64,000 nucleotides of DNA from Mannheimia haemolytica. Its GTDB lineage: Bacteria > Pseudomonadota > Gammaproteobacteria > Enterobacterales > Pasteurellaceae. Shown in pieces: positions 1 to 64,000 of this stretch (its first letter is position 1; every line of letters begins with the position of its first letter). A model generated the notes under the pieces. That model was not told where the DNA came from, made no database searches, and worked only from the letters and a program-made list of their open reading frames with translations. The stretch is taken from positions 1,984,001-2,048,000 of the forward strand of contig LR134495.1 of the NCBI GenBank assembly GCA_900638155.1, written 5' to 3'. The position numbers and the translations under genes are program-made.

Positions 1-713
1 GCATCGATCATATTCTCGGCTTTGCCCGTATGTGGTGGGTGGCGAACGGTGAATCGGCAAAAGAAGGGATTTATGTCTGTTATCCGCTCGAAGATTTGCT
101 TTCTATTTTGGCATTAGAAAGCCAACGTCACCAATGTTTAGTGATTGCAGAGGCACTTGGCATTGTGCCTGAAGGCATTTTGGACTCTCTCGAGCAAAAG
201 GGCATTTTTGCCTACAATGTTTTTTATTTTGAAAAGGCAGAAAACGCGTTTAAACCGCTGGAAAATTATCCTTACCAAGCGATGACAACTCTAAGCACCC
301 ACGATTTACCGACCATTCAAGGCTATTGGAAAGGCTATGATTTTGAGCTAGGCGAAAAATTTGACACTTACCCAAGCAAAGCCGTATTAAGAAAGCTAAA
401 AGAAGAGCGTTCGTACGACCGCTTGAATATTCGCAATGCGGTAGAAAAAGTGATGGAACTCGAGCCAAATGAAGTCGGGGTCACAATGAAATTTACCCAC
501 CAATTACAACGCTATGTGGCTCACACTCACAGTGCATTGTTCGGCACACAGCCCGAAGATTGGCTCAATATGTTAGAGCCGGTGAACATTCCGGGAACCA
601 GTAGCGAATACCCTAACTGGAGAAGAAAATTATCCGCAACTACCGAACAGATTTTTGCAAATAAAGATATTCAACAGCTGCTAAAGGATATAAACAAAAT
701 TCGTAAAGGATAA
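1..713 (+). CDS. malQ: 4-alpha-glucanotransferase (amylomaltase), C-terminal part
   Basis: The reading frame is open from base 3 at the window edge and ends at 713, so only the C-terminal ~237 residues are present. The first codons read IDHILGFARMWW, matching the conserved RIDH segment of GH77 enzymes that contributes to the active site, and STHDLPTIQGYW is another conserved GH77 block. MalQ transfers alpha-1,4-glucan segments between maltodextrins in the cytoplasm during maltose and glycogen metabolism. The Met at base 30 lies inside the domain and is not the true start. The gene runs convergently toward pnuC and ends just before a paired-USS hairpin. The rest of any mal or glg operon is outside the window. 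Identification is from recognised family motifs. Confidence 0.9.
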   Translation, partial: IDHILGFARMWWVANGESAKEGIYVCYPLEDLLSILALESQRHQCLVIAEALGIVPEGILDSLEQKGIFAYNVFYFEKAENAFKPLENYPYQAMTTLSTHDLPTIQGYWKGYDFELGEKFDTYPSKAVLRKLKEERSYDRLNIRNAVEKVMELEPNEVGVTMKFTHQLQRYVAHTHSALFGTQPEDWLNMLEPVNIPGTSSEYPNWRRKLSATTEQIFANKDIQQLLKDINKIRKG

Positions 714-715
714 TA

Positions 716-763
716 ACAAGCGGTCATTTTTAGGTAAATTTTTACCAAAAAATGACCGCTTGT
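716..763. terminator. Paired inverted uptake sequences acting as bidirectional terminator
   Basis: ACAAGCGGTCATTTTT at 716 is followed after a short loop by its inverse ending ACCGCTTGT at 763. The stem is about 16 bp, with T- and A-runs at the loop side. It lies exactly between convergent malQ and pnuC. Inverted USS pairs as terminators are well known in Pasteurellaceae. Confidence 0.75.
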
Positions 764-766
764 GAA

Positions 767-1504
767 TTAAATCTCTTGCTGATGATTCCTGTGTAGTTTG
801 ATCCAGTTGTAATAACCATAAATGGAGTTACATAAATACATCACATACATCACCAACAGTGGCAAGCTGGTTTCGCCGTTTTGGAAGTACATTGCCGTCC
901 ATAAAGAAATGGTCATAATATTCACGATAATCCACAATGCCCATTGCTCACGGTAGCGAAGTACCATCAGAATTTGTGCCACGATCGAAATAACCACTGT
1001 TGCACCATCTAATATAGCTAACGCACTGCCTAAATATTTAAGCAATTCAATATAAAGAAATGTGCCGATAATAGTGGTAATGGCGACAATCACCCACTGT
1101 TTTGCGGTTAAAGCTTTAGCAATTACCTCTTCCACACCGGCATTATTTACCGTGTTTTCGCTGGTCATATTTTTACGCCAAAAATAGAAACCGATAAATT
1201 GCACCGGCACATATACAAGTAAATTCAGCATCATTTCACCATATAACTGAAACGTATAAGAGATATAAGCATAAAGCGAAACGGAAATTAAGCCGAATAG
1301 ATAGTTACTGATTTTTCCTTTACCGACAAATACCACGCATAAAATACCTGTTATTGCCGCAATGGTTGCAATCCAAGTATCAGGTTGATAAATAAAAATA
1401 CCGATTTGAATCGCTAAAAAAGCAATCAACCAACTTGCCTCAAAAGTGGTCCAACCACTAAAAAACTCTTGTTTTAACTTAGTTGAAAAAGATGAACAGC
1501 CCAT
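767..1504 (-). CDS. pnuC: Nicotinamide riboside transporter PnuC
   Basis: This 245-residue inner-membrane protein has about seven hydrophobic segments and ends in the PnuC-like tail YGYYNWIKLHR. It carries the conserved YREQWALWIIVNI region seen in PnuC proteins. PnuC imports nicotinamide riboside by facilitated diffusion, with trapping by cytoplasmic phosphorylation. This matters in Pasteurellaceae because several members cannot make NAD de novo. A strong ribosome-binding site (GGAGGAAAT) precedes the ATG at 1504. The gene is monocistronic, divergent from the adhesin gene across a 391-base AT-rich gap. No NAD-related riboswitch or clear NadR operator was recognised upstream. The length fits the family (about 220-260 residues). 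Confidence 0.88.
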   Translation of the reverse strand: MGCSSFSTKLKQEFFSGWTTFEASWLIAFLAIQIGIFIYQPDTWIATIAAITGILCVVFVGKGKISNYLFGLISVSLYAYISYTFQLYGEMMLNLLVYVPVQFIGFYFWRKNMTSENTVNNAGVEEVIAKALTAKQWVIVAITTIIGTFLYIELLKYLGSALAILDGATVVISIVAQILMVLRYREQWALWIIVNIMTISLWTAMYFQNGETSLPLLVMYVMYLCNSIYGYYNWIKLHRNHQQEI

Positions 1505-1895
1505 ATTTCCTCCATATAAAGTGAAGTATTCTTTTCAAATTCTAAGTTATTTAAATTAAGAAATCAAAATACAGAGTACCTTTTGATAAATATACGAAAC
1601 ATTTATTATATTAATAAACCTATATTTAATTGGCATTTAACTAAATCAGTGTTTTTTAAAACTAAAAAACATACAAAAAACCAAATAAAACTCTACATTC
1701 CACCTCAATATTAGTACAAAACATAAAATTATAAAATAATACATTTATATCAAAAAATTGCTATATTTATTCCTAAAAAGCCACTATTTACACCATAAAA
1801 CCTCACCTATATAATTTTTTCAGCCTATCTGCATATATTAGCTAGGCAATACTCAAATCATTAAAATTATTAAAAATAAGAACAGGAGTAGTTCT
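1505..1895. other. AT-rich divergent intergenic region, pnuC / adhesin
   Basis: This 391-base gap holds no convincing gene. It is very AT-rich. It contains one perfect inverted repeat, TGTTTTTT (1650-1657) and AAAAAACA (1664-1671) with a 6-base spacer, a possible regulator site. The adhesin ribosome-binding site AGGAG is at 1884-1888. No confident -35/-10 pair was assigned. Confidence 0.5.
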
Positions 1896-4800
1896 ATGAA
1901 TAAAATTTATCGCATTGTTTGGAACCATGCAAAACGAACTTGGATTGTTGCTTCTGAATTATCAAGAAGTGCTAATAAATCTAATGCAACAAATACATCA
2001 CTAACCACTAATATTATTAAACTTAGCACACTAAGTCTTGCGCTTTCTGCAGGTTTTGCAATTGCTGCAACCTATTCACCAACCTATGGGACCATACCAG
2101 ATAATAACCCACAAACATCTATCGCAATTGGTGATGGATCTAAAGTTAACTCAACACTAGTAAGTACAATAACAGGCTTAGAAGGAAATAGCGGTAAAGT
2201 TTCTACCGCATTAGGGTATAACACAACCGCGACAGCCGATTTTTCAACTGCATTAGGAGGCTTTGCTAACGCTAGTTTTGCTTCAACAGCTGTTGGTGGA
2301 CAAGCCACTGCCGATAAACGTTCCGTAGCAGTAGGGTACAATGCAACCGCAATGGGCTTACGTGAAGTTTTTATTGGCGATCATGCCGGATTAAATCACT
2401 CTAACAGCACAGAATACAATATTGGTATTGGTTATTCGGCTAGCTCTAATGTAACAGGAAACAATACGATTTCTATTGGTAATACTGCTGGAGACGGTAC
2501 TAGTGGTAGCCACAATATTGCAATTGGTACTTATGCTAATGCAAAACTAGCAGGACCTACTACAAATGTAACCAGTGATAATAATATCGCTATCGGTAAT
2601 TCCGCTCTTGCAAATGGTGTTAATAATTACAAAACTACAGCAGCAACAGGAGAAACGGTAATAGGAAAAGCAACTGCTGTAGGTAGTCATGCCAATGCAA
2701 CCGGCATTGTTAGCTCCGCCTATGGTGCTGAAGCTAACGCAACAGCTATTCACTCCACAGCAATTGGTTATGAAGCAAAGACTTCAGGCCATGGTGCAAC
2801 CTCATTAGGTTATTATGCAAATGCAACAGCAAATTTAACGACTGCTGTTGGTACTAGTGCAAGTGCAACCAACGATTATGCTTCTGCATTTGGCCGTGAA
2901 GCCAATGCAAGTGGAGGTTCAGCAACCGCTTTAGGCAATCGAGCTACTGCATCAGGCGCGGCTTCTGTTGCACTAGGGGTAAGCGCTAAAGCAACAAATC
3001 AACGCACAATTGCAATTGGAGAATCATCAAATGCTTCCGGCTTTAATGCAACCGCTATAGGTCGAAATGCCACTGCTGAACATACTGATTCGATAGCGCT
3101 AGGTAGCAACTCAGTTACAGCTATAGCCATACCAACTACAAATGCAACTGTAAATGGTATTACATATAGTGACTTTGCCGGAACAAATCCAATTGCTACA
3201 GTAAGTATTGGGGCGGAAGGCAAAGAGAGAACTATCACCAATGTTGCTGCAGGACGTATATCTTTAAGCTCTACAGATGCCATAAACGGTTCACAATTAT
3301 ATTTAACACAACAAGCTATAGGTAATGTTGCTGCAACAACCGCAAATATCTTAGGTGGTGGGGCAGCTGTTACTGAAAATGGAAATATCACTTTCCCAAC
3401 CTACGCTTTAGTGAATGGCACACCAGATGCAGATAAAGAAGGCAAACAAGGGAAATACACTACTGTTTCTGCAGCACTAAGCGCATTAAACACAGCGGTG
3501 ATCAGCCCGTTAACCTTTGCCGGTGATACAGGGACTAATTTTGAGCGCCATCTAGGTTCAACAGTCAAGTTCGAAGGCGGATCTACAGGCATATTAACCG
3601 AGAATAATATTGGTGTTGTAGCTGATGGCAATAGTACTTTAACCATAAAATTAGCAGAAAAAGTTAACTTAGGCGCTAATGGTTCATTAACAACAGGTGA
3701 TACCGTTGTTAACAATACAGGTATCACCATCGCTAACGGCGTTGCAGACAAACCGGTAAGTCTTACTAAATCTGGCTTAGATAATGGCGGTAATAAAATC
3801 GCCAATGTTGCCGCAGGCGATGTAGATACTGATGCGGTCAATGTCAGTCAACTCAAACAAGCTATCAGCAAATTTGCAACTCATTATGTTAGTATTTCAG
3901 ATGATGGCATTCAACGTGCTAACTATGATAATTCAGGCTCTAGCGGTGTTAATTCAATGGCTATCGGCGTTGCAACAAGTGCTAATGGTGAGCTGGCAAC
4001 CGCATTAGGCTCTGAAGCAGAAGCAAACGGTGAACGTACAACTGCAGTTGGTCCTCGCGCAACAGCTGATGGTATGAATGCAACTTCTATAGGCTACAAT
4101 GCGAATGCAAATGCAACAAATGCCCTAGCGGTTGGTTCTGCAGCCAATGCAAATGCTGATACCTCAACAGCTATTGGTACAGCTTCAACAGCGACAGCTA
4201 CCCGTGCAACTGCATTAGGCTCTAAATCTGAAGCTACCGGTGAAAATTCAACCGCTGTAGGTTATGAAGCAAGTTCAATCGGTGCAGGTTCTCTTGCTGC
4301 AGGCTATAACGCAAATGCTTCGGGTACACAGTCAACCGCTTTAGGTAACTCTGCTAATGCAGGTGGAATATGGTCAACTTCTGTGGGTAGAAATGCCAAT
4401 GCTACAGGTAGCTCTGCGATTGCTTTAGGTAATAGTGCAAATGCAGCCGGTGTAGCTTCTATTGCATTAGGTGTTTCATCACAAGCAACAACAACTGCTG
4501 CAGTGGCTCTTGGCCAAAATGCAAAAGCAACACACCAAGGTTCTGTTGCATTAGGTACTAACTCTGAAACAGTAGCCACAGTTGCAACAAAAAGTGCAAC
4601 GCTAAATGGCAATACATACACATTTGCAGGTACTACGCCAAGCTCAACTGTAAGTATTGGTTCTGTAGGCAATGAACGTACTTTAACGAATGTTGCAGCT
4701 GGTCGTATTTCGGACTCATCAACGGATGCCATCAACGGTTCACAACTTTATGCTGCTTACACCGAAATTGATGGTTTAAATACGAAAGTGGATGAGTTAA

Positions 4801-6005
4801 GTAATGGCGCACTTACTTTTGTAGATGATGCTGGTACTGAAATTGTTCGTAAATTAGGTGCTTCTCTGAATGTTAAAGGTGGAGCCGATGCAACCATATT
4901 GACTGATAATAATATCGGTGTAGTGGCAACAGATGCTAACACATTAACAGTTAAATTAACGAAAGACATTGATTTAACTCCTGCCGGCTCCGTAGCTGTT
5001 GGTAATTCAAAACTAAATAACAACGGCTTAACCATTAATAATGGCCCAAGTGTCACAATGACAGGTGTCGATGCTGGCAAATTAAAAATAACTAATGTAG
5101 CTGATGGTGATATTTCACCTATCTCAGCAGATGCAGTTAATGGCAGCCAACTTTACGATACGGCAAATACTATTGCTACCGCTTTAGGTGGTAATTCAAG
5201 TGTAAATGCAAATGGTGCTGTTTCAGCCCCAAGCTATACTGTGGTTGATGGCGTTCCTACAAATGAGGTTAGTAAAACGGTCAATAATGTAGGCTCTGCA
5301 ATTACTGCGTTAAATGATGCAGTAACCAGCCCACTAACATTTGCAGGTGATACCGGCACGCCATCTCAACGTAAATTAGGTTCTACTGTTACAGTAAAAG
5401 GTGGGATATCTAACGAATCACAACTAACTGATAATAATATCGGGGTTATTTCAAATGGTAATGGTTCATTAACGGTTAAATTAGCTAAAGATATTAAAGT
5501 TAATTCTGTCACAGCTCAAACAGTAACAGCTAACATTGCTGTAGCCGATACTGTTAAGACTGGTGATACAACCATTGATACTAATGGATTAACTATTGTA
5601 GGGGGACCGAGTATAACTAAAACAGGTATTAATGCAGCAGGAACAAAAGTGACTAACGTAAAAGCAGGAACTGAAGATACTGATGCAGTTAACTTTAGCC
5701 AATTAAAAGCAACAGAAAAAAATATCAATAATAAGATCAATAATATTGATTCAAAAGTAAACAAAGTTGATAAACGTTTACGCGCTGGTATTGCTGGTGC
5801 AACTGCAACCGCAGGTTTACCGCAAGCATATCTACCAGGTAAAAGTATGTTAGCAACGGCTGGAGGTACATACCGTAATGAAGCTGCAATCGCAGTAGGT
5901 TATTCTCGGATTTCAGATAACGGGAAGGTTATCTATAAATTAACTGGGAACAGCAATACCAGAGGCGACTTTGGTGGTAGTATTGGCATGGGTTATCAAT
6001 GGTAA
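1896..6005 (+). CDS. Trimeric autotransporter adhesin (YadA/Hia family)
   Basis: This 1369-residue surface adhesin (type Vc secretion) begins with an extended signal peptide region (MNKIYRIVWNHAKRTWIVASE), followed by a hydrophobic signal core ending near AGFAIAA. Two YadA-like head regions rich in A-I/L-G-x-x-A-x-A repeats span about residues 60-430 and 665-915. Each is closed by a neck motif of the type AGRIS-SSTDAINGSQLY (about 451 and 934). Three related stalk modules with TFAGDTGT...NNIGVV...LTVKL lie near 537, 970 and 1145. DAVNxSQLK connectors precede a short coiled coil and the YadA anchor (about 1293-1369, ending GMGYQW), which forms the 12-strand trimeric barrel. A ribosome-binding site AGGAG lies 7 bases before the ATG. 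The frame is intact. Ligand specificity cannot be read from the sequence. Confidence 0.93.
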   Translation: MNKIYRIVWNHAKRTWIVASELSRSANKSNATNTSLTTNIIKLSTLSLALSAGFAIAATYSPTYGTIPDNNPQTSIAIGDGSKVNSTLVSTITGLEGNSGKVSTALGYNTTATADFSTALGGFANASFASTAVGGQATADKRSVAVGYNATAMGLREVFIGDHAGLNHSNSTEYNIGIGYSASSNVTGNNTISIGNTAGDGTSGSHNIAIGTYANAKLAGPTTNVTSDNNIAIGNSALANGVNNYKTTAATGETVIGKATAVGSHANATGIVSSAYGAEANATAIHSTAIGYEAKTSGHGATSLGYYANATANLTTAVGTSASATNDYASAFGREANASGGSATALGNRATASGAASVALGVSAKATNQRTIAIGESSNASGFNATAIGRNATAEHTDSIALGSNSVTAIAIPTTNATVNGITYSDFAGTNPIATVSIGAEGKERTITNVAAGRISLSSTDAINGSQLYLTQQAIGNVAATTANILGGGAAVTENGNITFPTYALVNGTPDADKEGKQGKYTTVSAALSALNTAVISPLTFAGDTGTNFERHLGSTVKFEGGSTGILTENNIGVVADGNSTLTIKLAEKVNLGANGSLTTGDTVVNNTGITIANGVADKPVSLTKSGLDNGGNKIANVAAGDVDTDAVNVSQLKQAISKFATHYVSISDDGIQRANYDNSGSSGVNSMAIGVATSANGELATALGSEAEANGERTTAVGPRATADGMNATSIGYNANANATNALAVGSAANANADTSTAIGTASTATATRATALGSKSEATGENSTAVGYEASSIGAGSLAAGYNANASGTQSTALGNSANAGGIWSTSVGRNANATGSSAIALGNSANAAGVASIALGVSSQATTTAAVALGQNAKATHQGSVALGTNSETVATVATKSATLNGNTYTFAGTTPSSTVSIGSVGNERTLTNVAAGRISDSSTDAINGSQLYAAYTEIDGLNTKVDELSNGALTFVDDAGTEIVRKLGASLNVKGGADATILTDNNIGVVATDANTLTVKLTKDIDLTPAGSVAVGNSKLNNNGLTINNGPSVTMTGVDAGKLKITNVADGDISPISADAVNGSQLYDTANTIATALGGNSSVNANGAVSAPSYTVVDGVPTNEVSKTVNNVGSAITALNDAVTSPLTFAGDTGTPSQRKLGSTVTVKGGISNESQLTDNNIGVISNGNGSLTVKLAKDIKVNSVTAQTVTANIAVADTVKTGDTTIDTNGLTIVGGPSITKTGINAAGTKVTNVKAGTEDTDAVNFSQLKATEKNINNKINNIDSKVNKVDKRLRAGIAGATATAGLPQAYLPGKSMLATAGGTYRNEAAIAVGYSRISDNGKVIYKLTGNSNTRGDFGGSIGMGYQW

Positions 6006-6037
6006 TTTTCCAATAGAAAATTGATTTATTGCTGAAT

Positions 6038-6077
6038 AAAAAAGGTTTACAGAGTTTCTGATCTGTAAACCTTTTTT
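6038..6077. terminator. Bidirectional intrinsic terminator
   Basis: AAAAAAGGTTTACAGA pairs perfectly with TCTGTAAACCTTTTTT across an 8-base loop. It lies between the convergent adhesin and SLC13 genes. The A-run/T-run symmetry suits termination on both strands. Confidence 0.85.
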
Positions 6078-6094
6078 CTATAATTATCTATCAA

Positions 6095-7867
6095 TTATGG
6101 ATTAAAAGGGAAGAAAATCGGAATTAATACTATCCCTAAAATCCAGTAGATTACATTTAGCGGTAAACCAATTTTAATGAAATCGGTAAATTTATAACCA
6201 CCTGCACCATATACCATCGTGTTGGTTTGGTAACCCACGGGGGTCATAAAGCTGGTTGCAGCCGCAAACATTACGGCAATAATGAATGGGGAAGCATCTA
6301 CCTCTAACATTTTAGCGGTAGAAACCGCAATAGGCGTAAGCAACACGGCAGTCCCTGCATTACTCATAAATTCGGTTAACACCATTGTCAGTAAATATAA
6401 TACAGCTAACACCACTAAAGGCCCGAACTCCCCTACTTTACCAAGCGTGTTATCAACAATAAATTGCGCCGCCCCACTATTTGCCATCGCTTCACCTAAT
6501 GGCAGTAATCCAGCTAAGACTAAGATGATTTTCCAGTCAATAGATTGATAGGCTTCTTCAGCCGTTAAACAACCGGCAACACACATCGCAACTGCACCAA
6601 TCAAGGCGCTCACTGAAATTGAAATCCAGCCTAATGCTGCTGTTGCCACCACCGAAACCATTACCCCTAAAGCAAATTTGCTTTTCCACGACTCCTCAGT
6701 TTTGACTAAATCAGAGGATAACACAATAAAGTCTTTATCTTGGCGTAACGTATCCATATCCTCTTTTGGTAATGTGAGTAATAAAATATCCCCCATTTTA
6801 AAAGCAGTGGTGCGTAAACGCTCACGAATTACTTTACTTTGGCGTTGAATGCCTAACACCGTTGCATTTTTATTCCAACGCTGTTGTAAAATAGGAATAG
6901 TCCCTCCTATCCAACGAGAGATCGGAGAAATCATCACTTCAGCCACCATCAAGTCTTCATCCAGATTATCTTCATCATTCTCACGGCGTCCATACACAAC
7001 GTGGTGCAATCCATATTTTTCTCGCACTTTTGCTAAATTTTCCGATTCACCCCGCAACAATAAAATATCGTGTTTTTGTAATACTTGATGACTCGGTGTC
7101 GATAATCTTTCCCCATCACGCAGAACACCGATAGTAAATAGATTAAATTCTTCATTTAATCCTGATTCAAAGGTACTTTTGCCAATTAATACAGAGTCTT
7201 TATTTACTTTAAGTTCAGAAACATATTTTCCAAACCCCTCACCATCTTCAAGTTGCAAATGTGATTCGGGTAATAAGAAACGGCTGGTCACTAATAAATA
7301 GGCAACCCCAACCACTAAAAAAATAATCCCCAAGGGGGCAAATTCAAACATACCAAAACCGGAATGCCCTTGCTTTTGAGCGATTGCATTAACTAATAAA
7401 TTAGTGGAGGTACCGATCAGTGTACAAACACCTGCCATTTGAGAAGAAAATGATAATGGAATAAGGGCTTTGGAAGGAGCCATTTTTATATTCTGTGCTG
7501 CGGCAATCACAATCGGAATTAATACTGCAACCACTGCCGTATTATTCACAAAAGGAGAAACAGCAGCATTTACGCCACAGAGTACAAGCAAGAATAACCA
7601 AGGGGATTTTACCTTAGCAAGTAAACTGCCTACGCTATCTAAAGCCCCACTATTTTGTAAACCAGCAGCTAATACAAACATTGCGGTTACGGTTACAGTA
7701 GCTGAGTTTGAAAATCCACTTAGGGCGGATTTGGTATCAACTTGCCCCAATAATACTAATGAACACAGTACCAAAATAGCGACAGCATCCATTCGCATTT
7801 TTTCAGTTGCAAATAAAAATACGGCAATCCCAGTAACTGCCAATGTTGCAACAATATCCCAAGACAT
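6095..7867 (-). CDS. SLC13/DASS-type anion permease with two TrkA-C domains
   Basis: This 590-residue inner-membrane transporter of the divalent anion:Na+ symporter type resembles H. influenzae HI0608. Hydrophobic blocks flank a central soluble region (about residues 200-390) with two RCK_C/TrkA-C-like modules (VLIGKSTFES...DILLLRG and ...TVLGIQR...GDILLLTLP). The repeated family signatures NSATVTVTAMFVLAAG and NAGTAVLLTPIA are visible. I place the start at 7867 (MSWDIVATL) because AAGGAG lies 5 bases upstream; a longer in-frame reading to 7912 lacks this support. The substrate (sulfate, dicarboxylate or other) cannot be fixed from the sequence. It is transcribed away from rluB, separated from it by a short gap, and shares a terminator with the adhesin gene. 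Confidence 0.85.
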   Translation of the reverse strand: MSWDIVATLAVTGIAVFLFATEKMRMDAVAILVLCSLVLLGQVDTKSALSGFSNSATVTVTAMFVLAAGLQNSGALDSVGSLLAKVKSPWLFLLVLCGVNAAVSPFVNNTAVVAVLIPIVIAAAQNIKMAPSKALIPLSFSSQMAGVCTLIGTSTNLLVNAIAQKQGHSGFGMFEFAPLGIIFLVVGVAYLLVTSRFLLPESHLQLEDGEGFGKYVSELKVNKDSVLIGKSTFESGLNEEFNLFTIGVLRDGERLSTPSHQVLQKHDILLLRGESENLAKVREKYGLHHVVYGRRENDEDNLDEDLMVAEVMISPISRWIGGTIPILQQRWNKNATVLGIQRQSKVIRERLRTTAFKMGDILLLTLPKEDMDTLRQDKDFIVLSSDLVKTEESWKSKFALGVMVSVVATAALGWISISVSALIGAVAMCVAGCLTAEEAYQSIDWKIILVLAGLLPLGEAMANSGAAQFIVDNTLGKVGEFGPLVVLAVLYLLTMVLTEFMSNAGTAVLLTPIAVSTAKMLEVDASPFIIAVMFAAATSFMTPVGYQTNTMVYGAGGYKFTDFIKIGLPLNVIYWILGIVLIPIFFPFNP

Positions 7868-7932
7868 AAATACTCCTTTTTCGAAAGAAAATAGCTGCAT
7901 TAGCAGAACCAATGCAGCCCAAAAGATGGTGT

Positions 7933-9000
7933 TTAGCCACGATATTTTTGATGTTGTTTTACCGCTTTACGAATTTGGCGGATATTGGTTCGGCGGCGGT
8001 TTGCCCCTACTTCCACTTTCGTTTCGGTTTCAGGCGGTAACCCTACCAGCTCACGCAAGTAATTAACTTGTTCTAAGCCCATTTCTTCCCAGCCGCCACG
8101 CGGTAAAGCTTTATCTAATTTGATATTGCCGTAACGGATACGAATCAAACGGCTGACTTCTACCCCTTGAGATTCCCACAAGCGGCGAACCTCACGGTTA
8201 CGCCCTTCGGTTAAAGTTACATCAAACCATTGGTTCAAGCCTGTGCCACCCACAACCTTAATTTGTTTAAAGTTTGCCGGCCCGTCTTCCAACTGAACCC
8301 CTTTGCGTAAGCGTTGTAACATCGCATCGTCAATGTTGCCGAACACACGCACCGAATATTCACGTTCGACTTCACGGCTTGGGTGCATTAAACGGTTGGC
8401 TAATTCACCATCGGTAGTGAACAATAATAAGCCTGAGGTGTTAATATCTAACCGCCCGACTGCAATCCAACGTGCACCACTTAAACGAGGTAAGCGGTCA
8501 AATACGGTGGCACGTCCTTCCGGATCGGAACGGGTGCAAAGCTCCCCTTCCGGTTTGTAATACATCAATACACGGCAGATCTCTTTTTGTGCCGGCATTA
8601 AATTAACCAAATGCCCGTCAATGCGAATTTTAGTCGATGAGCTCACTTGCACACGATCACCAAGGGTAGCTATTTTACCGTCCACGCTCACACGTCCGGC
8701 AGCGATAATCTCTTCTAATTCACGGCGAGAACCTTGCCCTGCTCGTGCTAAGATTTTTTGTAGCTTTTCGCCGACTACTTTGGCTTTTTTCTCTTGAGAT
8801 GCCACTCCACTAGCGGTCGTTTTTTCCACTTTTTTTGCAATTCTCTGCGTTAATGGCTTAGAAGTTGGACGCGATAGCTTTTCTGAGGTTTTGCCAAATT
8901 TGCGTTCAGATTTTTGCTCTTCTTTTTTAAATGAGGGACGGCTTTCACCACGTTTATCTGAACGGAAAGTCGCAGTTGATTTTTTTTGAAAAGTTGTCAT
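7933..9000 (-). CDS. rluB: 23S rRNA pseudouridine(2605) synthase RluB
   Basis: This 355-residue RsuA-family enzyme converts U2605-equivalent uridine of 23S rRNA to pseudouridine. An N-terminal Lys/Arg/Ser-rich low-complexity tail (about 1-75) precedes an S4-like RNA-binding domain ([23 protein letters not shown]). The catalytic domain follows with [12 protein letters not shown], whose Asp is the catalytic residue, and with [10 protein letters not shown] near the C-terminal side. The tail is longer than the bare S4 + catalytic core, as is usual for RluB. AAGGAAC sits 3 bases before the ATG at 9000. Upstream lies an inverted repeat, then yciO on the same strand. Confidence 0.9.
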
Positions 9001-9041
9001 AAAGTTCCTTTTGTCGCTTTCACAAGCGTCTGAGTATTTTG

Positions 9042-9208
9042 CTCTCTCCCCTTGTGGGAGAGAGACCGAAAAAGACTTCGTTCAGAAGGATTTTTCAGAG
9101 AGGGGAAAGTTTCATTTGCAACATTTTTACAAAAAATAACCGCTTCCCTTCTCCCTGCTTTTTTTCTGAACGAAGAAAAATCTGTCCCTCTTCCACAAGG
9201 GGAGAGGG
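9042..9208. repeat. Long imperfect inverted repeat, MITE-like
   Basis: Arms 9042-9087 and 9164-9208 are imperfect inverses of each other (roughly 80 percent by eye), each carrying CTCTCCCCTTGTGG and CTTCGTTCAGAA cores. The inner ~75 bases include TTGCAACATTTTTAC and a partial USS. Several short ORFs across this element (8997-9279) are by-products of its symmetry, not genes. Confidence 0.75.
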
Positions 9209-9216
9209 TAACTATA

Positions 9217-9834
9217 TTAATTAAACGGTGTTGGATCGCCCGATCCTTCTCGAATAATAACCGGCACGTCATCGGTTAAGTCAACTACCGTTGTAGGCTG
9301 CTGCCCTAAATAACCACCGTGGATAATTAAATCCACCCGATTTTGCAAATGATCCCGAATTTCATCAGGGTCTGACTCGGTCATTTCCGTCTCCGGCAAC
9401 ATTAAAGAGCAGGAAAGAATCGGCTCACCTAAGGCAGAAATTAACGCCAAGGCAATCGCATTATCCGGCACACGAATCCCCACTGTTTTACGTTTTGTCA
9501 TCAGCCTGCGAGGAAGTTCCTTGGTTGCCGGCAGAATAAAAGTATAAGGATTCGGGGTATTATTCTTAATTAAGCGATAGGCTTGATTATTGACCAACGC
9601 GTAGATAGAAAGCTCGGATAAATCACTACAAACTAAGGTAAAATTGTGATTTTCCGGCAATTTACGAATTGCTACAATTCTATCCATTGCGTGCTTATCG
9701 CCCATTGCACAACCGAGAGCATAGCCTGAATCGGTAGGGTAAACAATTACGCCACCGTTTCGAATAATCTCTACCGCTTGGTTAATTAAGCGTTGCTGTG
9801 GGTTATCGGGGTGGATATAAAAAAATTGTGTCAT
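9217..9834 (-). CDS. yciO: YciO, Sua5/YrdC/TsaC-family protein
   Basis: This 205-residue cytoplasmic protein is nearly collinear with E. coli YciO: QFFYIHPDNPQQRLINQA at the N-terminus, then PTDSGYALGC, KNNTPNPYTFILPAT and VDLIIHGGYLGQQPTTVVDL. The fold is the YrdC-type dsRNA-binding/threonylcarbamoyl-AMP synthase fold. YciO is a paralogue of TsaC and its physiological role is less certain, so a role in t6A tRNA modification should not be assumed. The gene ends just after the inverted repeat that separates it from rluB. It is divergent from trpE. Confidence 0.9.
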   Translation of the reverse strand: MTQFFYIHPDNPQQRLINQAVEIIRNGGVIVYPTDSGYALGCAMGDKHAMDRIVAIRKLPENHNFTLVCSDLSELSIYALVNNQAYRLIKNNTPNPYTFILPATKELPRRLMTKRKTVGIRVPDNAIALALISALGEPILSCSLMLPETEMTESDPDEIRDHLQNRVDLIIHGGYLGQQPTTVVDLTDDVPVIIREGSGDPTPFN

Positions 9835-9935
9835 AGTCTCAAGCCTTCGACTTTCTAAAAATTGGGCTAATTATACACCAAGTTCGCCCAAGCTCGCATA
9901 ATTATCTGGAATATATAATTATCTAGAATAATTGC

Positions 9936-9964
9936 TTGACTTCTTTTTAATGTACTAGTTTAAT
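9936..9964 (+). promoter_or_regulatory. trp operon promoter
   Basis: -35 TTGACT (9936-9941) and -10 TTTAAT (9959-9964) are separated by 17 bases. The predicted transcript start is near 9971, only about 22 bases before the trpE ATG. The -10 lies inside the TrpR operator. Confidence 0.75.
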
Positions 9965-9969
9965 AGTAC
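9952..9969. promoter_or_regulatory. TrpR operator
   Basis: GTACTAGTTTAATAGTAC closely matches the classical trp operator core (ACTAGTTAACTAGT). It overlaps the -10 of the trpE promoter, so tryptophan-loaded TrpR should block RNA polymerase. The match is seen directly; function is inferred from the well-studied E. coli operator. Confidence 0.85.
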
Positions 9970-9992
9970 GAAAAATTGAATAGGAATTTGCT

Positions 9993-11549
9993 ATGCCTCA
10001 ATTAACGATTACTCAAACAGAACTACCCTATTTTGCCGATACAACTCGTGTTTATTACGCATTATGCGGCGAATGCCCACATACGCTATTATTAGACTCA
10101 GCGGAAATTCAAAGTAAAAACAGTGTAAAAAGTTTGCTGTTTGCAAAATCGGCAGTGCATATTTTCTGTGAAGATCAAACCGTGACTTTCCACGCTTTAA
10201 CCCCAAACGGGGATGCGGTTTTACCTTTGATTGCAAACGCATTGAGCCTGTTAAACCCTGCTCCGACTTGCAAATTTTTAGACAAAAACGACCGCTTGCA
10301 AGCGATTTTCCCAGCCATCAGCAACCAGTTAGATGAAGACAGCAAGCTCAAAACCACCACCGTGTTTGACGGGCTAAGAACGGTGAGCCAACTGTTTGCC
10401 GATTCCGCATCGCCTATCTATTTGGGCGGATTATTTAGCTACGATTTGGTGGCAAATTTTATTCCAATGGAAAATATCAGCCTGCAAGATGATGGCTTAA
10501 GCTGCCCGGATTACAGTTTCTATTTAGCAGAGCAACTGGTTACAATCGATCACCAAACAGAAACTGCGGTGCTAAACACTTTCTGTTTTGAGCAGAATGA
10601 GCAAGCAAGTTTGAACCAACAAGCGGTCGAATTTACGCAAAAACTTGCAAATCTCTCACATATTGAGCTACCTCTAGCAAGCCAAACCGCAACAAGTGAG
10701 GCGACCGCCAACATTGAAGATGAGGATTTCAAAGCGATTATCCGCAAGCTCAAACACCATATTAATATCGGTGATGTGTTCCAAATTGTGCCGTCTCGCC
10801 GTTTCAGCTTGCCTTGCCCGAACACTCTTGCCAGCTATAAACAGCTCAAAATCAATAATCCAAGCCCGTATATGTTCTATATGCAGGGGGAAAATTTCAC
10901 TCTGTTTGGGGCGTCGCCTGAAAGTGCGTTGAAATATTCGCAAGCCAACCGCCAGTTGGAAATCTACCCGATTGCCGGCTCTCGCCCTCGTGGCTTTGAT
11001 GAACAAGGCAATATCGATCCTGAATTGGATTCCCGTTTGGAATTAGAACTGCGTTTAGACCAAAAAGAGCTTGCCGAACATTTAATGTTGGTCGATCTTG
11101 CCCGTAATGATGTGGCTCGTGTGAGCGAATCCGGCACTCGCCGTGTGGTCGATTTAATGCAAATTGACCGCTATTCGCAAATTATGCATTTGGTTTCCCG
11201 TGTGATCGGCACACTTCGAGCCGATCTTGACGCTCTGCACGCTTATCAAGCCTGTATGAATATGGGTACATTAACAGGTGCACCGAAAATTAAAGCAATG
11301 CAGCTGATCTACCAAGTCGAGCAACAAAAACGCCATAGCTACGGCGGTGCAGTGGGCTATTTAACCTCAGACGGCAATTTAGATACCTGTATCGTGATCC
11401 GCTCCGCCTTTGTGCAAAACGGCATTGCCTATGTGCAAGCCGGTTGTGGTGAGGTGCTGGATTCCGACCCACAATTAGAGGCTGATGAAACACGCCATAA
11501 AGCACGGGCGGTGTTAAAAGCGATTGGGCAGGTGAATGCAAAAGCATAA
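9993..11549 (+). CDS. trpE: Anthranilate synthase component I
   Basis: This 518-residue enzyme makes anthranilate from chorismate, with ammonia supplied by TrpG; it is the first committed step of tryptophan synthesis. The N-terminal LLLDSAEIQSKN block corresponds to the tryptophan feedback site (LLESAEI in E. coli). The chorismate-binding C-terminal domain carries FQIVPSRRF, PIAGSRPRG, LVDLARNDVARVSESG, GTLTGAPKIKAM and IQAGCGEVxDSDP-like blocks. It is the first gene of trpE-trpG-tautomerase-trpD. AGGA lies just before the ATG. No leader peptide fits in the ~22-base leader, so control appears to be repression plus feedback inhibition. Confidence 0.97.
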   Translation: MPQLTITQTELPYFADTTRVYYALCGECPHTLLLDSAEIQSKNSVKSLLFAKSAVHIFCEDQTVTFHALTPNGDAVLPLIANALSLLNPAPTCKFLDKNDRLQAIFPAISNQLDEDSKLKTTTVFDGLRTVSQLFADSASPIYLGGLFSYDLVANFIPMENISLQDDGLSCPDYSFYLAEQLVTIDHQTETAVLNTFCFEQNEQASLNQQAVEFTQKLANLSHIELPLASQTATSEATANIEDEDFKAIIRKLKHHINIGDVFQIVPSRRFSLPCPNTLASYKQLKINNPSPYMFYMQGENFTLFGASPESALKYSQANRQLEIYPIAGSRPRGFDEQGNIDPELDSRLELELRLDQKELAEHLMLVDLARNDVARVSESGTRRVVDLMQIDRYSQIMHLVSRVIGTLRADLDALHAYQACMNMGTLTGAPKIKAMQLIYQVEQQKRHSYGGAVGYLTSDGNLDTCIVIRSAFVQNGIAYVQAGCGEVLDSDPQLEADETRHKARAVLKAIGQVNAKA

Positions 11550-11558
11550 GGACAAACT

Positions 11559-12149
11559 ATGGCAAATATTCTTTTTATTGATAATTTCGACTCTTTTACC
11601 TATAACTTGGTCGATCAATTTCGTGAATTAGGGCATCAGGTAACGATTTTCCGCAATGATTATCCGCTTGAGGATTTTTTAGCCAAAGCTGAAACCACCG
11701 AAAATTGTTTGGTTGCCCTTTCCCCCGGCCCGGGTAATCCGGCTGAAGCTGGGAATATGCTGGAAATTATTCGTCGTCTGAAAAACAAAATACCGATGAT
11801 TGGCATTTGTTTAGGACATCAAGCTCTAATTGAGGCCTTTGGCGGCAAAGTAGTGCATACCGGCGCGGTGTTACACGGCAAAGTTTCTCGTATTGAACAC
11901 GATAATCAAGCAATGTTTGCAGGCATTAACAATCCAATGCCTGTTGCCCGTTACCACTCATTAATGGGCGATGAATTACCGGCAGAATTTATCGTCAATG
12001 CAAAATTTGAACATATTGTGATGGCAATTCGCCACAAAACCTTACCGATTTGCGGTTTCCAGTTCCACCCGGAATCCATTTTAACCGTGCAAGGCACAAA
12101 ATTACTTAAACAGTCGGTGGAATGGTTATTAGGAGCAAAAAATGATTAG
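11559..12149 (+). CDS. trpG: Anthranilate synthase component II (glutamine amidotransferase)
   Basis: This 196-residue class I glutamine amidotransferase delivers ammonia to TrpE. The catalytic triad is visible: Cys84 in GICLGHQ, His170 and Glu172 in FQFHPES. The oxyanion strand LSPGPGNP is present. It is a free-standing TrpG, not fused to TrpD as in E. coli. It starts 9 bases after trpE and overlaps the downstream tautomerase gene by 8 bases, indicating one operon and probable translational coupling. Confidence 0.96.
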   Translation: MANILFIDNFDSFTYNLVDQFRELGHQVTIFRNDYPLEDFLAKAETTENCLVALSPGPGNPAEAGNMLEIIRRLKNKIPMIGICLGHQALIEAFGGKVVHTGAVLHGKVSRIEHDNQAMFAGINNPMPVARYHSLMGDELPAEFIVNAKFEHIVMAIRHKTLPICGFQFHPESILTVQGTKLLKQSVEWLLGAKND

Positions 12150-12528
12150 TGTATATGGATTAAAACAAACCTTAGCAGACCGCAGAGCCCTCATTGCAGA
12201 CGTGATTTTTGACTGTATGCAAATGAGCCTTGGCGTGCCGAAACAACGCCACGCCTTGCGTTTTGACTTATTGGATGCGGAAAATTTCTATCCCCCAATT
12301 AACCGTAGCCAAGATTTTATTGTGATTGAAATTAACCTGATGCAAGGGCGGAGCGAACAGCTCAAAAAACGCTTAATTAAAGGGCTGTTTAGTGCCTTAC
12401 ACACCAAAGTCGGCATTGTACCGATGGACGTTGAAATCACCATTAAAGAACAGCCAGAGCATTGCTGGGGCTTTCGTGGAATGACCGGCAACGAGGCAAC
12501 CGATTTGGAATATCAGGTACATCGCTAA
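12142..12528 (+). CDS. Tautomerase-superfamily protein of the trp operon
   Basis: This 128-residue protein is the counterpart of H. influenzae HI1388.1, found at the same place in that trp operon, and belongs to the tautomerase (4-OT/MIF-like) superfamily. Recognisable blocks are [22 protein letters not shown] and [24 protein letters not shown]. The superfamily normally uses an N-terminal Pro exposed by Met removal; here the protein starts Met-Ile-Ser, so the canonical Pro-1 base is missing. Its substrate is unknown. Its place between trpG and trpD and the overlap with trpG suggest co-expression with tryptophan synthesis, but no role can be assigned from the sequence. Confidence 0.85.
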
Positions 12529-12545
12529 TTAAAAAGGAAGAGACT

Positions 12546-13541
12546 ATGCAAGCACTATTCGATAAATTATTTGCAAACCAAGCCCTAACCCAAACGGAAT
12601 CTCACCGTTTTTTTAGTGAAGTGATAAAAGGCAATATGTCGAATGAACAACTGGCTGCCGCCCTGATTGCCCTAAAACTGCGTGGCGAAACGGTGGCAGA
12701 AATTGCAGGAGCAGCCAACGCTGCACTAGAAAATGCCAATCCGTTCCCAACGCCTGATTACCCTTTTGCGGATATTGTCGGCACAGGTGGCGATGGGCAT
12801 AATACCATCAACATTTCTACCACAAGTGCGATAGTTGCCGCCACAATGGGCTATAAAATTGCCAAACACGGCAACCGCAGTGTATCAAGCAAAACCGGCT
12901 CGAGCGATGTATTAACCCATCTAGGCATTAATGTCGCCGTTTCGCCTGAAACCGCACGCCAAGCCCTCGATGTCACTGGCATTTGCTTTTTGTTTGCCCC
13001 CACTTACCACAGCGGATTCAAATATGCCGCTCCGGTTCGCCAAGCGCTAAAAACCCGCACGATTTTCAATATTTTAGGGCCTTTAGTAAACCCGGCTCAC
13101 GCTAAACGCCAATTACTCGGTGTGTATTCTCCTGAGTTAGTGAAAGTCTATGCCGAAACCGTAAAAGCCTTAGGTTACGAACACACTATTGTGGTACACG
13201 GAGCCGGCTTAGATGAAGTTGCGGTTCACGGCGAAACGCAGGTTGCGGAAATCAAAAACGGGCAGATTGAATACTACACCTTAACGCCGGAAGATTTCGG
13301 CATTGAACGCCATTCGTTAGAAGATCTCAAAGGCGGTGAACCTGCAGAAAATGCCGAAAAAGTAACCTCTATTTTACAAGGAAAAGGTAAACTGGCTCAT
13401 ATTGATGCGGTGGCAGCAAATGTCGCATTATTAATGAAAACCTTTGGAGAAGATGATTTAAAAGCCAATGTGCAAAAAGTAAAAGAAACGCTTGAGAGTG
13501 GAAAAGCGTTAGAAACTTTGCGAAAATTATCGACTTACTAA
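12546..13541 (+). CDS. trpD: Anthranilate phosphoribosyltransferase
   Basis: This 331-residue enzyme transfers phosphoribose from PRPP to anthranilate. The signature [20 protein letters not shown] (PRPP/anthranilate binding) and [17 protein letters not shown] are intact, and [11 protein letters not shown] follows. I chose ATG 12546 because AAGGAAGAG lies just upstream; the frame is open further upstream but overlaps the tautomerase gene without support. It is the last gene of this operon. A REP-like hairpin follows, then an unrelated methyltransferase gene; the trpCF gene that would be expected next is absent here. Confidence 0.95.
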
Positions 13542-13548
13542 TCATATC

Positions 13549-13571
13549 GTAGTGGCGGGTTTTAACCCGCC
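13549..13571 (+). repeat. REP-like hairpin with 5' GTAG, doubling as trp terminator
   Basis: GTAG followed by T and the palindrome GGCGGGTTTTAACCCGCC, then TTATTTTAT. The same 23 bases occur inverted at 30276-30298. A tetranucleotide GTAG before a small hairpin is the hallmark of REP sequences mobilised by RAYT transposases. It lies directly after trpD. Confidence 0.75.
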
Positions 13572-13600
13572 TTATTTTATATTTGTTTAAAGGCTATTAA

Positions 13601-14356
13601 GTGAAAAAAAGCATTTACGACACCCCGATTTTCTTTGAGCGTTACCAACAACTTCGTCAAAATCCAATCAGTATGAATGAAGTGGTGGAAAAGCCGACAA
13701 TGTTCTCTCTGCTACCAGACTTAAACGGCAAAAAAGTGTTGGATTTAGGTTGTGGCACAGGGGTTCATTTAGCCCATTATTTAACGCTCGGTGCAGAAAA
13801 AGTGGTCGGGTTGGATTTATCTGAATTAATGTTGCAGCAAGCGGAAACCACACTCTCTATTAATTGGCAAAAAGACGAAAAATTCTCACTCTACTGCTTG
13901 CCGATGGAACGTTTAGATGAAATTCAAGAGAGCGATTTTGATGTTGTGACCAGCTCTTTTGCCTTTCACTATATTGAGGATTTTGCCTCACTCCTTGCAA
14001 AAATTTCGCAAAAAATGACTGCTTGTGGCACGCTGATTTTCTCGCAAGAACACCCGATTGTCACATGTTACCGAGAAGGCTATCGTTGGGAGAAAAACCA
14101 AGAAAAACAACAAGTTGCTTACCGCTTGAACTATTATCGGGAAGAGGGCGAACGGGACAGAAGTTGGTTTCAACAACCCTTTAAAACCTACCACCGCACA
14201 ATAGCAACCATTGTGAATAACCTCATTCAAGGCGGATTTGAGGTTGTGCAAATGGAAGAACCAATGCTGGCAGACCAACCCCAGTGGCACAATGAATTTA
14301 AAGATTTACAGCACCGCCCGCCGTTGCTGTTTATCAAGGCGATCAAGCAGAAATAA
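13601..14356 (+). CDS. Class I SAM-dependent methyltransferase
   Basis: This 251-residue cytoplasmic protein starts at GTG 13601. The AdoMet-binding motif I is VLDLGCGTGVHLAHYL (about residues 46-61), followed by VVGLDLSELML (motif II, acidic residue binding the ribose) and DVVTSSFAFHYI (post-motif region). It resembles the Methyltransf_11/UbiE-like group of small-molecule methyltransferases. No substrate can be inferred. It stands alone after the trp terminator hairpin, and tRNA-Asp follows on the same strand. The ribosome-binding site is weak (AAAGG). Confidence 0.75.
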   Translation: MKKSIYDTPIFFERYQQLRQNPISMNEVVEKPTMFSLLPDLNGKKVLDLGCGTGVHLAHYLTLGAEKVVGLDLSELMLQQAETTLSINWQKDEKFSLYCLPMERLDEIQESDFDVVTSSFAFHYIEDFASLLAKISQKMTACGTLIFSQEHPIVTCYREGYRWEKNQEKQQVAYRLNYYREEGERDRSWFQQPFKTYHRTIATIVNNLIQGGFEVVQMEEPMLADQPQWHNEFKDLQHRPPLLFIKAIKQK

Positions 14357-14444
14357 AGTGGTTATTTTACAACCAATCAAACGCTATTTTGCAAAAACTA
14401 TTTGCTCAATGTTAAGGAAACCACTATTATTTTAACACCAGTAC

Positions 14445-14521
14445 GGAGCGGTAGTTCAGCTGGTTAGAATACCTGCCTGTCACGCAGGGGGTCGCGGGTT
14501 CGAGTCCCGTCCGTTCCGCCA
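14445..14521 (+). tRNA. tRNA-Asp (anticodon GUC)
   Basis: A 77-base cloverleaf: acceptor stem GGAGCGG/CCGTTCC, D-arm with AGCTGGTTAGA, anticodon loop CTGTCAC (14477-14483, anticodon GTC at 14479-14481), T-arm GCGGGTTCGAGTCCCGT, and an encoded GCCA 3' end. All stems pair, with one G-T pair in the acceptor. Confidence 0.97.
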
Positions 14522-14529
14522 ACAAATTT

Positions 14530-14557
14530 AAGCCTCTGAGAAATCAGAGGCTTTTTT
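14530..14557 (+). terminator. Intrinsic terminator after tRNA-Asp
   Basis: AAGCCTCTGA / TCAGAGGCTT with a 4-base loop followed by TTTTTT, starting 9 bases after the tRNA end. Confidence 0.88.
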
Positions 14558-14580
14558 GCTTTTAAAAATACTATTCTAGC

Positions 14581-14692
14581 CCCCTCTTTAGAAAAGAGGG
14601 GCTGGGGGAGATTTGATACGATGTCCAAATTTCGTATGAGCGTAAAATAATTTCTGCCAAATCTCCCCTAACCCCTCTTTGCTAAAGAGGGG
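14581..14692. repeat. MITE-like inverted repeat element
   Basis: Left arm 14581-14614 (CCCCTCTTTAGAAAAGAGGG...) and right arm 14658-14692 are near-perfect inverses (about 31 of 35). Each arm is itself a small hairpin of CCCCTCTTT/AAAGAGGGG. The inner ~43 bases are non-coding. Total about 112 bases, with no ORF. Confidence 0.75.
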
Positions 14693-14714
14693 AAATTAAG
14701 AGTATTTATTAACA

Positions 14715-15092
14715 TTACTTCCAAATTAACTGCTTAATTTGCCCCAACCCATTTAACCTTGTGCTGGTTAAATTTTGTGAAATTTTTAGCTCATCAAAAA
14801 TCGTTTTTAAGTCAAAGGCTTTCAGCTCTTCTGACGTTTTTTCGGTTAAAGCTACGCTCACTACAAATAAAATCCCCTGCATTAAACGGGCATCGCTATA
14901 TGCCACTACTTTTCGTGGCTCAGCTTGAAATTCAAACCATAAACGGCTTTCACAGCCCTCAATTTCCGCTATTTGTGCCAACTCTTGCTCACTTGGTTTT
15001 GGTAACAAGCGACTTAGCTGAATTAACAAGCGGTATCTTTCTTCCCACGATTTACAACGTTCAAATTTTTGGTAAATTTCTGTTAATGTCAT
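14715..15092 (-). CDS. sufE: SufE/CsdE-family cysteine desulfuration protein
   Basis: This 125-residue protein accepts sulfur from a cysteine desulfurase through a conserved Cys, here in EIEGCESRLWFE, and aids Fe-S cluster or sulfur transfer. The flanking WEERYRLLIQLSRLLP, DARLMQGILFVVSVAL and TSTRLNGLGQI blocks match SufE/CsdE. I set the start at 15092 (MTLTEIYQKF) because GAGGA lies 5 bases upstream; an in-frame ATG at 15125 lacks one. Sequence looks slightly closer to CsdE than to SufE. The partner desulfurase is not in the window. It is divergent from clpP. Confidence 0.85.
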   Translation of the reverse strand: MTLTEIYQKFERCKSWEERYRLLIQLSRLLPKPSEQELAQIAEIEGCESRLWFEFQAEPRKVVAYSDARLMQGILFVVSVALTEKTSEELKAFDLKTIFDELKISQNLTSTRLNGLGQIKQLIWK

Positions 15093-15203
15093 AATTTCCT
15101 CATCATTTGCAAAAGATTTTAACAATCTGACCGCTTGTTGTTAATGATTTTCTGAAAATTTGCTAGAATAGCGAGATTTTGTATTACGACAGAGGAAAAC
15201 AAA

Positions 15204-15797
15204 ATGGCATTAGTCCCAATGGTGGTGGAACAGACCTCAAAAGGCGAACGTTCTTACGACATTTATTCACGTTTATTAAAAGAGCGTATTATTTTTTTAA
15301 ACGGTCAGGTGGAAGACAATATGGCAAACCTGATTGTGGCACAACTTCTGTTTTTAGAAGCCGAAGATCCGGAAAAAGACATCTATTTATACATTAACTC
15401 ACCGGGCGGTGTAGTAACGGCAGGCTTGGCAATTTACGATACAATGAATTTCATCAAGCCGGATGTAGCAACCCTTTGCACCGGGCAAGCAGCTTCAATG
15501 GGTGCATTTTTGCTTTCAGCCGGGGCAAAAGGCAAGCGTTTTGCACTCCCGCACGCACGCATTATGATTCACCAGCCTTTAGGTGGAGCGAGAGGTCAAG
15601 CAACCGATATTCAAATTCAAGCGGAAGAAATTTTACGCTTGAAAGCTACCCTTACCCGCCGTATGGCAGAACACAGCGGTCAGAGCTATGAAAAAGTGTT
15701 AGCCGATACCGAGCGTGATAATTTTATGTCTGCGGAAGAAGCCGCTGAGTATGGCTTAATCGACAAAGTATTAACTTCTCGCAGTGAGGTGGCGTAA
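15204..15797 (+). CDS. clpP: ATP-dependent Clp protease proteolytic subunit
   Basis: This 197-residue serine peptidase forms the 14-subunit barrel that degrades substrates fed by ClpX or ClpA. The triad is Ser98 (AASMGAF), His123 (MIHQPLGG) and Asp172 ([12 protein letters not shown]). The predicted protein begins [10 protein letters not shown], which corresponds to the mature N-terminus of E. coli ClpP, so no propeptide is encoded. GAGGAAAACAAA precedes the ATG. An extended -10 (TGCTAGAAT) at 15161-15169 is a plausible promoter. The stop overlaps the clpX ATG by one base, indicating a clpPX operon. Confidence 0.97.
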
Positions 15798-17044
15798 TGG
15801 CATTTGAAAAAGAACCCCACTGTAGTTTTTGCGGTAAAAAACGAACCGAAGTCGATCAATTAGTCGAAGGCACGGAAGGCTATATTTGTAATGAATGTAT
15901 CGAGGAATCCTACGCCTTATTACACGGTGAGGAAGAGCCGTTAATTGATGAAAACCAAGATGATGAAGGCAGCTTTTTCACCAATGTACCGACACCACAC
16001 GAATTACACGCTCATTTAGACGATTATGTCATCGGTCAGAAACACGCTAAAAAAGTGCTTTCGGTCGCCGTTTACAATCATTACAAACGCTTAAGAAGTG
16101 CATTGTCAAACCATCAAGCCACTAACGGTGTAGAGCTAGGCAAAAGTAACATTTTATTAATCGGGCCGACCGGTAGCGGTAAAACCTTGTTGGCGGAAAC
16201 CCTTGCCCGCCGTTTAAACGTGCCTTTTGCAGTGGCTGATGCTACTACCCTTACCCAAGCAGGCTATGTGGGAGAAGATGTCGAAAATGTGATTCAAAAA
16301 TTATTGATGAAATGCGATTTTGAAGCAGAACAAGCGGAACGAGGCATTGTTTTTATTGATGAAATCGACAAAATCACCCGTAAATCGGAAAGTGCCTCCA
16401 TTACCCGTGATGTATCGGGTGAAGGCGTTCAACAGGCATTATTGAAACTATTAGAAGGCACGGTGGCGAACATTAACCCACAAGGCGGTCGCAAACACCC
16501 GAAAGGCGAAACCATTCCGGTGGACACCTCTAAAATTCTCTTTATTTGCGGCGGTGCTTTTGCCGGTTTAGATAAAATCGTGGAAGCCCGTACCAACACT
16601 CAAGGTGGTATCGGTTTTGCTGCAGCATTGAAAAAAGATAAAGATCGCCAAGATTTAACCGAGCTATTCAAACAAGTTGAACCGGAAGATTTAGTCAAAT
16701 TCGGCTTAATTCCTGAATTAATCGGGCGTTTACCGGTAGTGACTCCGCTGCAAGAGTTGGACGAAGAAGCTCTGATTCAAATCTTAACCGAGCCGAAAAA
16801 TGCAATCATCAAGCAATATCAAGCCTTATTCGAAATGGAAGGCGTTGAATTGCACTTCACCAAAGACGCATTAATTTCAATTGCCCAAAAAGCGATTAGC
16901 CGCAAAACCGGGGCACGCGGGTTACGTTCTATTGTCGAAAACTTACTCCTTGACACAATGTACGATCTCCCAACCCTCAATGCGAAAAAAGTGACCATCG
17001 GCAAAGGTTGTGTTGAAAACGGCGATAAGCCGAAGGTGGAGTGA
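15797..17044 (+). CDS. clpX: Clp protease ATP-binding subunit ClpX
   Basis: This 415-residue AAA+ unfoldase recognises tagged proteins and threads them into ClpP. The N-terminal C4 zinc domain has Cys9, Cys12, Cys31 and Cys34. Walker A (GPTGSGKT), Walker B (IVFIDEIDK) and the [27 protein letters not shown] segment follow, with sensor 2 in GARGLR. The length is standard. Its start codon overlaps the clpP stop (TAATG). It ends just before an intrinsic terminator hairpin. Confidence 0.97.
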
Positions 17045-17062
17045 CCCACCTCATTATTTATT

Positions 17063-17091
17063 AAAAGGTGCGTAAAAAAACGCACCTTTTT
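17063..17091 (+). terminator. Intrinsic terminator after clpX
   Basis: AAAAGGTGCGT / ACGCACCTTTTT with an A-rich loop and a T tail, 19 bases beyond the clpX stop and upstream of lpxK. Confidence 0.85.
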
Positions 17092-17105
17092 GATAACTTA
17101 GTGAA

Positions 17106-17157
17106 TTTATCGCTCAAATTAATGAGCGATAAAATGAGCGATAAAATGGGCGATAAA
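17106..17157 (+). repeat. 12-bp tandem repeat with three extra ATGs before lpxK
   Basis: ATGAGCGATAAA occurs at 17122 and 17134 and as ATGGGCGATAAA at 17146, in frame with lpxK ATG 17158. TTTATCGCTCA (17106-17116) is a perfect inverse of the first unit, so the leader can form a hairpin over a start codon. Confidence 0.8.
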
Positions 17158-18159
17158 ATGAAAATCTGGCAAACAAAATCCCTTATCACTTGGCTGCTTT
17201 CGCCGCTTTCGTTGCTATTTTGGCTGATTAGTCAAGCTCGCAAGCGGTTGTATTCTCTGAATATTTTGCAATCGTACCGCTCGCCTGTGCCTGTGTTGGT
17301 AGTCGGTAATATTTCAGTTGGGGGCAACGGAAAAACGCCAGTGGTGGTTTGGCTGGTAGAGCAATTGCAACAGCGTGGCGTGAAAGTAGGTGTGATTTCC
17401 CGAGGCTATGGCGGTAAAGCGAAAACTTTTCCACAATTAGTCACTCAAACCAGCTCGGCGGAAATGGTCGGCGATGAACCTGTGTTGATTGTTCAGCGAA
17501 CCAATGTGCCTTTGGCTATTTCGCCAAACCGCCAACAAAGCATTGAATTACTATTAAGTCAGTTTGAGCCGGACATCATCATCACCGATGATGGCTTGCA
17601 ACACTATGCCCTACAGCGAGATATGGAATGGGTGGTGGTTGATGGCGTAAGACGTTTCGGTAACGGCTTTGTGCTGCCGGCAGGCGGATTGCGTGAATTA
17701 CCAAGCCGTTTAGATTCTGTACAAGCGGTTATTTGCAACGGCGGCACACCGCAAGCTAACGAGCATTTAATGACGCTTGAACCGTCTGATGCAATTAATT
17801 TAGTCACCAATCAACGCAAGCCATTAAGCGAATTTACCCAACCCTGTGTGGCGATTGCCGGTATCGGTCACCCACCACGCTTTTTTACGATGTTAGAAAA
17901 ATTAGGCATTCCGCTTGCCAAAACTCAAGGCTTTGCCGATCATCAAGCCTTTGATAAGGCTCAGCTGGCTCAATTTGCTGATAGCCAAACGCCGTTATTA
18001 ATGACCGAGAAAGATGCGGTAAAATGCCACGATTTTGCACAGCCAAATTGGTGGTATGTACCGGTTTCTGCAACATTTTCAGAAAAATCGACCGCTTGTT
18101 TATTAGCCCCGATTCTACAAAAACTAGGAAAAGAAGATGAACGAAACACTACTCAATAA
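17158..18159 (+). CDS. lpxK: Tetraacyldisaccharide 4'-kinase
   Basis: This 333-residue inner-membrane-associated kinase phosphorylates the lipid A disaccharide at the 4' position. The N-terminal hydrophobic stretch is followed by the P-loop variant [18 protein letters not shown], then [35 protein letters not shown] and [13 protein letters not shown], all LpxK blocks. I chose ATG 17158 (MKIWQTK) by alignment with known LpxK starts; three further in-frame ATGs lie in a 12-bp tandem repeat just upstream, so the real start may vary by 4, 8 or 12 residues. No clear Shine-Dalgarno is visible. Its 3' end overlaps the UPF0434 gene by 23 bases. Confidence 0.94.
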
Positions 18160-18298
18160 CCTCGTCTGCCCTGTCTCTAATGAAAAATTAGAATGGGACA
18201 AAGAGAACAACCGATTAATTAACCCTAAGCTCAAAATTGCTTATCCGATTAAAAACGGCATTCCAGAATTACTGCCGGAAGCCGGAGTGGCATTATAA
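18137..18298 (+). CDS. ycaR: Small Trm112-like / UPF0434 (YcaR) protein
   Basis: This 53-residue ORF reads [20 protein letters not shown], then [27 protein letters not shown]. The NLVCPV and [12 protein letters not shown] blocks are diagnostic of the YcaR/UPF0434 Trm112-like family, usually encoded directly after lpxK in gamma-proteobacteria. Only one Cys of the zinc-ribbon-like motif is present. It starts 23 bases inside the lpxK 3' end, so translation is probably coupled. AGGAAAAGAAG precedes the ATG. Function is not established. Confidence 0.88.
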
Positions 18299-18385
18299 AC
18301 TGAATAAATATTAGCAAGCCTGATTAAATCGGGTAAAATAGCAACAATAACCTTGGTTCGTATTAATTTTATAGAGGAACATAAA

Positions 18386-19402
18386 ATGGCAATTTTAGTT
18401 ACAGGTGGTGCAGGCTACATCGGTTCACATACATTAGTTGAATTATTAAACGAAAATCGTGAAATCGTGGTGTTAGATAATCTTTCTAATTCCTCTGAAG
18501 TATCACTTGAGCGTGTGAAGCAGATCACCGGCAAAAGCGTAAAATTCTACCAAGGCGATATTTTAGATCGTGATATTTTACGCAAGATTTTTGCAGAAAA
18601 TCAGATTGAATCAGTAATTCACTTTGCCGGCTTAAAAGCGGTAGGCGAAAGTGTCAGAGAGCCGCTACGTTACTATCAAAACAATGTAACCGGCTCGATT
18701 GTGTTAGTAGAAGAGATGCTAAAAGCCAATGTGAATACTATTGTGTTTAGTTCATCGGCGACCGTTTATGGTGATCCGCAGATTATCCCGATTGTGGAAT
18801 CTTGCCCTGTCGGTGGTACAACCAACCCTTACGGCACATCTAAATATATGGTTGAACGTATTCTTGAAGATACCGTTAAAGCCTTCCCACAATTAAGTGC
18901 GGTGGTATTGCGTTACTTCAACCCGGTGGGGGCTCACGAAAGCGGTTTAATTGGTGAAGATCCGAACGGTATCCCAAATAACTTAATGCCGTTTATCAGC
19001 CAAGTGGCAGTAGGCAAATTGCCTCAATTATCAGTGTTTGGTGGCGATTATAATACTCACGATGGCACAGGCGTGCGTGATTATATCCACGTGGTAGATT
19101 TAGCTATCGGACACTTAAAAGCCTTAGACAAGCACCAAAATGATGCCGGTTTCCACGTTTACAATTTAGGCACAGGGACAGGTTATTCGGTGTTAGATAT
19201 GGTAAAAGCCTTTGAAGTCGCAAACGGTATTACCATTCCATACAAAGTGGTAGATCGCCGCCCGGGCGATATTGCCGTTTGCTACTCCGCTCCACAAAAA
19301 GCGTTAGAGCAACTTGGTTGGAAAACTGAGCGTGGGCTAGAACAAATGATGAAAGACACTTGGAATTGGCAAAAAAATAACCCGAACGGTTATAAAGGCT
19401 AA
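18386..19402 (+). CDS. galE: UDP-glucose 4-epimerase
   Basis: This 338-residue NAD-dependent SDR enzyme interconverts UDP-glucose and UDP-galactose, feeding galactose into lipooligosaccharide and sugar catabolism. The Rossmann motif [10 protein letters not shown] is at the N-terminus. The catalytic Ser/Tyr/Lys region reads FSSSATVYG...YGTSKYMVE. The ATG at 18386 is preceded by GAGGAAC. The gene is monocistronic, with a terminator directly after it. No other gal genes are nearby, common in this family where galE serves surface glycan synthesis. Confidence 0.96.
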
Positions 19403-19405
19403 AGC

Positions 19406-19432
19406 ATAAAGGGAGATAGCATCTCCCTTTAT
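19406..19432 (+). terminator. Intrinsic terminator after galE
   Basis: ATAAAGGGAGAT / ATCTCCCTTTAT with a 3-base loop, directly after the galE stop. Confidence 0.85.
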
Positions 19433-19459
19433 CATTTGAATCTTTTTTAGGTAACGCTA

Positions 19460-20620
19460 ATGAAAAAATCTATTCTGTTAATCTTAAGCTTGTTCTCCGC
19501 TTCACTGTTTGCTGATGTTCAGCTTTCCCCACTCCCACTTACCCAAATTGGTAAAGTAAGCCAATTTGACCTTTCAGAACAAGGCGAATTAGTGGTGATT
19601 AACCAGCAAAAACAATTATGGAGTGTCACGCAACAAGCTCAAAAACTGGCAGATGGTGTATCCACCGAGATTGAACCTAAAGCTCAATACCAACGAATTG
19701 CGTTAGCAGATCAAAACGGGCATTTTATGCTGTGGACGGCTGATAAAATCTATACCTCCAACATTCCCCTTGCCCCGAAAGCTACAATGACCGCCCTTAA
19801 TTTTGCCACCATTGCCGTAACCAAACAAAACGGACAATTTAAGTTAGCCAGAATTGAAACGCAAGGAAGCCAAGCCACTATCACGGCCACCGCAGAAACC
19901 GAGGTGTTACCTGATGCTCACCCTCTGCAAATTGATTTTGATGCCGAAACGTCTAAACAAGGGCATATTGCTGTATTGGCAAAGCCTGATGATACTACCT
20001 ATCAACACGGTGTGTTAGGCGATGATGTAGAAGCAGGCGAAATTCAATTCCTAGAACGCCATACGATGAAACCCTTAGCAGAAAAACTTACCCAACAAGG
20101 GCGAATTTTTGAGGCAAATCGTTTGGCAACTTTAACGGAAAATGGAAAAACCAAACTTATTTCTGTTATCTCTGGCGATGGTAATGGAGCCAGCACTGTT
20201 GTGATTGGCGTTAAAGACAGAAAATTATCAATAGAAGCCGAAAGTGAGCCACTGCCGACTAACCGTTGGCAATCGCCATTTAGCTTTAACCAAAAGCTCT
20301 ATGCAATCCAAATGCCCCATTTAAAAGGCAATTTGGTTGAATACAGCCTCAAAGGAAACCTTTTAACCGAACGTTTTATCACCTCCGGCTTAAGCAACCA
20401 CCGCTATGGCGATTATGAAACCAATTTAGCCGCTGCAACAGACCATTTTGCGATTATACCGAAAGCCGGCTACCAACAAGTTGTTGTGCTGGATAAAACA
20501 GGTCAAATTAGCGAATTACCAACTACTCTACCGGCTGAAATCAAGCAAACTAAAGCCTATGCTAACAAAGCCTATTTATTATTAAAAAATGGGGAAATTT
20601 GGGTGGCTGAAGAGAAATAA
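19460..20620 (+). CDS. Secreted protein of unknown function
   Basis: I do not recognise this 386-residue protein. A clear Sec signal peptide (MKKSILLILSLFSASLFA, cleavage before DVQL) places it in the periplasm or outside. The rest has no further membrane segment and no Cys after the signal, so it is not an evident lipoprotein. It is rich in short beta-type strands with repeated patterns such as QGELVVINQQKQLW, NGHFMLWTADKIY and NGEIWVAEEK. These resemble beta-propeller blades in spacing, which is only an impression. It lies between galE and metF with its own terminator. The frame is intact and composition resembles its neighbours. Confidence 0.7.
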   Translation: MKKSILLILSLFSASLFADVQLSPLPLTQIGKVSQFDLSEQGELVVINQQKQLWSVTQQAQKLADGVSTEIEPKAQYQRIALADQNGHFMLWTADKIYTSNIPLAPKATMTALNFATIAVTKQNGQFKLARIETQGSQATITATAETEVLPDAHPLQIDFDAETSKQGHIAVLAKPDDTTYQHGVLGDDVEAGEIQFLERHTMKPLAEKLTQQGRIFEANRLATLTENGKTKLISVISGDGNGASTVVIGVKDRKLSIEAESEPLPTNRWQSPFSFNQKLYAIQMPHLKGNLVEYSLKGNLLTERFITSGLSNHRYGDYETNLAAATDHFAIIPKAGYQQVVVLDKTGQISELPTTLPAEIKQTKAYANKAYLLLKNGEIWVAEEK

Positions 20621-20625
20621 AACTA

Positions 20626-20660
20626 TAAGGCGGTACAGCTCATTTAGCTATACCGCCTTA
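20626..20660. terminator. Bidirectional terminator, secreted protein / metF
   Basis: TAAGGCGGTA-c-AGCT pairs with AGCT-a-TACCGCCTTA. It lies between two convergent genes and has no long T run. Confidence 0.75.
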
Positions 20661-20668
20661 ATGTTCGA

Positions 20669-21604
<936 letters not shown>

Positions 21605-21756
21605 CTAACAAACAAAGCTAAAAAAACAACAAAATTAAGGCATTCTATTATGTTAATCCTTCAAATAAATATTAAAAATTTTCATATTTTCGCCTATTAT
21701 ATATTTATTTTATTATTGTATAATTCCTCTAAAAAATAATTCCTAAGGAGATAATA

Positions 21757-23697
21757 ATGAAAAAAAATCTAATTACTACCGCCATTTCTATTGCACTAGC
21801 AAGTACAGCTTTTGCACAAAATGAGATGACTCAGCTTGACTCCGTAACAGTCTATTCCGCCTATGCAACCCCGATCAACCAAGACAAAACCGCTTCCAGC
21901 GTGACGGTTCTTACTGAAAAAGATTTTTCCGAACGCAATGCCACTTATGTGAGTGATGTGTTAAAGACCGTACCGGGCGTGGCGATTGGGCAACAAGGTG
22001 GGCGTGGTACTCTTACTAGCTTATTTTTACGAGGGGCAGAATCTCGCCATACTGCGGTTGTGATTGACGGTGTAAAAGTCAATCCGATTAATATTGGAAA
22101 TTTCGATTTTGGTGGCTTACCGATTAGCAATATCGAACGTATCGAAATGTTGCGTGGCGAGCAATCCGCCCTTTGGGGAAGCAGTGCTATGGGCGGTGTA
22201 GTTTATATCACCACCAAAAGGGGTTTATACAAAGAGAAACCATTCAATGCGGAGGTCGATCTTGGTTTAGGCTCAAATAATACCCGTGATGCCAGCACAA
22301 CACTTTCCGGATTTCACAACGGTTTCTACTATGCCTTACACGGTGATAGCCATCGTACCAAGGGTATTTCTGCACTGAGCAAAAACACTTTCAGCTATAC
22401 CACAGAAACAGGCTCAGAAGTGAAAACCGGTGGTGCAAGCGAACGAGATGGCTTTCATCGTGATAACGGATCTTTACGTTTAGGCTATGACGTAGGTAAC
22501 AAAGGTGTTGAAGTTCTTGCAGCTCAATCTTCCCAAACCGTTCATATTGATGGTTATAATTCAGACATTAGCGGTGAATATTCCCGTACTCGCAATCAAA
22601 CTTTTAAATTAGGCGGTTATTGGGGAAATGAACAAGAGCTGCTGAAACACCAAGCAAATATCAGCCAATTCAATAGTAAAGCAACGCATTTCGGTTCAAA
22701 TGCTCGCTACAGCAACGAAAAACAACTTAATGCGAATTATCAATTAGATGTAAACTTTGACCGTGATGGCGAAGTGACACAAGCGGTCAGTTTACTGACA
22801 GATTATGCAAAAACACGCTATACCTCTGATAAATATTTGCGTGAAAAAACCTTATCCGAAAAAAGTGCGGCACTAGAATATCGCTTATTTACCGAACAAG
22901 ATCACAGTTTCTCTATTAGTGGTCGTTATACCGATAATTCACAGTTTAAAGATGCTGTCACTGGGCGTATTTCTGGAGCTTACCGTTTATCACCAAATTT
23001 CCGCTTACACGCAAGCCTTGGTAAAGCCATTAAAAATCCAAGCATCACCGATTTATATGGTTGGGACGCAAGCTATGTTGGCAACCCAAATCTCAAAGCA
23101 GAAAAAAGCCGTGGTGGCGATCTTGGCTTGCTAATTGAAAGTACGGATAAAAAACACAGCTTGGATGTAACCTACTTTGCTCGAGTAGTAAACGATTTGT
23201 TCAGTTCCAAAGGCAATAATTGCCAAATGGTCAGCTCTCCTTGGGGAGATTATCTGCAATGTGCAAATTACCAATCTATCAACTTGGAAGATAAATCTCG
23301 TATCAAAGGGGTAGAATTGGCATATCAAGGTAAATGGAGTGAAAAACTCACCAGCTTTGCAAACTACACCTTTACTCGAACCAAAGATAGCGCACAAAAA
23401 GAGCTGCTACGCCGACCAAAACACGTTGCAAATGCAGGATTGAACTACCAGATCACTGAGTCATTCGGTTCATCTGCCTCACTCTCTTATGTGGGGAAAC
23501 GCGTTGATAGCTCATTCCCATCTCGAGTAAAAATGCCTTCATATACCTTGGTGAATTTAGGGGTTAATTATCAGCTCAATAAACAGTTAAACGTTTATGT
23601 TAATTTAAATAATCTGTTTAATAAAAAATACGAAAATGTATTGGGCTACGGACAAGATGGGCGCAACATTTACGTTGGCTTAAAAGGTTCATTCTAA
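21757..23697 (+). CDS. btuB: TonB-dependent receptor, BtuB-like
   Basis: This 646-residue outer-membrane receptor has a signal peptide (MKKNLITTAISIALASTAFA) and a TonB-box-like DSVTVYSA near residue 29. The plug domain shows LKTVPGVAIGQQGGRG, LFLRGAESRHTAVVIDGVKVNP and ERIEMLRGEQSALWGSSAMGGVV. The 22-strand barrel ends with NLFNKKYENVLGYGQDGRNIY and a terminal Phe. The pattern, including NPNLKAEKSRGGDLGL and LLRRPKHVANAGL, is closest to BtuB (vitamin B12). Related receptors carry heme or other ligands, so the substrate is inferred, supported by metH nearby. AAGGAG precedes the ATG; a TATAAT at 21719-21724 is a possible -10. No cobalamin riboswitch was recognised. Confidence 0.82.
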   Translation: MKKNLITTAISIALASTAFAQNEMTQLDSVTVYSAYATPINQDKTASSVTVLTEKDFSERNATYVSDVLKTVPGVAIGQQGGRGTLTSLFLRGAESRHTAVVIDGVKVNPINIGNFDFGGLPISNIERIEMLRGEQSALWGSSAMGGVVYITTKRGLYKEKPFNAEVDLGLGSNNTRDASTTLSGFHNGFYYALHGDSHRTKGISALSKNTFSYTTETGSEVKTGGASERDGFHRDNGSLRLGYDVGNKGVEVLAAQSSQTVHIDGYNSDISGEYSRTRNQTFKLGGYWGNEQELLKHQANISQFNSKATHFGSNARYSNEKQLNANYQLDVNFDRDGEVTQAVSLLTDYAKTRYTSDKYLREKTLSEKSAALEYRLFTEQDHSFSISGRYTDNSQFKDAVTGRISGAYRLSPNFRLHASLGKAIKNPSITDLYGWDASYVGNPNLKAEKSRGGDLGLLIESTDKKHSLDVTYFARVVNDLFSSKGNNCQMVSSPWGDYLQCANYQSINLEDKSRIKGVELAYQGKWSEKLTSFANYTFTRTKDSAQKELLRRPKHVANAGLNYQITESFGSSASLSYVGKRVDSSFPSRVKMPSYTLVNLGVNYQLNKQLNVYVNLNNLFNKKYENVLGYGQDGRNIYVGLKGSF

Positions 23698-23699
23698 TC

Positions 23700-23770
23700 G
23701 TAGGGTGCGTTTGCAAACGCACCTTTACCACTTTATTTGATCGTATGGTGCGTTGGCAAACGCACCCTAC
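23700..23770. repeat. REPIN: two inverted REP-like hairpins
   Basis: GTAG (23700-23703) precedes hairpin GGTGCGTTTGCAAACGCACC (23704-23723). A second hairpin GGTGCGTTGGCAAACGCACC (23747-23766) is followed by CTAC (23767-23770), i.e. GTAG on the other strand. Two GTAG-headed REPs facing each other over 71 bases is the layout of a REPIN. It lies between the receptor and binding-protein genes. Confidence 0.75.
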
Positions 23771-23774
23771 ATTT

Positions 23775-24578
23775 ATGTATAAGATCCTATTTTTATTCTC
23801 ACTCGTTATTTCTCAAACCGCACAAGCCGAACAATTCGTTTCGCTCAATTTGTGTAGCGACCGCCTGTTGCTGGAACTTGCCGAACCGCATCAAATTCGG
23901 GCGATGTCGCCCTATTCCCAAAAGCCGTTGATGATGTTAGATAAACTGAACACGGACAAGCCCACCGTTGAAGCTGAACTCACTGCACTGTTGCCCTATG
24001 CAGACAGCACCATTTTGCTGAATGAAACTTTCTACCCACAACTCACTGCACGTCTGAAACAGCTTGGCTTTAAGTTAGTCGCATTAAACGACAGCCCACA
24101 AACGCCCGAACAGCTTTTCGCCCTGATTTTACAACTGGGCGAGCTAACCCAAAATCAAGCCAAAGCGGAAAAGCTGGTGGAACGTCTGCGTTTGCAAAAA
24201 ATTCCGCCAAAACAACCGCTTGCTGAAACTTTAATTCTAAGCGAAACGGGTATGATCGAACCGCATTTTCCGCAATATCAAACGTTGTTGGATCTTCTCG
24301 GTCTATCGCCATTAAAAAGCGACCTCACGCCACAGAATTTCTCGCTGGAAAAACTACTGTTAGCCCAACCCAAACAGTTATTGTTCCTCACCGATAACCA
24401 AAGCTACAACAACCAAGCCGAACTGCTCAAACACCCTGCATTACAAAAAATATGGCAAAAAATGAGCCAAAATCCACCGCTTGTCCTGTCGATGAAATAC
24501 ACCTATTGTTTCGACCACGGGGTTTGGCAGGGGGTGAAATTGGTAGAGCAACAATTAAGGCACACGGCTACGCCTTAA
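23775..24578 (+). CDS. ABC transporter periplasmic binding protein (BtuF/FecB type)
   Basis: This ~267-residue periplasmic protein has a signal peptide (MYKILFLFSLVISQTAQA, then EQFVSLNLCSDRLLLELAEP). The VSLNLCSDRLLLELA opening and the LTALLPYADSTILLNETFYPQ block are typical of class III binding proteins for cobalamins or iron chelates. I start it at ATG 23775; the frame is open upstream, but the earlier ATG at 23745 is inside the REPIN and would spoil the signal peptide. No good ribosome-binding site precedes 23775, perhaps because the REPIN inserted there. It is preceded by the BtuB-like receptor, and its last 11 bases overlap the convergent antitoxin gene. Ligand by context: corrinoid. 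Confidence 0.75.
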   Translation: MYKILFLFSLVISQTAQAEQFVSLNLCSDRLLLELAEPHQIRAMSPYSQKPLMMLDKLNTDKPTVEAELTALLPYADSTILLNETFYPQLTARLKQLGFKLVALNDSPQTPEQLFALILQLGELTQNQAKAEKLVERLRLQKIPPKQPLAETLILSETGMIEPHFPQYQTLLDLLGLSPLKSDLTPQNFSLEKLLLAQPKQLLFLTDNQSYNNQAELLKHPALQKIWQKMSQNPPLVLSMKYTYCFDHGVWQGVKLVEQQLRHTATP

Positions 24579-24891
24579 CGACCGACAATTCCAAATTTAG
24601 TGCGCTAATAATTTTGCGGATCGTCTCAAAACGGGGCTTACTGCTGGAAAGGCTTTGATACAAACTTTCACGCCCGATCCCTGCTTTTTTCGCTAACTCA
24701 TTCATTCCTTTCGCTCGTGCCACGGTATTCAATGCTTGAATAAACTCCTCGTCCGTGCCGTCTTTCAATGTTTCCGCCAAATAAAGGGCGATTAGCTCGT
24801 CATTGGTGAGGTATTCGGCGGCATCAAAAGGTTGAATGCCAAATTTTTCACGAGTGGCTTGTGGAATCGGGTCATCGTATAATTCGTTCAT
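24568..24891 (-). CDS. Antitoxin of a RelE/HigB-type toxin-antitoxin pair
   Basis: This 107-residue protein resembles the 'addiction module antidote' family: an N-terminal PFDAAEYLTNDELIALYLAETL segment that binds the toxin, then a helix-turn-helix (GMNELAKKAGIGRESLYQSLSSSKPRFETIRKIISALN) for operator binding. ATG 24891 follows AGGAG inside the toxin 3' end; longer readings upstream run through the toxin gene in another frame. Toxin precedes antitoxin, as in higBA. Its stop overlaps the 3' end of the binding-protein gene on the opposite strand. The pair sits between two parts of an uptake cluster. Confidence 0.85.
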   Translation of the reverse strand: MNELYDDPIPQATREKFGIQPFDAAEYLTNDELIALYLAETLKDGTDEEFIQALNTVARAKGMNELAKKAGIGRESLYQSLSSSKPRFETIRKIISALNLELSVVKA

Positions 24892-25210
24892 TCTTTTTCT
24901 CCTGTTCTGCCATATGCTGTTTAATTTCTGCCCATAGCATTTTAGCTTTATCAATATCAGCTTGTTGTGTTCCTTTATGTCCGCCATTTAGTAGTATATA
25001 AATAATGCTACCTTTTTGCGCATAGTAAAGGCGATAACCTTTGCTGACGTTTAGCCTCATTTCGGAAATTCCTTCTGCGATATATTTGGTATCGCCAAAA
25101 TTTCCGCTTTCGGCACGTTCAATACGTCTTGCAATGGTCACCACAGCAAGTGGATCTTTTAAATTTTCAAGCCATTGGTCGAAAATTTCAGTGCGTTCAA
25201 TATGGTACAT
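24872..25210 (-). CDS. RelE/ParE-superfamily toxin (HigB-like addiction module killer)
   Basis: This 112-residue protein starts at 25210 (MYHIERTEIFDQWLENLKDP) behind a very strong GGAGG. Blocks matching the phage-derived 'addiction module killer' group are VVTIARRIERAESGNFGDTKYIAEGISEMRLNVSKGYRLYY and IIYILLNGGHKGTQQADIDKAKMLW. Members of this fold are usually ribosome-dependent mRNA endonucleases. It overlaps the antitoxin start by 20 bases, so the two are translationally coupled. An upstream in-frame Met at 25297 has no support. The promoter region lies between it and the divergent permease gene. Confidence 0.87.
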   Translation of the reverse strand: MYHIERTEIFDQWLENLKDPLAVVTIARRIERAESGNFGDTKYIAEGISEMRLNVSKGYRLYYAQKGSIIYILLNGGHKGTQQADIDKAKMLWAEIKQHMAEQEKKNERIIR

Positions 25211-25355
25211 TCTACCTCCAATCTGTAATGTTTTAAATACAAAACTTAGGCTGATTGAAGGAATATAGCAAAGCCTGTCGTGGGTTACATTCGGCAAACG
25301 CTAGTTTTTCGATGGTGATCGCAAAAATAGCGTTTTCAGCTTGACTTTGGCGCTA

Positions 25356-25364
25356 TGGTATAAT
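25356..25364 (+). promoter_or_regulatory. Extended -10 promoter for the ABC permease/ATPase genes
   Basis: TGG-TATAAT (TATAAT at 25359-25364) forms an extended -10 element 27 bases before ATG 25391. No matching -35 at 17 bases; TTGACT lies too close (12-base spacing). It would let permease and ATPase be expressed independently of the receptor gene. Confidence 0.5.
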
Positions 25365-25390
25365 CTGCACGTTTGATGAGAGAAAAAAGA

Positions 25391-26359
25391 ATGAAGAAAT
25401 TAAACATTGTGCTTGGAAGTTTGTTGTTGCTGATTGTTACCAGCGCAGCCTTTTACCAACTGAGCGATTTTGCCTTGCTAAAAAATGCCGAAGGCGTGCT
25501 AAGCGATCTGCGCTGGCTGGTGCTGGGTGAAATTCGACTGCCCCGTATCGGCTTGGCGGTGCTGACGGGCGCCAGCCTTGCGCTTGCCGGCAATGCGATG
25601 CAGGGCGTGTTTCAAAATCCGCTTGCCAGCCCCGGTTTGCTTGGGAGCAGTTCGGGGGCAACGGCGGTGAGCGTGTTTCTGCTCTACTATTTTTCAGCCC
25701 CGATGGGCTGGCTACTGTTTGGCGGGGTGGCAGGGGCGTTGGGGGCGTTTTTGCTGGTGTGGCTGATTAGCTTTCGCTACGGCACAACAATGATGATTTT
25801 AAGTGGCGTGGCGGTAAACGTGTTGCTCGGGGCGGGGGTGACTTTACTGCTTTCCAATGCCGAAAGCCCGTGGGCGTTGGCGGAACTCTACCGCTGGTTA
25901 CAAGGCTCATTAGTCTGGGCAACCGCAGAGGCAGTATATTGGGCGTTACCCTTGATCTTGCTCGGCATTGTCTGCCTCTATCGGGAACGGCGTTATCTCG
26001 ACCTGCTCACCTTCGGCGAAGAGACCGCTGCAACAATGGGCATCAACCTGCAACGCAGTTTTTTTACCGTTAGCGTTGGCGTGGCGTTGTTGGTCGGGGC
26101 AACTATTCCACAAACCGGCACTATCGGCTTTATCGGCTTGATCGCTCCTCATCTTGCCCGTATTTGGCTGAAAAAACCGCCGTCTCAGCTTTACCTCACC
26201 TCCGCGTTAATTGGGGCGTTGTTACTGCTGATTGCAGATCTGGCGGTGCAATATGTGCCGTTTTTTGCCCGAATTTACATCGGCACGCTGACGGCGATTT
26301 TGGGCGTACCTTTTCTGATTTGGATTTTACTCACCCAGCAACGGAGATTGGCACAATGA
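25391..26359 (+). CDS. FecCD/BtuC-type ABC transporter permease
   Basis: This 322-residue inner-membrane permease has about ten hydrophobic segments. Family blocks are ILGEIRLPRIGLAVLTGASLALAGNAMQGVFQNPLASPGLLGSSSGA in two overlapping parts (LPR..., QNPLA.P..LG...GA) and TGTIGFIGLIAPHLAR, the coupling region to the ATPase. ATG 25391 follows a GAGA-rich weak ribosome-binding site; an ATG at 25376 is the alternative. The stop overlaps the ATPase ATG (ATGA). Codons are strikingly G/C-rich compared with neighbours (for example GGCGGGGTGGCAGGGGCG), suggesting a different origin. Likely substrate by context: corrinoid; an iron chelate is the alternative. Confidence 0.87.
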   Translation: MKKLNIVLGSLLLLIVTSAAFYQLSDFALLKNAEGVLSDLRWLVLGEIRLPRIGLAVLTGASLALAGNAMQGVFQNPLASPGLLGSSSGATAVSVFLLYYFSAPMGWLLFGGVAGALGAFLLVWLISFRYGTTMMILSGVAVNVLLGAGVTLLLSNAESPWALAELYRWLQGSLVWATAEAVYWALPLILLGIVCLYRERRYLDLLTFGEETAATMGINLQRSFFTVSVGVALLVGATIPQTGTIGFIGLIAPHLARIWLKKPPSQLYLTSALIGALLLLIADLAVQYVPFFARIYIGTLTAILGVPFLIWILLTQQRRLAQ

Positions 26360-27093
26360 TAAAAATTGAAAACCTCACCCTTGCCCACGGTATTCAACGC
26401 CTCTCTTGCCATCTGCCAAAAGGCAAATTGATCGGCATTATGGGCGCAAACGGGGCAGGGAAATCCTCGTTGCTCAAAGCGATTGCCGGTATTTTGCGCC
26501 CGACAAGCGGTGAAATTTGGCTGGAAAATTGCAAACTGCACGCCCTTTCCGCCGTTGAACGGAGCCGACAATTTGCCTACCTCGCCCAACAGCTCAACGT
26601 GGCGTGGCAACTTTCGGTGTATGATGTGATTGCACTCGGCTTGACCGCACCGCTTCCGCCTGAACAAGAGCGTCAAAAGGTGCGTTCGGTTGCCGAACAG
26701 TTGGCGATTTCTCACCTGTTGGATAACACTTATCAACAGCTTTCCGGCGGTGAACAGACCCGAGTGCAACTCGCCCGTTGCTTGATGAAACAAGCCCCGA
26801 TCTTGCTTGCCGATGAACCGATTGCCGCCCTCGACCCCTACTACCAAATCGACATTATGCAGCAGCTCAAAGCCCTCACGCCAGCGCAGACCTGCGTGGT
26901 AGTCATTCATCACTTGCCCCTTGCCTACCGGTTTTGTGATGAAATCATTCTGCTTAAAAACGGCAATTTACTCGCCAGTGGCAACACACAAGCGGTCTTA
27001 AATGCCGAAAATATTGCAACAGCGTTTGGGGTAAAAGCTGAAATGGATTGGGGGAAAAGGGAAATGTGGGGGATTGAGAAATTGGAAGTATAG
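26356..27093 (+). CDS. FecE/BtuD-type ABC transporter ATPase
   Basis: This 245-residue cytoplasmic ATPase energises the permease encoded just upstream, with which it overlaps by 4 bases. Walker A is GANGAGKSS, signature motif LSGGEQTRVQLARCL, Walker B ILLADEPIAALDP, and the switch His is in VVIHHLPLAYRFCDEI. A frame extending upstream to 26164 runs through the permease gene and is not used. The final codons and stop lie within the first copy of a duplicated palindrome (27079-27103). Composition becomes less G/C-rich toward the 3' end. Confidence 0.88.
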   Translation: MIKIENLTLAHGIQRLSCHLPKGKLIGIMGANGAGKSSLLKAIAGILRPTSGEIWLENCKLHALSAVERSRQFAYLAQQLNVAWQLSVYDVIALGLTAPLPPEQERQKVRSVAEQLAISHLLDNTYQQLSGGEQTRVQLARCLMKQAPILLADEPIAALDPYYQIDIMQQLKALTPAQTCVVVIHHLPLAYRFCDEIILLKNGNLLASGNTQAVLNAENIATAFGVKAEMDWGKREMWGIEKLEV

Positions 27094-27143
27094 TTCCAGT
27101 TTTGGTGATTTATTGTTAAATTGGAAGTGTACTTCCAATTTTA
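27079..27143. repeat. Tandem pair of TTGGAAGT palindromes
   Basis: TTGGAAGTatAGTTCCAG (first copy, 27079-27103, including the ATPase stop TAG) and the perfect TTGGAAGTgtACTTCCAA (second copy, 27118-27143) are spaced 39 bases apart. The second is followed by TTTTA and may terminate transcription. Confidence 0.6.
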
Positions 27144-27421
27144 GGGAAATTTACTTGGCAGAGATTCTTTCAGTTTCATTAAAATTAAATCCCATTCCGA
27201 CACAACATTTACCTCAACAGATTGTTTAACCGATTTTGAGTGAGGTGGAGAGGGAGTTGGTTGTAGTAAATGGATAGAGGGGAACAAGCGGTCAGTTTTG
27301 CGGGGAAATTTGCAAAGTTTTGGGAGTAGAGAATTTGTTTATCATTAAATTGACATTTACAAACAGCTTTATCTAAACTTGTAATCAGGCTCAAACTGGA
27401 ATAGAACTTTTGGAGACAAAA
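27094..27421. other. Intergenic region before the HD/ATPase gene
   Basis: Non-coding stretch of about 330 bases. It holds the second TTGGAAGT palindrome, one USS copy (ACAAGCGGTCAG near 27283) and the GGAG ribosome-binding site at 27412. A short reverse-strand ORF here has no gene-like features. No convincing promoter was assigned. Confidence 0.5.
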
Positions 27422-30265
27422 ATGAATACTCAATTAAATAGTCTAGAGCAATACTTTGAACAAGCTTGTGGACAACATCCACAACTACAATATCTTCGGT
27501 CACAATGGGGCTTTGATAAAGAGCTAATTAGTAAAGCTCTCCAAAATGTAGGACATATTTTCCCACACTATAGTCGTCATGATGTATCACACTCAAAGCA
27601 GATTATTATCAATATTGAACGATTATTAGGAGATAAAATTCAATATTTGACAGCCACAGATATGTGGCTGATACTTGAGGCAGCATATTCACATGATATA
27701 GGAATGGTCATCACTCAAAAACAAATTGAAGATATGAATTCCACTGCATTCAATGATTTTGTTCAGAAATTAGCGTTAGATGAAAAAAATGAATTATCTT
27801 CTTTTGCAAAAAAATGGGTAAAAGATGAAGCAGTTTTACCACAAAAAGCAAAAGCACATGACTTTTTTCATCAATATATCCAGCTATTAGCAGAATGGTA
27901 TCGTCGTAAACACCCTATAAATTCAGCAAATATTGTTATAAATCCACGGGAAGAAATAGGATTAGACTCCTCAAGAAATGAGCTTATTCCAAAACGTTTG
28001 TTTAATATTTTATCTAAAATTTGTAAAGCTCACGGAGATAGCTTTGAGCAAATGATAAAGGAGCTTCCTAAAGCAGAGGCTGGATTAGGAACGGAAGATT
28101 GCCACCCATTATATGTTGCATGTCTGCTTAGAATGGGGGATTTACTTGATATTGATGATAACCGATTCTGCCCAGTTATGATGGCAATGTGCAGTCATAA
28201 TTTACCTTCATTAAGCCAAGCCCATAGAGATAAACATCTTTCAGTTCAACACTTCCGTTTAGATTCGGAACGAATTGAAGTTGAATGTGCCTGCCCAAAT
28301 CCAGAATCCTATGAAGCAGCATTTGATTGGTTCGAATGGTTGAAAATCGAATACCATAATCAGACTCAGCATTGGGATCAAATTGTACCTAGCAAACAAC
28401 TCGGTAGACTCCCAACCTTGATGAATCCAAAGGTAACTATTCAACAACCATATATTATTATTGATGAAGGAAAAAAACCATTTTTTCAGATCAATAAAGA
28501 AAGTATGCTACATCTTATAAGAGGAACTGGGTTATATAGTTCCCGATTTGATAGTATACGTGAGATTTTACAAAATGCCGTTGATTCTACATTATACCGA
28601 ATCTGGATTGATCATAAAAATAGATACGATTTTTATGAGTTGTCTCCTATTGATAAAAGATATTTAGAACTGGTAAATAAATATAAAGTAGATGTTTCTT
28701 TTGAACCCGAAGATATAAATGGTGATATATGGGTTTTAAATGTTAGAGATAATGGAATTGGAATAAGTTTAAATGACCTTCGGTATATGCTAAATGTTGG
28801 TAGCACAAAGTATAATGATGAAAAGCAGAAAAGACTAAGTGAAATGCCAATGTGGTTTAGACCTTCTGGGGCTTTTGGTATCGGTTTACAAAGTGCATTC
28901 TTACTTGCAGATGAGTTTTATATTACTAGTTATTCTATTATAGATAAAAAATATTTGAAAATTCATTTTCATAAACATAAAGGGGTTACTATTGAAGAAC
29001 TTAATCATAGTGATGATATTCATTATGGCTGTAATTTTAATGTTAAGATTAAGGTCGAAAAGAACCCTCAAAGATATACTTACTCTCTTGAAAATGATAT
29101 GTGGAAAGAGATTGCTAATGGGTTAAAAGAATATGATATAACTAGCTCTGGTTTTAGATTAGATTTCATAGAAGTTAACACAATTATTGGAAAAATAATG
29201 GAGTTTAATATTAATTCCCCAGTAAAAGTTAATGTAAAAAAGTATGGATTAAACATTACACACAATAAAGATGATTTCTATTTTTATGAAAATATAATCT
29301 TATCTAATTTATCATTTGGAGATTTTAACGGAAGAGTAAACTCTTTTTTTAGAGGGCAGAGATTTTCTGATTTATCATTATCTGTTCCAGGACTACATTG
29401 TAATGTAGATGTTTACTCGGAAACTTCAGATAAATTCCTTACTTATAATCGTGAAAAAATCTTACCAGAGGTAAGAGAGGTTATACGTGAAAAGGTATAT
29501 AATGTTATTTGCAAATATATATCTGACAAAATTGACTGTATCCCTGAGCCCGAGAAGCCATTTGCAGCGTTAAGTTATTTTTTATTATCTAAAAAAGCAG
29601 AAAATAAATTTTCTGAACTTATTGGAAGAATAAAAATTAATAAATCATCTACTCTGGAAAAACTTATAAATGATATAGTTGTTCATAAGAAAAAAATAGT
29701 TTTTATTGATCGAGATTATGACAAAAAATTTCAAAATAAACAAACAATTAAGAATGCTACTAAAAAATTCATATTAAGTTACCTTTTATGGTATATCACA
29801 AAAAAGGATATGTTTTATAGTATTCATAAAGAAATACATAAGAAAGATTCTTATGGTAATCATGTTGAAAAATTTATATATACATTTGAAGATGATGATG
29901 CTTTTCCAATATCTAATGATTACTTTTTAACTATTATTAGAAATAAGATTTCACATAATGATAGAGGTTGCAGGCTATTTTTTCCAGCATGGGGGAAATT
30001 TAGAGAGCTATCTATAAGAGATGATAGATTTTCTTATGGTGATTTTTTTCATTATATTTCATATTCTACAGATTATATGATATTACCAATAGATTTCAGG
30101 TTTGAGATGAATGAACAAAGATTCTTTGATGATTCTGAAAATCTAGTCACTTGGATATATAACAACAAGAAACAGGAAAATGTTAGTTTCGAAAAAATAA
30201 AGGAGTTACTTCAGGAGTTAATTATAGAACTGAAGGAAATATTATCTATTAGTGCCTATAAGTAA
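27422..30265 (+). CDS. HD-domain plus Hsp90-like (GHKL) ATPase protein, candidate conflict system
   Basis: This 947-residue protein has no signal peptide. Residues 1-310 look like an HD phosphohydrolase: His53-Asp54, His57, His91-Asp92 (AAYSHDIGM), His204-Asp206 and Asp240 (LLRMGDLLDIDD). Residues 360-560 are a GHKL/Hsp90-type ATPase: N box Glu381-Asn385 (IREILQNAVDST), G1 box VRDNGIGIS (Asp443) and G2 box GAFGIGLQSAFLLAD. Residues 560-947 are not recognised. ATG 27422 follows GGAG at 6 bases; a TTG at 27410 is the alternative. The region from about 28600 on is visibly more A/T-rich than its neighbours, suggesting transfer. It is a lone gene between the ABC ATPase and metH. A defence or stress role is inference. 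Confidence 0.8.
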   Translation: MNTQLNSLEQYFEQACGQHPQLQYLRSQWGFDKELISKALQNVGHIFPHYSRHDVSHSKQIIINIERLLGDKIQYLTATDMWLILEAAYSHDIGMVITQKQIEDMNSTAFNDFVQKLALDEKNELSSFAKKWVKDEAVLPQKAKAHDFFHQYIQLLAEWYRRKHPINSANIVINPREEIGLDSSRNELIPKRLFNILSKICKAHGDSFEQMIKELPKAEAGLGTEDCHPLYVACLLRMGDLLDIDDNRFCPVMMAMCSHNLPSLSQAHRDKHLSVQHFRLDSERIEVECACPNPESYEAAFDWFEWLKIEYHNQTQHWDQIVPSKQLGRLPTLMNPKVTIQQPYIIIDEGKKPFFQINKESMLHLIRGTGLYSSRFDSIREILQNAVDSTLYRIWIDHKNRYDFYELSPIDKRYLELVNKYKVDVSFEPEDINGDIWVLNVRDNGIGISLNDLRYMLNVGSTKYNDEKQKRLSEMPMWFRPSGAFGIGLQSAFLLADEFYITSYSIIDKKYLKIHFHKHKGVTIEELNHSDDIHYGCNFNVKIKVEKNPQRYTYSLENDMWKEIANGLKEYDITSSGFRLDFIEVNTIIGKIMEFNINSPVKVNVKKYGLNITHNKDDFYFYENIILSNLSFGDFNGRVNSFFRGQRFSDLSLSVPGLHCNVDVYSETSDKFLTYNREKILPEVREVIREKVYNVICKYISDKIDCIPEPEKPFAALSYFLLSKKAENKFSELIGRIKINKSSTLEKLINDIVVHKKKIVFIDRDYDKKFQNKQTIKNATKKFILSYLLWYITKKDMFYSIHKEIHKKDSYGNHVEKFIYTFEDDDAFPISNDYFLTIIRNKISHNDRGCRLFFPAWGKFRELSIRDDRFSYGDFFHYISYSTDYMILPIDFRFEMNEQRFFDDSENLVTWIYNNKKQENVSFEKIKELLQELIIELKEILSISAYK

Positions 30266-30275
30266 TAAAATAAAT

Positions 30276-30298
30276 GGCGGGTTAAAACCCGCCACTAC
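30276..30298 (-). repeat. REP-like hairpin with 5' GTAG (minus strand)
   Basis: Palindrome GGCGGGTTAAAACCCGCC followed by ACTAC. Its reverse complement is identical over 23 bases to the element after trpD (13549-13571). It sits between the convergent HD/ATPase and metH genes and may terminate both. Confidence 0.78.
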
Positions 30299-30299
30299 A

Positions 30300-33200
30300 T
30301 TAAATATTTTCAGCCTGCGACTTCACATCCTGTTTCATCGCCACACTTAACCACTTCCTAGCCGTAACCTCGTCCCAGCCTTTGCGTTTGGCGTAATCCA
30401 ACACTTGGTCTTCGTCAATTTTCCCTAACGTGAAGTAGTTGCTAGCAGGGTGGGTGAAGTACCAGCCGCAGACGGAGGCAGCAGGCCACATCGCATAGCT
30501 TTCGGTGAGTTTCATACCGATCCGTTGCTCGACTTCGAGTAAATCCCAGATGATCTGTTTTTCGGTATGCTCAGGGCAGCTTGGGTAGCCCGGGGCTGGG
30601 CGGATTCCTCGGTAGTTTTCACGGATCAAGCGGTCATTATCGAAGGTTTCTTCGCTATATCCCCATACTTTGGTACGCAGTTCAAAATGTAGGTATTCCG
30701 CCATTGCCTCTGCCAAACGGTCGCCAACGGCTTGGAGCAGAATGGCGTTGTAGTCATCGCCTGCTGCTTTGTAGCCTTCGACTAAATCGTGTTCTTCAAT
30801 GCCGGCACAAACGGCGAACATACCAAACCAGTCTTGCTGTCCGCTTTCTCGGTCGGCGATGAAGTCGCTTAAACAGAGGTTGTACGGGCTTTTGCTGTTT
30901 TTGCCTCGTTCGGATTGTTGGCGGAGGTGGTAGGATTTGCCGATACAAGCGGTGCGATCTTCATTTAAAATTGCAATATCATCGCCCTCACGCACTGCAG
31001 GGAAAATGCCCATAATCCCACTTGGGTTGAGCTTGCCGTTTTGCTCAAATTCGTCCAGTACCCGTTGGGCATCGTTATAGACACGGCGTGCCTCTTCACC
31101 GCCTTCCGGATAATCAAAGGCATCAGGATAACCGCCCATCAAGCCCCAGAGCATAAAGAATGGCGACCAGTCGATAAATTTGCGCAGGGTGGCAATCGGC
31201 ACATTTTTGTATTCGATAATGCCGGTCTGTTTTGGCGTTGGCGGCACATAATCCGCCCATTCGCCACTAAATCCGTCAAAACGATTGGCTCGAGCCTCCT
31301 CAATGGATAAACCGTTGCGAAGTGGCTTGCGAACGGCAAATTTACGCTGAATTTCTTCGTATTCGGCTTTGGTTTTTTCCCAAAATTCCGCTTTTGCCTC
31401 AGGGTTCATCAAGGTCGCACAGACGGTGACGCAACGTGAAGCGTTAGCAGTATAGACTACGGGATAGTCATATTTCGGATAGAGTTTGATCGCCGTATGC
31501 TCTTTTGAGGTGGTTGCTCCGCCAATCAGTACAGGAATATCGAGCTTCAAGCGGTTCATTTCACCTAAAAAATACTCCATTTCGTCCAGCGATGGGGTAA
31601 TTAGTCCGCTTAACCCAATGAGATCGGCTTTTTCTCGAATAGCGGTTTCGATAATGACATCGGCAGGCACCATCACACCTAAGTCGATCACTTCAAAGTT
31701 GTTACATTGCAACACCACGCTAACGATGTTTTTGCCGATGTCGTGTACATCACCTTTCACGGTGGCGATCACCATTTTGCCGTTGCTCGATCCTTTCTGC
31801 TTGGTGGCGTTGATGTACGGCTCTAAATAGGCAACGGACTGTTTCATTACCCGAGCCGATTTCACCACTTGCGGCAGGAACATTTTACCGTCCCCGAACA
31901 GGTCGCCCACCACGTCCATCCCCGCCATGAGCGGCCCTTCAATCACTTCCAGCGGCGAGGCAAATTGCTGGCGAGCCTCTTCGGTATCTTCAATAATGTA
32001 GGTGGTAATGCCTTTTACGAGGGCGTGTTTTAAACGCTCTGCCACAGGTAAGTTTCGCCATTCGGCGGCACTTTCATCGGCACTTTCTACTTTTACGCCT
32101 CGATATTTTTCGGAAATTTCCAACAGGCGGTCAGTGGCGTCATTACGGCGGTTCAGCACCGCATCTTCAATCGCCTCTCGCAGTTCAGGGTCGAGGTCAT
32201 CATAAATCGCCAACTGCCCTGCGTTCACGATCCCCATATCCATTCCGGCTTTGATCGCATAGTAGAGGAACACCGCGTGAATAGCTTCCCGCACCACATT
32301 GTTGCCACGGAAAGAGAAGGAGACATTCGACACCCCGCCGGAAATTTTGGCGTGTGGCAAGTCTCGTTTAATCCGCTCACAGGCTTGGATAAAATCCACG
32401 CCGTAGTTATTGTGTTCTTCAATACCGGTGGCAATCGCAAAAATGTTCGGGTCGAAAATAATATCTTCTGGTGGGAAATCGAGCTGATCGACCAAAATCC
32501 GATAGGCTCGGGTACAGATTTCTACCTTGCGTTCTTCGGTATCCGCTTGCCCGACTTCATCAAACGCCATCACCACCACCGCAGCCCCATATCGGCGGCA
32601 GAGTTTGGCTTGGTGAATAAATTTCTCTTCGCCCTCTTTCAAGGAAATTGAGTTCACAATCGGCTTGCCTTGTACGGTTTGCAAGCCCGCCTCAATCACC
32701 TCCCATTTCGAGGAGTCAATCATAATCGGCACTTTTGCCGCCTCAGGTTCGGTAGCAAGAATGTTGAGGAAACGGGTCATACATTTTTTGGAATCGAGCA
32801 ACGCCTCGTCCATATTCACGTCAATCACCTGCGCCCCGTTTTCCACTTGGCTGATGGCAATTTCAATCGCTTCCGCAAATTTTTCTTCTTTAATCAGCTT
32901 CTTAAATTTTGCCGAACCGGTGACGTTATTGCGTTCGCCCACATTCACAAACAGCGAATTATCGTCAATCGTCAGCGGTTCTAAGCCCGACAAACGCATA
33001 GCGGTTGGAATTTCAGGTAATTTACGGGGAGCAACGCCTTTGGTTGCTTCGGCAAAGGCTTGGATATGCTCCGGCGTGGTGCCACAACAGCCGCCGACAA
33101 TGTTCAGCCAGCCGAGTTCCGCCCACTCTTTGATGTACGTTGCCATCTCTTCCGCCCCTAAATCGTACCCACCAAAGGCGTTTGGCAAGCCGGCATTCGG

Positions 33201-34016
33201 GTGAACCGAAACAAAAGTCTCGCTGATTTTCGACATCATCTCCACATAAGGGCGGAGTTCCTTCGGCCCGAGCGCACAGTTCAAGCCGAACGTCAGCGGT
33301 TTGGCGTGGCGGAGCGAGTTATAAAACGCCTCAGTGGTCTGCCCCGATAGCGTTCGCCCTGAGGCATCGGTAATCGTGCCGGAGATCATAATCGGCAACT
33401 TCACGCCCAGCTCATCAAATACCGTTTCAATCGCAAACACGGCAGCTTTGGCGTTCAGGGTATCGAAAATGGTCTCGATCATAATCAGATCCGCTCCACC
33501 TTCAATCAAACCACGGGTTGCCTCGGCATAGGCTTCCACCAGTTGTATAAAGGTAATATTACGGAAACCGGGGTCGTTTACATCAGGGGAAATCGAACAA
33601 GTACGGTTGGTCGGCCCCAGAATACCGGCAACAAAACGAGGTTTTTCAGGGGTGGAGAATTTATCGGCGGCAAGACGGGCAAGTTTTGCCCCCACAAGAT
33701 TCAGCTCATAAGCAATACTTTCAAGTTCATAATCTGCTTGAGCAATGGTCGTCGCACTAAAGGTATTAGTTTCGATAATATCCGCACCGGCGGCTAAATA
33801 TTTCTCGTGAATAGCAGAAATCAGGAGTGGCTGGGTGAGTGTGAGTAGGTCGTTATTGCCTTTAAGATCGATGGTACTGTTTTTAAAACGTTCACCTCGG
33901 AAATCAGGTTCGGTTAGTTTATATTTTTGGATCATCGTTCCCATCGCACCGTCTAAGATAAGAATGCGTTCGGTAAGGGCATTTTGAAGTAATTCGGTTC
34001 TATGCTGCGTGTTCAT
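30300..34016 (-). CDS. metH: Cobalamin-dependent methionine synthase
   Basis: This 1238-residue enzyme methylates homocysteine using methyl-THF and B12. All four modules are present: the homocysteine domain with zinc Cys residues (GLNCALGP near 250 and GGCCGTTP near 315), the pterin-binding domain ([14 protein letters not shown]), the B12-binding domain with the His ligand in [11 protein letters not shown], and the AdoMet activation domain near the C-terminus ([12 protein letters not shown]). The length is close to E. coli MetH (1227). The gene is intact and monocistronic. Its need for B12 fits the BtuB-like uptake genes 3-12 kb away; metE is not in the window. No B12 riboswitch was recognised upstream. 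Confidence 0.97.
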
Positions 34017-34180
34017 ACTCTGCTTCCAGTTTTTTAGTTTGATTAAAAGGAATAATAGAAATATGTCGCAAGGCTGTCAAACCTTATCTGTGAAGAAATT
34101 GAAAGGGTTAGAGTCGCCTTTAAAATTATGCTATATTGGCTCAGTTCTCCCCTTTTTATTTTGTAAAATTTAGGAAAAAT

Positions 34181-35461
34181 ATGACCGCTTGTCACGCCCC
34201 CAAACACTCTATCTGGCAGCAGATTTTTACTAAAAATATGCTGCTTTGTTTTTACACCGGTTTTTGTTCCGGCTTGCCGTTGTTTGTGTTAATTCAGCTA
34301 ATGCCGGCTTGGCTAACCAGTGCCAATTTAGACATTAAAACTATTGCTGCCTTTACCCTGACCTCGTTGCCCTACACGTGGAAATTCCTGTGGGCTGCAT
34401 TGTTGGATCGCTACTTCCCCCCTTTTTTAGGCAGACGCAGAAGCTGGATTTTTATTTCACAAATCGGGCTATTGGTGATTTTAGCCGGCTTCGGCTTGTT
34501 CGACCCTGTGCAAGATATCTCAATTATTGTTACCCTTTCCGTGCTGTTAGCTTTTCTTTCCGCCACGCAAGACATTGTGGTGGATGCCTTTCGGCGTGAA
34601 ATTTTATCGGATAACGAGCTGGGTTTAGGTAATTCTATTCACGTTAATGCTTATCGCATTGCAGGGTTGATTCCGGGTGGGCTTTCATTATTTTTAGCCG
34701 ACCACTATGCCTGGGATACGGTGTTTCTGATTACCGCTGCTTTTTTAGTGCCTTGCTTATTCGTTACGCTAATCGCTGCCGAGCCGAATCATAAGCCAAT
34801 CGACCGTTCTAAGCCGTTTTATATGGCGTTTGTCGATCCGTTCAAAGAGTTTTTCACCCGCAAAGGCGTGGCTGGGGCGATTGGGCTGATTCTGTTTATC
34901 TTCCTGTATAAATTAGGCGATTCCCTTGCCACCACGCTACAAACCAAATTTATTTTGGATATAGGTTTTACTAAATCGCACATTGCCGGCATTGTGAAAA
35001 TGACTTCACTTTGGTGCAGCATTGGTGGAGGCATTATTGGTGGCGTGGCAATGTTGAAATTGGGCGTTAACCGAGCCTTATGGCTGTTCGGATTTGTACA
35101 ATTAATTACTATTTTAGGCTTCGCTTACCTTGCCAGTTTTGGGCATTTTCCTACCGAGAGTATCGGTGCAACAGAGCTGTGGAAACTTGGCTTAGTGATG
35201 GCAGGCGAATATTTGGGCGTTGGGCTGGGCACTGCCGCTTTTGTTGCTTTTATGGCTCGTGAAACCAACCCGGCTTATACCGCAATGCAACTGGCGATTT
35301 TCACCAGTCTGTCTGCTCTACCAAGCAAAATGCTCGGGGCTTACACCGGGCATTTAGTCGAAATGATGGGGTATTACCAATTCTTTTGGCTCTGCTTTTT
35401 TGTCGGTATTCCCGGTATGCTGATGTTGTTTAAGGTTGCTCCTTGGGGACAAGCTGAATAG
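34181..35461 (+). CDS. ampG: AmpG-family muropeptide MFS permease
   Basis: This 426-residue inner-membrane transporter has about twelve hydrophobic segments and imports GlcNAc-anhydroMurNAc peptides for murein recycling. AmpG-like blocks are FYTGFCSGLPLFVL, LPYTWKFLWAALLDRY, GRRRSWIFISQ and SATQDIVVDAFRREIL. It is shorter than E. coli AmpG (491) but like the short Haemophilus form. I chose ATG 34181 (AGGA at 6-9 bases upstream); its first four codons, MTAC, are spelled by a USS copy (ATGACCGCTTGT). A frame open to 34136 is less likely. It ends before a strong hairpin. Confidence 0.85.
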   Translation: MTACHAPKHSIWQQIFTKNMLLCFYTGFCSGLPLFVLIQLMPAWLTSANLDIKTIAAFTLTSLPYTWKFLWAALLDRYFPPFLGRRRSWIFISQIGLLVILAGFGLFDPVQDISIIVTLSVLLAFLSATQDIVVDAFRREILSDNELGLGNSIHVNAYRIAGLIPGGLSLFLADHYAWDTVFLITAAFLVPCLFVTLIAAEPNHKPIDRSKPFYMAFVDPFKEFFTRKGVAGAIGLILFIFLYKLGDSLATTLQTKFILDIGFTKSHIAGIVKMTSLWCSIGGGIIGGVAMLKLGVNRALWLFGFVQLITILGFAYLASFGHFPTESIGATELWKLGLVMAGEYLGVGLGTAAFVAFMARETNPAYTAMQLAIFTSLSALPSKMLGAYTGHLVEMMGYYQFFWLCFFVGIPGMLMLFKVAPWGQAE

Positions 35462-35504
35462 CTATTCATAAAAATAAGATTTTTTATTAAATATCCGACC
35501 ACTT

Positions 35505-35546
35505 ATAACCGATTGAATTACCTAGTAATTTAGTCGGTTATTTTTT
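35505..35546 (+). terminator. Intrinsic terminator after ampG
   Basis: ATAACCGA...TCGGTTAT encloses a second stem AATTAC/GTAATT, followed by TTTTTA. Confidence 0.82.
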
Positions 35547-35578
35547 ATTTATCCTAAAATTTACCCTCACCTAAAACT

Positions 35579-35599
35579 AAATGATATTGACTTTCATTT
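35579..35599. promoter_or_regulatory. Candidate Fur box upstream of fhuCDBA
   Basis: AAATGATATTGACTTTCATTT has inverted AAATGA/TCATTT half-sites and resembles the Fur consensus (GATAATGATAATCATTATC) in spacing. It lies about 115 bases before fhuC. Iron repression of fhu genes by Fur is established knowledge; this site is inferred. Confidence 0.45.
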
Positions 35600-35713
35600 A
35601 TAACAAAAATATATTTAGCACCGTTTTCATAATAGATTTTCATCTACTCATTTTCATTTTGATTGATTTGGTGGGGTAATCCCACCTTTTTTATGCTCTT
35701 AAAACACAACACT

Positions 35714-36481
35714 ATGATTCAAATAAATTCCATTAGCTACTCTGTTGAACAAAACCGTAAACTGCTAAGCAATATTTCCCTCAATTTAAGCAAGGGGCGT
35801 TTATATGGCGTAATAGGCCATAACGGCTCGGGTAAATCAACGTTAATGCGTTTACTAAGCGGAGATATAACGCCTACCAGCGGTTCAATTTTAGTCGATG
35901 GATTACCACTTCATCAGCTTTCTACCAAAGAAGCGGCAAAACATATTGCCTATTTACCACAACGTTTACCTGAAGCGGCGGATTTCTTAGTGCAGGAACT
36001 GGTTGCTTTAGGGCGATTTCCATATCAAAAATGGCTACAAAAACCAACAGAATTTGATGTTCAAATTGTTGAGCAAGCAATGGAAAGCACCTCCGTTACT
36101 CAGTTTGCTAAACAGCCTGTAAATAGTCTATCAGGCGGAGAAAAACAACGAGTTTGGCTTGCTATGTGCTTAGCCCAACAAACACCCTATTTACTGCTAG
36201 ATGAGCCATTGGCTGCCCTTGATATTGTCTATCAAGTTGAAGTAATGCAGCTTATTCGCAAGCTAGTGAATGAACAAGGTCTAACTGTCATTATCATTAT
36301 TCACGATATTAATCTTGCCTCCCAATTTTGTGATGAAATTATTGCGTTAAAGCAAGGCGAACTCTGTATTCAAGGTTCTGTTGATGAAATTATGCAAGAA
36401 CAGAAATTACTTGAGATCTTCGGGCTAAAACTGCACTTGTTTAACCATCCTGCAGGCTTACATAAAGTGGCGGTATTATGA
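35714..36481 (+). CDS. fhuC: Ferric hydroxamate ABC transporter ATPase FhuC
   Basis: This 255-residue cytoplasmic ATPase drives ferric-hydroxamate import. Walker A is GHNGSGKST, then AYLPQRLPEA (FhuC-like), signature LSGGEKQRVWLAM, Walker B YLLLDEPLAALDI, and HPAG near the C-terminus as in E. coli FhuC. The start is uncertain: ATG 35714 aligns best with family starts, with ATG 35693 and TTG 35663 upstream in frame and no good ribosome-binding site for any. The stop overlaps the fhuD ATG. Gene order fhuC-fhuD-fhuB-fhuA matches that of A. pleuropneumoniae. Confidence 0.93.
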   Translation: MIQINSISYSVEQNRKLLSNISLNLSKGRLYGVIGHNGSGKSTLMRLLSGDITPTSGSILVDGLPLHQLSTKEAAKHIAYLPQRLPEAADFLVQELVALGRFPYQKWLQKPTEFDVQIVEQAMESTSVTQFAKQPVNSLSGGEKQRVWLAMCLAQQTPYLLLDEPLAALDIVYQVEVMQLIRKLVNEQGLTVIIIIHDINLASQFCDEIIALKQGELCIQGSVDEIMQEQKLLEIFGLKLHLFNHPAGLHKVAVL

Positions 36482-37359
36482 TGTTTAGGCAATACAAGCG
36501 GTTCATTTTTCTCTTTATTTTGCAAATTTCTACCGTATTTGCTCAACCTAATATTTTTACACCAGATTGGTCTATTGCCTCTGCCCTTACTGAAATGGGA
36601 AATCCGCCCATTGCGATGGGGGATAAGCGAATTTATCCGCTATGGTCGCACCGCCCTATTCAGCCTAATAGCGTGTTAGATATTGGAGCGCGTTATCAGC
36701 CTAATCGCGAATTATTAGCACAGCTTCCTGTTGAATTGGTGCTATCAAACTTTTTCTACGCTCACTTGGCTTCTGTTTACCCGAAAGAAATTCCACAAAT
36801 AGACGTGCTATTTGATGGTGGCAATACTGAACCTCAGCAACATTGGCATACTTACCAAAAAGCCACTCGTATGATCGGAACAGCGATTAAAAACCCTAAT
36901 GCGGCAGAAGCATATTTAACGAAAACTGAACAAACGTTGGCTCAATGGGGGAAAGAAATCCTTAACAGTAATCCAGATATTGATTACTACTCTGTTGTTC
37001 AATTTGGCTCTCCGAGAGAGTTACGCATATATGCGTCTAATTCAATGTTCCGTGTAGCCTTTGATTTGATGGGCTTAAAACAAGCTGATTTAGGTGTGGG
37101 AGATCGCTGGGGAAATAAACTTATTCCTGTGAGTGATTTAGCTAAATTACCCGAACGCACCTGTTTAATTGTCATCTCACCTTTTTCTAAAATGACGCAA
37201 GCAGATTTAGAAAATAGCTACATTTGGCAACGTTTAGGATTTGGTAAAAACCGTTGTATGAAAGTATTACCGCCTGTTTGGCTCTTTGGTGGGGCTGATT
37301 CCATCTCGCACTTTGCTGAGTTTTTACACAATGCAATGACACAAGGAGAAAAAGAGTAA
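36478..37359 (+). CDS. fhuD: Ferric hydroxamate periplasmic binding protein FhuD
   Basis: This 293-residue protein begins with a basic, hydrophobic signal peptide (RQYKRFIFLFILQISTVFA, then QPNIF). The following TPDWSIASALTEMGNPPIAMGDK and DIGARYQPNRELLAQLPVELVL match FhuD-type class III binding proteins. FhuD carries hydroxamate siderophores from FhuA to FhuB across the periplasm. Two adjacent ATGs (36478 and 36481) are possible starts, the first overlapping the fhuC stop. The stop shares a base with the fhuB start, indicating tight operon structure. Confidence 0.92.
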   Translation: MMFRQYKRFIFLFILQISTVFAQPNIFTPDWSIASALTEMGNPPIAMGDKRIYPLWSHRPIQPNSVLDIGARYQPNRELLAQLPVELVLSNFFYAHLASVYPKEIPQIDVLFDGGNTEPQQHWHTYQKATRMIGTAIKNPNAAEAYLTKTEQTLAQWGKEILNSNPDIDYYSVVQFGSPRELRIYASNSMFRVAFDLMGLKQADLGVGDRWGNKLIPVSDLAKLPERTCLIVISPFSKMTQADLENSYIWQRLGFGKNRCMKVLPPVWLFGGADSISHFAEFLHNAMTQGEKE

Positions 37360-39308
37360 TGAAATCATCATTCTTATTGATTGGCTGTATTCTTTTATCC
37401 TTAGTAACAGCTGTTATCCGTTTAAATATGGTCTGGGAGTGGGAATGGCAGTTACTACTCATAAATGTTGATTTATTGCCGATTAATCAAGCTGCGGTAA
37501 AAGCAGCTCTTTTACCTGAAATGACAACGTCATTTTTAGCAGGCGGTTTATTGGCTATAGCCAGCAGTGGCTTACAACATATTGTCAGAAATAATTTAGC
37601 GTCAGATAGCACACTTGCCGTCAGTAGCGGGGCTCAACTTGCATTGATGATTGCGGTTATCTTTTTCCCAGCCGCCGAGCTTTTTTCTAGTTTCTGGATT
37701 GCGTTACTTGGCTCTTTAGCTGCTATCGTACTGGTTTTATTTATTGCTAAAGCCTCTAAGCTCAATCCCCTTACCCTTATTTTAGGGGGATTGATTGTTA
37801 ATATTTTGTTTGGAGCTATTGCCTCTTTACTGACCCTTTTCTACTTTGATTTTTTATTTGGCGTGATGGTTTGGGGAAGTGGCTCACTTTTACAAGATGG
37901 TTGGGCAACTTCTATTACCTTAGCGATAACGGTAGTAGTTGCATTTTTTATCTTTGTCTTACTCTTTCGTCCACTCACAATTTTAAGTTTAGATGATGAA
38001 CAAGCTCGCCGCTTAGGCGCGCCTGTTAATTTACTACGCTACTTAGTTATTTTTGTTTGTGCCGCCATTACAGCATTGGTTGTAAGCAAAGTAGGTGTGA
38101 TTGGCTTTATTGGATTTGCAGGTGCAAGTTTGGCCCATTTTGCCAAAATACGACATTTATTACTTCGCCTCTTGATTGCTTTTCTAGCGGGCGGATTTTT
38201 ACTCTTTTTTACCAATAATCTCATCGGCATTGTTGGCAGAATTTACGACACTCTACTACCTGTTGGTGCATTTACCGCAACACTAGGCGCACCATTATTA
38301 ATTTTCTTGGTATTACGCCAACGTAAAGCACAATTTGAAGCAAGCAATACAGCATACTTCCCCGTTAAACGCCTCAATTCGTGGAAACTGCCAATATTGT
38401 TGTTATGCGCTGGAGTTATCCTATTTTGTCTATTACAAATCATTGCTCCAACAATGAATGGCTGGGCTATTAGCATTGATGAAAACCTGATGAGTTCCTA
38501 CCGCTTGCCTCGTAGTCTAAGTGCGATAGCAACAGGGGCAATGCTTGCGGTAAGTGGTAGCCTATTACAAATCTTAACGAGAAACCCAATGGCAAGCCCT
38601 GAAGTATTAGGTGTGAGTTCAGGGGCAACTATTGCTGCAGTACTGTCATTCTTACTTTTCCCAACATTATCTAGCATTGGCTTCTTGTTATTTGGTGTAT
38701 TAGGGAGTTTGACTGTTCTCGCTCTTATTATGTGGCTCTCTCGTAAATTACAACCATCAGCGTTAATGATTACAGGTGTTGCTATTGGAGCTTTAGTCAG
38801 TGGCTTAATGGCTATTATTCAACTAAGCGGCAGCCCTCGTTTAACGGCAGTTATTAGTTGGCTGTCTGGCTCAACCTATTACGCTAATCCGAATACAGTT
38901 TGGATTTTATTATCTGTTGCAATCCTACTTATCAGTGCCACTTTACTGTTTATCAAACCTTTACGTTTGATCTCACTTGGCGAGACCGTTTCTTACCATT
39001 TAGGGTTAGAGGTTAAAAAAGTACAAATGATTGTATTACTTTTAATTGCCCTAATGAGTGCCGCCTCTACACTTGCGGTAGGGCCAATGAGCTTCATTGG
39101 GCTAATGACCCCTCATTTAGCTAAAAATTTAGGTGCAATTACACCGGAGAAACAGATCCCTATATCGGCATTATTAGGGGCAATGCTAATGCTCATTGCC
39201 GATTGGCTCGGGCGTTATCTAATTTTCCCTTATGAGATTGGGGCAGGCATTATTGCCTCTATTCTCGGGGGTATCTATTTCTTACTGTTACTCAAACAAC
39301 ATAAATAA
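37359..39308 (+). CDS. fhuB: Ferric hydroxamate permease FhuB (two-domain)
   Basis: This 649-residue inner-membrane permease is a fusion of two FecCD halves of about 320 residues, as is characteristic of FhuB. Each half carries the family blocks: first half VRNNLASDSTLAVSSGAQLA and GVIGFIGFAGASLAH; second half YRLPRSLSAIATGAMLAVSG, LTRNPMASPEVLGVSSGAT and PMSFIGLMTPHLAK. It forms the channel powered by FhuC. Its start overlaps the last base of fhuD. The frame is intact. Confidence 0.95.
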   Translation: MKSSFLLIGCILLSLVTAVIRLNMVWEWEWQLLLINVDLLPINQAAVKAALLPEMTTSFLAGGLLAIASSGLQHIVRNNLASDSTLAVSSGAQLALMIAVIFFPAAELFSSFWIALLGSLAAIVLVLFIAKASKLNPLTLILGGLIVNILFGAIASLLTLFYFDFLFGVMVWGSGSLLQDGWATSITLAITVVVAFFIFVLLFRPLTILSLDDEQARRLGAPVNLLRYLVIFVCAAITALVVSKVGVIGFIGFAGASLAHFAKIRHLLLRLLIAFLAGGFLLFFTNNLIGIVGRIYDTLLPVGAFTATLGAPLLIFLVLRQRKAQFEASNTAYFPVKRLNSWKLPILLLCAGVILFCLLQIIAPTMNGWAISIDENLMSSYRLPRSLSAIATGAMLAVSGSLLQILTRNPMASPEVLGVSSGATIAAVLSFLLFPTLSSIGFLLFGVLGSLTVLALIMWLSRKLQPSALMITGVAIGALVSGLMAIIQLSGSPRLTAVISWLSGSTYYANPNTVWILLSVAILLISATLLFIKPLRLISLGETVSYHLGLEVKKVQMIVLLLIALMSAASTLAVGPMSFIGLMTPHLAKNLGAITPEKQIPISALLGAMLMLIADWLGRYLIFPYEIGAGIIASILGGIYFLLLLKQHK

Positions 39309-39335
39309 TTTTTTATTCATTACTTAGGAGAAATT

Positions 39336-41468
39336 ATGAACACGCTATCTAAAGCGATAAAACTTGCCTTATACAGTTCTGGTATAGGGATTATCTCAAC
39401 AGCTTACGCTGAAACAGTTACTCATCTTGATACCGTAGAAGTAAGTGCCGAAACGCCAAATGCCTCATCGGAAGAAACTGGACGTTATGCACAGAAAAAA
39501 GCCAAAGGCTCTAATGGAATGGCATTGAGTGCGAAAGACACGCCACAAAGCGTAACGGCTGTAACGCATCAACAAATCAGAGATCAAAATCTTAATACGA
39601 TTGCCAAAGCACTTGAAGCAACTCACGGTGTTTCTGTTTCTTTACTTGACAGAGGACGCTATTCTTTCAGTGCTCGTGGTTTTGGGATTGATAAAGTCAA
39701 GGTAGATGGTATGGATCTCAAAGTAAATAACCAATGGACAACGGGCGAAAATACAGGCAACAGCGTGTTATACGACCGAGTAGAAGTTGTGCGTGGTGCT
39801 ACAGGCTTAACTACTGGGGCAGGCGATCCTTCTGCAAGTGTTAATCTTGTTCGTAAACGAGCCAATAGCATTTCCCGTTATACTATTTTAGAAGCTGGAA
39901 TCGGGCGTTATGCTGATTTCAATACAATGATTGACCATAGCCAAGCATTGAATAATTCAGGATCAGTAAGAGGCCGCTTTATTGCAGAGCATAAAAACGG
40001 TAATACGTTCATTAAAAATGAAAAAGAACGTTACACCACGCTTTATGGCAATATTGAAGCAGACTTAACTGACACTACCAAACTTGGGTTAGGTGTAAGC
40101 TATCAAAAAGAAAAACGTGATGCAGCACTTTGGGGTGGTTTACCCGCATTCTATAGCGATGGTGGTGAAACTAACTGGAGCAGAAGCAAAAATGCCAGTC
40201 CGGAATGGGCTTACTGGGATAATGAATCCGTAAACTATTTTGCCGATATTACACAAAAACTAGGCGAAAAATGGGAACTTGCATTAAAAGGCAATTACCG
40301 TGTAGGCAAACATAATTCAGAACTTTTCTATTTCAGCGGCTCATCACTTAATCGCCAAGATGGATTAGGTTGGTCGCCTTGGCCGGGTAAATTTAAAAAT
40401 GATAATACACAATCTAATGTGCAGCTTGATCTTACCGGTTCATTCTCTGCTTGGGGATTAGAACACGATGCGGCAATCGGTATTCAATACAATCGAGCAC
40501 ATCGTAATTCCTACGCTGCCGATAACAGCACCTTTGACGGAGCTTTCGACTTTAATAATTGGAATGGCATTTATGCTAGACCAAACTGGGGAAGTATGTC
40601 TGAAAAATACTACCAAAACTTAAAAGAGTTCGGGGTGTATGTTTCTACCCGTTTACGTCTTACAGATAGACTTTCTATGCTTCTAGGTTCTCGTATTTCA
40701 TCGTACCGCACAGAAGGCACTTTCTATGGTTCAACACAAAACTTCCACGCTAACGATGTTTGGACACCTTATGCAGGATTAACCTTTGATATTAATCCAC
40801 AAAATACCGTTTATGTAAGTTATACCGATATTTTCAAACCACAAAGTCAAGTGGACATCAATAACAAACTACTCTCTCCTGTTACGGGCGAAACCTACGA
40901 AGCAGGTTGGAAAGGGAGTTATTTCAATGACAACTTGCAAACTCAAATTAGCGTATTTGAAACAAGACAAGATAATCTAGCTCAATCTGCCGGTATTAAC
41001 CCTAATACATTATTAGCCTACTACACAGCCTCTAAAGGTGCGAAAGTTCGAGGCTTTGAAGTAGAAGCATCTGGAAATGTAACTGAAAAATTAAAACTCA
41101 GTGCAGGATATACTCAGTGGAAAGGCGATGATGCTTCAGGTAACCCAATTAACACAACTCAACCACGCAAACAATTTAAATTCTTTGCAACTTACGATAT
41201 GAACCGTTTAGTGCAAGGTTTAACGGTAGGAGCAGGTGTAAACTGGCAAAGCAGAATTTATACCAAACACGCTACTTATGGCGAATATGGTCAAAAAGCT
41301 TACACTTTAGTGAATTTGATGGCTCGTTATCAATTTAATGACAACTTCTCAGCACAGCTTAACATTGATAACTTATTCGATAAAAAATATCGTAACGCCC
41401 TCAGCTTTAGCCAATATAGCTACGGTGAGCCATTCTATACACGCTTAAATTTACGCTATGAATTCTAA
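39336..41468 (+). CDS. fhuA: TonB-dependent ferric hydroxamate receptor FhuA
   Basis: This 710-residue outer-membrane siderophore receptor has a signal peptide ending near AYAETV and a TonB-box-like HLDTVEVSAET. The plug shows MALSAKDTPQSVTAVTHQQI, LDRGRYSFSARGFGIDKVKVDGM, VEVVRGATGLTTGAGDPSASVNLVRKR. The barrel carries KGAKVRGFEVEASG and NLFDKKYRN and ends LRYEF, the usual terminal aromatic. The pattern belongs to the FhuA/ferrichrome receptor group. AGGAG lies 6 bases before the ATG. It is the last gene of fhuCDBA, 27 bases after fhuB. The exact hydroxamate cannot be told. Confidence 0.92.
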   Translation: MNTLSKAIKLALYSSGIGIISTAYAETVTHLDTVEVSAETPNASSEETGRYAQKKAKGSNGMALSAKDTPQSVTAVTHQQIRDQNLNTIAKALEATHGVSVSLLDRGRYSFSARGFGIDKVKVDGMDLKVNNQWTTGENTGNSVLYDRVEVVRGATGLTTGAGDPSASVNLVRKRANSISRYTILEAGIGRYADFNTMIDHSQALNNSGSVRGRFIAEHKNGNTFIKNEKERYTTLYGNIEADLTDTTKLGLGVSYQKEKRDAALWGGLPAFYSDGGETNWSRSKNASPEWAYWDNESVNYFADITQKLGEKWELALKGNYRVGKHNSELFYFSGSSLNRQDGLGWSPWPGKFKNDNTQSNVQLDLTGSFSAWGLEHDAAIGIQYNRAHRNSYAADNSTFDGAFDFNNWNGIYARPNWGSMSEKYYQNLKEFGVYVSTRLRLTDRLSMLLGSRISSYRTEGTFYGSTQNFHANDVWTPYAGLTFDINPQNTVYVSYTDIFKPQSQVDINNKLLSPVTGETYEAGWKGSYFNDNLQTQISVFETRQDNLAQSAGINPNTLLAYYTASKGAKVRGFEVEASGNVTEKLKLSAGYTQWKGDDASGNPINTTQPRKQFKFFATYDMNRLVQGLTVGAGVNWQSRIYTKHATYGEYGQKAYTLVNLMARYQFNDNFSAQLNIDNLFDKKYRNALSFSQYSYGEPFYTRLNLRYEF

Positions 41469-41512
41469 TTCCGTATAACAAGCGGTCAAAAAATTAAAAA
41501 AATTTGCAATTT

Positions 41513-41543
41513 TAGGCAGTAATCGGTAAGGTTACTGCCTAAG
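41513..41543 (+). terminator. Hairpin after fhuA
   Basis: TTAGGCAGTAA / TTACTGCCTAA with a 9-base loop, followed by GTAATTTT. It lies between fhuA and adk; a single USS copy precedes it. Confidence 0.65.
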
Positions 41544-41570
41544 TAATTTTATTATTTTTAGTTTAATTGA

Positions 41571-42224
<654 letters not shown>

Positions 42225-42240
42225 ATGGATTATTAAAATG

Positions 42241-42279
42241 AACAAGCGGTAATATTTTTCGAGAATATTACCGCTTGTT
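42241..42279. terminator. Paired inverted USS terminator, adk
   Basis: AACAAGCGGTAATATT and its inverse AATATTACCGCTTGTT around a 7-base loop, between convergent genes. Confidence 0.78.
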
Positions 42280-42286
42280 ATTTGGC

Positions 42287-43102
42287 TTAAACACAATATT
42301 TGGTGAGCATTAAGATATCATCATAAATTGGTGAAATGAACACTTCCGGATTTTCAATCTTCATCTCCTTTGGTTTTTCTTCTAGCTTTTCTGGCTCTTT
42401 CTTATCTTTATTCTCTACCGGTTGAGTCGCTTCATTTGCCACGCTGGATTGGGTCTTATCTACCTCTAGGGTTTCTGTTTTGTTTGATTCTTGCTCTACA
42501 GCTTGAGACTCTTTCATCTCCTTAGAAACCTCAGTATTGGCAATAGGTTCTTGTGCTTTCACTTCCGCTGATTTTTCCTCAGCTTGTGATTCTATATTTT
42601 TTGACTCAATTCTTGGCTTATAAGAGGGATCAAGTAATTGATGGCTAATATCCATTTTCGGATCAAGCCAAATTGCTACAATGGCATCATTGAAAGCTTT
42701 ATTAAACACATCAGAGACTACTTTATCATTTAAAATAAAATAACCTCTATCTTCTAATGCAATATAGTGCAATGTATCTTCAGGCTTAATATCTGGGAAA
42801 GTTTTTCTCAGGTGGGTAATAACCTCATCTAGCTCTTTTTCAGGTAGCTTAATGCCTAAATTATTCCAAGTTCTTGCTAAAGAAACCGCAAAATCACGTC
42901 CCTCCCACGGTTTTTTATATTGTAGAGTAAGCATTAAAGGACGTGTACCTTCTACATAGGTACCACTCTCAGTAAAAAGCGTAATATGGTAAATATTAAA
43001 TGGCCCCCACGTATAATTCACATCATTAATTTTTGTCCAATTTGCATTTGCTGTTGATAAAAATAGAGAAAACAACAGCAAAAAGACCACTTTATAGCTC
43101 AT
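42287..43102 (-). CDS. Secreted chalcone isomerase-like protein with Glu/Lys-rich tail
   Basis: This 271-residue protein starts at 43102 (MSYKVVFLLLFSLFLSTANA, a signal peptide) with AAGGAC upstream; a GTG frame to 43165 is possible but lacks support. Residues 22-155 resemble the Chalcone_3-type periplasmic domain: YTWGPFNIYHITLFTESGTY, LTLQYKKPWEGRDFAVSLA and FNDAIVAIWLDPKMD. Bacterial members are not known to act on chalcones, so no reaction is assigned. Residues about 170-255 are a low-complexity E/K/S/Q-rich tail, which may be an extended linker. It converges on adk and is divergent from the YdcH gene. Confidence 0.65.
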   Translation of the reverse strand: MSYKVVFLLLFSLFLSTANANWTKINDVNYTWGPFNIYHITLFTESGTYVEGTRPLMLTLQYKKPWEGRDFAVSLARTWNNLGIKLPEKELDEVITHLRKTFPDIKPEDTLHYIALEDRGYFILNDKVVSDVFNKAFNDAIVAIWLDPKMDISHQLLDPSYKPRIESKNIESQAEEKSAEVKAQEPIANTEVSKEMKESQAVEQESNKTETLEVDKTQSSVANEATQPVENKDKKEPEKLEEKPKEMKIENPEVFISPIYDDILMLTKYCV

Positions 43103-43291
43103 TATTTTTGTGTCCTTAAATCTAAAATTCCTACGCATTATTATAGCCTTAAATATGACTCGCACACATTATAATTTTCGATATAAATTTTGTGATCAAG
43201 TTCAAAAAAATAGAAAGATTTAACAGTAAATCAACAAAAAAATGCTAGTATTTAATCAAGTAAAATTTGCAACCACTATTAGGAGTTAAAT

Positions 43292-43507
43292 ATGTTTCCA
43301 GAATTTCGAGATCTCATAACCCAATTAAAGCAAAACAATTCACATTTTGCTCGCTTATTTGATAAACATAATGAGCTAGACCAGCGTATTAAGAATATGG
43401 AGGCAAATATTGAACTGGCAACGCATGAAGAAGTTGAGGCACTAAAAAAAGAAAAATTGCATTTAAAAGACCAACTTTATGCAATTCTAAAACAAGAATC
43501 AGCTTAA
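43292..43507 (+). CDS. YdcH-family (DUF465) small protein
   Basis: This 71-residue helical protein shows the family pattern FPEFRDLITQLKQNNSHFARLF, DKHNELDQRIKNME and LKKEKLHLKDQLYAIL. It is likely a short coiled coil. No function is established for the family. AGGAG lies 7 bases before the ATG. It is monocistronic, with a hairpin directly after it. Confidence 0.9.
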   Translation: MFPEFRDLITQLKQNNSHFARLFDKHNELDQRIKNMEANIELATHEEVEALKKEKLHLKDQLYAILKQESA

Positions 43508-43515
43508 CCTAAAGT

Positions 43516-43543
43516 AAAAGCTCAGAAAATATTCTGAGCTTTA
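43516..43543 (+). terminator. Terminator after the YdcH gene
   Basis: AAAGCTCAGAA / TTCTGAGCTTT around a short AT loop. It also lies just past the convergent pheA 3' end. Confidence 0.75.
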
Positions 43544-43565
43544 ATTTCGGTCATATTAGACAATA

Positions 43566-44723
43566 TTACAGTTTTACCGGCTCAATAATTTCACTTGGGT
43601 AGCAGCCCAGCACTTTGAGGTAGCTGGTAACTTGCTCCAATTCCGCCAATACTTTTTGGGTGTTCTCGGAATGAATATTAGCCTCTAGCTCCACATAGAA
43701 CATCTCTTCCCAAGGCTTGCCGTAAATCGGGCGGGATTCCAGTTTCATCATACGAATATGGTGATTTTTGAATACCATTAACGCATCGACCAATGCACCG
43801 GCTTGTTGTGTGGTGGTCATTAACAACAACGTTTTGGTTTGTACCTGTGGCGAAACCTTCACTGCCTCTTTAGCAACCACAATAAAACGGGTGATATTGT
43901 GAGCTTGGTTTGCAATATCGGTTTTGATATTCGTCAAACCATACAATTTTCCGCCATCTTCATTGCCCAAGGCAACAATATTCGGCTTATTCAAGCGAGC
44001 CACCATTTGCATTGCGTGCGAGCTGCTTTCGCAATATTTGATATGTACTTTATCTAGCCCGGCTAAAAATTGGCTACATTGCTGAGCCGGCTGTGGGTGC
44101 GTGTAAATGGTATCCACCTCCGCCAAATCAACCGTGCCGTTTGCCAATACACAATGTTTGATTGGGTACGCCAATTCACCCACTAAGGTTAAATCGGTAT
44201 GCTGCAATAAATCATACACTTCATTGATCGAACCTGAAGTCGTGTTTTCAAGCGGCAGTACGCCAAAATCGGCTTCGCCAAGGCTGACTTTCTCAAATAC
44301 TTCATTAAAAGAATGGCAGCTTAATTCCGCCAATGTGCCTTGATATTTTTTGGCAAACTGGCGAGATGCCATATTGGAATAAGAGCCTCGCATTCCCAAA
44401 AACGCAATCGAAACCTGCTCTTCTTTTTGTACATTCAATTTATTTTGCAGATAATTTTGCTGAGTCAGCACCGAATCTTCAATAATACGTTGGAAAATTT
44501 GGGTCACATATTGCGGATCAAGCTGGTAATTCTCCGCTTCGGCAAAATTTACCAGCTCTTGAAGCAAAATCTTTTCCCGTTCTAAATCTCTCAAGGGTTT
44601 TTGCGTGATTTCTTTGCTCCGCACCACATCAAAGGCTAAGCGATGGCGTTCTGCCAGTAGCTTTAATAAATTGCGGTCTAGGTTGGTAATTTGGGTTCGA
44701 ATATCGGCTAAATCTAAAGACAT
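43566..44723 (-). CDS. pheA: Bifunctional chorismate mutase / prephenate dehydratase
   Basis: This 385-residue enzyme turns chorismate to prephenate and then phenylpyruvate. The N-terminal AroQ mutase domain (about 1-90) includes [19 protein letters not shown]. The dehydratase domain (about 105-285) has [33 protein letters not shown] and NITRFIVVA. The C-terminal ACT domain carries the Phe-binding [16 protein letters not shown]. The length equals E. coli PheA. No attenuator-type leader peptide was found upstream. It is downstream of prlC on the same strand, separated by a paired-USS terminator. Confidence 0.97.
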
Positions 44724-44784
44724 TATTTCACTCTCTGTCAGGCTAAATGCTCAAAATTATAACGAGTTGCAAAAGAAAGAAAAG

Positions 44785-44830
44785 ACAAGCGGTCAAATTT
44801 ACAAAAAAATTTGCAAATCTAACCGCTTGT
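44785..44830. terminator. Paired inverted USS terminator, prlC / pheA
   Basis: ACAAGCGGTCAAATTT and AAATCTAACCGCTTGT in inverted orientation around an A-rich loop, between prlC and the pheA start. Confidence 0.7.
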
Positions 44831-44844
44831 AAAACGTGTTTACT

Positions 44845-46911
44845 TTATTGAGTGCAATCAACCGGCTCGGCATTACCTAAAATGCCTTTGTGTCTGAGCA
44901 AGGCATCAAGGGTTGGCTTACGCCCACGGAAGCGTTCAAAAAGCACCATTGGCTCTTCTGAACCGCCTCGGGTTAAGATGTTATCTAAGAAAGATTGCCC
45001 CGTTTCAGGGTTGAAAATCCCCTCTTCCTCAAAGCGTGAATAGGCATCGGCTGAAAGCACTTCCGCCCATAAATAACTGTAGTAGCCTGCCGCATAGCCG
45101 CCCGCAAAAATATGCGAGAAACTGTGTGGCGTTCTCGCCCACTCTACGCCTTTGGCAACAGCGACTTGGTCTTTCACCTCTTTAAGTAAGGCTAACACTT
45201 GTCCTTGTTTGCTTGGGTCATATTCGGTGTGTAGGCGGAAATCAAACAAGCCAAATTCTAATTGGCGAAGCACAAACATTGCCGCTTGGAAGTTTTTCGC
45301 TGCCAATAATTGCTCCAGTTTCGCTTTTGGTAACGACTCGCCTGTTTCATAATGCCCTGAAATAAAGGCTAATGCCTCTTCTTCCCAGCACCAATTCTCT
45401 AAGAATTGGCTTGGTAGTTCCACTGCGTCCCACGGCACACCGTTAATACCGGCAACATCGCCCACATCAATTTCAGTTAGCATATGGTGAATACCGTGTC
45501 CGAATTCATGGAACAAGGTAGTCACTTCATCGTGGGTAAACAATGCCGGTTTATCGCCAATCGGTTTATTGAAGTTACAAGTTAAATATGCCACCGGTTT
45601 TTGTAATGTGCCGTCAGCCAAGCGTTTTTGGTTGATACAATCGTCCATCCACGCCCCACCACGTTTATTTTCACGGGCGTATAAATCTAAGTAGAACGAA
45701 CCACGCAAGCGGTCATTTTTATCAAAAATATTGAAAAAACGTACGTCTTTATGCCATACATCAACCTCTTTTTGTTCTTCCACACGCATACCAAAAATGC
45801 GTTTAATTACTTCAAATAAGCCTGATAATACGCGATTTTCCGGGAAATACGGGCGAAGTTCTTCATCATTAACTGAATACAATGCCTGTTTTTGTTTTTC
45901 GCTATAGAACGGAATATCCCATAAATCTAAATGTTCAATGCCAAAATGTTCTTTGGCAAATTTTTTCAAATCGCATAATTCATTTTTGCCTTGAGCTTTC
46001 GAGCGAGTGGCTAAATCGTTCAAGAAATCCAACACCTGTTGTGGATTTTCCGCCATTTTGGTGGCTAATGAATAATCGGAATACGTTTTGAAGCCAAGCA
46101 GTTGAGCTTTTTCGTGACGCAGTTTTAAGATCTCATCAATCACCGCACTATTATCCCATTTTCCTGCATTCGGTCCTTGATCAGAGGCACGAGTAACATA
46201 AGCACGGTACATTTCCTCACGTAGTGCTTTGTTTTCACAATAAGTCATCACCGGTAAATAACTCGGGATTTCAAGGGTGAAGCGATAACCTTTTTTGCCT
46301 TTGCTTTCTGCAGATAATTTTGCCGCTTCTAACGCTGATTCCGGTAAGCCTTTGAGCTGTGCTTCATCGGTAATCACAATATCCCAGCCCATTGTCGCAT
46401 CAAGTACGTTGTTGCTAAATTGCGAGTTGAGTTCCGACAAACGGGCAGAAATTTCGCCATAGCGTTTTTGTTTCTCTGCAGGTAGTGAAATGCCGGATAA
46501 TTCAAAATCTTGCAAGCTGTTTTCAATCGCCTTTTTCTGTGCAACCGAATAAGTTTCAAATTCAGGGCTGTTTTTTAACTTCACATAGCCTTGATATAAC
46601 CCTTGATGTTGCCCCGCCCAAGTGCTGTATTCCGATAATAACGGCAAACACGCTTGGTAAGCCTCACGCAACTCTGGGGAATTTTTCACCGCATTCAAAT
46701 GCCCTACCGGCGACCACGCACGGGAAAATTTATCCCCAGCCATTGCTTGTGGCATATAGAAATTTTCCCACGTCGGGTTTTCAATTTGTGCGACTTTTTC
46801 AACGGTTTCACGGCATTCTTTGATCACCGCTTCCACCGCTGGTTTGATATGTTCAGGTTTGATTTGTGAAAACGCAGGCAAGCCTGTGTAATTTAAAAGA
46901 GGGTTAGACAT
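44845..46911 (-). CDS. prlC: Oligopeptidase A (M3 metallopeptidase)
   Basis: This 688-residue cytoplasmic zinc peptidase degrades short peptides, including cleaved signal peptides. The zinc motif HEFGHGIHH is intact, with the third ligand in LENWCWEEEAL region. VKNSPELREAYQ and HTEYDP-like blocks match OpdA. I start at 46911 (MSNPLLNY) where AAAGGAAAAATA precedes ATG. An in-frame ATG at 46992 begins inside a USS and encodes an implausible hydrophobic extension. Length compares with 680 in E. coli. Confidence 0.95.
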   Translation of the reverse strand: MSNPLLNYTGLPAFSQIKPEHIKPAVEAVIKECRETVEKVAQIENPTWENFYMPQAMAGDKFSRAWSPVGHLNAVKNSPELREAYQACLPLLSEYSTWAGQHQGLYQGYVKLKNSPEFETYSVAQKKAIENSLQDFELSGISLPAEKQKRYGEISARLSELNSQFSNNVLDATMGWDIVITDEAQLKGLPESALEAAKLSAESKGKKGYRFTLEIPSYLPVMTYCENKALREEMYRAYVTRASDQGPNAGKWDNSAVIDEILKLRHEKAQLLGFKTYSDYSLATKMAENPQQVLDFLNDLATRSKAQGKNELCDLKKFAKEHFGIEHLDLWDIPFYSEKQKQALYSVNDEELRPYFPENRVLSGLFEVIKRIFGMRVEEQKEVDVWHKDVRFFNIFDKNDRLRGSFYLDLYARENKRGGAWMDDCINQKRLADGTLQKPVAYLTCNFNKPIGDKPALFTHDEVTTLFHEFGHGIHHMLTEIDVGDVAGINGVPWDAVELPSQFLENWCWEEEALAFISGHYETGESLPKAKLEQLLAAKNFQAAMFVLRQLEFGLFDFRLHTEYDPSKQGQVLALLKEVKDQVAVAKGVEWARTPHSFSHIFAGGYAAGYYSYLWAEVLSADAYSRFEEEGIFNPETGQSFLDNILTRGGSEEPMVLFERFRGRKPTLDALLRHKGILGNAEPVDCTQ

Positions 46912-46980
46912 TATTTTTCCTTTTATGGTCAAAATGAAAATTCGTATCAAGATAATACACAAAGTTAGAGAGAAAAGAAA

Positions 46981-47038
46981 ACAAGCGGTCATATTTCAAT
47001 AATTTTTTGCAAAAAAATCACAAAATATGACCGCTTGT
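46981..47038. terminator. Paired inverted USS terminator after pflA
   Basis: ACAAGCGGTCATATTT (46981-46996) and AAATATGACCGCTTGT (47023-47038) are perfect 16-base inverses; they lie directly after the pflA stop. Confidence 0.78.
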
Positions 47039-47040
47039 CT

Positions 47041-47781
47041 TTAGAATTTGACTGTATGCCCGTAACTTTCAATGATTTTTTGGATACGCTCTAAATCCTC
47101 TTTAGGCGGTGGCATTACCCCTTCCAGCTCATATTTATAGCCTAAGGTTTCCCATTTATGTGCCCCTAAGCGATGGTAAGGCAGAAGCTCCACTTTCTCA
47201 ATGTTATCCATTCCTTGAATAAACTGCCCCAAACGGTGGGCGGAATCATCGTCATCAGTATAGCCCGGCACGACCACATAGCGAACCCAAGTCGGTTTAT
47301 TTAATTTGTGTAGATAACGGGCAAAATCAAGGGTACGCTTATTCGACACCCCGACTAAATCTTGGTGAACTTCATCATTGAGCTGTTTTAAATCCAGCAA
47401 GACCAAATCGGTCACTTCAAGCATTTCATCAACCACCGGGCTATAATGGCGAACAAAACCATTGGTATCTAAGCAGGTATTAATGCCCTCCGCTTTACAA
47501 GCACGAAACCAATCCCGCACAAACTCCATTTGCAACACCGCTTCCCCACCCGAAGCTGTCACACCACCGCCTGTTGCTTTCATAAAATGCTTATAAGTCG
47601 TGACTTCTTTCATCAGCTCTTCAACCGTAATTTCTTTGCCGCCATCAAGATCCCAAGTATCACGATTATGACAATATTTGCACCGCATCAAACAGCCTTG
47701 CAAGAACAGAATAAAACGAATCCCCGGTCCATCTACCGTACCGCAGGATTCAAAAGAATGGATACGTCCAACAACAGACAT
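47041..47781 (-). CDS. pflA: Pyruvate formate-lyase activating enzyme
   Basis: This 246-residue radical-SAM enzyme installs the glycyl radical on PflB. The [4Fe-4S] motif is Cys30-x3-Cys34-x2-Cys37 ([15 protein letters not shown]). The AdoMet-binding GG(A/E) region reads [20 protein letters not shown] precedes the ATG. Normally next to pflB, it is here separated from it by a RhuM-family gene and several hairpins. The length matches E. coli PflA. Confidence 0.96.
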
Positions 47782-47895
47782 TTGTCACCTCAACCCTCAA
47801 AAAATTTTGAGAAATTGTAGCAAATTTTTATGTTGTTCGCAGAAATAAATCACGCTGGTATATTTTAAGAAAGGAGAAATTCATACTATTTTTTT

Positions 47896-47914
47896 GCCTA
47901 TTTCAGGAATAGGC
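47896..47914 (+). terminator. Small hairpin between pflA and the RhuM gene
   Basis: GCCTATT / AATAGGC with a 5-base loop, flanked by T runs on the + strand. No + strand gene precedes it, so its role is unclear. Confidence 0.4.
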
Positions 47915-47986
47915 TTTTATTAATCTATTGACTCCATCAACATATCAACCGAATTGTTTAAATTTTTGCATTTTTTAAAGCTATTT

Positions 47987-48006
47987 CGACCGCTTGCAAG
48001 CGGTCG
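47987..48006. repeat. Perfect palindrome of two fused USS cores
   Basis: CGACCGCTTGCAAGCGGTCG is a perfect 20-base palindrome in which two uptake-sequence cores overlap head to head. It lies just after the RhuM gene stop. Confidence 0.75.
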
Positions 48007-48029
48007 GTTTTTCTGAAAAATTTACAAAT

Positions 48030-49055
48030 CTAGCCGGCGTGGTACTTGGCGGCGACCTCTTTTACCAGTAAATCGAAATCGCTTTCGTAGGTGAGATCCT
48101 GCTTGACCCGGTATTTTTCAAATTCGCTGAGGGCGAAAGATTTAGCGATTTCAGCGGTAACTTTGCCGGCATCTTGTAAGATTTCTCGGTCGGTGGCGGC
48201 AAGAAAGCGGTTAAGGCGGGTTTCCCAGTCTGCCATTGTCATCGGAATTTGGCGTTCTGCCATATCTTCTGCCATATCCAAATAGGCAGAGACAAGCCGT
48301 TGTAATTGTGCCAATTCGTTATCCGATAAATAATTTTTGGCAACCACCACATCGAAGGGATAAATTTTGCCTTGCGGAGCGTCTTTCCAATTCGTTAGAC
48401 CCATATTCGGTTTTTCAGCGTTCGCTCGTGTCATAATTAGCTCGGCGGCGGTATGACCGTGAATTGCCCAATGGAGCTTGTTCTGCACGGTGGCAAAAAA
48501 GCGTTTGGTGGCGGTAGCGGTGCGGTCGTAGTCCACAGCGGTGGCGTAAATGTCTGTGATTTTTTGGTAGAACTTGCGTTCGGATAACCGAATTTCCCGA
48601 ATGCGGGCAAGCTGTTCTTCAAAATATTTTTTGCCCAAAATCGTGCCGTCATTTTTCAGCCGTTCATCGTCCATCGCAAAACCTTTAATCGCAAAACTCT
48701 GCACAATTTCGGTCGCCCATTTGCGGAACTGAACTGCTCGCTCGGAATTGACTTTATAACCCACCGCAATAATCGCCGAGAGGTTGTAATGCTTGGTGTG
48801 GTAGTTTTTGCCATCTTGGGCAGTTATCCAAAAAAATTGGATAACTGAATTTTCAGCTAACTCATTGTCACTAAAGATTTTTTTGAGATGATAGCTGATG
48901 GTTCGTACATCAACATCATACAATACCGCCATCATTTTTTGGCTGAGCCAGACATTTTCATCGGCGTAAACAGCATCAACTTGGCTTTCGCCGGTGGCAG
49001 TAATAAAAGTCAGGTATTCCGCCACAGAGGAACGAATTAAATCTTGCTTAGACAT
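48030..49055 (-). CDS. RhuM-family protein
   Basis: This 341-residue protein matches the RhuM family, first named from Salmonella pathogenicity island 3. Blocks are VDAVYADENVWLSQKMMAVLYDVDVRTISYHLKKIF (DNA-binding-like), NYHTKHYNLSAIIAVGYKVNSERAVQFRKWA and GKKYFEEQLARIREIRLSERKFYQKITDIYATAVDYD. The biochemical role is unknown; members are often found on islands. GGGAGAGA precedes the ATG at 49055. It is inserted between pflB and pflA with hairpins on both sides. Base use is more G/C-rich than the surrounding intergenic DNA. Confidence 0.9.
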   Translation of the reverse strand: MSKQDLIRSSVAEYLTFITATGESQVDAVYADENVWLSQKMMAVLYDVDVRTISYHLKKIFSDNELAENSVIQFFWITAQDGKNYHTKHYNLSAIIAVGYKVNSERAVQFRKWATEIVQSFAIKGFAMDDERLKNDGTILGKKYFEEQLARIREIRLSERKFYQKITDIYATAVDYDRTATATKRFFATVQNKLHWAIHGHTAAELIMTRANAEKPNMGLTNWKDAPQGKIYPFDVVVAKNYLSDNELAQLQRLVSAYLDMAEDMAERQIPMTMADWETRLNRFLAATDREILQDAGKVTAEIAKSFALSEFEKYRVKQDLTYESDFDLLVKEVAAKYHAG

Positions 49056-49146
49056 CTATCTCTCCCATATAGAATACTGTAATTATAAACAATATTACGG
49101 ACGCTGTGTCAATGAATAGCCAATTTTTCGAGCGAGATCACAAAAA

Positions 49147-49263
49147 AACCGCTTGCGGCATAAATGCTACAAGCGGTTGATTATTACTCACAAAATTGTT
49201 TCCAATTTTGTTCGCTCCTACGGAGCCGTTGGCAAAGCCAACGCTCAAAACGCAATGCGTTTT
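49147..49263. repeat. Four consecutive hairpins downstream of pflB
   Basis: In order: AACCGCTTG/CAAGCGGTT (49147-49178, USS arms), ACAAAATTG/CAATTTTGT (49190-49211), GAGC-c-GTTGGC/GCCAACGCTC (49223-49246) and AAAACGC/GCGTTTT (49247-49263). They separate pflB from the RhuM gene. Confidence 0.7.
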
Positions 49264-49289
49264 GTGGCTAAAAGTTTTGTAAATTGTAA

Positions 49290-51614
49290 TTACATACTTT
49301 CAGTGAAGGTGCGGGTAATTACGTCCATTTGTTGCTCTTTGGTTAAAGAGTTGAAACGTACCGCATAGCCTGAAACACGAATCGTTAATTGCGGATATTT
49401 TTCAGGGTGTTCTACTGCATCTAATAATGTATCACGGTTTAACACGTTCACATTTAAGTGCTGACCGCCTTCTACAGTTGCTTCGTGGTGGAAGTAGCCG
49501 TCCATTAAGCCAGCAAGGTTACGTTTTTGGGCTTCGTAATCTTTACCTAACGCATTTGGTACGATAGAGAAGGTATAAGAAATACCATCTTTCGCATAGG
49601 CAAACGGTAATTTCGCCACAGAAGTTAATGAAGCTACCGCACCTTTTTGGTCACGACCGTGCATTGGATTAGCACCCGGTCCGAATGGAGCGCCTGAGCG
49701 ACGACCGTCCGGTGTATTACCTGTTTTCTTACCGTAAACCACATTAGATGTGATAGTAAGTACAGACTGAGTTGGCGTTGCGTTGCGGTATGTTTTGAGT
49801 TTTTGAATTTTCTTCATAAAACGTTCAACTAAATCAACAGCAATGTCGTCCACACGGTTATCGTTGTTACCGAATTGTGGATATTCACCCTCAATTTCAA
49901 AGTCAGTTGCTACATTTTTCGCTACACCAATCACTTCGCCAGCTTTGTTTTTGATTTCAATATCGGTACGGATTGGTTTTACTTTCGCATATTTAATGGC
50001 TGAAAGTGAGTCTGCCGCTACTGAAAGCCCTGCGATACCACATGCCATTGTGCGGAACACATCACGGTCGTGAAGTGCCATTAATGCCGCTTCGTATGCA
50101 TATTTATCGTGCATAAAGTGGATAATGTTCAGTGCCGTCACATATTGGGTTGCAAGCCAATCCATAAAGCTGTCTAAGCGAGTCATTACATCATCGTAAT
50201 CTAAGTATTCACTTGTAATTGCTTCAGTTTTAGGCCCTACTTGGTCGCCTGATTTCTCATCAACACCGCCATTGATTGCGTATAACAAGGTTTTCGCTAA
50301 GTTTGCACGAGCGCCGAAGAACTGCATCATTTTACCCACGATCATTGGTGATACACAGCACGCAATCGCATAGTCATCGTTTTGGAAATCCGGACGCATT
50401 AAGTCATCGTTTTCATATTGAACCGATGAAGTATCAATAGAAACTTTTGCACAGTAGCGTTTGAACGCTTCCGGTAATTGTTCAGACCAAAGAATAGTTA
50501 AGTTTGGCTCCGGTGACGGTCCCATTGTGTAAAGGGTGTGTAAAATACGGAAGCTGTTTTTGGTTACTAAGGTACGACCGTCTAAACCCATACCGGCTAA
50601 GGTTTCGGTTGCCCACATTGGGTCGCCTGAGAATAATTGATCGTATTCCGGAGTACGCAGGAAACGCACCATACGCAATTTCATTACTAAATGGTCGATT
50701 AACTCTTGGGCTTCTTGCTCGGTAATTTTGCCGGCTTTTAAGTCACGTTCGATATAAATATCTAAGAATGAAGATACACGACCGAAAGACATCGCCGCAC
50801 CGTTTTGCGATTTTACCGCTGCAAGGTAAGCGAAATATGTCCATTGCACCGCTTCTTGTGCATTGGTTGCCGGACCTGAAATATCAAAACCGTAGCTTGC
50901 AGCCATCTCTTTCATTTTGCCTAAAGCACGGTGTTGCTCGGCAATTTCTTCACGCAGTTGAATCGTGGCTTGAATATCTTCGCCGGATTCTAAACGGGCT
51001 TGTAATGAGGCAAACTGGCGTTGTTTGTCTTTCATTAAGAAGTCTGCACCATAAAGTGCCATACGGCGGTAGTCACCGATGATACGACCACGACCATAAG
51101 CATCCGGCAAACCAGTAATTACACCTGATTTACGGCAGCGTAAAATATCTGGAGTGTAAACATCGAATACCCCTTGGTTATGGGTTTTGCGGTATTCAGT
51201 GAAGATTTGTTCGACTTCAGGTTTAAGCTCACGGCGATAAACTTTGCACGAACCTTTTACCATATTGATACCACCAAACGGCATAATGGCACGTTTTAAT
51301 GGAGCATCTGTTTGCAGACCAACGATTTTTTCTAACGATTTATCAATATAACCCGGTGCGTGTGAGGTAATGGTTGATGGCGTGTCGCAGTCAATATCAT
51401 ACGGCTCGTGTGTTTTGTTTTCTACTTTGATCATTTCCATCACCTCTGCCCACAATTTGCTGGTTGCAGGTGTTACTTCAGCTAGGAAAGACTCATCACC
51501 CTCATAAGGTGTGTAGTTTTTTTGGATAAAATCACGTACATTTACTTCAGTTTGCCACTCACCTGCGGCAAAACCTTCCCACGCTTTTTGTTGAGCGTCT
51601 GTTAGTTGAGTCAT
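49290..51614 (-). CDS. pflB: Formate acetyltransferase (pyruvate formate-lyase)
   Basis: This 774-residue glycyl-radical enzyme converts pyruvate and CoA to acetyl-CoA and formate under anaerobic conditions. The catalytic Cys419-Cys420 pair is in AIACCVSPM, and the radical Gly749 is in [10 protein letters not shown] near the C-terminus. The start [15 protein letters not shown] follows GAGGACTTAAA. It is slightly longer than E. coli PflB (760). It is downstream of focA on the same strand. Activation needs pflA, encoded beyond the inserted RhuM gene. Confidence 0.98.
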
Positions 51615-51703
51615 TTTAAGTCCTCTGTGTTAGTAAGTTAAAACGGGAAAGCGGTGATTTTTTGCAAAAAATTTGCAAAATTTGACCGCTTGATTCTGAA
51701 ATC

Positions 51704-52528
51704 TTAGTGCTTTCTAATGTATAAGAACCACTGCATTAAACCGATGAAAAACACACCGCCGACAACATTACCCAGAGTTGCCGGAATTAGGTTCTTAAAC
51801 ACAAAATGATATACATCTAAATCGGCAAATTGCGTTGGGTCAACATTAATTGCCGTCCAAAATTCAGGGCTTGCAAAGTGAGAAATTGCAATTCCCATCG
51901 GAATCATAAACATATTTGCCACACAGTGTTCAAAGCCGGAAGCCACAAACATTGCAATCGGTAACATCATAATAAAGGCTTTATCGGTTAGGCTTTTACC
52001 TGCATAAGACATCCACACCGCAATGCAGACCATAATGTTACAGAAAATACCTAAACAGAATGCCTCAAACCATTGGTGGTGAATTTTGTGCTGTGCGGTA
52101 TTTAAAATGACCAAGCCCCATTGCCCTTTGGCTGCCATAATCTGACCACTGAACCAAATCAACAATACAATGGAAATCGCCCCAACAAAGTTACCGAAAT
52201 ACACCACTACCCAGTTTTTAAACATCTGTAACCAGTTAATTCTTTGGCTGGCTCTGGCTACAATCGTAAGTGTTGATGAGGTAAAAAGTTCTGCCCCAAA
52301 CACCACACACATAATCACGCCGAGTGAAAATACCAAACCACCAATCAGTTTAGCCATACCCCAAGGCATTTGGCTCGCACCCACTTGGGTTGTGGTATAA
52401 AATACAAATGCTATTGCAATAAAACCGCCCGCAGTAATGGCAGAGAGAAAGGAATATAATTGATTTTTTGTTGCTTTATAAACCGCACCATCTTCTGCGA
52501 TTTTTGCCATTTCAGCAGGAGAAAACAT
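51704..52528 (-). CDS. focA: Formate channel FocA
   Basis: This 274-residue inner-membrane pentameric channel exports and imports formate. Six hydrophobic segments are visible, with family blocks ITAGGFIAIAFVFY, CVVFGAELFTSSTLT, WVVVYFGNFVGA and FEHCVANMF. It is the first gene of focA-pflB, 89 bases upstream of pflB with a USS copy between them. A candidate FNR site lies about 120 bases upstream. Confidence 0.96.
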   Translation of the reverse strand: MFSPAEMAKIAEDGAVYKATKNQLYSFLSAITAGGFIAIAFVFYTTTQVGASQMPWGMAKLIGGLVFSLGVIMCVVFGAELFTSSTLTIVARASQRINWLQMFKNWVVVYFGNFVGAISIVLLIWFSGQIMAAKGQWGLVILNTAQHKIHHQWFEAFCLGIFCNIMVCIAVWMSYAGKSLTDKAFIMMLPIAMFVASGFEHCVANMFMIPMGIAISHFASPEFWTAINVDPTQFADLDVYHFVFKNLIPATLGNVVGGVFFIGLMQWFLYIRKH

Positions 52529-52645
52529 CAGACAACCTTAACAATGAGAATTGAAAAACCGATATATTATGTAGAAATTATAGACCTCTTGAGATAATCT
52601 TCAAATAAAAATATTACACAATCAGAGGTATTTCGATGTCTTTTT

Positions 52646-52659
52646 TTGATATAGAACAA
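52646..52659. promoter_or_regulatory. Candidate FNR box upstream of focA
   Basis: TTGATATAGAACAA matches TTGAT-N4-ATCAA at 9 of 10 positions and lies 118-131 bases before the focA ATG. FNR activation of focA-pfl is established in E. coli; function here is inferred. Confidence 0.5.
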
Positions 52660-52728
52660 AATCCATAAAAAACACAACATTCAAGAAAATTTATAGCTAC
52701 ATTTTAATAACAAACCAACTACAATTTT

Positions 52729-53223
52729 ATGACAGAATATCTCACTTCCTTTTTCAGTTTATTCTTTTCCGAACAAAATCAACTCTTTACTATGTTTCTG
52801 AGTGGATTTCTAAGCGCTACCCTCTTACCCGGAAATTCTGAAATTATCTTCACTACCTTAGCAAGCCAACATCTCATCACTTATGGCTCTTTATCCTCAT
52901 TTTCACTGTTCAATTTACTCTTGGTTGCAACCTTAGGTAATAGTTTAGGTAGCATAACCACTTATGCGATAGGGCTATTACTCCCTCGCCCACAGAATAC
53001 TACCAATCGTTATTCACAATGGGCATTAGCCAAAAGTGAAAAATATGGCGTGTTAGTCTTGCTTTTTAGTTGGTTACCGATTGTAGGCGATATTTTCTGT
53101 GGCATTGCCGGCTGGCTACGGTTTAGCCTTTGGCAAAGCATTCTCTTTATTGTGATTGGGAAATTGTTACGTTATCTGTTTTTGCTGGCAACCCTCTATT
53201 CGGTGTTACCGCATATTTTATAG
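52729..53223 (+). CDS. yqaA: YqaA-family membrane protein (DedA/VTT-like)
   Basis: This 164-residue inner-membrane protein has about four hydrophobic segments. The SATLLPGNSEIIF, GNSLGSITTYAIG and SWLPIVGDIFCGIAGWLR blocks match YqaA and the DedA/SNARE-associated superfamily, and a similar gene occurs in H. influenzae. Relatives are implicated in lipid transport and membrane homeostasis; the function of this one is not known. It is divergent from focA and convergent with htpX. No strong ribosome-binding site is visible. Confidence 0.83.
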   Translation: MTEYLTSFFSLFFSEQNQLFTMFLSGFLSATLLPGNSEIIFTTLASQHLITYGSLSSFSLFNLLLVATLGNSLGSITTYAIGLLLPRPQNTTNRYSQWALAKSEKYGVLVLLFSWLPIVGDIFCGIAGWLRFSLWQSILFIVIGKLLRYLFLLATLYSVLPHIL

Positions 53224-53230
53224 AAAACAA

Positions 53231-53271
53231 AAGCGGCTGTTTTGCAAAAAATTTTACAAAAACAACCGCTT
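53231..53271. terminator. Degenerate paired-USS hairpin, yqaA / htpX
   Basis: AAGCGGcTGTTTT pairs with AAAACAaCCGCTT with one mismatch, between convergent genes. The left USS arm has lost the consensus (ACAAaAGCGG). Confidence 0.65.
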
Positions 53272-53276
53272 GTGCT

Positions 53277-54146
53277 TTATAAGTTTCTTAACGCTTCAAT
53301 ACGTTTTTCTAACGGAGGGTGGCTCATAAACAACTCTTTACCACGGCTACCGTTAATCATAAAGGCAGCCAAAGAGCCTTCCATTTCTTGCGGTTCGTGA
53401 ACACGTTGCAAGCGTTGTAATGCCGCAATCATTTTCTCTTTACCGACTAATTGAGCAGAGCCTGCATCTGCACGAAATTCACGTTGGCGAGAGAACCACA
53501 TTGCAATCATTGTTGCTAACACACCAAATACCATTTGTAGCACAATATCCACCACCCAGAACACTAGCGTGTTAGTGCTTGAATTGCCATTTTCATCACG
53601 TGAACTTGCCGCCATTGTCGAAATAATACGAGCTAAGAAAATGACGAAAGTATTTAGCACGCCTTGTAATAAGGTCATTGTAACCATATCGCCATTCGCA
53701 ATGTGCGCCACTTCGTGTGCTACTACCGCTTCAGCTTCGTCTTTAGTCATTGAATTCAGCAAGCCGGTGCTGACTGCAACTAAAGAATTACTTTTCGTTG
53801 CTCCTGTAGCGAATGCATTTACATCAGCCGAATGGTAAATCGCAATGTCCGGCATTGGGATATTCGCTTGCTGAGCCTGACGTTGTACAGTGTTGAATAA
53901 CCATTGCTCCGCTTCGTTACGAGGCTGTGTAATCACCTCTGCCCCAACCGAACGCAATGCCATTGATTTCGACATAAATAGCGAAATTAAAGACCCACTG
54001 AAACCGAAGACTAACGAAAGCACCAAAATACCGGCAGTGCTTTGCCCTTGAATGCCGGTCACTTTAAAAATAAGGTTTAATACGATCCCTAAAACAAAGG
54101 TAATCGCTAAGTTAGTTAATAAAAATAGAATGACACGTTTTGCCAT
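53277..54146 (-). CDS. htpX: Membrane zinc protease HtpX
   Basis: This 289-residue inner-membrane M48 metalloprotease degrades misfolded membrane proteins. The zinc motif is HEVAH (His144, Glu145, His148), with the third ligand expected in the [10 protein letters not shown] segment (EFRADAGSA). Two N-terminal membrane segments and two after the active site are visible. The length is close to E. coli HtpX (293). GGAG precedes the ATG by 12 bases. Confidence 0.96.
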
Positions 54147-54231
54147 AATGTTTTAAATCTCCAAATATAGATGCAATAATTGCCCAAATAAGATAATGAC
54201 TTTGTGCTTAATTTCAAGTCATTATTTACAA

Positions 54232-55314
54232 TTATTCCCACAAATTTAACTGTTTATTCACTTTTTTCTCGGGAAAGTGAACATTTAGACCAATTAGTCG
54301 GATCTTTCGTTCCTTTCTTCTAGTAAAAATTTGCTGTAATAGCTCGCCAAATCGTACATAGGCAAAGCCATCGGTGGTTCGCTCAAGCGTGGTTTGGCTA
54401 AAATCATCAAACTTTAATTTAATCCCTAACTTTTTGAACTCGTTTAACGGCATATCGCCCCAATTTCGTTGCAAGCGAAACACCAGTTTGTCGAATAAAT
54501 CTGCCACAATCTTTTCCGCTTGTTCAAGAGTTGAAATATCGTGCAACAGCGTATTTTCCACCGCCAGCGATTTTCTTTCACGATAAGGCTCTACCGCTCG
54601 TTCATCAATGCCGTGGCTAAAATCCCAAAGCCGTTGCCCAAATTTGCCAAACTCTCGGTAAATAACCGCTTTTTCTGCTTGCTGAATATCGCCACAAGTT
54701 TCAAAACCGAGCTGCTTTAGCTTTTCATTGGTTACTTTTCCCACACCCGGAATCTTCGCAAGCGGTAGATTTTTCACAAAATTTTGCACTTCATCAGGGG
54801 TAATCACACATTGCCCGTTGGGTTTGTTTTGATCGGAGGCAATTTTTGCCAAAAACTTAAGCGGAGCCACCCCAGCCGAGGCGGTTAAATGCAATTCATT
54901 GAAAATATCGTTACGGATTGCTTGAGCAATCCAAGTGGCGGAGCCAAAATAGCGTTCGCATTCACTTACATCTAAATAGGCTTCATCAAGCGACAAAGCC
55001 TCTATCACATCTGTATAGCGATGAAAAATTTCGTGAATTTGGGCGGAAACTGCTTTATACAACGCCATATTCACCGGCAATAAAATTAAATTCGGGCATT
55101 TTTTTAACGCTGTGGCGGTTGCCATCGCACTGTGTAAGCCGAATTTTCGAGCCTCGTAATTACAAGTTGTCAGCACACCCCGTTGATTGGCATTGCCTCC
55201 CACCGCCACCGGTTTGCCGACCAACGCCGGGTTTTCCCGCATTTCGACCGCTGCATAAAAACAATCCATATCAATATGGATAATTTTTCGCTGATGTTTA
55301 GCTTGGCTCGGCAT
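54232..55314 (-). CDS. dinB: DNA polymerase IV
   Basis: This 360-residue Y-family polymerase performs error-prone translesion synthesis. The catalytic acids are in HIDMDCFYAAVEMR and SLDEAYLDVSE. A helix-hairpin-helix-like LAKIPGVGKVTNEKLKQLG follows, and the little-finger domain closes the protein. I start at 55314 (MPSQAKHQRK); the longer frame to 55353 begins inside a USS and is unlikely. AGGG is 11 bases upstream. A perfect LexA box lies 44 bases before this start, consistent with SOS control. Confidence 0.95.
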   Translation of the reverse strand: MPSQAKHQRKIIHIDMDCFYAAVEMRENPALVGKPVAVGGNANQRGVLTTCNYEARKFGLHSAMATATALKKCPNLILLPVNMALYKAVSAQIHEIFHRYTDVIEALSLDEAYLDVSECERYFGSATWIAQAIRNDIFNELHLTASAGVAPLKFLAKIASDQNKPNGQCVITPDEVQNFVKNLPLAKIPGVGKVTNEKLKQLGFETCGDIQQAEKAVIYREFGKFGQRLWDFSHGIDERAVEPYRERKSLAVENTLLHDISTLEQAEKIVADLFDKLVFRLQRNWGDMPLNEFKKLGIKLKFDDFSQTTLERTTDGFAYVRFGELLQQIFTRRKERKIRLIGLNVHFPEKKVNKQLNLWE

Positions 55315-55357
55315 TTGCAATATTTTCCCTAAAAACGACCGCTTGCAATACAAATAA

Positions 55358-55373
55358 CTGTATATAAAAACAG
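55358..55373. promoter_or_regulatory. LexA (SOS) box upstream of dinB
   Basis: CTGTATATAAAAACAG is a full CTGT-N8-ACAG match within the gap between divergent dinB and lysO. Confidence 0.88.
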
Positions 55374-55436
55374 TTTTATTTTATGCCCTTATTGTTAGAA
55401 TTTCAAGTTTAAAAATAACGATAAAAAGGATAAAAA

Positions 55437-56348
55437 ATGCTCTACGGTTTAGCCATTGTGCTGATTCCACTTTTTCTCGGCTACTTAATTACCCTTAAAA
55501 ACCACCGCTATATGGCAATAGTAAACAGAGTGGTCAGCCTCTGCCTTTACTTGATTTTATTAGTGATGGGGATTTCACTCGGGCAAATTGACAACATTCT
55601 CACCGAGCTGCCACAAATTGGCAGTACGGCGTTTAGTTTAGTGGCGATTTTACTCCTTTCAAACATTATCGGCTTGGTGATTTACGACAAATTACAGCCG
55701 ATGAAAAGAGACAAAGTCAATCAAGATCAACTCCCTTCCCGCCTGCATTTGTTGATTGATTCCTTTAAATTAATCGGCATTACCTTATTAGGCGGGTTCA
55801 TTGGCTATTTCACCAAAGGCGTAGTGGATTTCCCTCTGCACGCCAGTACCTATGTGTTAGAAGTCATGATTTTTGGGGTAGGGATTCAACTGCGAAACAG
55901 CGGTATTCCTCTGCGTGAAGTATTCTTTAACAAGCGGGGAATTTATACCTCGATTGTAATGGTGGCAAGTTCCCTGATTGGTGGCGTGATTTCGGCATTC
56001 GCCTTAGATTTATCCCTTGCTAAAGGATTAACCTTTGCCTCTGCATTCGGTTGGTATTCCCTTTCAAGCGTGTTGGTAAACGATGCTTGGGGCCCGATTT
56101 ACGGCAGTATTGCCTTTTTTAACGACATCTCGCGTGAAATTTTATGCCTATTTTTAGTGCCGCTGTTTATGCGTCAATTTCCGTCCACAGCAGTCGGTAT
56201 TGGCGGTGCAACCTCGCTGGATTGTATGCTCCCTATTATTCAAAAATCGGGCGGTATTCAAATTGTGCCGCTGGCAATCAGCTTCGGCTTTATTGTTAAT
56301 TTAGCCGCTCCATTGTTATTAGCCGTTTTTATCGGGCTGGAAGGATAA
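55437..56348 (+). CDS. lysO: Lysine exporter LysO (YbjE, DUF340)
   Basis: This 303-residue inner-membrane protein has about eight hydrophobic segments. The blocks YVLEVMIFGVGIQLRNSG, GLTFASAFGWYSLSSVLV, GPIYGSIAFFNDISREIL and GGATSLDCMLPIIQKSGG match YbjE/LysO, which exports lysine in E. coli. GGA precedes the ATG. It is divergent from dinB. Expression in E. coli is ArgP-controlled; no such site was identified here. The length is close to the E. coli protein. Confidence 0.9.
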   Translation: MLYGLAIVLIPLFLGYLITLKNHRYMAIVNRVVSLCLYLILLVMGISLGQIDNILTELPQIGSTAFSLVAILLLSNIIGLVIYDKLQPMKRDKVNQDQLPSRLHLLIDSFKLIGITLLGGFIGYFTKGVVDFPLHASTYVLEVMIFGVGIQLRNSGIPLREVFFNKRGIYTSIVMVASSLIGGVISAFALDLSLAKGLTFASAFGWYSLSSVLVNDAWGPIYGSIAFFNDISREILCLFLVPLFMRQFPSTAVGIGGATSLDCMLPIIQKSGGIQIVPLAISFGFIVNLAAPLLLAVFIGLEG

Positions 56349-56352
56349 ATCA

Positions 56353-56409
56353 CAAGCGGTGATTTTTATCCCACTTTTTGCAAAAATGGAATAAAAATCA
56401 CCGCTTGTT
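56353..56409. terminator. Paired inverted USS terminator after lysO
   Basis: ACAAGCGGTGATTTTTAT and ATAAAAATCACCGCTTGT are perfect 18-base inverses around a ~21-base loop. Confidence 0.78.
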
Positions 56410-56501
56410 TGCTTTTATTTATCCATCTTCACTGAATTTTCCGCTATAATCCTTAAGTTTTCCCCGAAACTTGGGATGTTTATTTTCAAAAGGATAATTT
56501 T

Positions 56502-58268
56502 ATGATGCGTTCTCACTACTGCGGTGCATTAAACCGCTCACACGTTGGACAAGCTGTTACCCTTAGCGGCTGGGTTCATCGTGTTCGTAACCTTGGTCGT
56601 TTTATTTTTATGCAAATTCGTGATCGTGAAGGAATTGTACAGGTGTTCTTTGATGAAAAAGACGAAGTGCTGTTCAAACAAGCCTCCGCTCTGCGTTCAG
56701 AAGCTTGCGTGCAAATTCAAGGTGAAGTGATTGCCCGTGATGAGTCGCAAATCAACCGTGAAATGGCAACCGGTGAAATTGAAGTATTGGTTAAAAACTT
56801 GGTGGTTTATAACAATGCCGAAGTATTGCCGTTAGACTTCAACCAAAATAATACCGAAGAACAGCGTTTGAAATATCGCTATTTGGATTTACGCCGTCCG
56901 GAAATGGCAGAAAAGCTCAAAACCCGTGCAAAAATCACCAGTTTTGTCCGCCGTTTTATGGACGATAACGGTTTCTTAGACATTGAAACCCCAATGCTGA
57001 CCAAAGCCACCCCTGAAGGTGCGAGAGATTACCTCGTGCCAAGCCGTGTGCATAAAGGCAAATTCTATGCCCTACCGCAATCACCGCAGTTATTTAAACA
57101 GTTGCTGATGATGTCGGGTTTCGACCGTTATTACCAAATCGTGAAATGTTTCCGTGATGAAGATTTGCGTGCCGACCGCCAGCCGGAATTTACCCAAATC
57201 GATGTGGAAACCAGCTTTATGACCGCCGAAGAAGTGCGTGCGTTAATGGAAGCAATGATCCACGGCTTATGGAAAGAGACCTTAGGCGTTGATCTCGGTA
57301 AATTCCCAATGATGACGTGGAATGAAGCAATGACCCGTTTTGGTTCAGACAAACCGGATTTGCGTAACCCACTGGAAATGGTTGATGTGGCAGATATTTT
57401 AAAATCGGTTGATTTTAAAGTATTCAGCGGCCCGGCAAACGACCCGAAAGGGCGTGTGGTGGCACTTCGTGTGCCAAACGGTGCGGCTCTAACCCGTAAA
57501 AATATTGATGACTACACCCAATTTGTCGGGATTTACGGGGCAAAAGGCTTAGCTTGGTTAAAAGTGAATGATGTGAACGCCGGTTTAGAAGGCATTCAAA
57601 GCCCGATTGCCAAATTCTTAAATGAAGAGGTGCTAAAAGCCTTATTTGCACGTTTAAACGTTCAAAAAGACGATATTATCTTCTTCGGTGCGGATAACTG
57701 GCACGTTGCGACCAATGCGATTGGTGCGTTACGCTTAAAAGTGGGGAATGATCTAGGTTTAACCGATACCACAGCGTGGAAACCATTATGGGTGATTGAT
57801 TTCCCAATGTTTGAACGTGATGACGAGGGCAACTTATCGGCAATGCACCACCCGTTCACTTCACCGAAAGAATTATCGCCGGAAGAATTAGTGCAAGATC
57901 CGGAAAATGCTGTTGCAAACGCTTACGATATCGTGATTAACGGCTACGAAGTAGGTGGCGGCTCGGTGCGGATTTTCAGCCAGCAGATGCAACAAACCGT
58001 GTTCAGCATTTTAGGCATTAACGAAGAAGAGCAAAAAGAGAAATTCGGTTTCTTATTAGATGCGTTAAAATTCGGCACTCCGCCACACGCAGGTCTAGCC
58101 TTCGGTTTAGACCGCTTAACGATGTTGATTACCGGCACCGACAATATTCGTGATGTGATCGCTTTCCCGAAAACCACCGCTGCGGCGTGTTTAATGACGG
58201 AAGCACCAAGTTATGCGAATCCAAAAGCTCTGGAAGAGTTAGCAATCCGTACAATTCCACAGGAATAA
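56502..58268 (+). CDS. aspS: Aspartyl-tRNA synthetase
   Basis: This 588-residue class II enzyme charges tRNA-Asp. The N-terminal OB-fold anticodon-binding domain contains [24 protein letters not shown]. The core shows motif 2-like [18 protein letters not shown] and motif 3 [15 protein letters not shown]. The bacterial GAD insertion lies in the middle. The length is near that of E. coli AspS (590). AAGGAT precedes the ATG. Confidence 0.98.
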
Positions 58269-58272
58269 TCTT

Positions 58273-58301
58273 GTAGGGGCGAATCATTATTCGCCCTTTT
58301 T
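58273..58301 (+). terminator. REP-like hairpin terminating aspS
   Basis: GTAG (58273-58276) precedes GGGCGAAT / ATTCGCCC with a 4-base loop and a TTTTT tail, directly after aspS. The 5' GTAG links it to the REP-like hairpins elsewhere in the window. Confidence 0.75.
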
Positions 58302-58589
58302 ATTTTAACAAGCGGTCGAAAAAGAGAAATGCTTTGCAAAATAGTAATCGCAAAATTATTCTCTAAATAATATAGTAAAGACTCTTTTCTCCTCTCTATA
58401 TTACTACTCAATAGCCCCCTATTATTTTAATTATTACCTTATTTAGGTATTGAGCAGATTTGTGCCGAACAAGATAATCGCGCAGAATAATTGTATGTTA
58501 TTTAAATGAATATTTAATCAATTTAAATAATCTTTTTAATAGCACTCAAATCTGATCTACTTACATATTTATACAGGTTTCAAATAATA
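58302..58589. other. AT-rich region upstream of the S6 autotransporter
   Basis: No gene is seen in these 288 bases. They hold one USS copy (ACAAGCGGTCG near 58308), and a perfect 10-base inverted repeat TTATTTAAAT (58498-58507) / ATTTAAATAA (58521-58530), a possible regulator site. The ribosome-binding region before 58590 is weak (CAGG at about 17 bases). Confidence 0.45.
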
Positions 58590-61500
58590 ATGAAGCATAC
58601 TTTCAAGCTCTCTCTTCTAGCAACATCAATTGCTATTTCTCTTTCACCAACATTACTGGCATCTATTGTACGTGGTGATGTTGATTATCAATATTTTCGT
58701 GATTTAGCAGAAAATAAAGGCAAATTTTTTGTTGGGGCAACCAATATTCCAGTTATTGATAAAACAGGCAAAAATATAGGTACTTTTTTACAGGTTACAC
58801 CAACTAAGCAGGTTGAAGTGGAATCAAATATTTCACCTAAGCCGAATGTAAGCCTATCTGAATGCCTTAATAATGAAAGTTTACCCGGTTGTTATGAATT
58901 TCTCTACGGTGGAGGTGATGAAGACTCTAACGATCTACCTGTTTTTGAAACAGTAACAGGTGAAACTATCTCTATTCCAATGATTGACTTCTCTTCCATT
59001 ACTCGTCAAACAGGGATTGCAACATTAGTTAATCCACAATACGTTATTAGTGTAAACCACAACCAAGGCTATCGAGACATTCAATTTGGTGATTCATCTA
59101 GCGAAAAAGCCGACGACCATCATTACAATTATAGTGTGGTGCGCCGTAATAACTATATGCCTGATCCAAATAAAGAAAGAACAGATCTCGGGAAAGGCAC
59201 AGAAAAACGTGAACGTAATGACGAAGGAGAAAAACTGATTTTAGATGGTTCAGGTAACCCAACGCCCCGCTGGGACTACCACGCACCTAGATTGTCGAAA
59301 TTAGTAACTGAAGTCGCTCCAGCTAATGAGATTGAACGCACTACCGAAAATGTACAAGATTTTTATAGTGTATTTAGCGACCCTTTTATTTTCCCTATGT
59401 TTATTCGTGCCGGTTCTGGTAGACAAGCAGTGGTTAACAACGAAAGAGATCGCTTAAACAACGGGCGTATTGAAGTCGGTAACGGCCCTTTTTTGACAGG
59501 AGGTAGCGTTCTGCCTGTTACTAATGGCGATCCAAACGTTTCAGGCAGCGATTTTAACAGCCGTATTTTAGTGGCAAAAACTGAAAAGAACACCGTAAAC
59601 GATGTATTTAAAGACCACGGCTATGGTCCTTTAACAACGCTTGGTTTACCTGGCGATAGTGGCTCCGCTCTTTTTGGTTATGATGTTCGTACCCAAAAAT
59701 GGGTTGTGTTAGGTGTATATAGTGACTATTTCTCAGAGAATAATACGCCTGGGGGAGATGTTTATAAATCTTACTGGAACTATCACCACCCACATTATGT
59801 ACGTGCTTTAGAAAAAGAAAATAATGCAGGTGCTATTAATGCAAATGGTGCTAGACTCACTTGGACACCTTCTGGCAATACCAGCTCAATCGTAGGAGGG
59901 AATGCTCCTCTTACAGTTAATTTAGCAGATACTTCATTACCAACACTTCAAGGTCATAATGGTAATACAGGCGATAACCCTTGGAATCCTCAACTCCAAC
60001 ACGGTAAAACATTCCATATTTTGGGTGAAAACAATACGCTAAGTCTCACAGAGAATATCAACCAAGGTGCAGGAGCAATCCATTTTCATGGTAATACCAC
60101 TGTGGAAGGTATGAAAGCAGGCATTACTTGGTTAGGAGCCGGTGTTGATATTGATAAAGATAAAAATGTGATCTGGAAAATCAGTAACCCTGCTGGTGAC
60201 AGATTATCAAAAATCGGGCAAGGGACACTAACTATCAACGGCAAAGGAGAAAATAAAGGTTCCGTTAGCGTTGGTGATGGCACCGTTGTATTAAATCAAC
60301 AAGCGGATGAAAATAACAAAAAATCTGCATTTTCAGAACTAGGTATTGTGAGTGGCAGACCTACCGTAATCCTCAACTCATCAGATCAAATGGATCCTAA
60401 TAATATCTATTTTGGTTATCGTGGGGGGCGCTTAGATGTCAATGGCAATGATCTCACTTTTCGCCGTATTCAGAATAGCGATGAAGGAGCGATGGTTGTC
60501 AATCATAATATAGCCCAAACGGCAAACATTACACTAACCGGCATAGTTAGTCCAACAATTGACCAAGTGAAAGTTCAAGCAATTACTAGTCCAGATCAGG
60601 TTTCTCGTCATTTGGACAAAGATATTTTCACATATCAACGTTTTCCACACTTGCCAACTAATTTTATCCGTTTGAAAAAACCTTTAAGCGTTGCAGAGAT
60701 CACAGCTATTTTTAATGCGCGTAAAGTTTTCATCGATTTAGACTTTGCTACTGGTCTCATTCGTGAAAATGAATACTTTGAAGTACTCAAAGTAGCAAAT
60801 GAAAGTGCAGCCAAACAACAAATACTTGCTGAAAAAATCAAAGCAGCAGAAGGTACCGTCCAAGGTTTTAACGGTTATTTTGGTGAAACTGATCCTAGCA
60901 AAACCAATGGTCAATTGAACATTACAATGAACAGTAATGAAGTGGCAAACGGCAAATTGCTTATCACTGGGGGAACTAACCTCAACGGTACACTTTCTGC
61001 AGAAGGTACAAGCGAAATCATTTTATCGGGTCGCCCAACGCCTCATGCCTATGACAAAGTAGCGAATAAAGAAGTCCTGATTGAAGGTGACTGGCTCAAC
61101 CGCTCATTCAATGCAACAATCTTTGCAGCTAAAGGCAACGGCAAGCTTGAAATCAGCCGTAATGTTTCCGCTGTTAACGGTAATTTTAATTTAACAGATA
61201 ATGCTACCGCTCAAATTGGTTTTACCCAAGGTACCTCACAAGCATGTATTCGCTCTGACCGCACAGGCATAGCAACCTGTAATATTAACGCTACCTTATC
61301 AGAGACTGATTTAAACAGCTGGGAGAGAACCAAAGTGGCTGGCAATGTCTCTTTAGCTGACAATTCAACATTTTCGTTAGGCAGTAAAGCAGACTTAACT
61401 GGCTCAATTACAGCTCAGGAGTCCACTAAGGTTCAACTTAATGATGGAAGTATTGCTAATTTAACCGGCTTGAGTACAACAGGAATATTTAATGGTGAAA

Positions 61501-63338
61501 ATGGTTCAACCGTTAATCTTTCTGGGGTATGGACAACCTTAACCAACACCATTGTAGATGTCTTAAATGTCGCAAATGGTAGCCAAATCCATTTAAATAC
61601 TCCGACAGCTACAAAACAGAATACGCTTACAGCTAATACTCTCACAGGGAATGGAATATTTAAATTTGTTGCTGACTTAACTAAAACAGCGAGCGATATA
61701 GTCACAATTAAAGACACCGCAAGCGGTCAATTTTCGATAGAAATTAGCACAAATGGTAGCGCCCATTCAGCCCAAAAGATTAAATTATTTGAAACAACAA
61801 ATGAAGAAGACTTTTCTCTTAATTTAGCAAATGAAGTGCGCTCAGGCGAATATCGCTACCATTTACTCAAAGAAGGGAATGTGTATTACCTCAATCCAGA
61901 GAAAGAGGAAGAGGAAGAACCTAAAATTACTCAAAAAGGGCCAAGTGAAACCGCTGACCCATTACCTGAATACACCGGAGATATTGAGCATTCAGAAAAA
62001 GGGCCAGGCGAAACCGCTGACCCATTACCTGAATACACAGGAGACATTGAGCATTCAGAAAAAGGGCCGGGCGAAACCACTGACCCGTTACCTGAATACA
62101 CTGGGGATATTGAACATTCGGAAAAAGGCCCAAGTGAAACCGCTGACCCGTTACCTGAATACACTGGGGATATTGAACATTCGGAAAAAGGCCCAAGTGA
62201 AACCGCTGACCCGTTACCTGAATACACAGGAGACATTGAGCATTCTGAAAAAGGGTCGGGTGAAACCGCTGAACCGTTACCTGAATACACCGGGGATATT
62301 GAGCATTCTGAAAAAGGGCCGGGTGAAACTGCTGATCCGTTACCTGAATACACAGGAGATATTGAGCATTCGGAAAAAGGGCCGGGTGAAACTGCTGATC
62401 CGTTACCTGAATACACAGGAGACATTGAGCATTCAGAAAAAGGATCGGGTGAAACCGCTGAGCCATTACCTAAATACAATGGAAATGCACATTTGATCGC
62501 ATCCGAGTTAACTGCGCAAACTAATGCTGTATTAGGTGTAACTACAGTATTAGATCATGTAATTCATTCGGAAGGGACCCAAAATTGGAAAGTATGGTCT
62601 AAAACAGATTATCAAACGACAGAGCATCGCTCTGCCGGATATGGATTTAAACAAGATGCGAACGTTATCCATCTAGGATTAGAGAAAGCCTTAGATAATC
62701 AGGTCACACTTGGTATGATATTATCTCAATCAAAAGCGAGAAATAATTTTGACCATTATTATAGCGGTAAAGGCCGCTTAACAATGCTATCAATGTATGC
62801 GAAGAAAACATGGCAAAATGGTGTTTTTGTTGCGATAGATACCGGTTTTGGGAAAGCAAGCAATCGCTTAACTTATCAAGCAAATACAGTAAAATTAGAT
62901 CGTTCAGTATTTGTAACAGGGCTTAGTATCGGTAAAGCATGGGAATCTGCAAACGTGAATATAATCCCATCATTTAGCGCCCGTTATCATCATTTATCTT
63001 CAGCAGGTAATCAACTTGTAGATGCAAAAATCGAAACAAACGCTGTTGATCTTCTCGCTCTTCAAGCCGGTCTGTCAATTAATAAAACGCTTGAACTAAA
63101 TGGCCTGCAAATAAAACCGGAAATAGGTAGCTATTTTGTTGATGCAAGCCATGGGAAATTAAGAACTCGTTTCAATAATTTACAAATAGAGCAGCAAATG
63201 GGGCGTTATTTTAAACAAGAAGCAGGTATATCCGCTAATTATCGCAATATAAACGCAGGAATTCAGGCAGGTTTCTTAACGGGGAATACGCTAAATAAAC
63301 AGCGTTATATCTCGTTCAAAGTTACATATGAATGGTAA
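58590..63338 (+). CDS. S6-family (IgA1 protease-like) serine protease autotransporter
   Basis: This 1582-residue type Va autotransporter has a signal peptide (MKHTFKLSLLATSIAISLSP, cleavage near LLAS). The S6 protease domain spans about 26-420, with a triad inferred as His157 (ISVNHNQGY), Asp229 (RWDYHAPRLSKLVTEVAP) and Ser357 (LPGDSGSAL). A long beta-helix-type passenger follows (about 420-1110). Residues 1116-1283 are eight 21-residue repeats (KGPGETADPLPEYTGDIEHS E) plus part of a ninth, a Pro/Glu-rich linker. The beta-barrel fills about 1300-1582 and ends FKVTYEW. The frame is intact. The cleaved substrate is not predictable; relatives include IgA1 proteases, Hap and SPATEs. Confidence 0.92.
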   Translation: MKHTFKLSLLATSIAISLSPTLLASIVRGDVDYQYFRDLAENKGKFFVGATNIPVIDKTGKNIGTFLQVTPTKQVEVESNISPKPNVSLSECLNNESLPGCYEFLYGGGDEDSNDLPVFETVTGETISIPMIDFSSITRQTGIATLVNPQYVISVNHNQGYRDIQFGDSSSEKADDHHYNYSVVRRNNYMPDPNKERTDLGKGTEKRERNDEGEKLILDGSGNPTPRWDYHAPRLSKLVTEVAPANEIERTTENVQDFYSVFSDPFIFPMFIRAGSGRQAVVNNERDRLNNGRIEVGNGPFLTGGSVLPVTNGDPNVSGSDFNSRILVAKTEKNTVNDVFKDHGYGPLTTLGLPGDSGSALFGYDVRTQKWVVLGVYSDYFSENNTPGGDVYKSYWNYHHPHYVRALEKENNAGAINANGARLTWTPSGNTSSIVGGNAPLTVNLADTSLPTLQGHNGNTGDNPWNPQLQHGKTFHILGENNTLSLTENINQGAGAIHFHGNTTVEGMKAGITWLGAGVDIDKDKNVIWKISNPAGDRLSKIGQGTLTINGKGENKGSVSVGDGTVVLNQQADENNKKSAFSELGIVSGRPTVILNSSDQMDPNNIYFGYRGGRLDVNGNDLTFRRIQNSDEGAMVVNHNIAQTANITLTGIVSPTIDQVKVQAITSPDQVSRHLDKDIFTYQRFPHLPTNFIRLKKPLSVAEITAIFNARKVFIDLDFATGLIRENEYFEVLKVANESAAKQQILAEKIKAAEGTVQGFNGYFGETDPSKTNGQLNITMNSNEVANGKLLITGGTNLNGTLSAEGTSEIILSGRPTPHAYDKVANKEVLIEGDWLNRSFNATIFAAKGNGKLEISRNVSAVNGNFNLTDNATAQIGFTQGTSQACIRSDRTGIATCNINATLSETDLNSWERTKVAGNVSLADNSTFSLGSKADLTGSITAQESTKVQLNDGSIANLTGLSTTGIFNGENGSTVNLSGVWTTLTNTIVDVLNVANGSQIHLNTPTATKQNTLTANTLTGNGIFKFVADLTKTASDIVTIKDTASGQFSIEISTNGSAHSAQKIKLFETTNEEDFSLNLANEVRSGEYRYHLLKEGNVYYLNPEKEEEEEPKITQKGPSETADPLPEYTGDIEHSEKGPGETADPLPEYTGDIEHSEKGPGETTDPLPEYTGDIEHSEKGPSETADPLPEYTGDIEHSEKGPSETADPLPEYTGDIEHSEKGSGETAEPLPEYTGDIEHSEKGPGETADPLPEYTGDIEHSEKGPGETADPLPEYTGDIEHSEKGSGETAEPLPKYNGNAHLIASELTAQTNAVLGVTTVLDHVIHSEGTQNWKVWSKTDYQTTEHRSAGYGFKQDANVIHLGLEKALDNQVTLGMILSQSKARNNFDHYYSGKGRLTMLSMYAKKTWQNGVFVAIDTGFGKASNRLTYQANTVKLDRSVFVTGLSIGKAWESANVNIIPSFSARYHHLSSAGNQLVDAKIETNAVDLLALQAGLSINKTLELNGLQIKPEIGSYFVDASHGKLRTRFNNLQIEQQMGRYFKQEAGISANYRNINAGIQAGFLTGNTLNKQRYISFKVTYEW
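61935..62470 (+). repeat. 63-bp tandem repeat array (eight copies plus a partial)
   Basis: A 63-base unit starting AAAGGGCCAAGTGAAACC repeats from 61935 with exact 63-base phasing (next unit 61998) and becomes partial from 62439. Copies differ by scattered, mostly synonymous changes. The unit is a multiple of three, so extra copies keep the autotransporter frame. Confidence 0.93.
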
Positions 63339-63349
63339 ATATTGAGATT

Positions 63350-63382
63350 AAGGGCTATCCATTACTAAATGGCATGGCCCTT
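63350..63382. terminator. Terminator between autotransporter and DUF72 gene
   Basis: AAGGGC-t-ATCCATT and AATGG-cATg-GCCCTT form an imperfect stem followed by TATTT, between convergent genes. Confidence 0.65.
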
Positions 63383-63412
63383 TATTTACTCCTCAACAAT
63401 GTAAATTACCCA

Positions 63413-64000
63413 TCAAAACAAACTCTGCTGCCCAAGCAGACTCTCCGGCACAGGTTTAATTTGAAAGCCTTTCTCCGCCAAAAAGCCTTTTAGGGTTTGA
63501 ATATTATAAAAGGCGTGGCTTTTGGTGGTGTTTTCAAAGTAGAGATATAGCCTGTCAAATTCCGTTCTGCGGTTAAAAAGCAATTCTGCCAAGCCTTTTA
63601 ATTCCTCATCTGAATAGCGGTAATCGTGGCGTTCTGCCGCACTCTGTCCTTTCCACCAATTCGGGTTGCGACCGTGCAAGCGTAAATAAGCAGTGCGTTG
63701 GTTGGCAAAAAAGTGAAATGCCGGCAAACCGATATTTTGTGGGTAATCCACATTACACCAAATCAGATTGGGGCTTTTAGTAAAGGTATCAAACACCACC
63801 GGAATATGCCAGCTTGGGTGGCGAAATTCAATCGCTAACGGATAATCCGCAAACCATTGGCACAGCTCGGCAAGATAGCGGCGATTAAGTGGCGTGCGTT
63901 CAAATTGAGTCGGGAACTGAACAAATAAATTTGCCAATAACCCTTCAGCAGTGAATGGAGCTAACGCATTGAGAAAAGCTTGAGCTTGCTCTAAAGTCGC
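63413..64000 (-). CDS. DUF72 (YecE-family) protein, N-terminus beyond window
   Basis: The frame is open to the window edge (reading ATLEQAQAFLNALAPFTAEGLLANLFVQFP) and stops at 63413, so about 196 C-terminal residues are present. The blocks LFVQFPTQFERTPLNRRYL, LAIEFRHPSWH, YLRLHGRNPNWWKG and YLYFENTTKSHAF are diagnostic of DUF72/YecE, a TIM-barrel-like family of unknown function. The upstream part and true start lie beyond base 64000. It converges on the S6 autotransporter. Confidence 0.9.
   Translation of the reverse strand, partial: ATLEQAQAFLNALAPFTAEGLLANLFVQFPTQFERTPLNRRYLAELCQWFADYPLAIEFRHPSWHIPVVFDTFTKSPNLIWCNVDYPQNIGLPAFHFFANQRTAYLRLHGRNPNWWKGQSAAERHDYRYSDEELKGLAELLFNRRTEFDRLYLYFENTTKSHAFYNIQTLKGFLAEKGFQIKPVPESLLGQQSLF

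Follow-up and report, generated by a model that had tools for sequence, protein, structure and literature searches.

An HD-CE/Hsp90-like ATPase protein in a variable cargo slot of Mannheimia haemolytica: a candidate single-gene defence system

What is the task of a gene of Mannheimia haemolytica whose product joins an HD-type hydrolase region to an Hsp90-like ATPase, with no obvious partner beside it? An earlier note on the DNA analyzed here (64,000 nucleotides of contig LR134495.1, hereafter the window) proposed a conflict or stress system. The ORF coordinates and the length of 947 residues given there were correct, with zero internal stops, and GGAG precedes the ATG at 27422 (by eye). Searches returned 990 homologues at E ≤ 1e-3 out of 7997 scored candidates, so the ORF is not a product of chance; untruncated homologues have a total length of about 940 to 1085 aa. 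The features of the locus are collected in Table 1. Promoter-like sites such as the one listed there numbered 18 in the region, versus 17.3 expected.

Table 1. Positions in the window of the gene, its domains and the edges of the slot that holds it
Feature	Position	Strand	Basis or remark
Conserved left edge of the cargo slot, with ACAAGCGGTC at 27284-27293	27161..27326	+	common to four congeneric genomes
Promoter-like TTGACA-18-TAAACT in the cargo leader	27350..27379	+	consensus match only
HD-CE/Hsp90-like ATPase protein, 947 aa	27422..30265	+	single intact ORF
HD-CE domain, residues 47-312	27560..28357	+	invariant H53, H57, H91-D92, H164, H204, H228, D240
Hsp90-type GHKL ATP-binding domain, ~residues 356-544	28487..29053	+	PF13589, HtpG/Grp94/TRAP1 profile matches, conservation
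Hsp90-type middle domain, ~residues 545-738	29054..29635	+	FRGQ (643-646) and YNR677E motif
C-terminal region, ~residues 739-947, without assigned fold	29636..30262	+	
Terminator-like hairpin after metH, right slot edge	30273..30296	-	similar in G093 and G091; absent in G092

The N-terminal part of the protein belongs to the HD-CE family: residues 47-312 match Pfam PF24391 over positions 1-262 of its 263, scoring 185.7 bits where the cut-off is 27 (E 1.8e-54). Conservation was counted in 39 sequences, namely the window protein and 38 genome loci, some of them truncated. Residues H53, H57, H91, D92, H164, H204, H228, D240, D243 and R248 were invariant (39/39), and among them H57, H91, D92 and D240 reproduce the metal-ligand pattern H...HD...D of the HD superfamily. 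These four, together with H164 and H204, are putative metal ligands. Two of the motifs named earlier, H91-D92 and D240, were borne out, whereas residue 54 varies (D in 21 sequences, N in 18); since H91 and D92 never vary, the HD doublet is H91-D92, and His53-Asp54 is instead part of an H-(D/N)-x-x-H motif. HNxxH is the general-acid signature of cyclic-nucleotide phosphodiesterases, which the motif from H53 to H57 resembles. By fold, the HD domain is nearest to Ppx/GppA and cyclic-nucleotide phosphodiesterases, enzymes whose substrates are signalling or stress nucleotides; searched against the PDB by sequence, the HD region had zero matches.

The second module is of Hsp90 type. Its Pfam match, to PF13589 (HATPase_c_3, residues 378-520), barely exceeds the cut-off, with 26.3 bits where 25 are required. 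Nevertheless, all three GHKL boxes (N, G1 and G2) are intact, as had been claimed: among the 38 of the 39 sequences that extend that far, R380, E381, Q384, N385, D388, D443, G445, G447, F485, G486 and G488 are kept in 38/38 and G483 in 37/38. Profile searches matched HtpG, Grp94 and TRAP1 (best E 9.3e-9), the HtpG of the same genome aligned with residues 353-544 (hhalign 95.6%), and the best NCBIfam match, far under its cut-off, was an HSP90-family model. This N-domain with Hsp90-type boxes is followed by residues about 545-738, which in the predicted model fold like an Hsp90 middle domain. Of the roughly 390 residues previously described as unrecognized, this stretch has now been given a fold, whereas 740-947 are still without assignment and lie outside the matched range in nearly all fold matches listed. 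The middle domain of Hsp90 carries a catalytic Arg. R677 of the window protein is conserved in the sequences that reach it, and the motif around it resembles NVSRE of HtpG (by eye).

A core housekeeping gene of the Pasteurellaceae, the outcome that would have spoken against a conflict role, was ruled out. Among 140 species genomes of the family, the gene was found in one, the window's own; it therefore varies between strains or species, and beyond this sample other members of the family have strains that carry it. Further afield, strong matches were found in 14 of 105 genomes of a Psychrobacter set, two distant matches being set aside, and in 9 of 119 genomes of an Acinetobacter set. In the latter, 30 of the 39 matching genomes had weak matches in frames of ~638-671 aa, HtpG-like by size, and these were set aside. 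Across 369 genomes of the class, HD-CE scored above its cut-off in five (G000, G726, G551, G409 and G398); the frames of G726, G551 and G409 also match the ATPase part of the window protein, and G398 has a short HD match only. The closest named homologue among the matches listed is from Mannheimia haemolytica (88% identity), followed by Pasteurella sp., Actinobacillus equuli, Gallibacterium, Acinetobacter and Pseudomonas. Identities reach down to 41% among the 120 homologues listed of the 990, of which 112 have both PF24391 and PF13589 and 8 have PF24391 alone. The family is broad yet patchy, and the gene is accessory in every group sampled. A DNA search for copies in E. coli gave zero matches, a result of little weight at a sensitivity of 65-70% DNA. 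One genome (G154 C1 278787-287704, locus L017) encodes a second, divergent HD/ATPase relative ~4.5 kb away on the opposite strand.

The G+C content of the gene, 30.1%, equals the minimum over 306 sliding windows of gene length, and its flanks have 48.1% and 49.8%. Judged by this foreign base composition, the gene is horizontally acquired. In the window it lies between an ABC-transporter ATPase ORF and metH. The description of the gene as standing alone holds insofar as an adjacent partner gene is absent, but the place itself proved to be a variable cargo slot. Comparison with a congeneric genome, G093, whose MetH is 99% identical to that of the window, showed flanks 93.6% identical up to window position 27326 and 95.1% identical from 30276. 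At these same junctions G093 has, instead of the HD/ATPase gene, restriction-modification cargo: a 667-aa N6-methylase/HSDR_N fusion, two HsdS specificity subunits and a 186-aa protein. G091 and G092 likewise retain the element at 27161-27324 and the metH side, the cargo being an Mrr_cat endonuclease and a 207-aa protein in G091 and a Trypsin_2 peptidase in G092 (L056 6036-6902, minus strand). In the other three congeners, a MetH match was absent. The 186-aa (L055 2020-2580, minus strand) and 207-aa (L057 7040-7663, minus strand) proteins are encoded with slot restriction genes and are without family assignment.

The left-edge element, of ~165 bases, has counterparts at L055 1796-2010, L056 5735-5950 and L057 5903-6115. 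Upstream of it the genes differ, with ABC-transporter genes in the window and G093 and, in G092, a SEC-C-type protein of 721 aa (L056 3246-5411, plus strand) that has a counterpart in G091. This protein and the trypsin-like peptidase of the same locus could both be conflict genes. The element contains ACAAGCGGTC, with one mismatch in G092. Since an inverted copy of ACAAGCGGTC is present in the three relatives and absent from the window, the insert begins at the left element. In the window ACAAGCGGTC occurs at 14 sites versus 0.05 expected, with zero inside the gene, an overrepresentation like that of a DNA uptake signal. Slot cargo may be exchanged by natural transformation. Two further observations concern the window at large. 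A toxin-antitoxin-like pair lies ~2 kb upstream of the slot (24568-25297, minus strand), with a dnstrm_HI1420 antidote (E 2.1e-30) and a Gp49-like partner at 19.9 bits, below the Pfam cut-off of 23.9, and positions 49173-49273 (minus strand) match Rfam AaHKsRNA22, an Aggregatibacter sRNA.

A second slot was found in Acinetobacter. Eight long-form loci were available, of which seven could be oriented (L027 was left out), and all seven share a slot on the 3' side of a 390-aa ORF. This ORF is presumably FadA-like, with fadA and fadB as the probable names for it and its neighbor. The homologue is directly adjacent to it in six loci; in L025, two ORFs, one of them transposase-like, lie between. In that same locus (12532-13866, plus strand) a shortened homologue of 818 aa is followed immediately by a transposase-like gene. 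When the same place was fetched in 20 other Acinetobacter species (for L113, the place beside a duplicate of the ORF located elsewhere) and slot proteins from 7 of these 20 were scanned against PADLOC, the cargo included a retron I-C RT-Toprim (L109), PD-Lambda-2 B and C (L111) and the SIR2 protein PDC-S25 (L114). The slot proteins of L103, L112, L113 and L116 had zero PADLOC families.

Elsewhere, ten large flanking proteins of seven loci were scanned individually at E ≤ 1e-20. The homologue of Vogesella (L003, 45% identity) sits in an island, where PDC-S06 flanks it to one side and SIR2 with HerA to the other, and that of L007 adjoins a type III restriction enzyme gene; the six other proteins (two from L005 and one each from L009, L013, L014 and L039) had zero matches at this threshold. 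Across 38 flanks, no adjacent gene recurred as a partner between genera. Some more distant ORF families were common to two to four genera, and these were not accepted as partners; the largest comprised 9 ORFs from 4 genera, its distances to the gene being scattered, and another comprised 7 ORFs from 2 genera. A pooled comparison of 28 of the 38 loci (165 target versus 164 control ORFs) gave 151 and 12 for PADLOC families in the flanks versus 37 and 61 in random regions, which include one CRISPR I-C locus; this is no clear excess. The loci dropped from it, L011, L019, L020, L021, L027, L029, L032, L033, L035 and L037, were on short contigs or had no control region.

Combined, these observations place the gene in locations common to known defence genes, that is, two slots, beside metH and in Acinetobacter, and the island of L003. 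A defence role is probable because the gene is rare and horizontally acquired and because the slots hold known anti-phage genes in relatives. The proposal of a conflict role is to this extent strengthened by location, patchy distribution and foreign composition, but it gains no clean enrichment from the pooled flank count; the stress system and the ATPase-gated nucleotide hydrolysis of the earlier note stay conjectural. We consider it reasonably probable that the gene was acquired horizontally and encodes by itself a defence against phages (or mobile elements), with an HD effector gated by an Hsp90-type clamp.

The protein might instead be an accessory chaperone or stress protein carried as niche cargo, whose clamp remodels or protects client proteins under stress and whose HD domain is a regulatory hydrolase of nucleotide second messengers. 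The complete Hsp90 N and middle module, by fold, and the resemblance of the HD fold to Ppx/GppA and cyclic-nucleotide phosphodiesterases would suit such a task; however, the genome already has its own htpG, the distribution is very patchy, and the restriction, retron, PD-Lambda-2 and SIR2 genes that take the same slots in relatives point elsewhere, which makes this reading unlikely. A nuclease or nucleotidase role for the HD domain, directed at incoming plasmids or DNA rather than phage and combined with a clamp that loads onto DNA like GHKL proteins of the topoisomerase VI or MutL type, is also quite unlikely, given that Hsp90 matches score higher by fold and fill the sequence matches listed, and that a Pfam scan of the protein found zero DNA-binding domains.

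Traces of the family were also sought on mobile elements. Six plasmid records had partial homologues, none covering 80% of the protein, and four were examined (H3 and H6 were left out). The flanks hold AAA and UvrD genes and an integrase on a Pantoea plasmid, recombinases, an integrase and AbiEii on a Hymenobacter plasmid, an Abi-family gene on a Lachnospira eligens plasmid, and Shedu with a specificity subunit on an Aliarcobacter plasmid, where the match is weak and split. The phage collection, of 50,697 records, contained one partial homologue (53% covered), and a pattern-limited scan of viral contigs gave one more that was confirmed; a phage-borne gene was rejected on these numbers. That the gene serves a mobile element (in maintenance, anti-defence or superinfection exclusion) and merely transits the slots is highly improbable, since the integrases or recombinases that accompany two homologues on plasmids, the transposase-like gene beside the L025 copy and these two partial viral homologues have to be set against the near absence of the gene from phage and viral collections and the ABC-transporter ATPase ORF and metH that flank the window copy.

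Returning to the anti-phage reading, the HD-CE domain would be the effector, a metal-dependent phosphohydrolase or phosphodiesterase acting on a nucleotide, a second messenger or nucleic acid. The Hsp90 N and middle domains would form an ATP-driven clamp, in which ATP binding leads to dimerization and a change of shape. In healthy cells the clamp would keep the HD site off, and the HD domain would be released when infection is sensed, by the C-terminal 200 residues or by the clamp itself. We infer an active HD domain with an effector role, gating by the clamp, an infection trigger and phage resistance, united in one self-contained receptor-effector. A more specific version makes the Hsp90-type clamp itself the infection sensor of a one-protein receptor, switching the fused HD phosphodiesterase on or off: RIIA, phage GHKL ATPases or disturbed clients would form mixed dimers with the clamp or open it, RIIA being a trigger or a decoy inhibitor. 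We regard this version as very unlikely.

The earlier statement that the protein matches no named defence system stood. In PADLOC-DB 2.0.0 the protein matches one profile only, RT_UG24 in its C-terminal part, with residues 49-283 aligning to positions 698-911 of 1036 (E 2.9e-13). RT_UG24 belongs to the DRT class of reverse-transcriptase defence candidates, with which the HD-CE region appears to be shared; the window protein has an Hsp90 clamp in place of a reverse transcriptase. Membership in DRT UG24 was ruled out, there being no RVT match in Pfam and no match beyond those profile positions. The apparent presence of the HD region in the UG24 profile fits an HD domain that is an exchangeable effector. 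The window protein has both PF24391 and PF13589; the Pfam entry for PF24391, as shown, names the family and gives no function. In literature outside bioRxiv and most subscription journals, no paper was found on an HD-CE/Hsp90-like defence protein or on a tested function for one.

An HD effector in an anti-phage setting is what the protein has in common with Clover and the phage-defence dGTPases (PMC12265719, as far as its accessible part goes), although the dGTPase family gave zero matches in Pfam and NCBIfam. CloA of Clover is an anti-phage HD-domain effector that stays off until an infection cue; it consists of an HD domain and a helical bundle, its partner is the nucleotidyltransferase CloB, and an Hsp90 module is unmentioned in the accessible part of that source (PMC12265719). 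By analogy, Clover may serve as precedent for an infection-gated HD effector. The window gene differs in having no adjacent CloB nucleotidyltransferase, its neighbors being ABC-transporter and MetH-like ORFs. For chaperones, DnaJ with bNACHT25 is a precedent in phage sensing, htpG not being needed, and Hsp90 in immunity is described, in the part of the report available, as a chaperone of plant and mammal immune receptors, not as part of a receptor (PMC12169576).

Among 50 matches listed for the full model against predicted viral structures, 20 are named RIIA (E 2.7e-8 to 3.2e-5), with TM-scores by query of ~0.2, and the two best listed are unnamed or uncharacterized proteins. Phage RIIA proteins would thus have a related Hsp90-like fold, the low TM-scores reflecting the shared Hsp90-like part. 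RIIA classically protects from prophage-encoded exclusion, and the resemblance offers a link to the old question of its function. With the Hsp90 family itself (HtpG, TRAP1, Grp94) the protein shares, by profile and fold, the N-terminal ATPase and middle domains, and it differs in its N-terminal HD enzyme, its unmatched C-terminal part and its accessory status. If the anti-phage reading is true, the gene would represent a class of one-gene defence systems whose metal-dependent hydrolase is under the control of an Hsp90 ATPase module.
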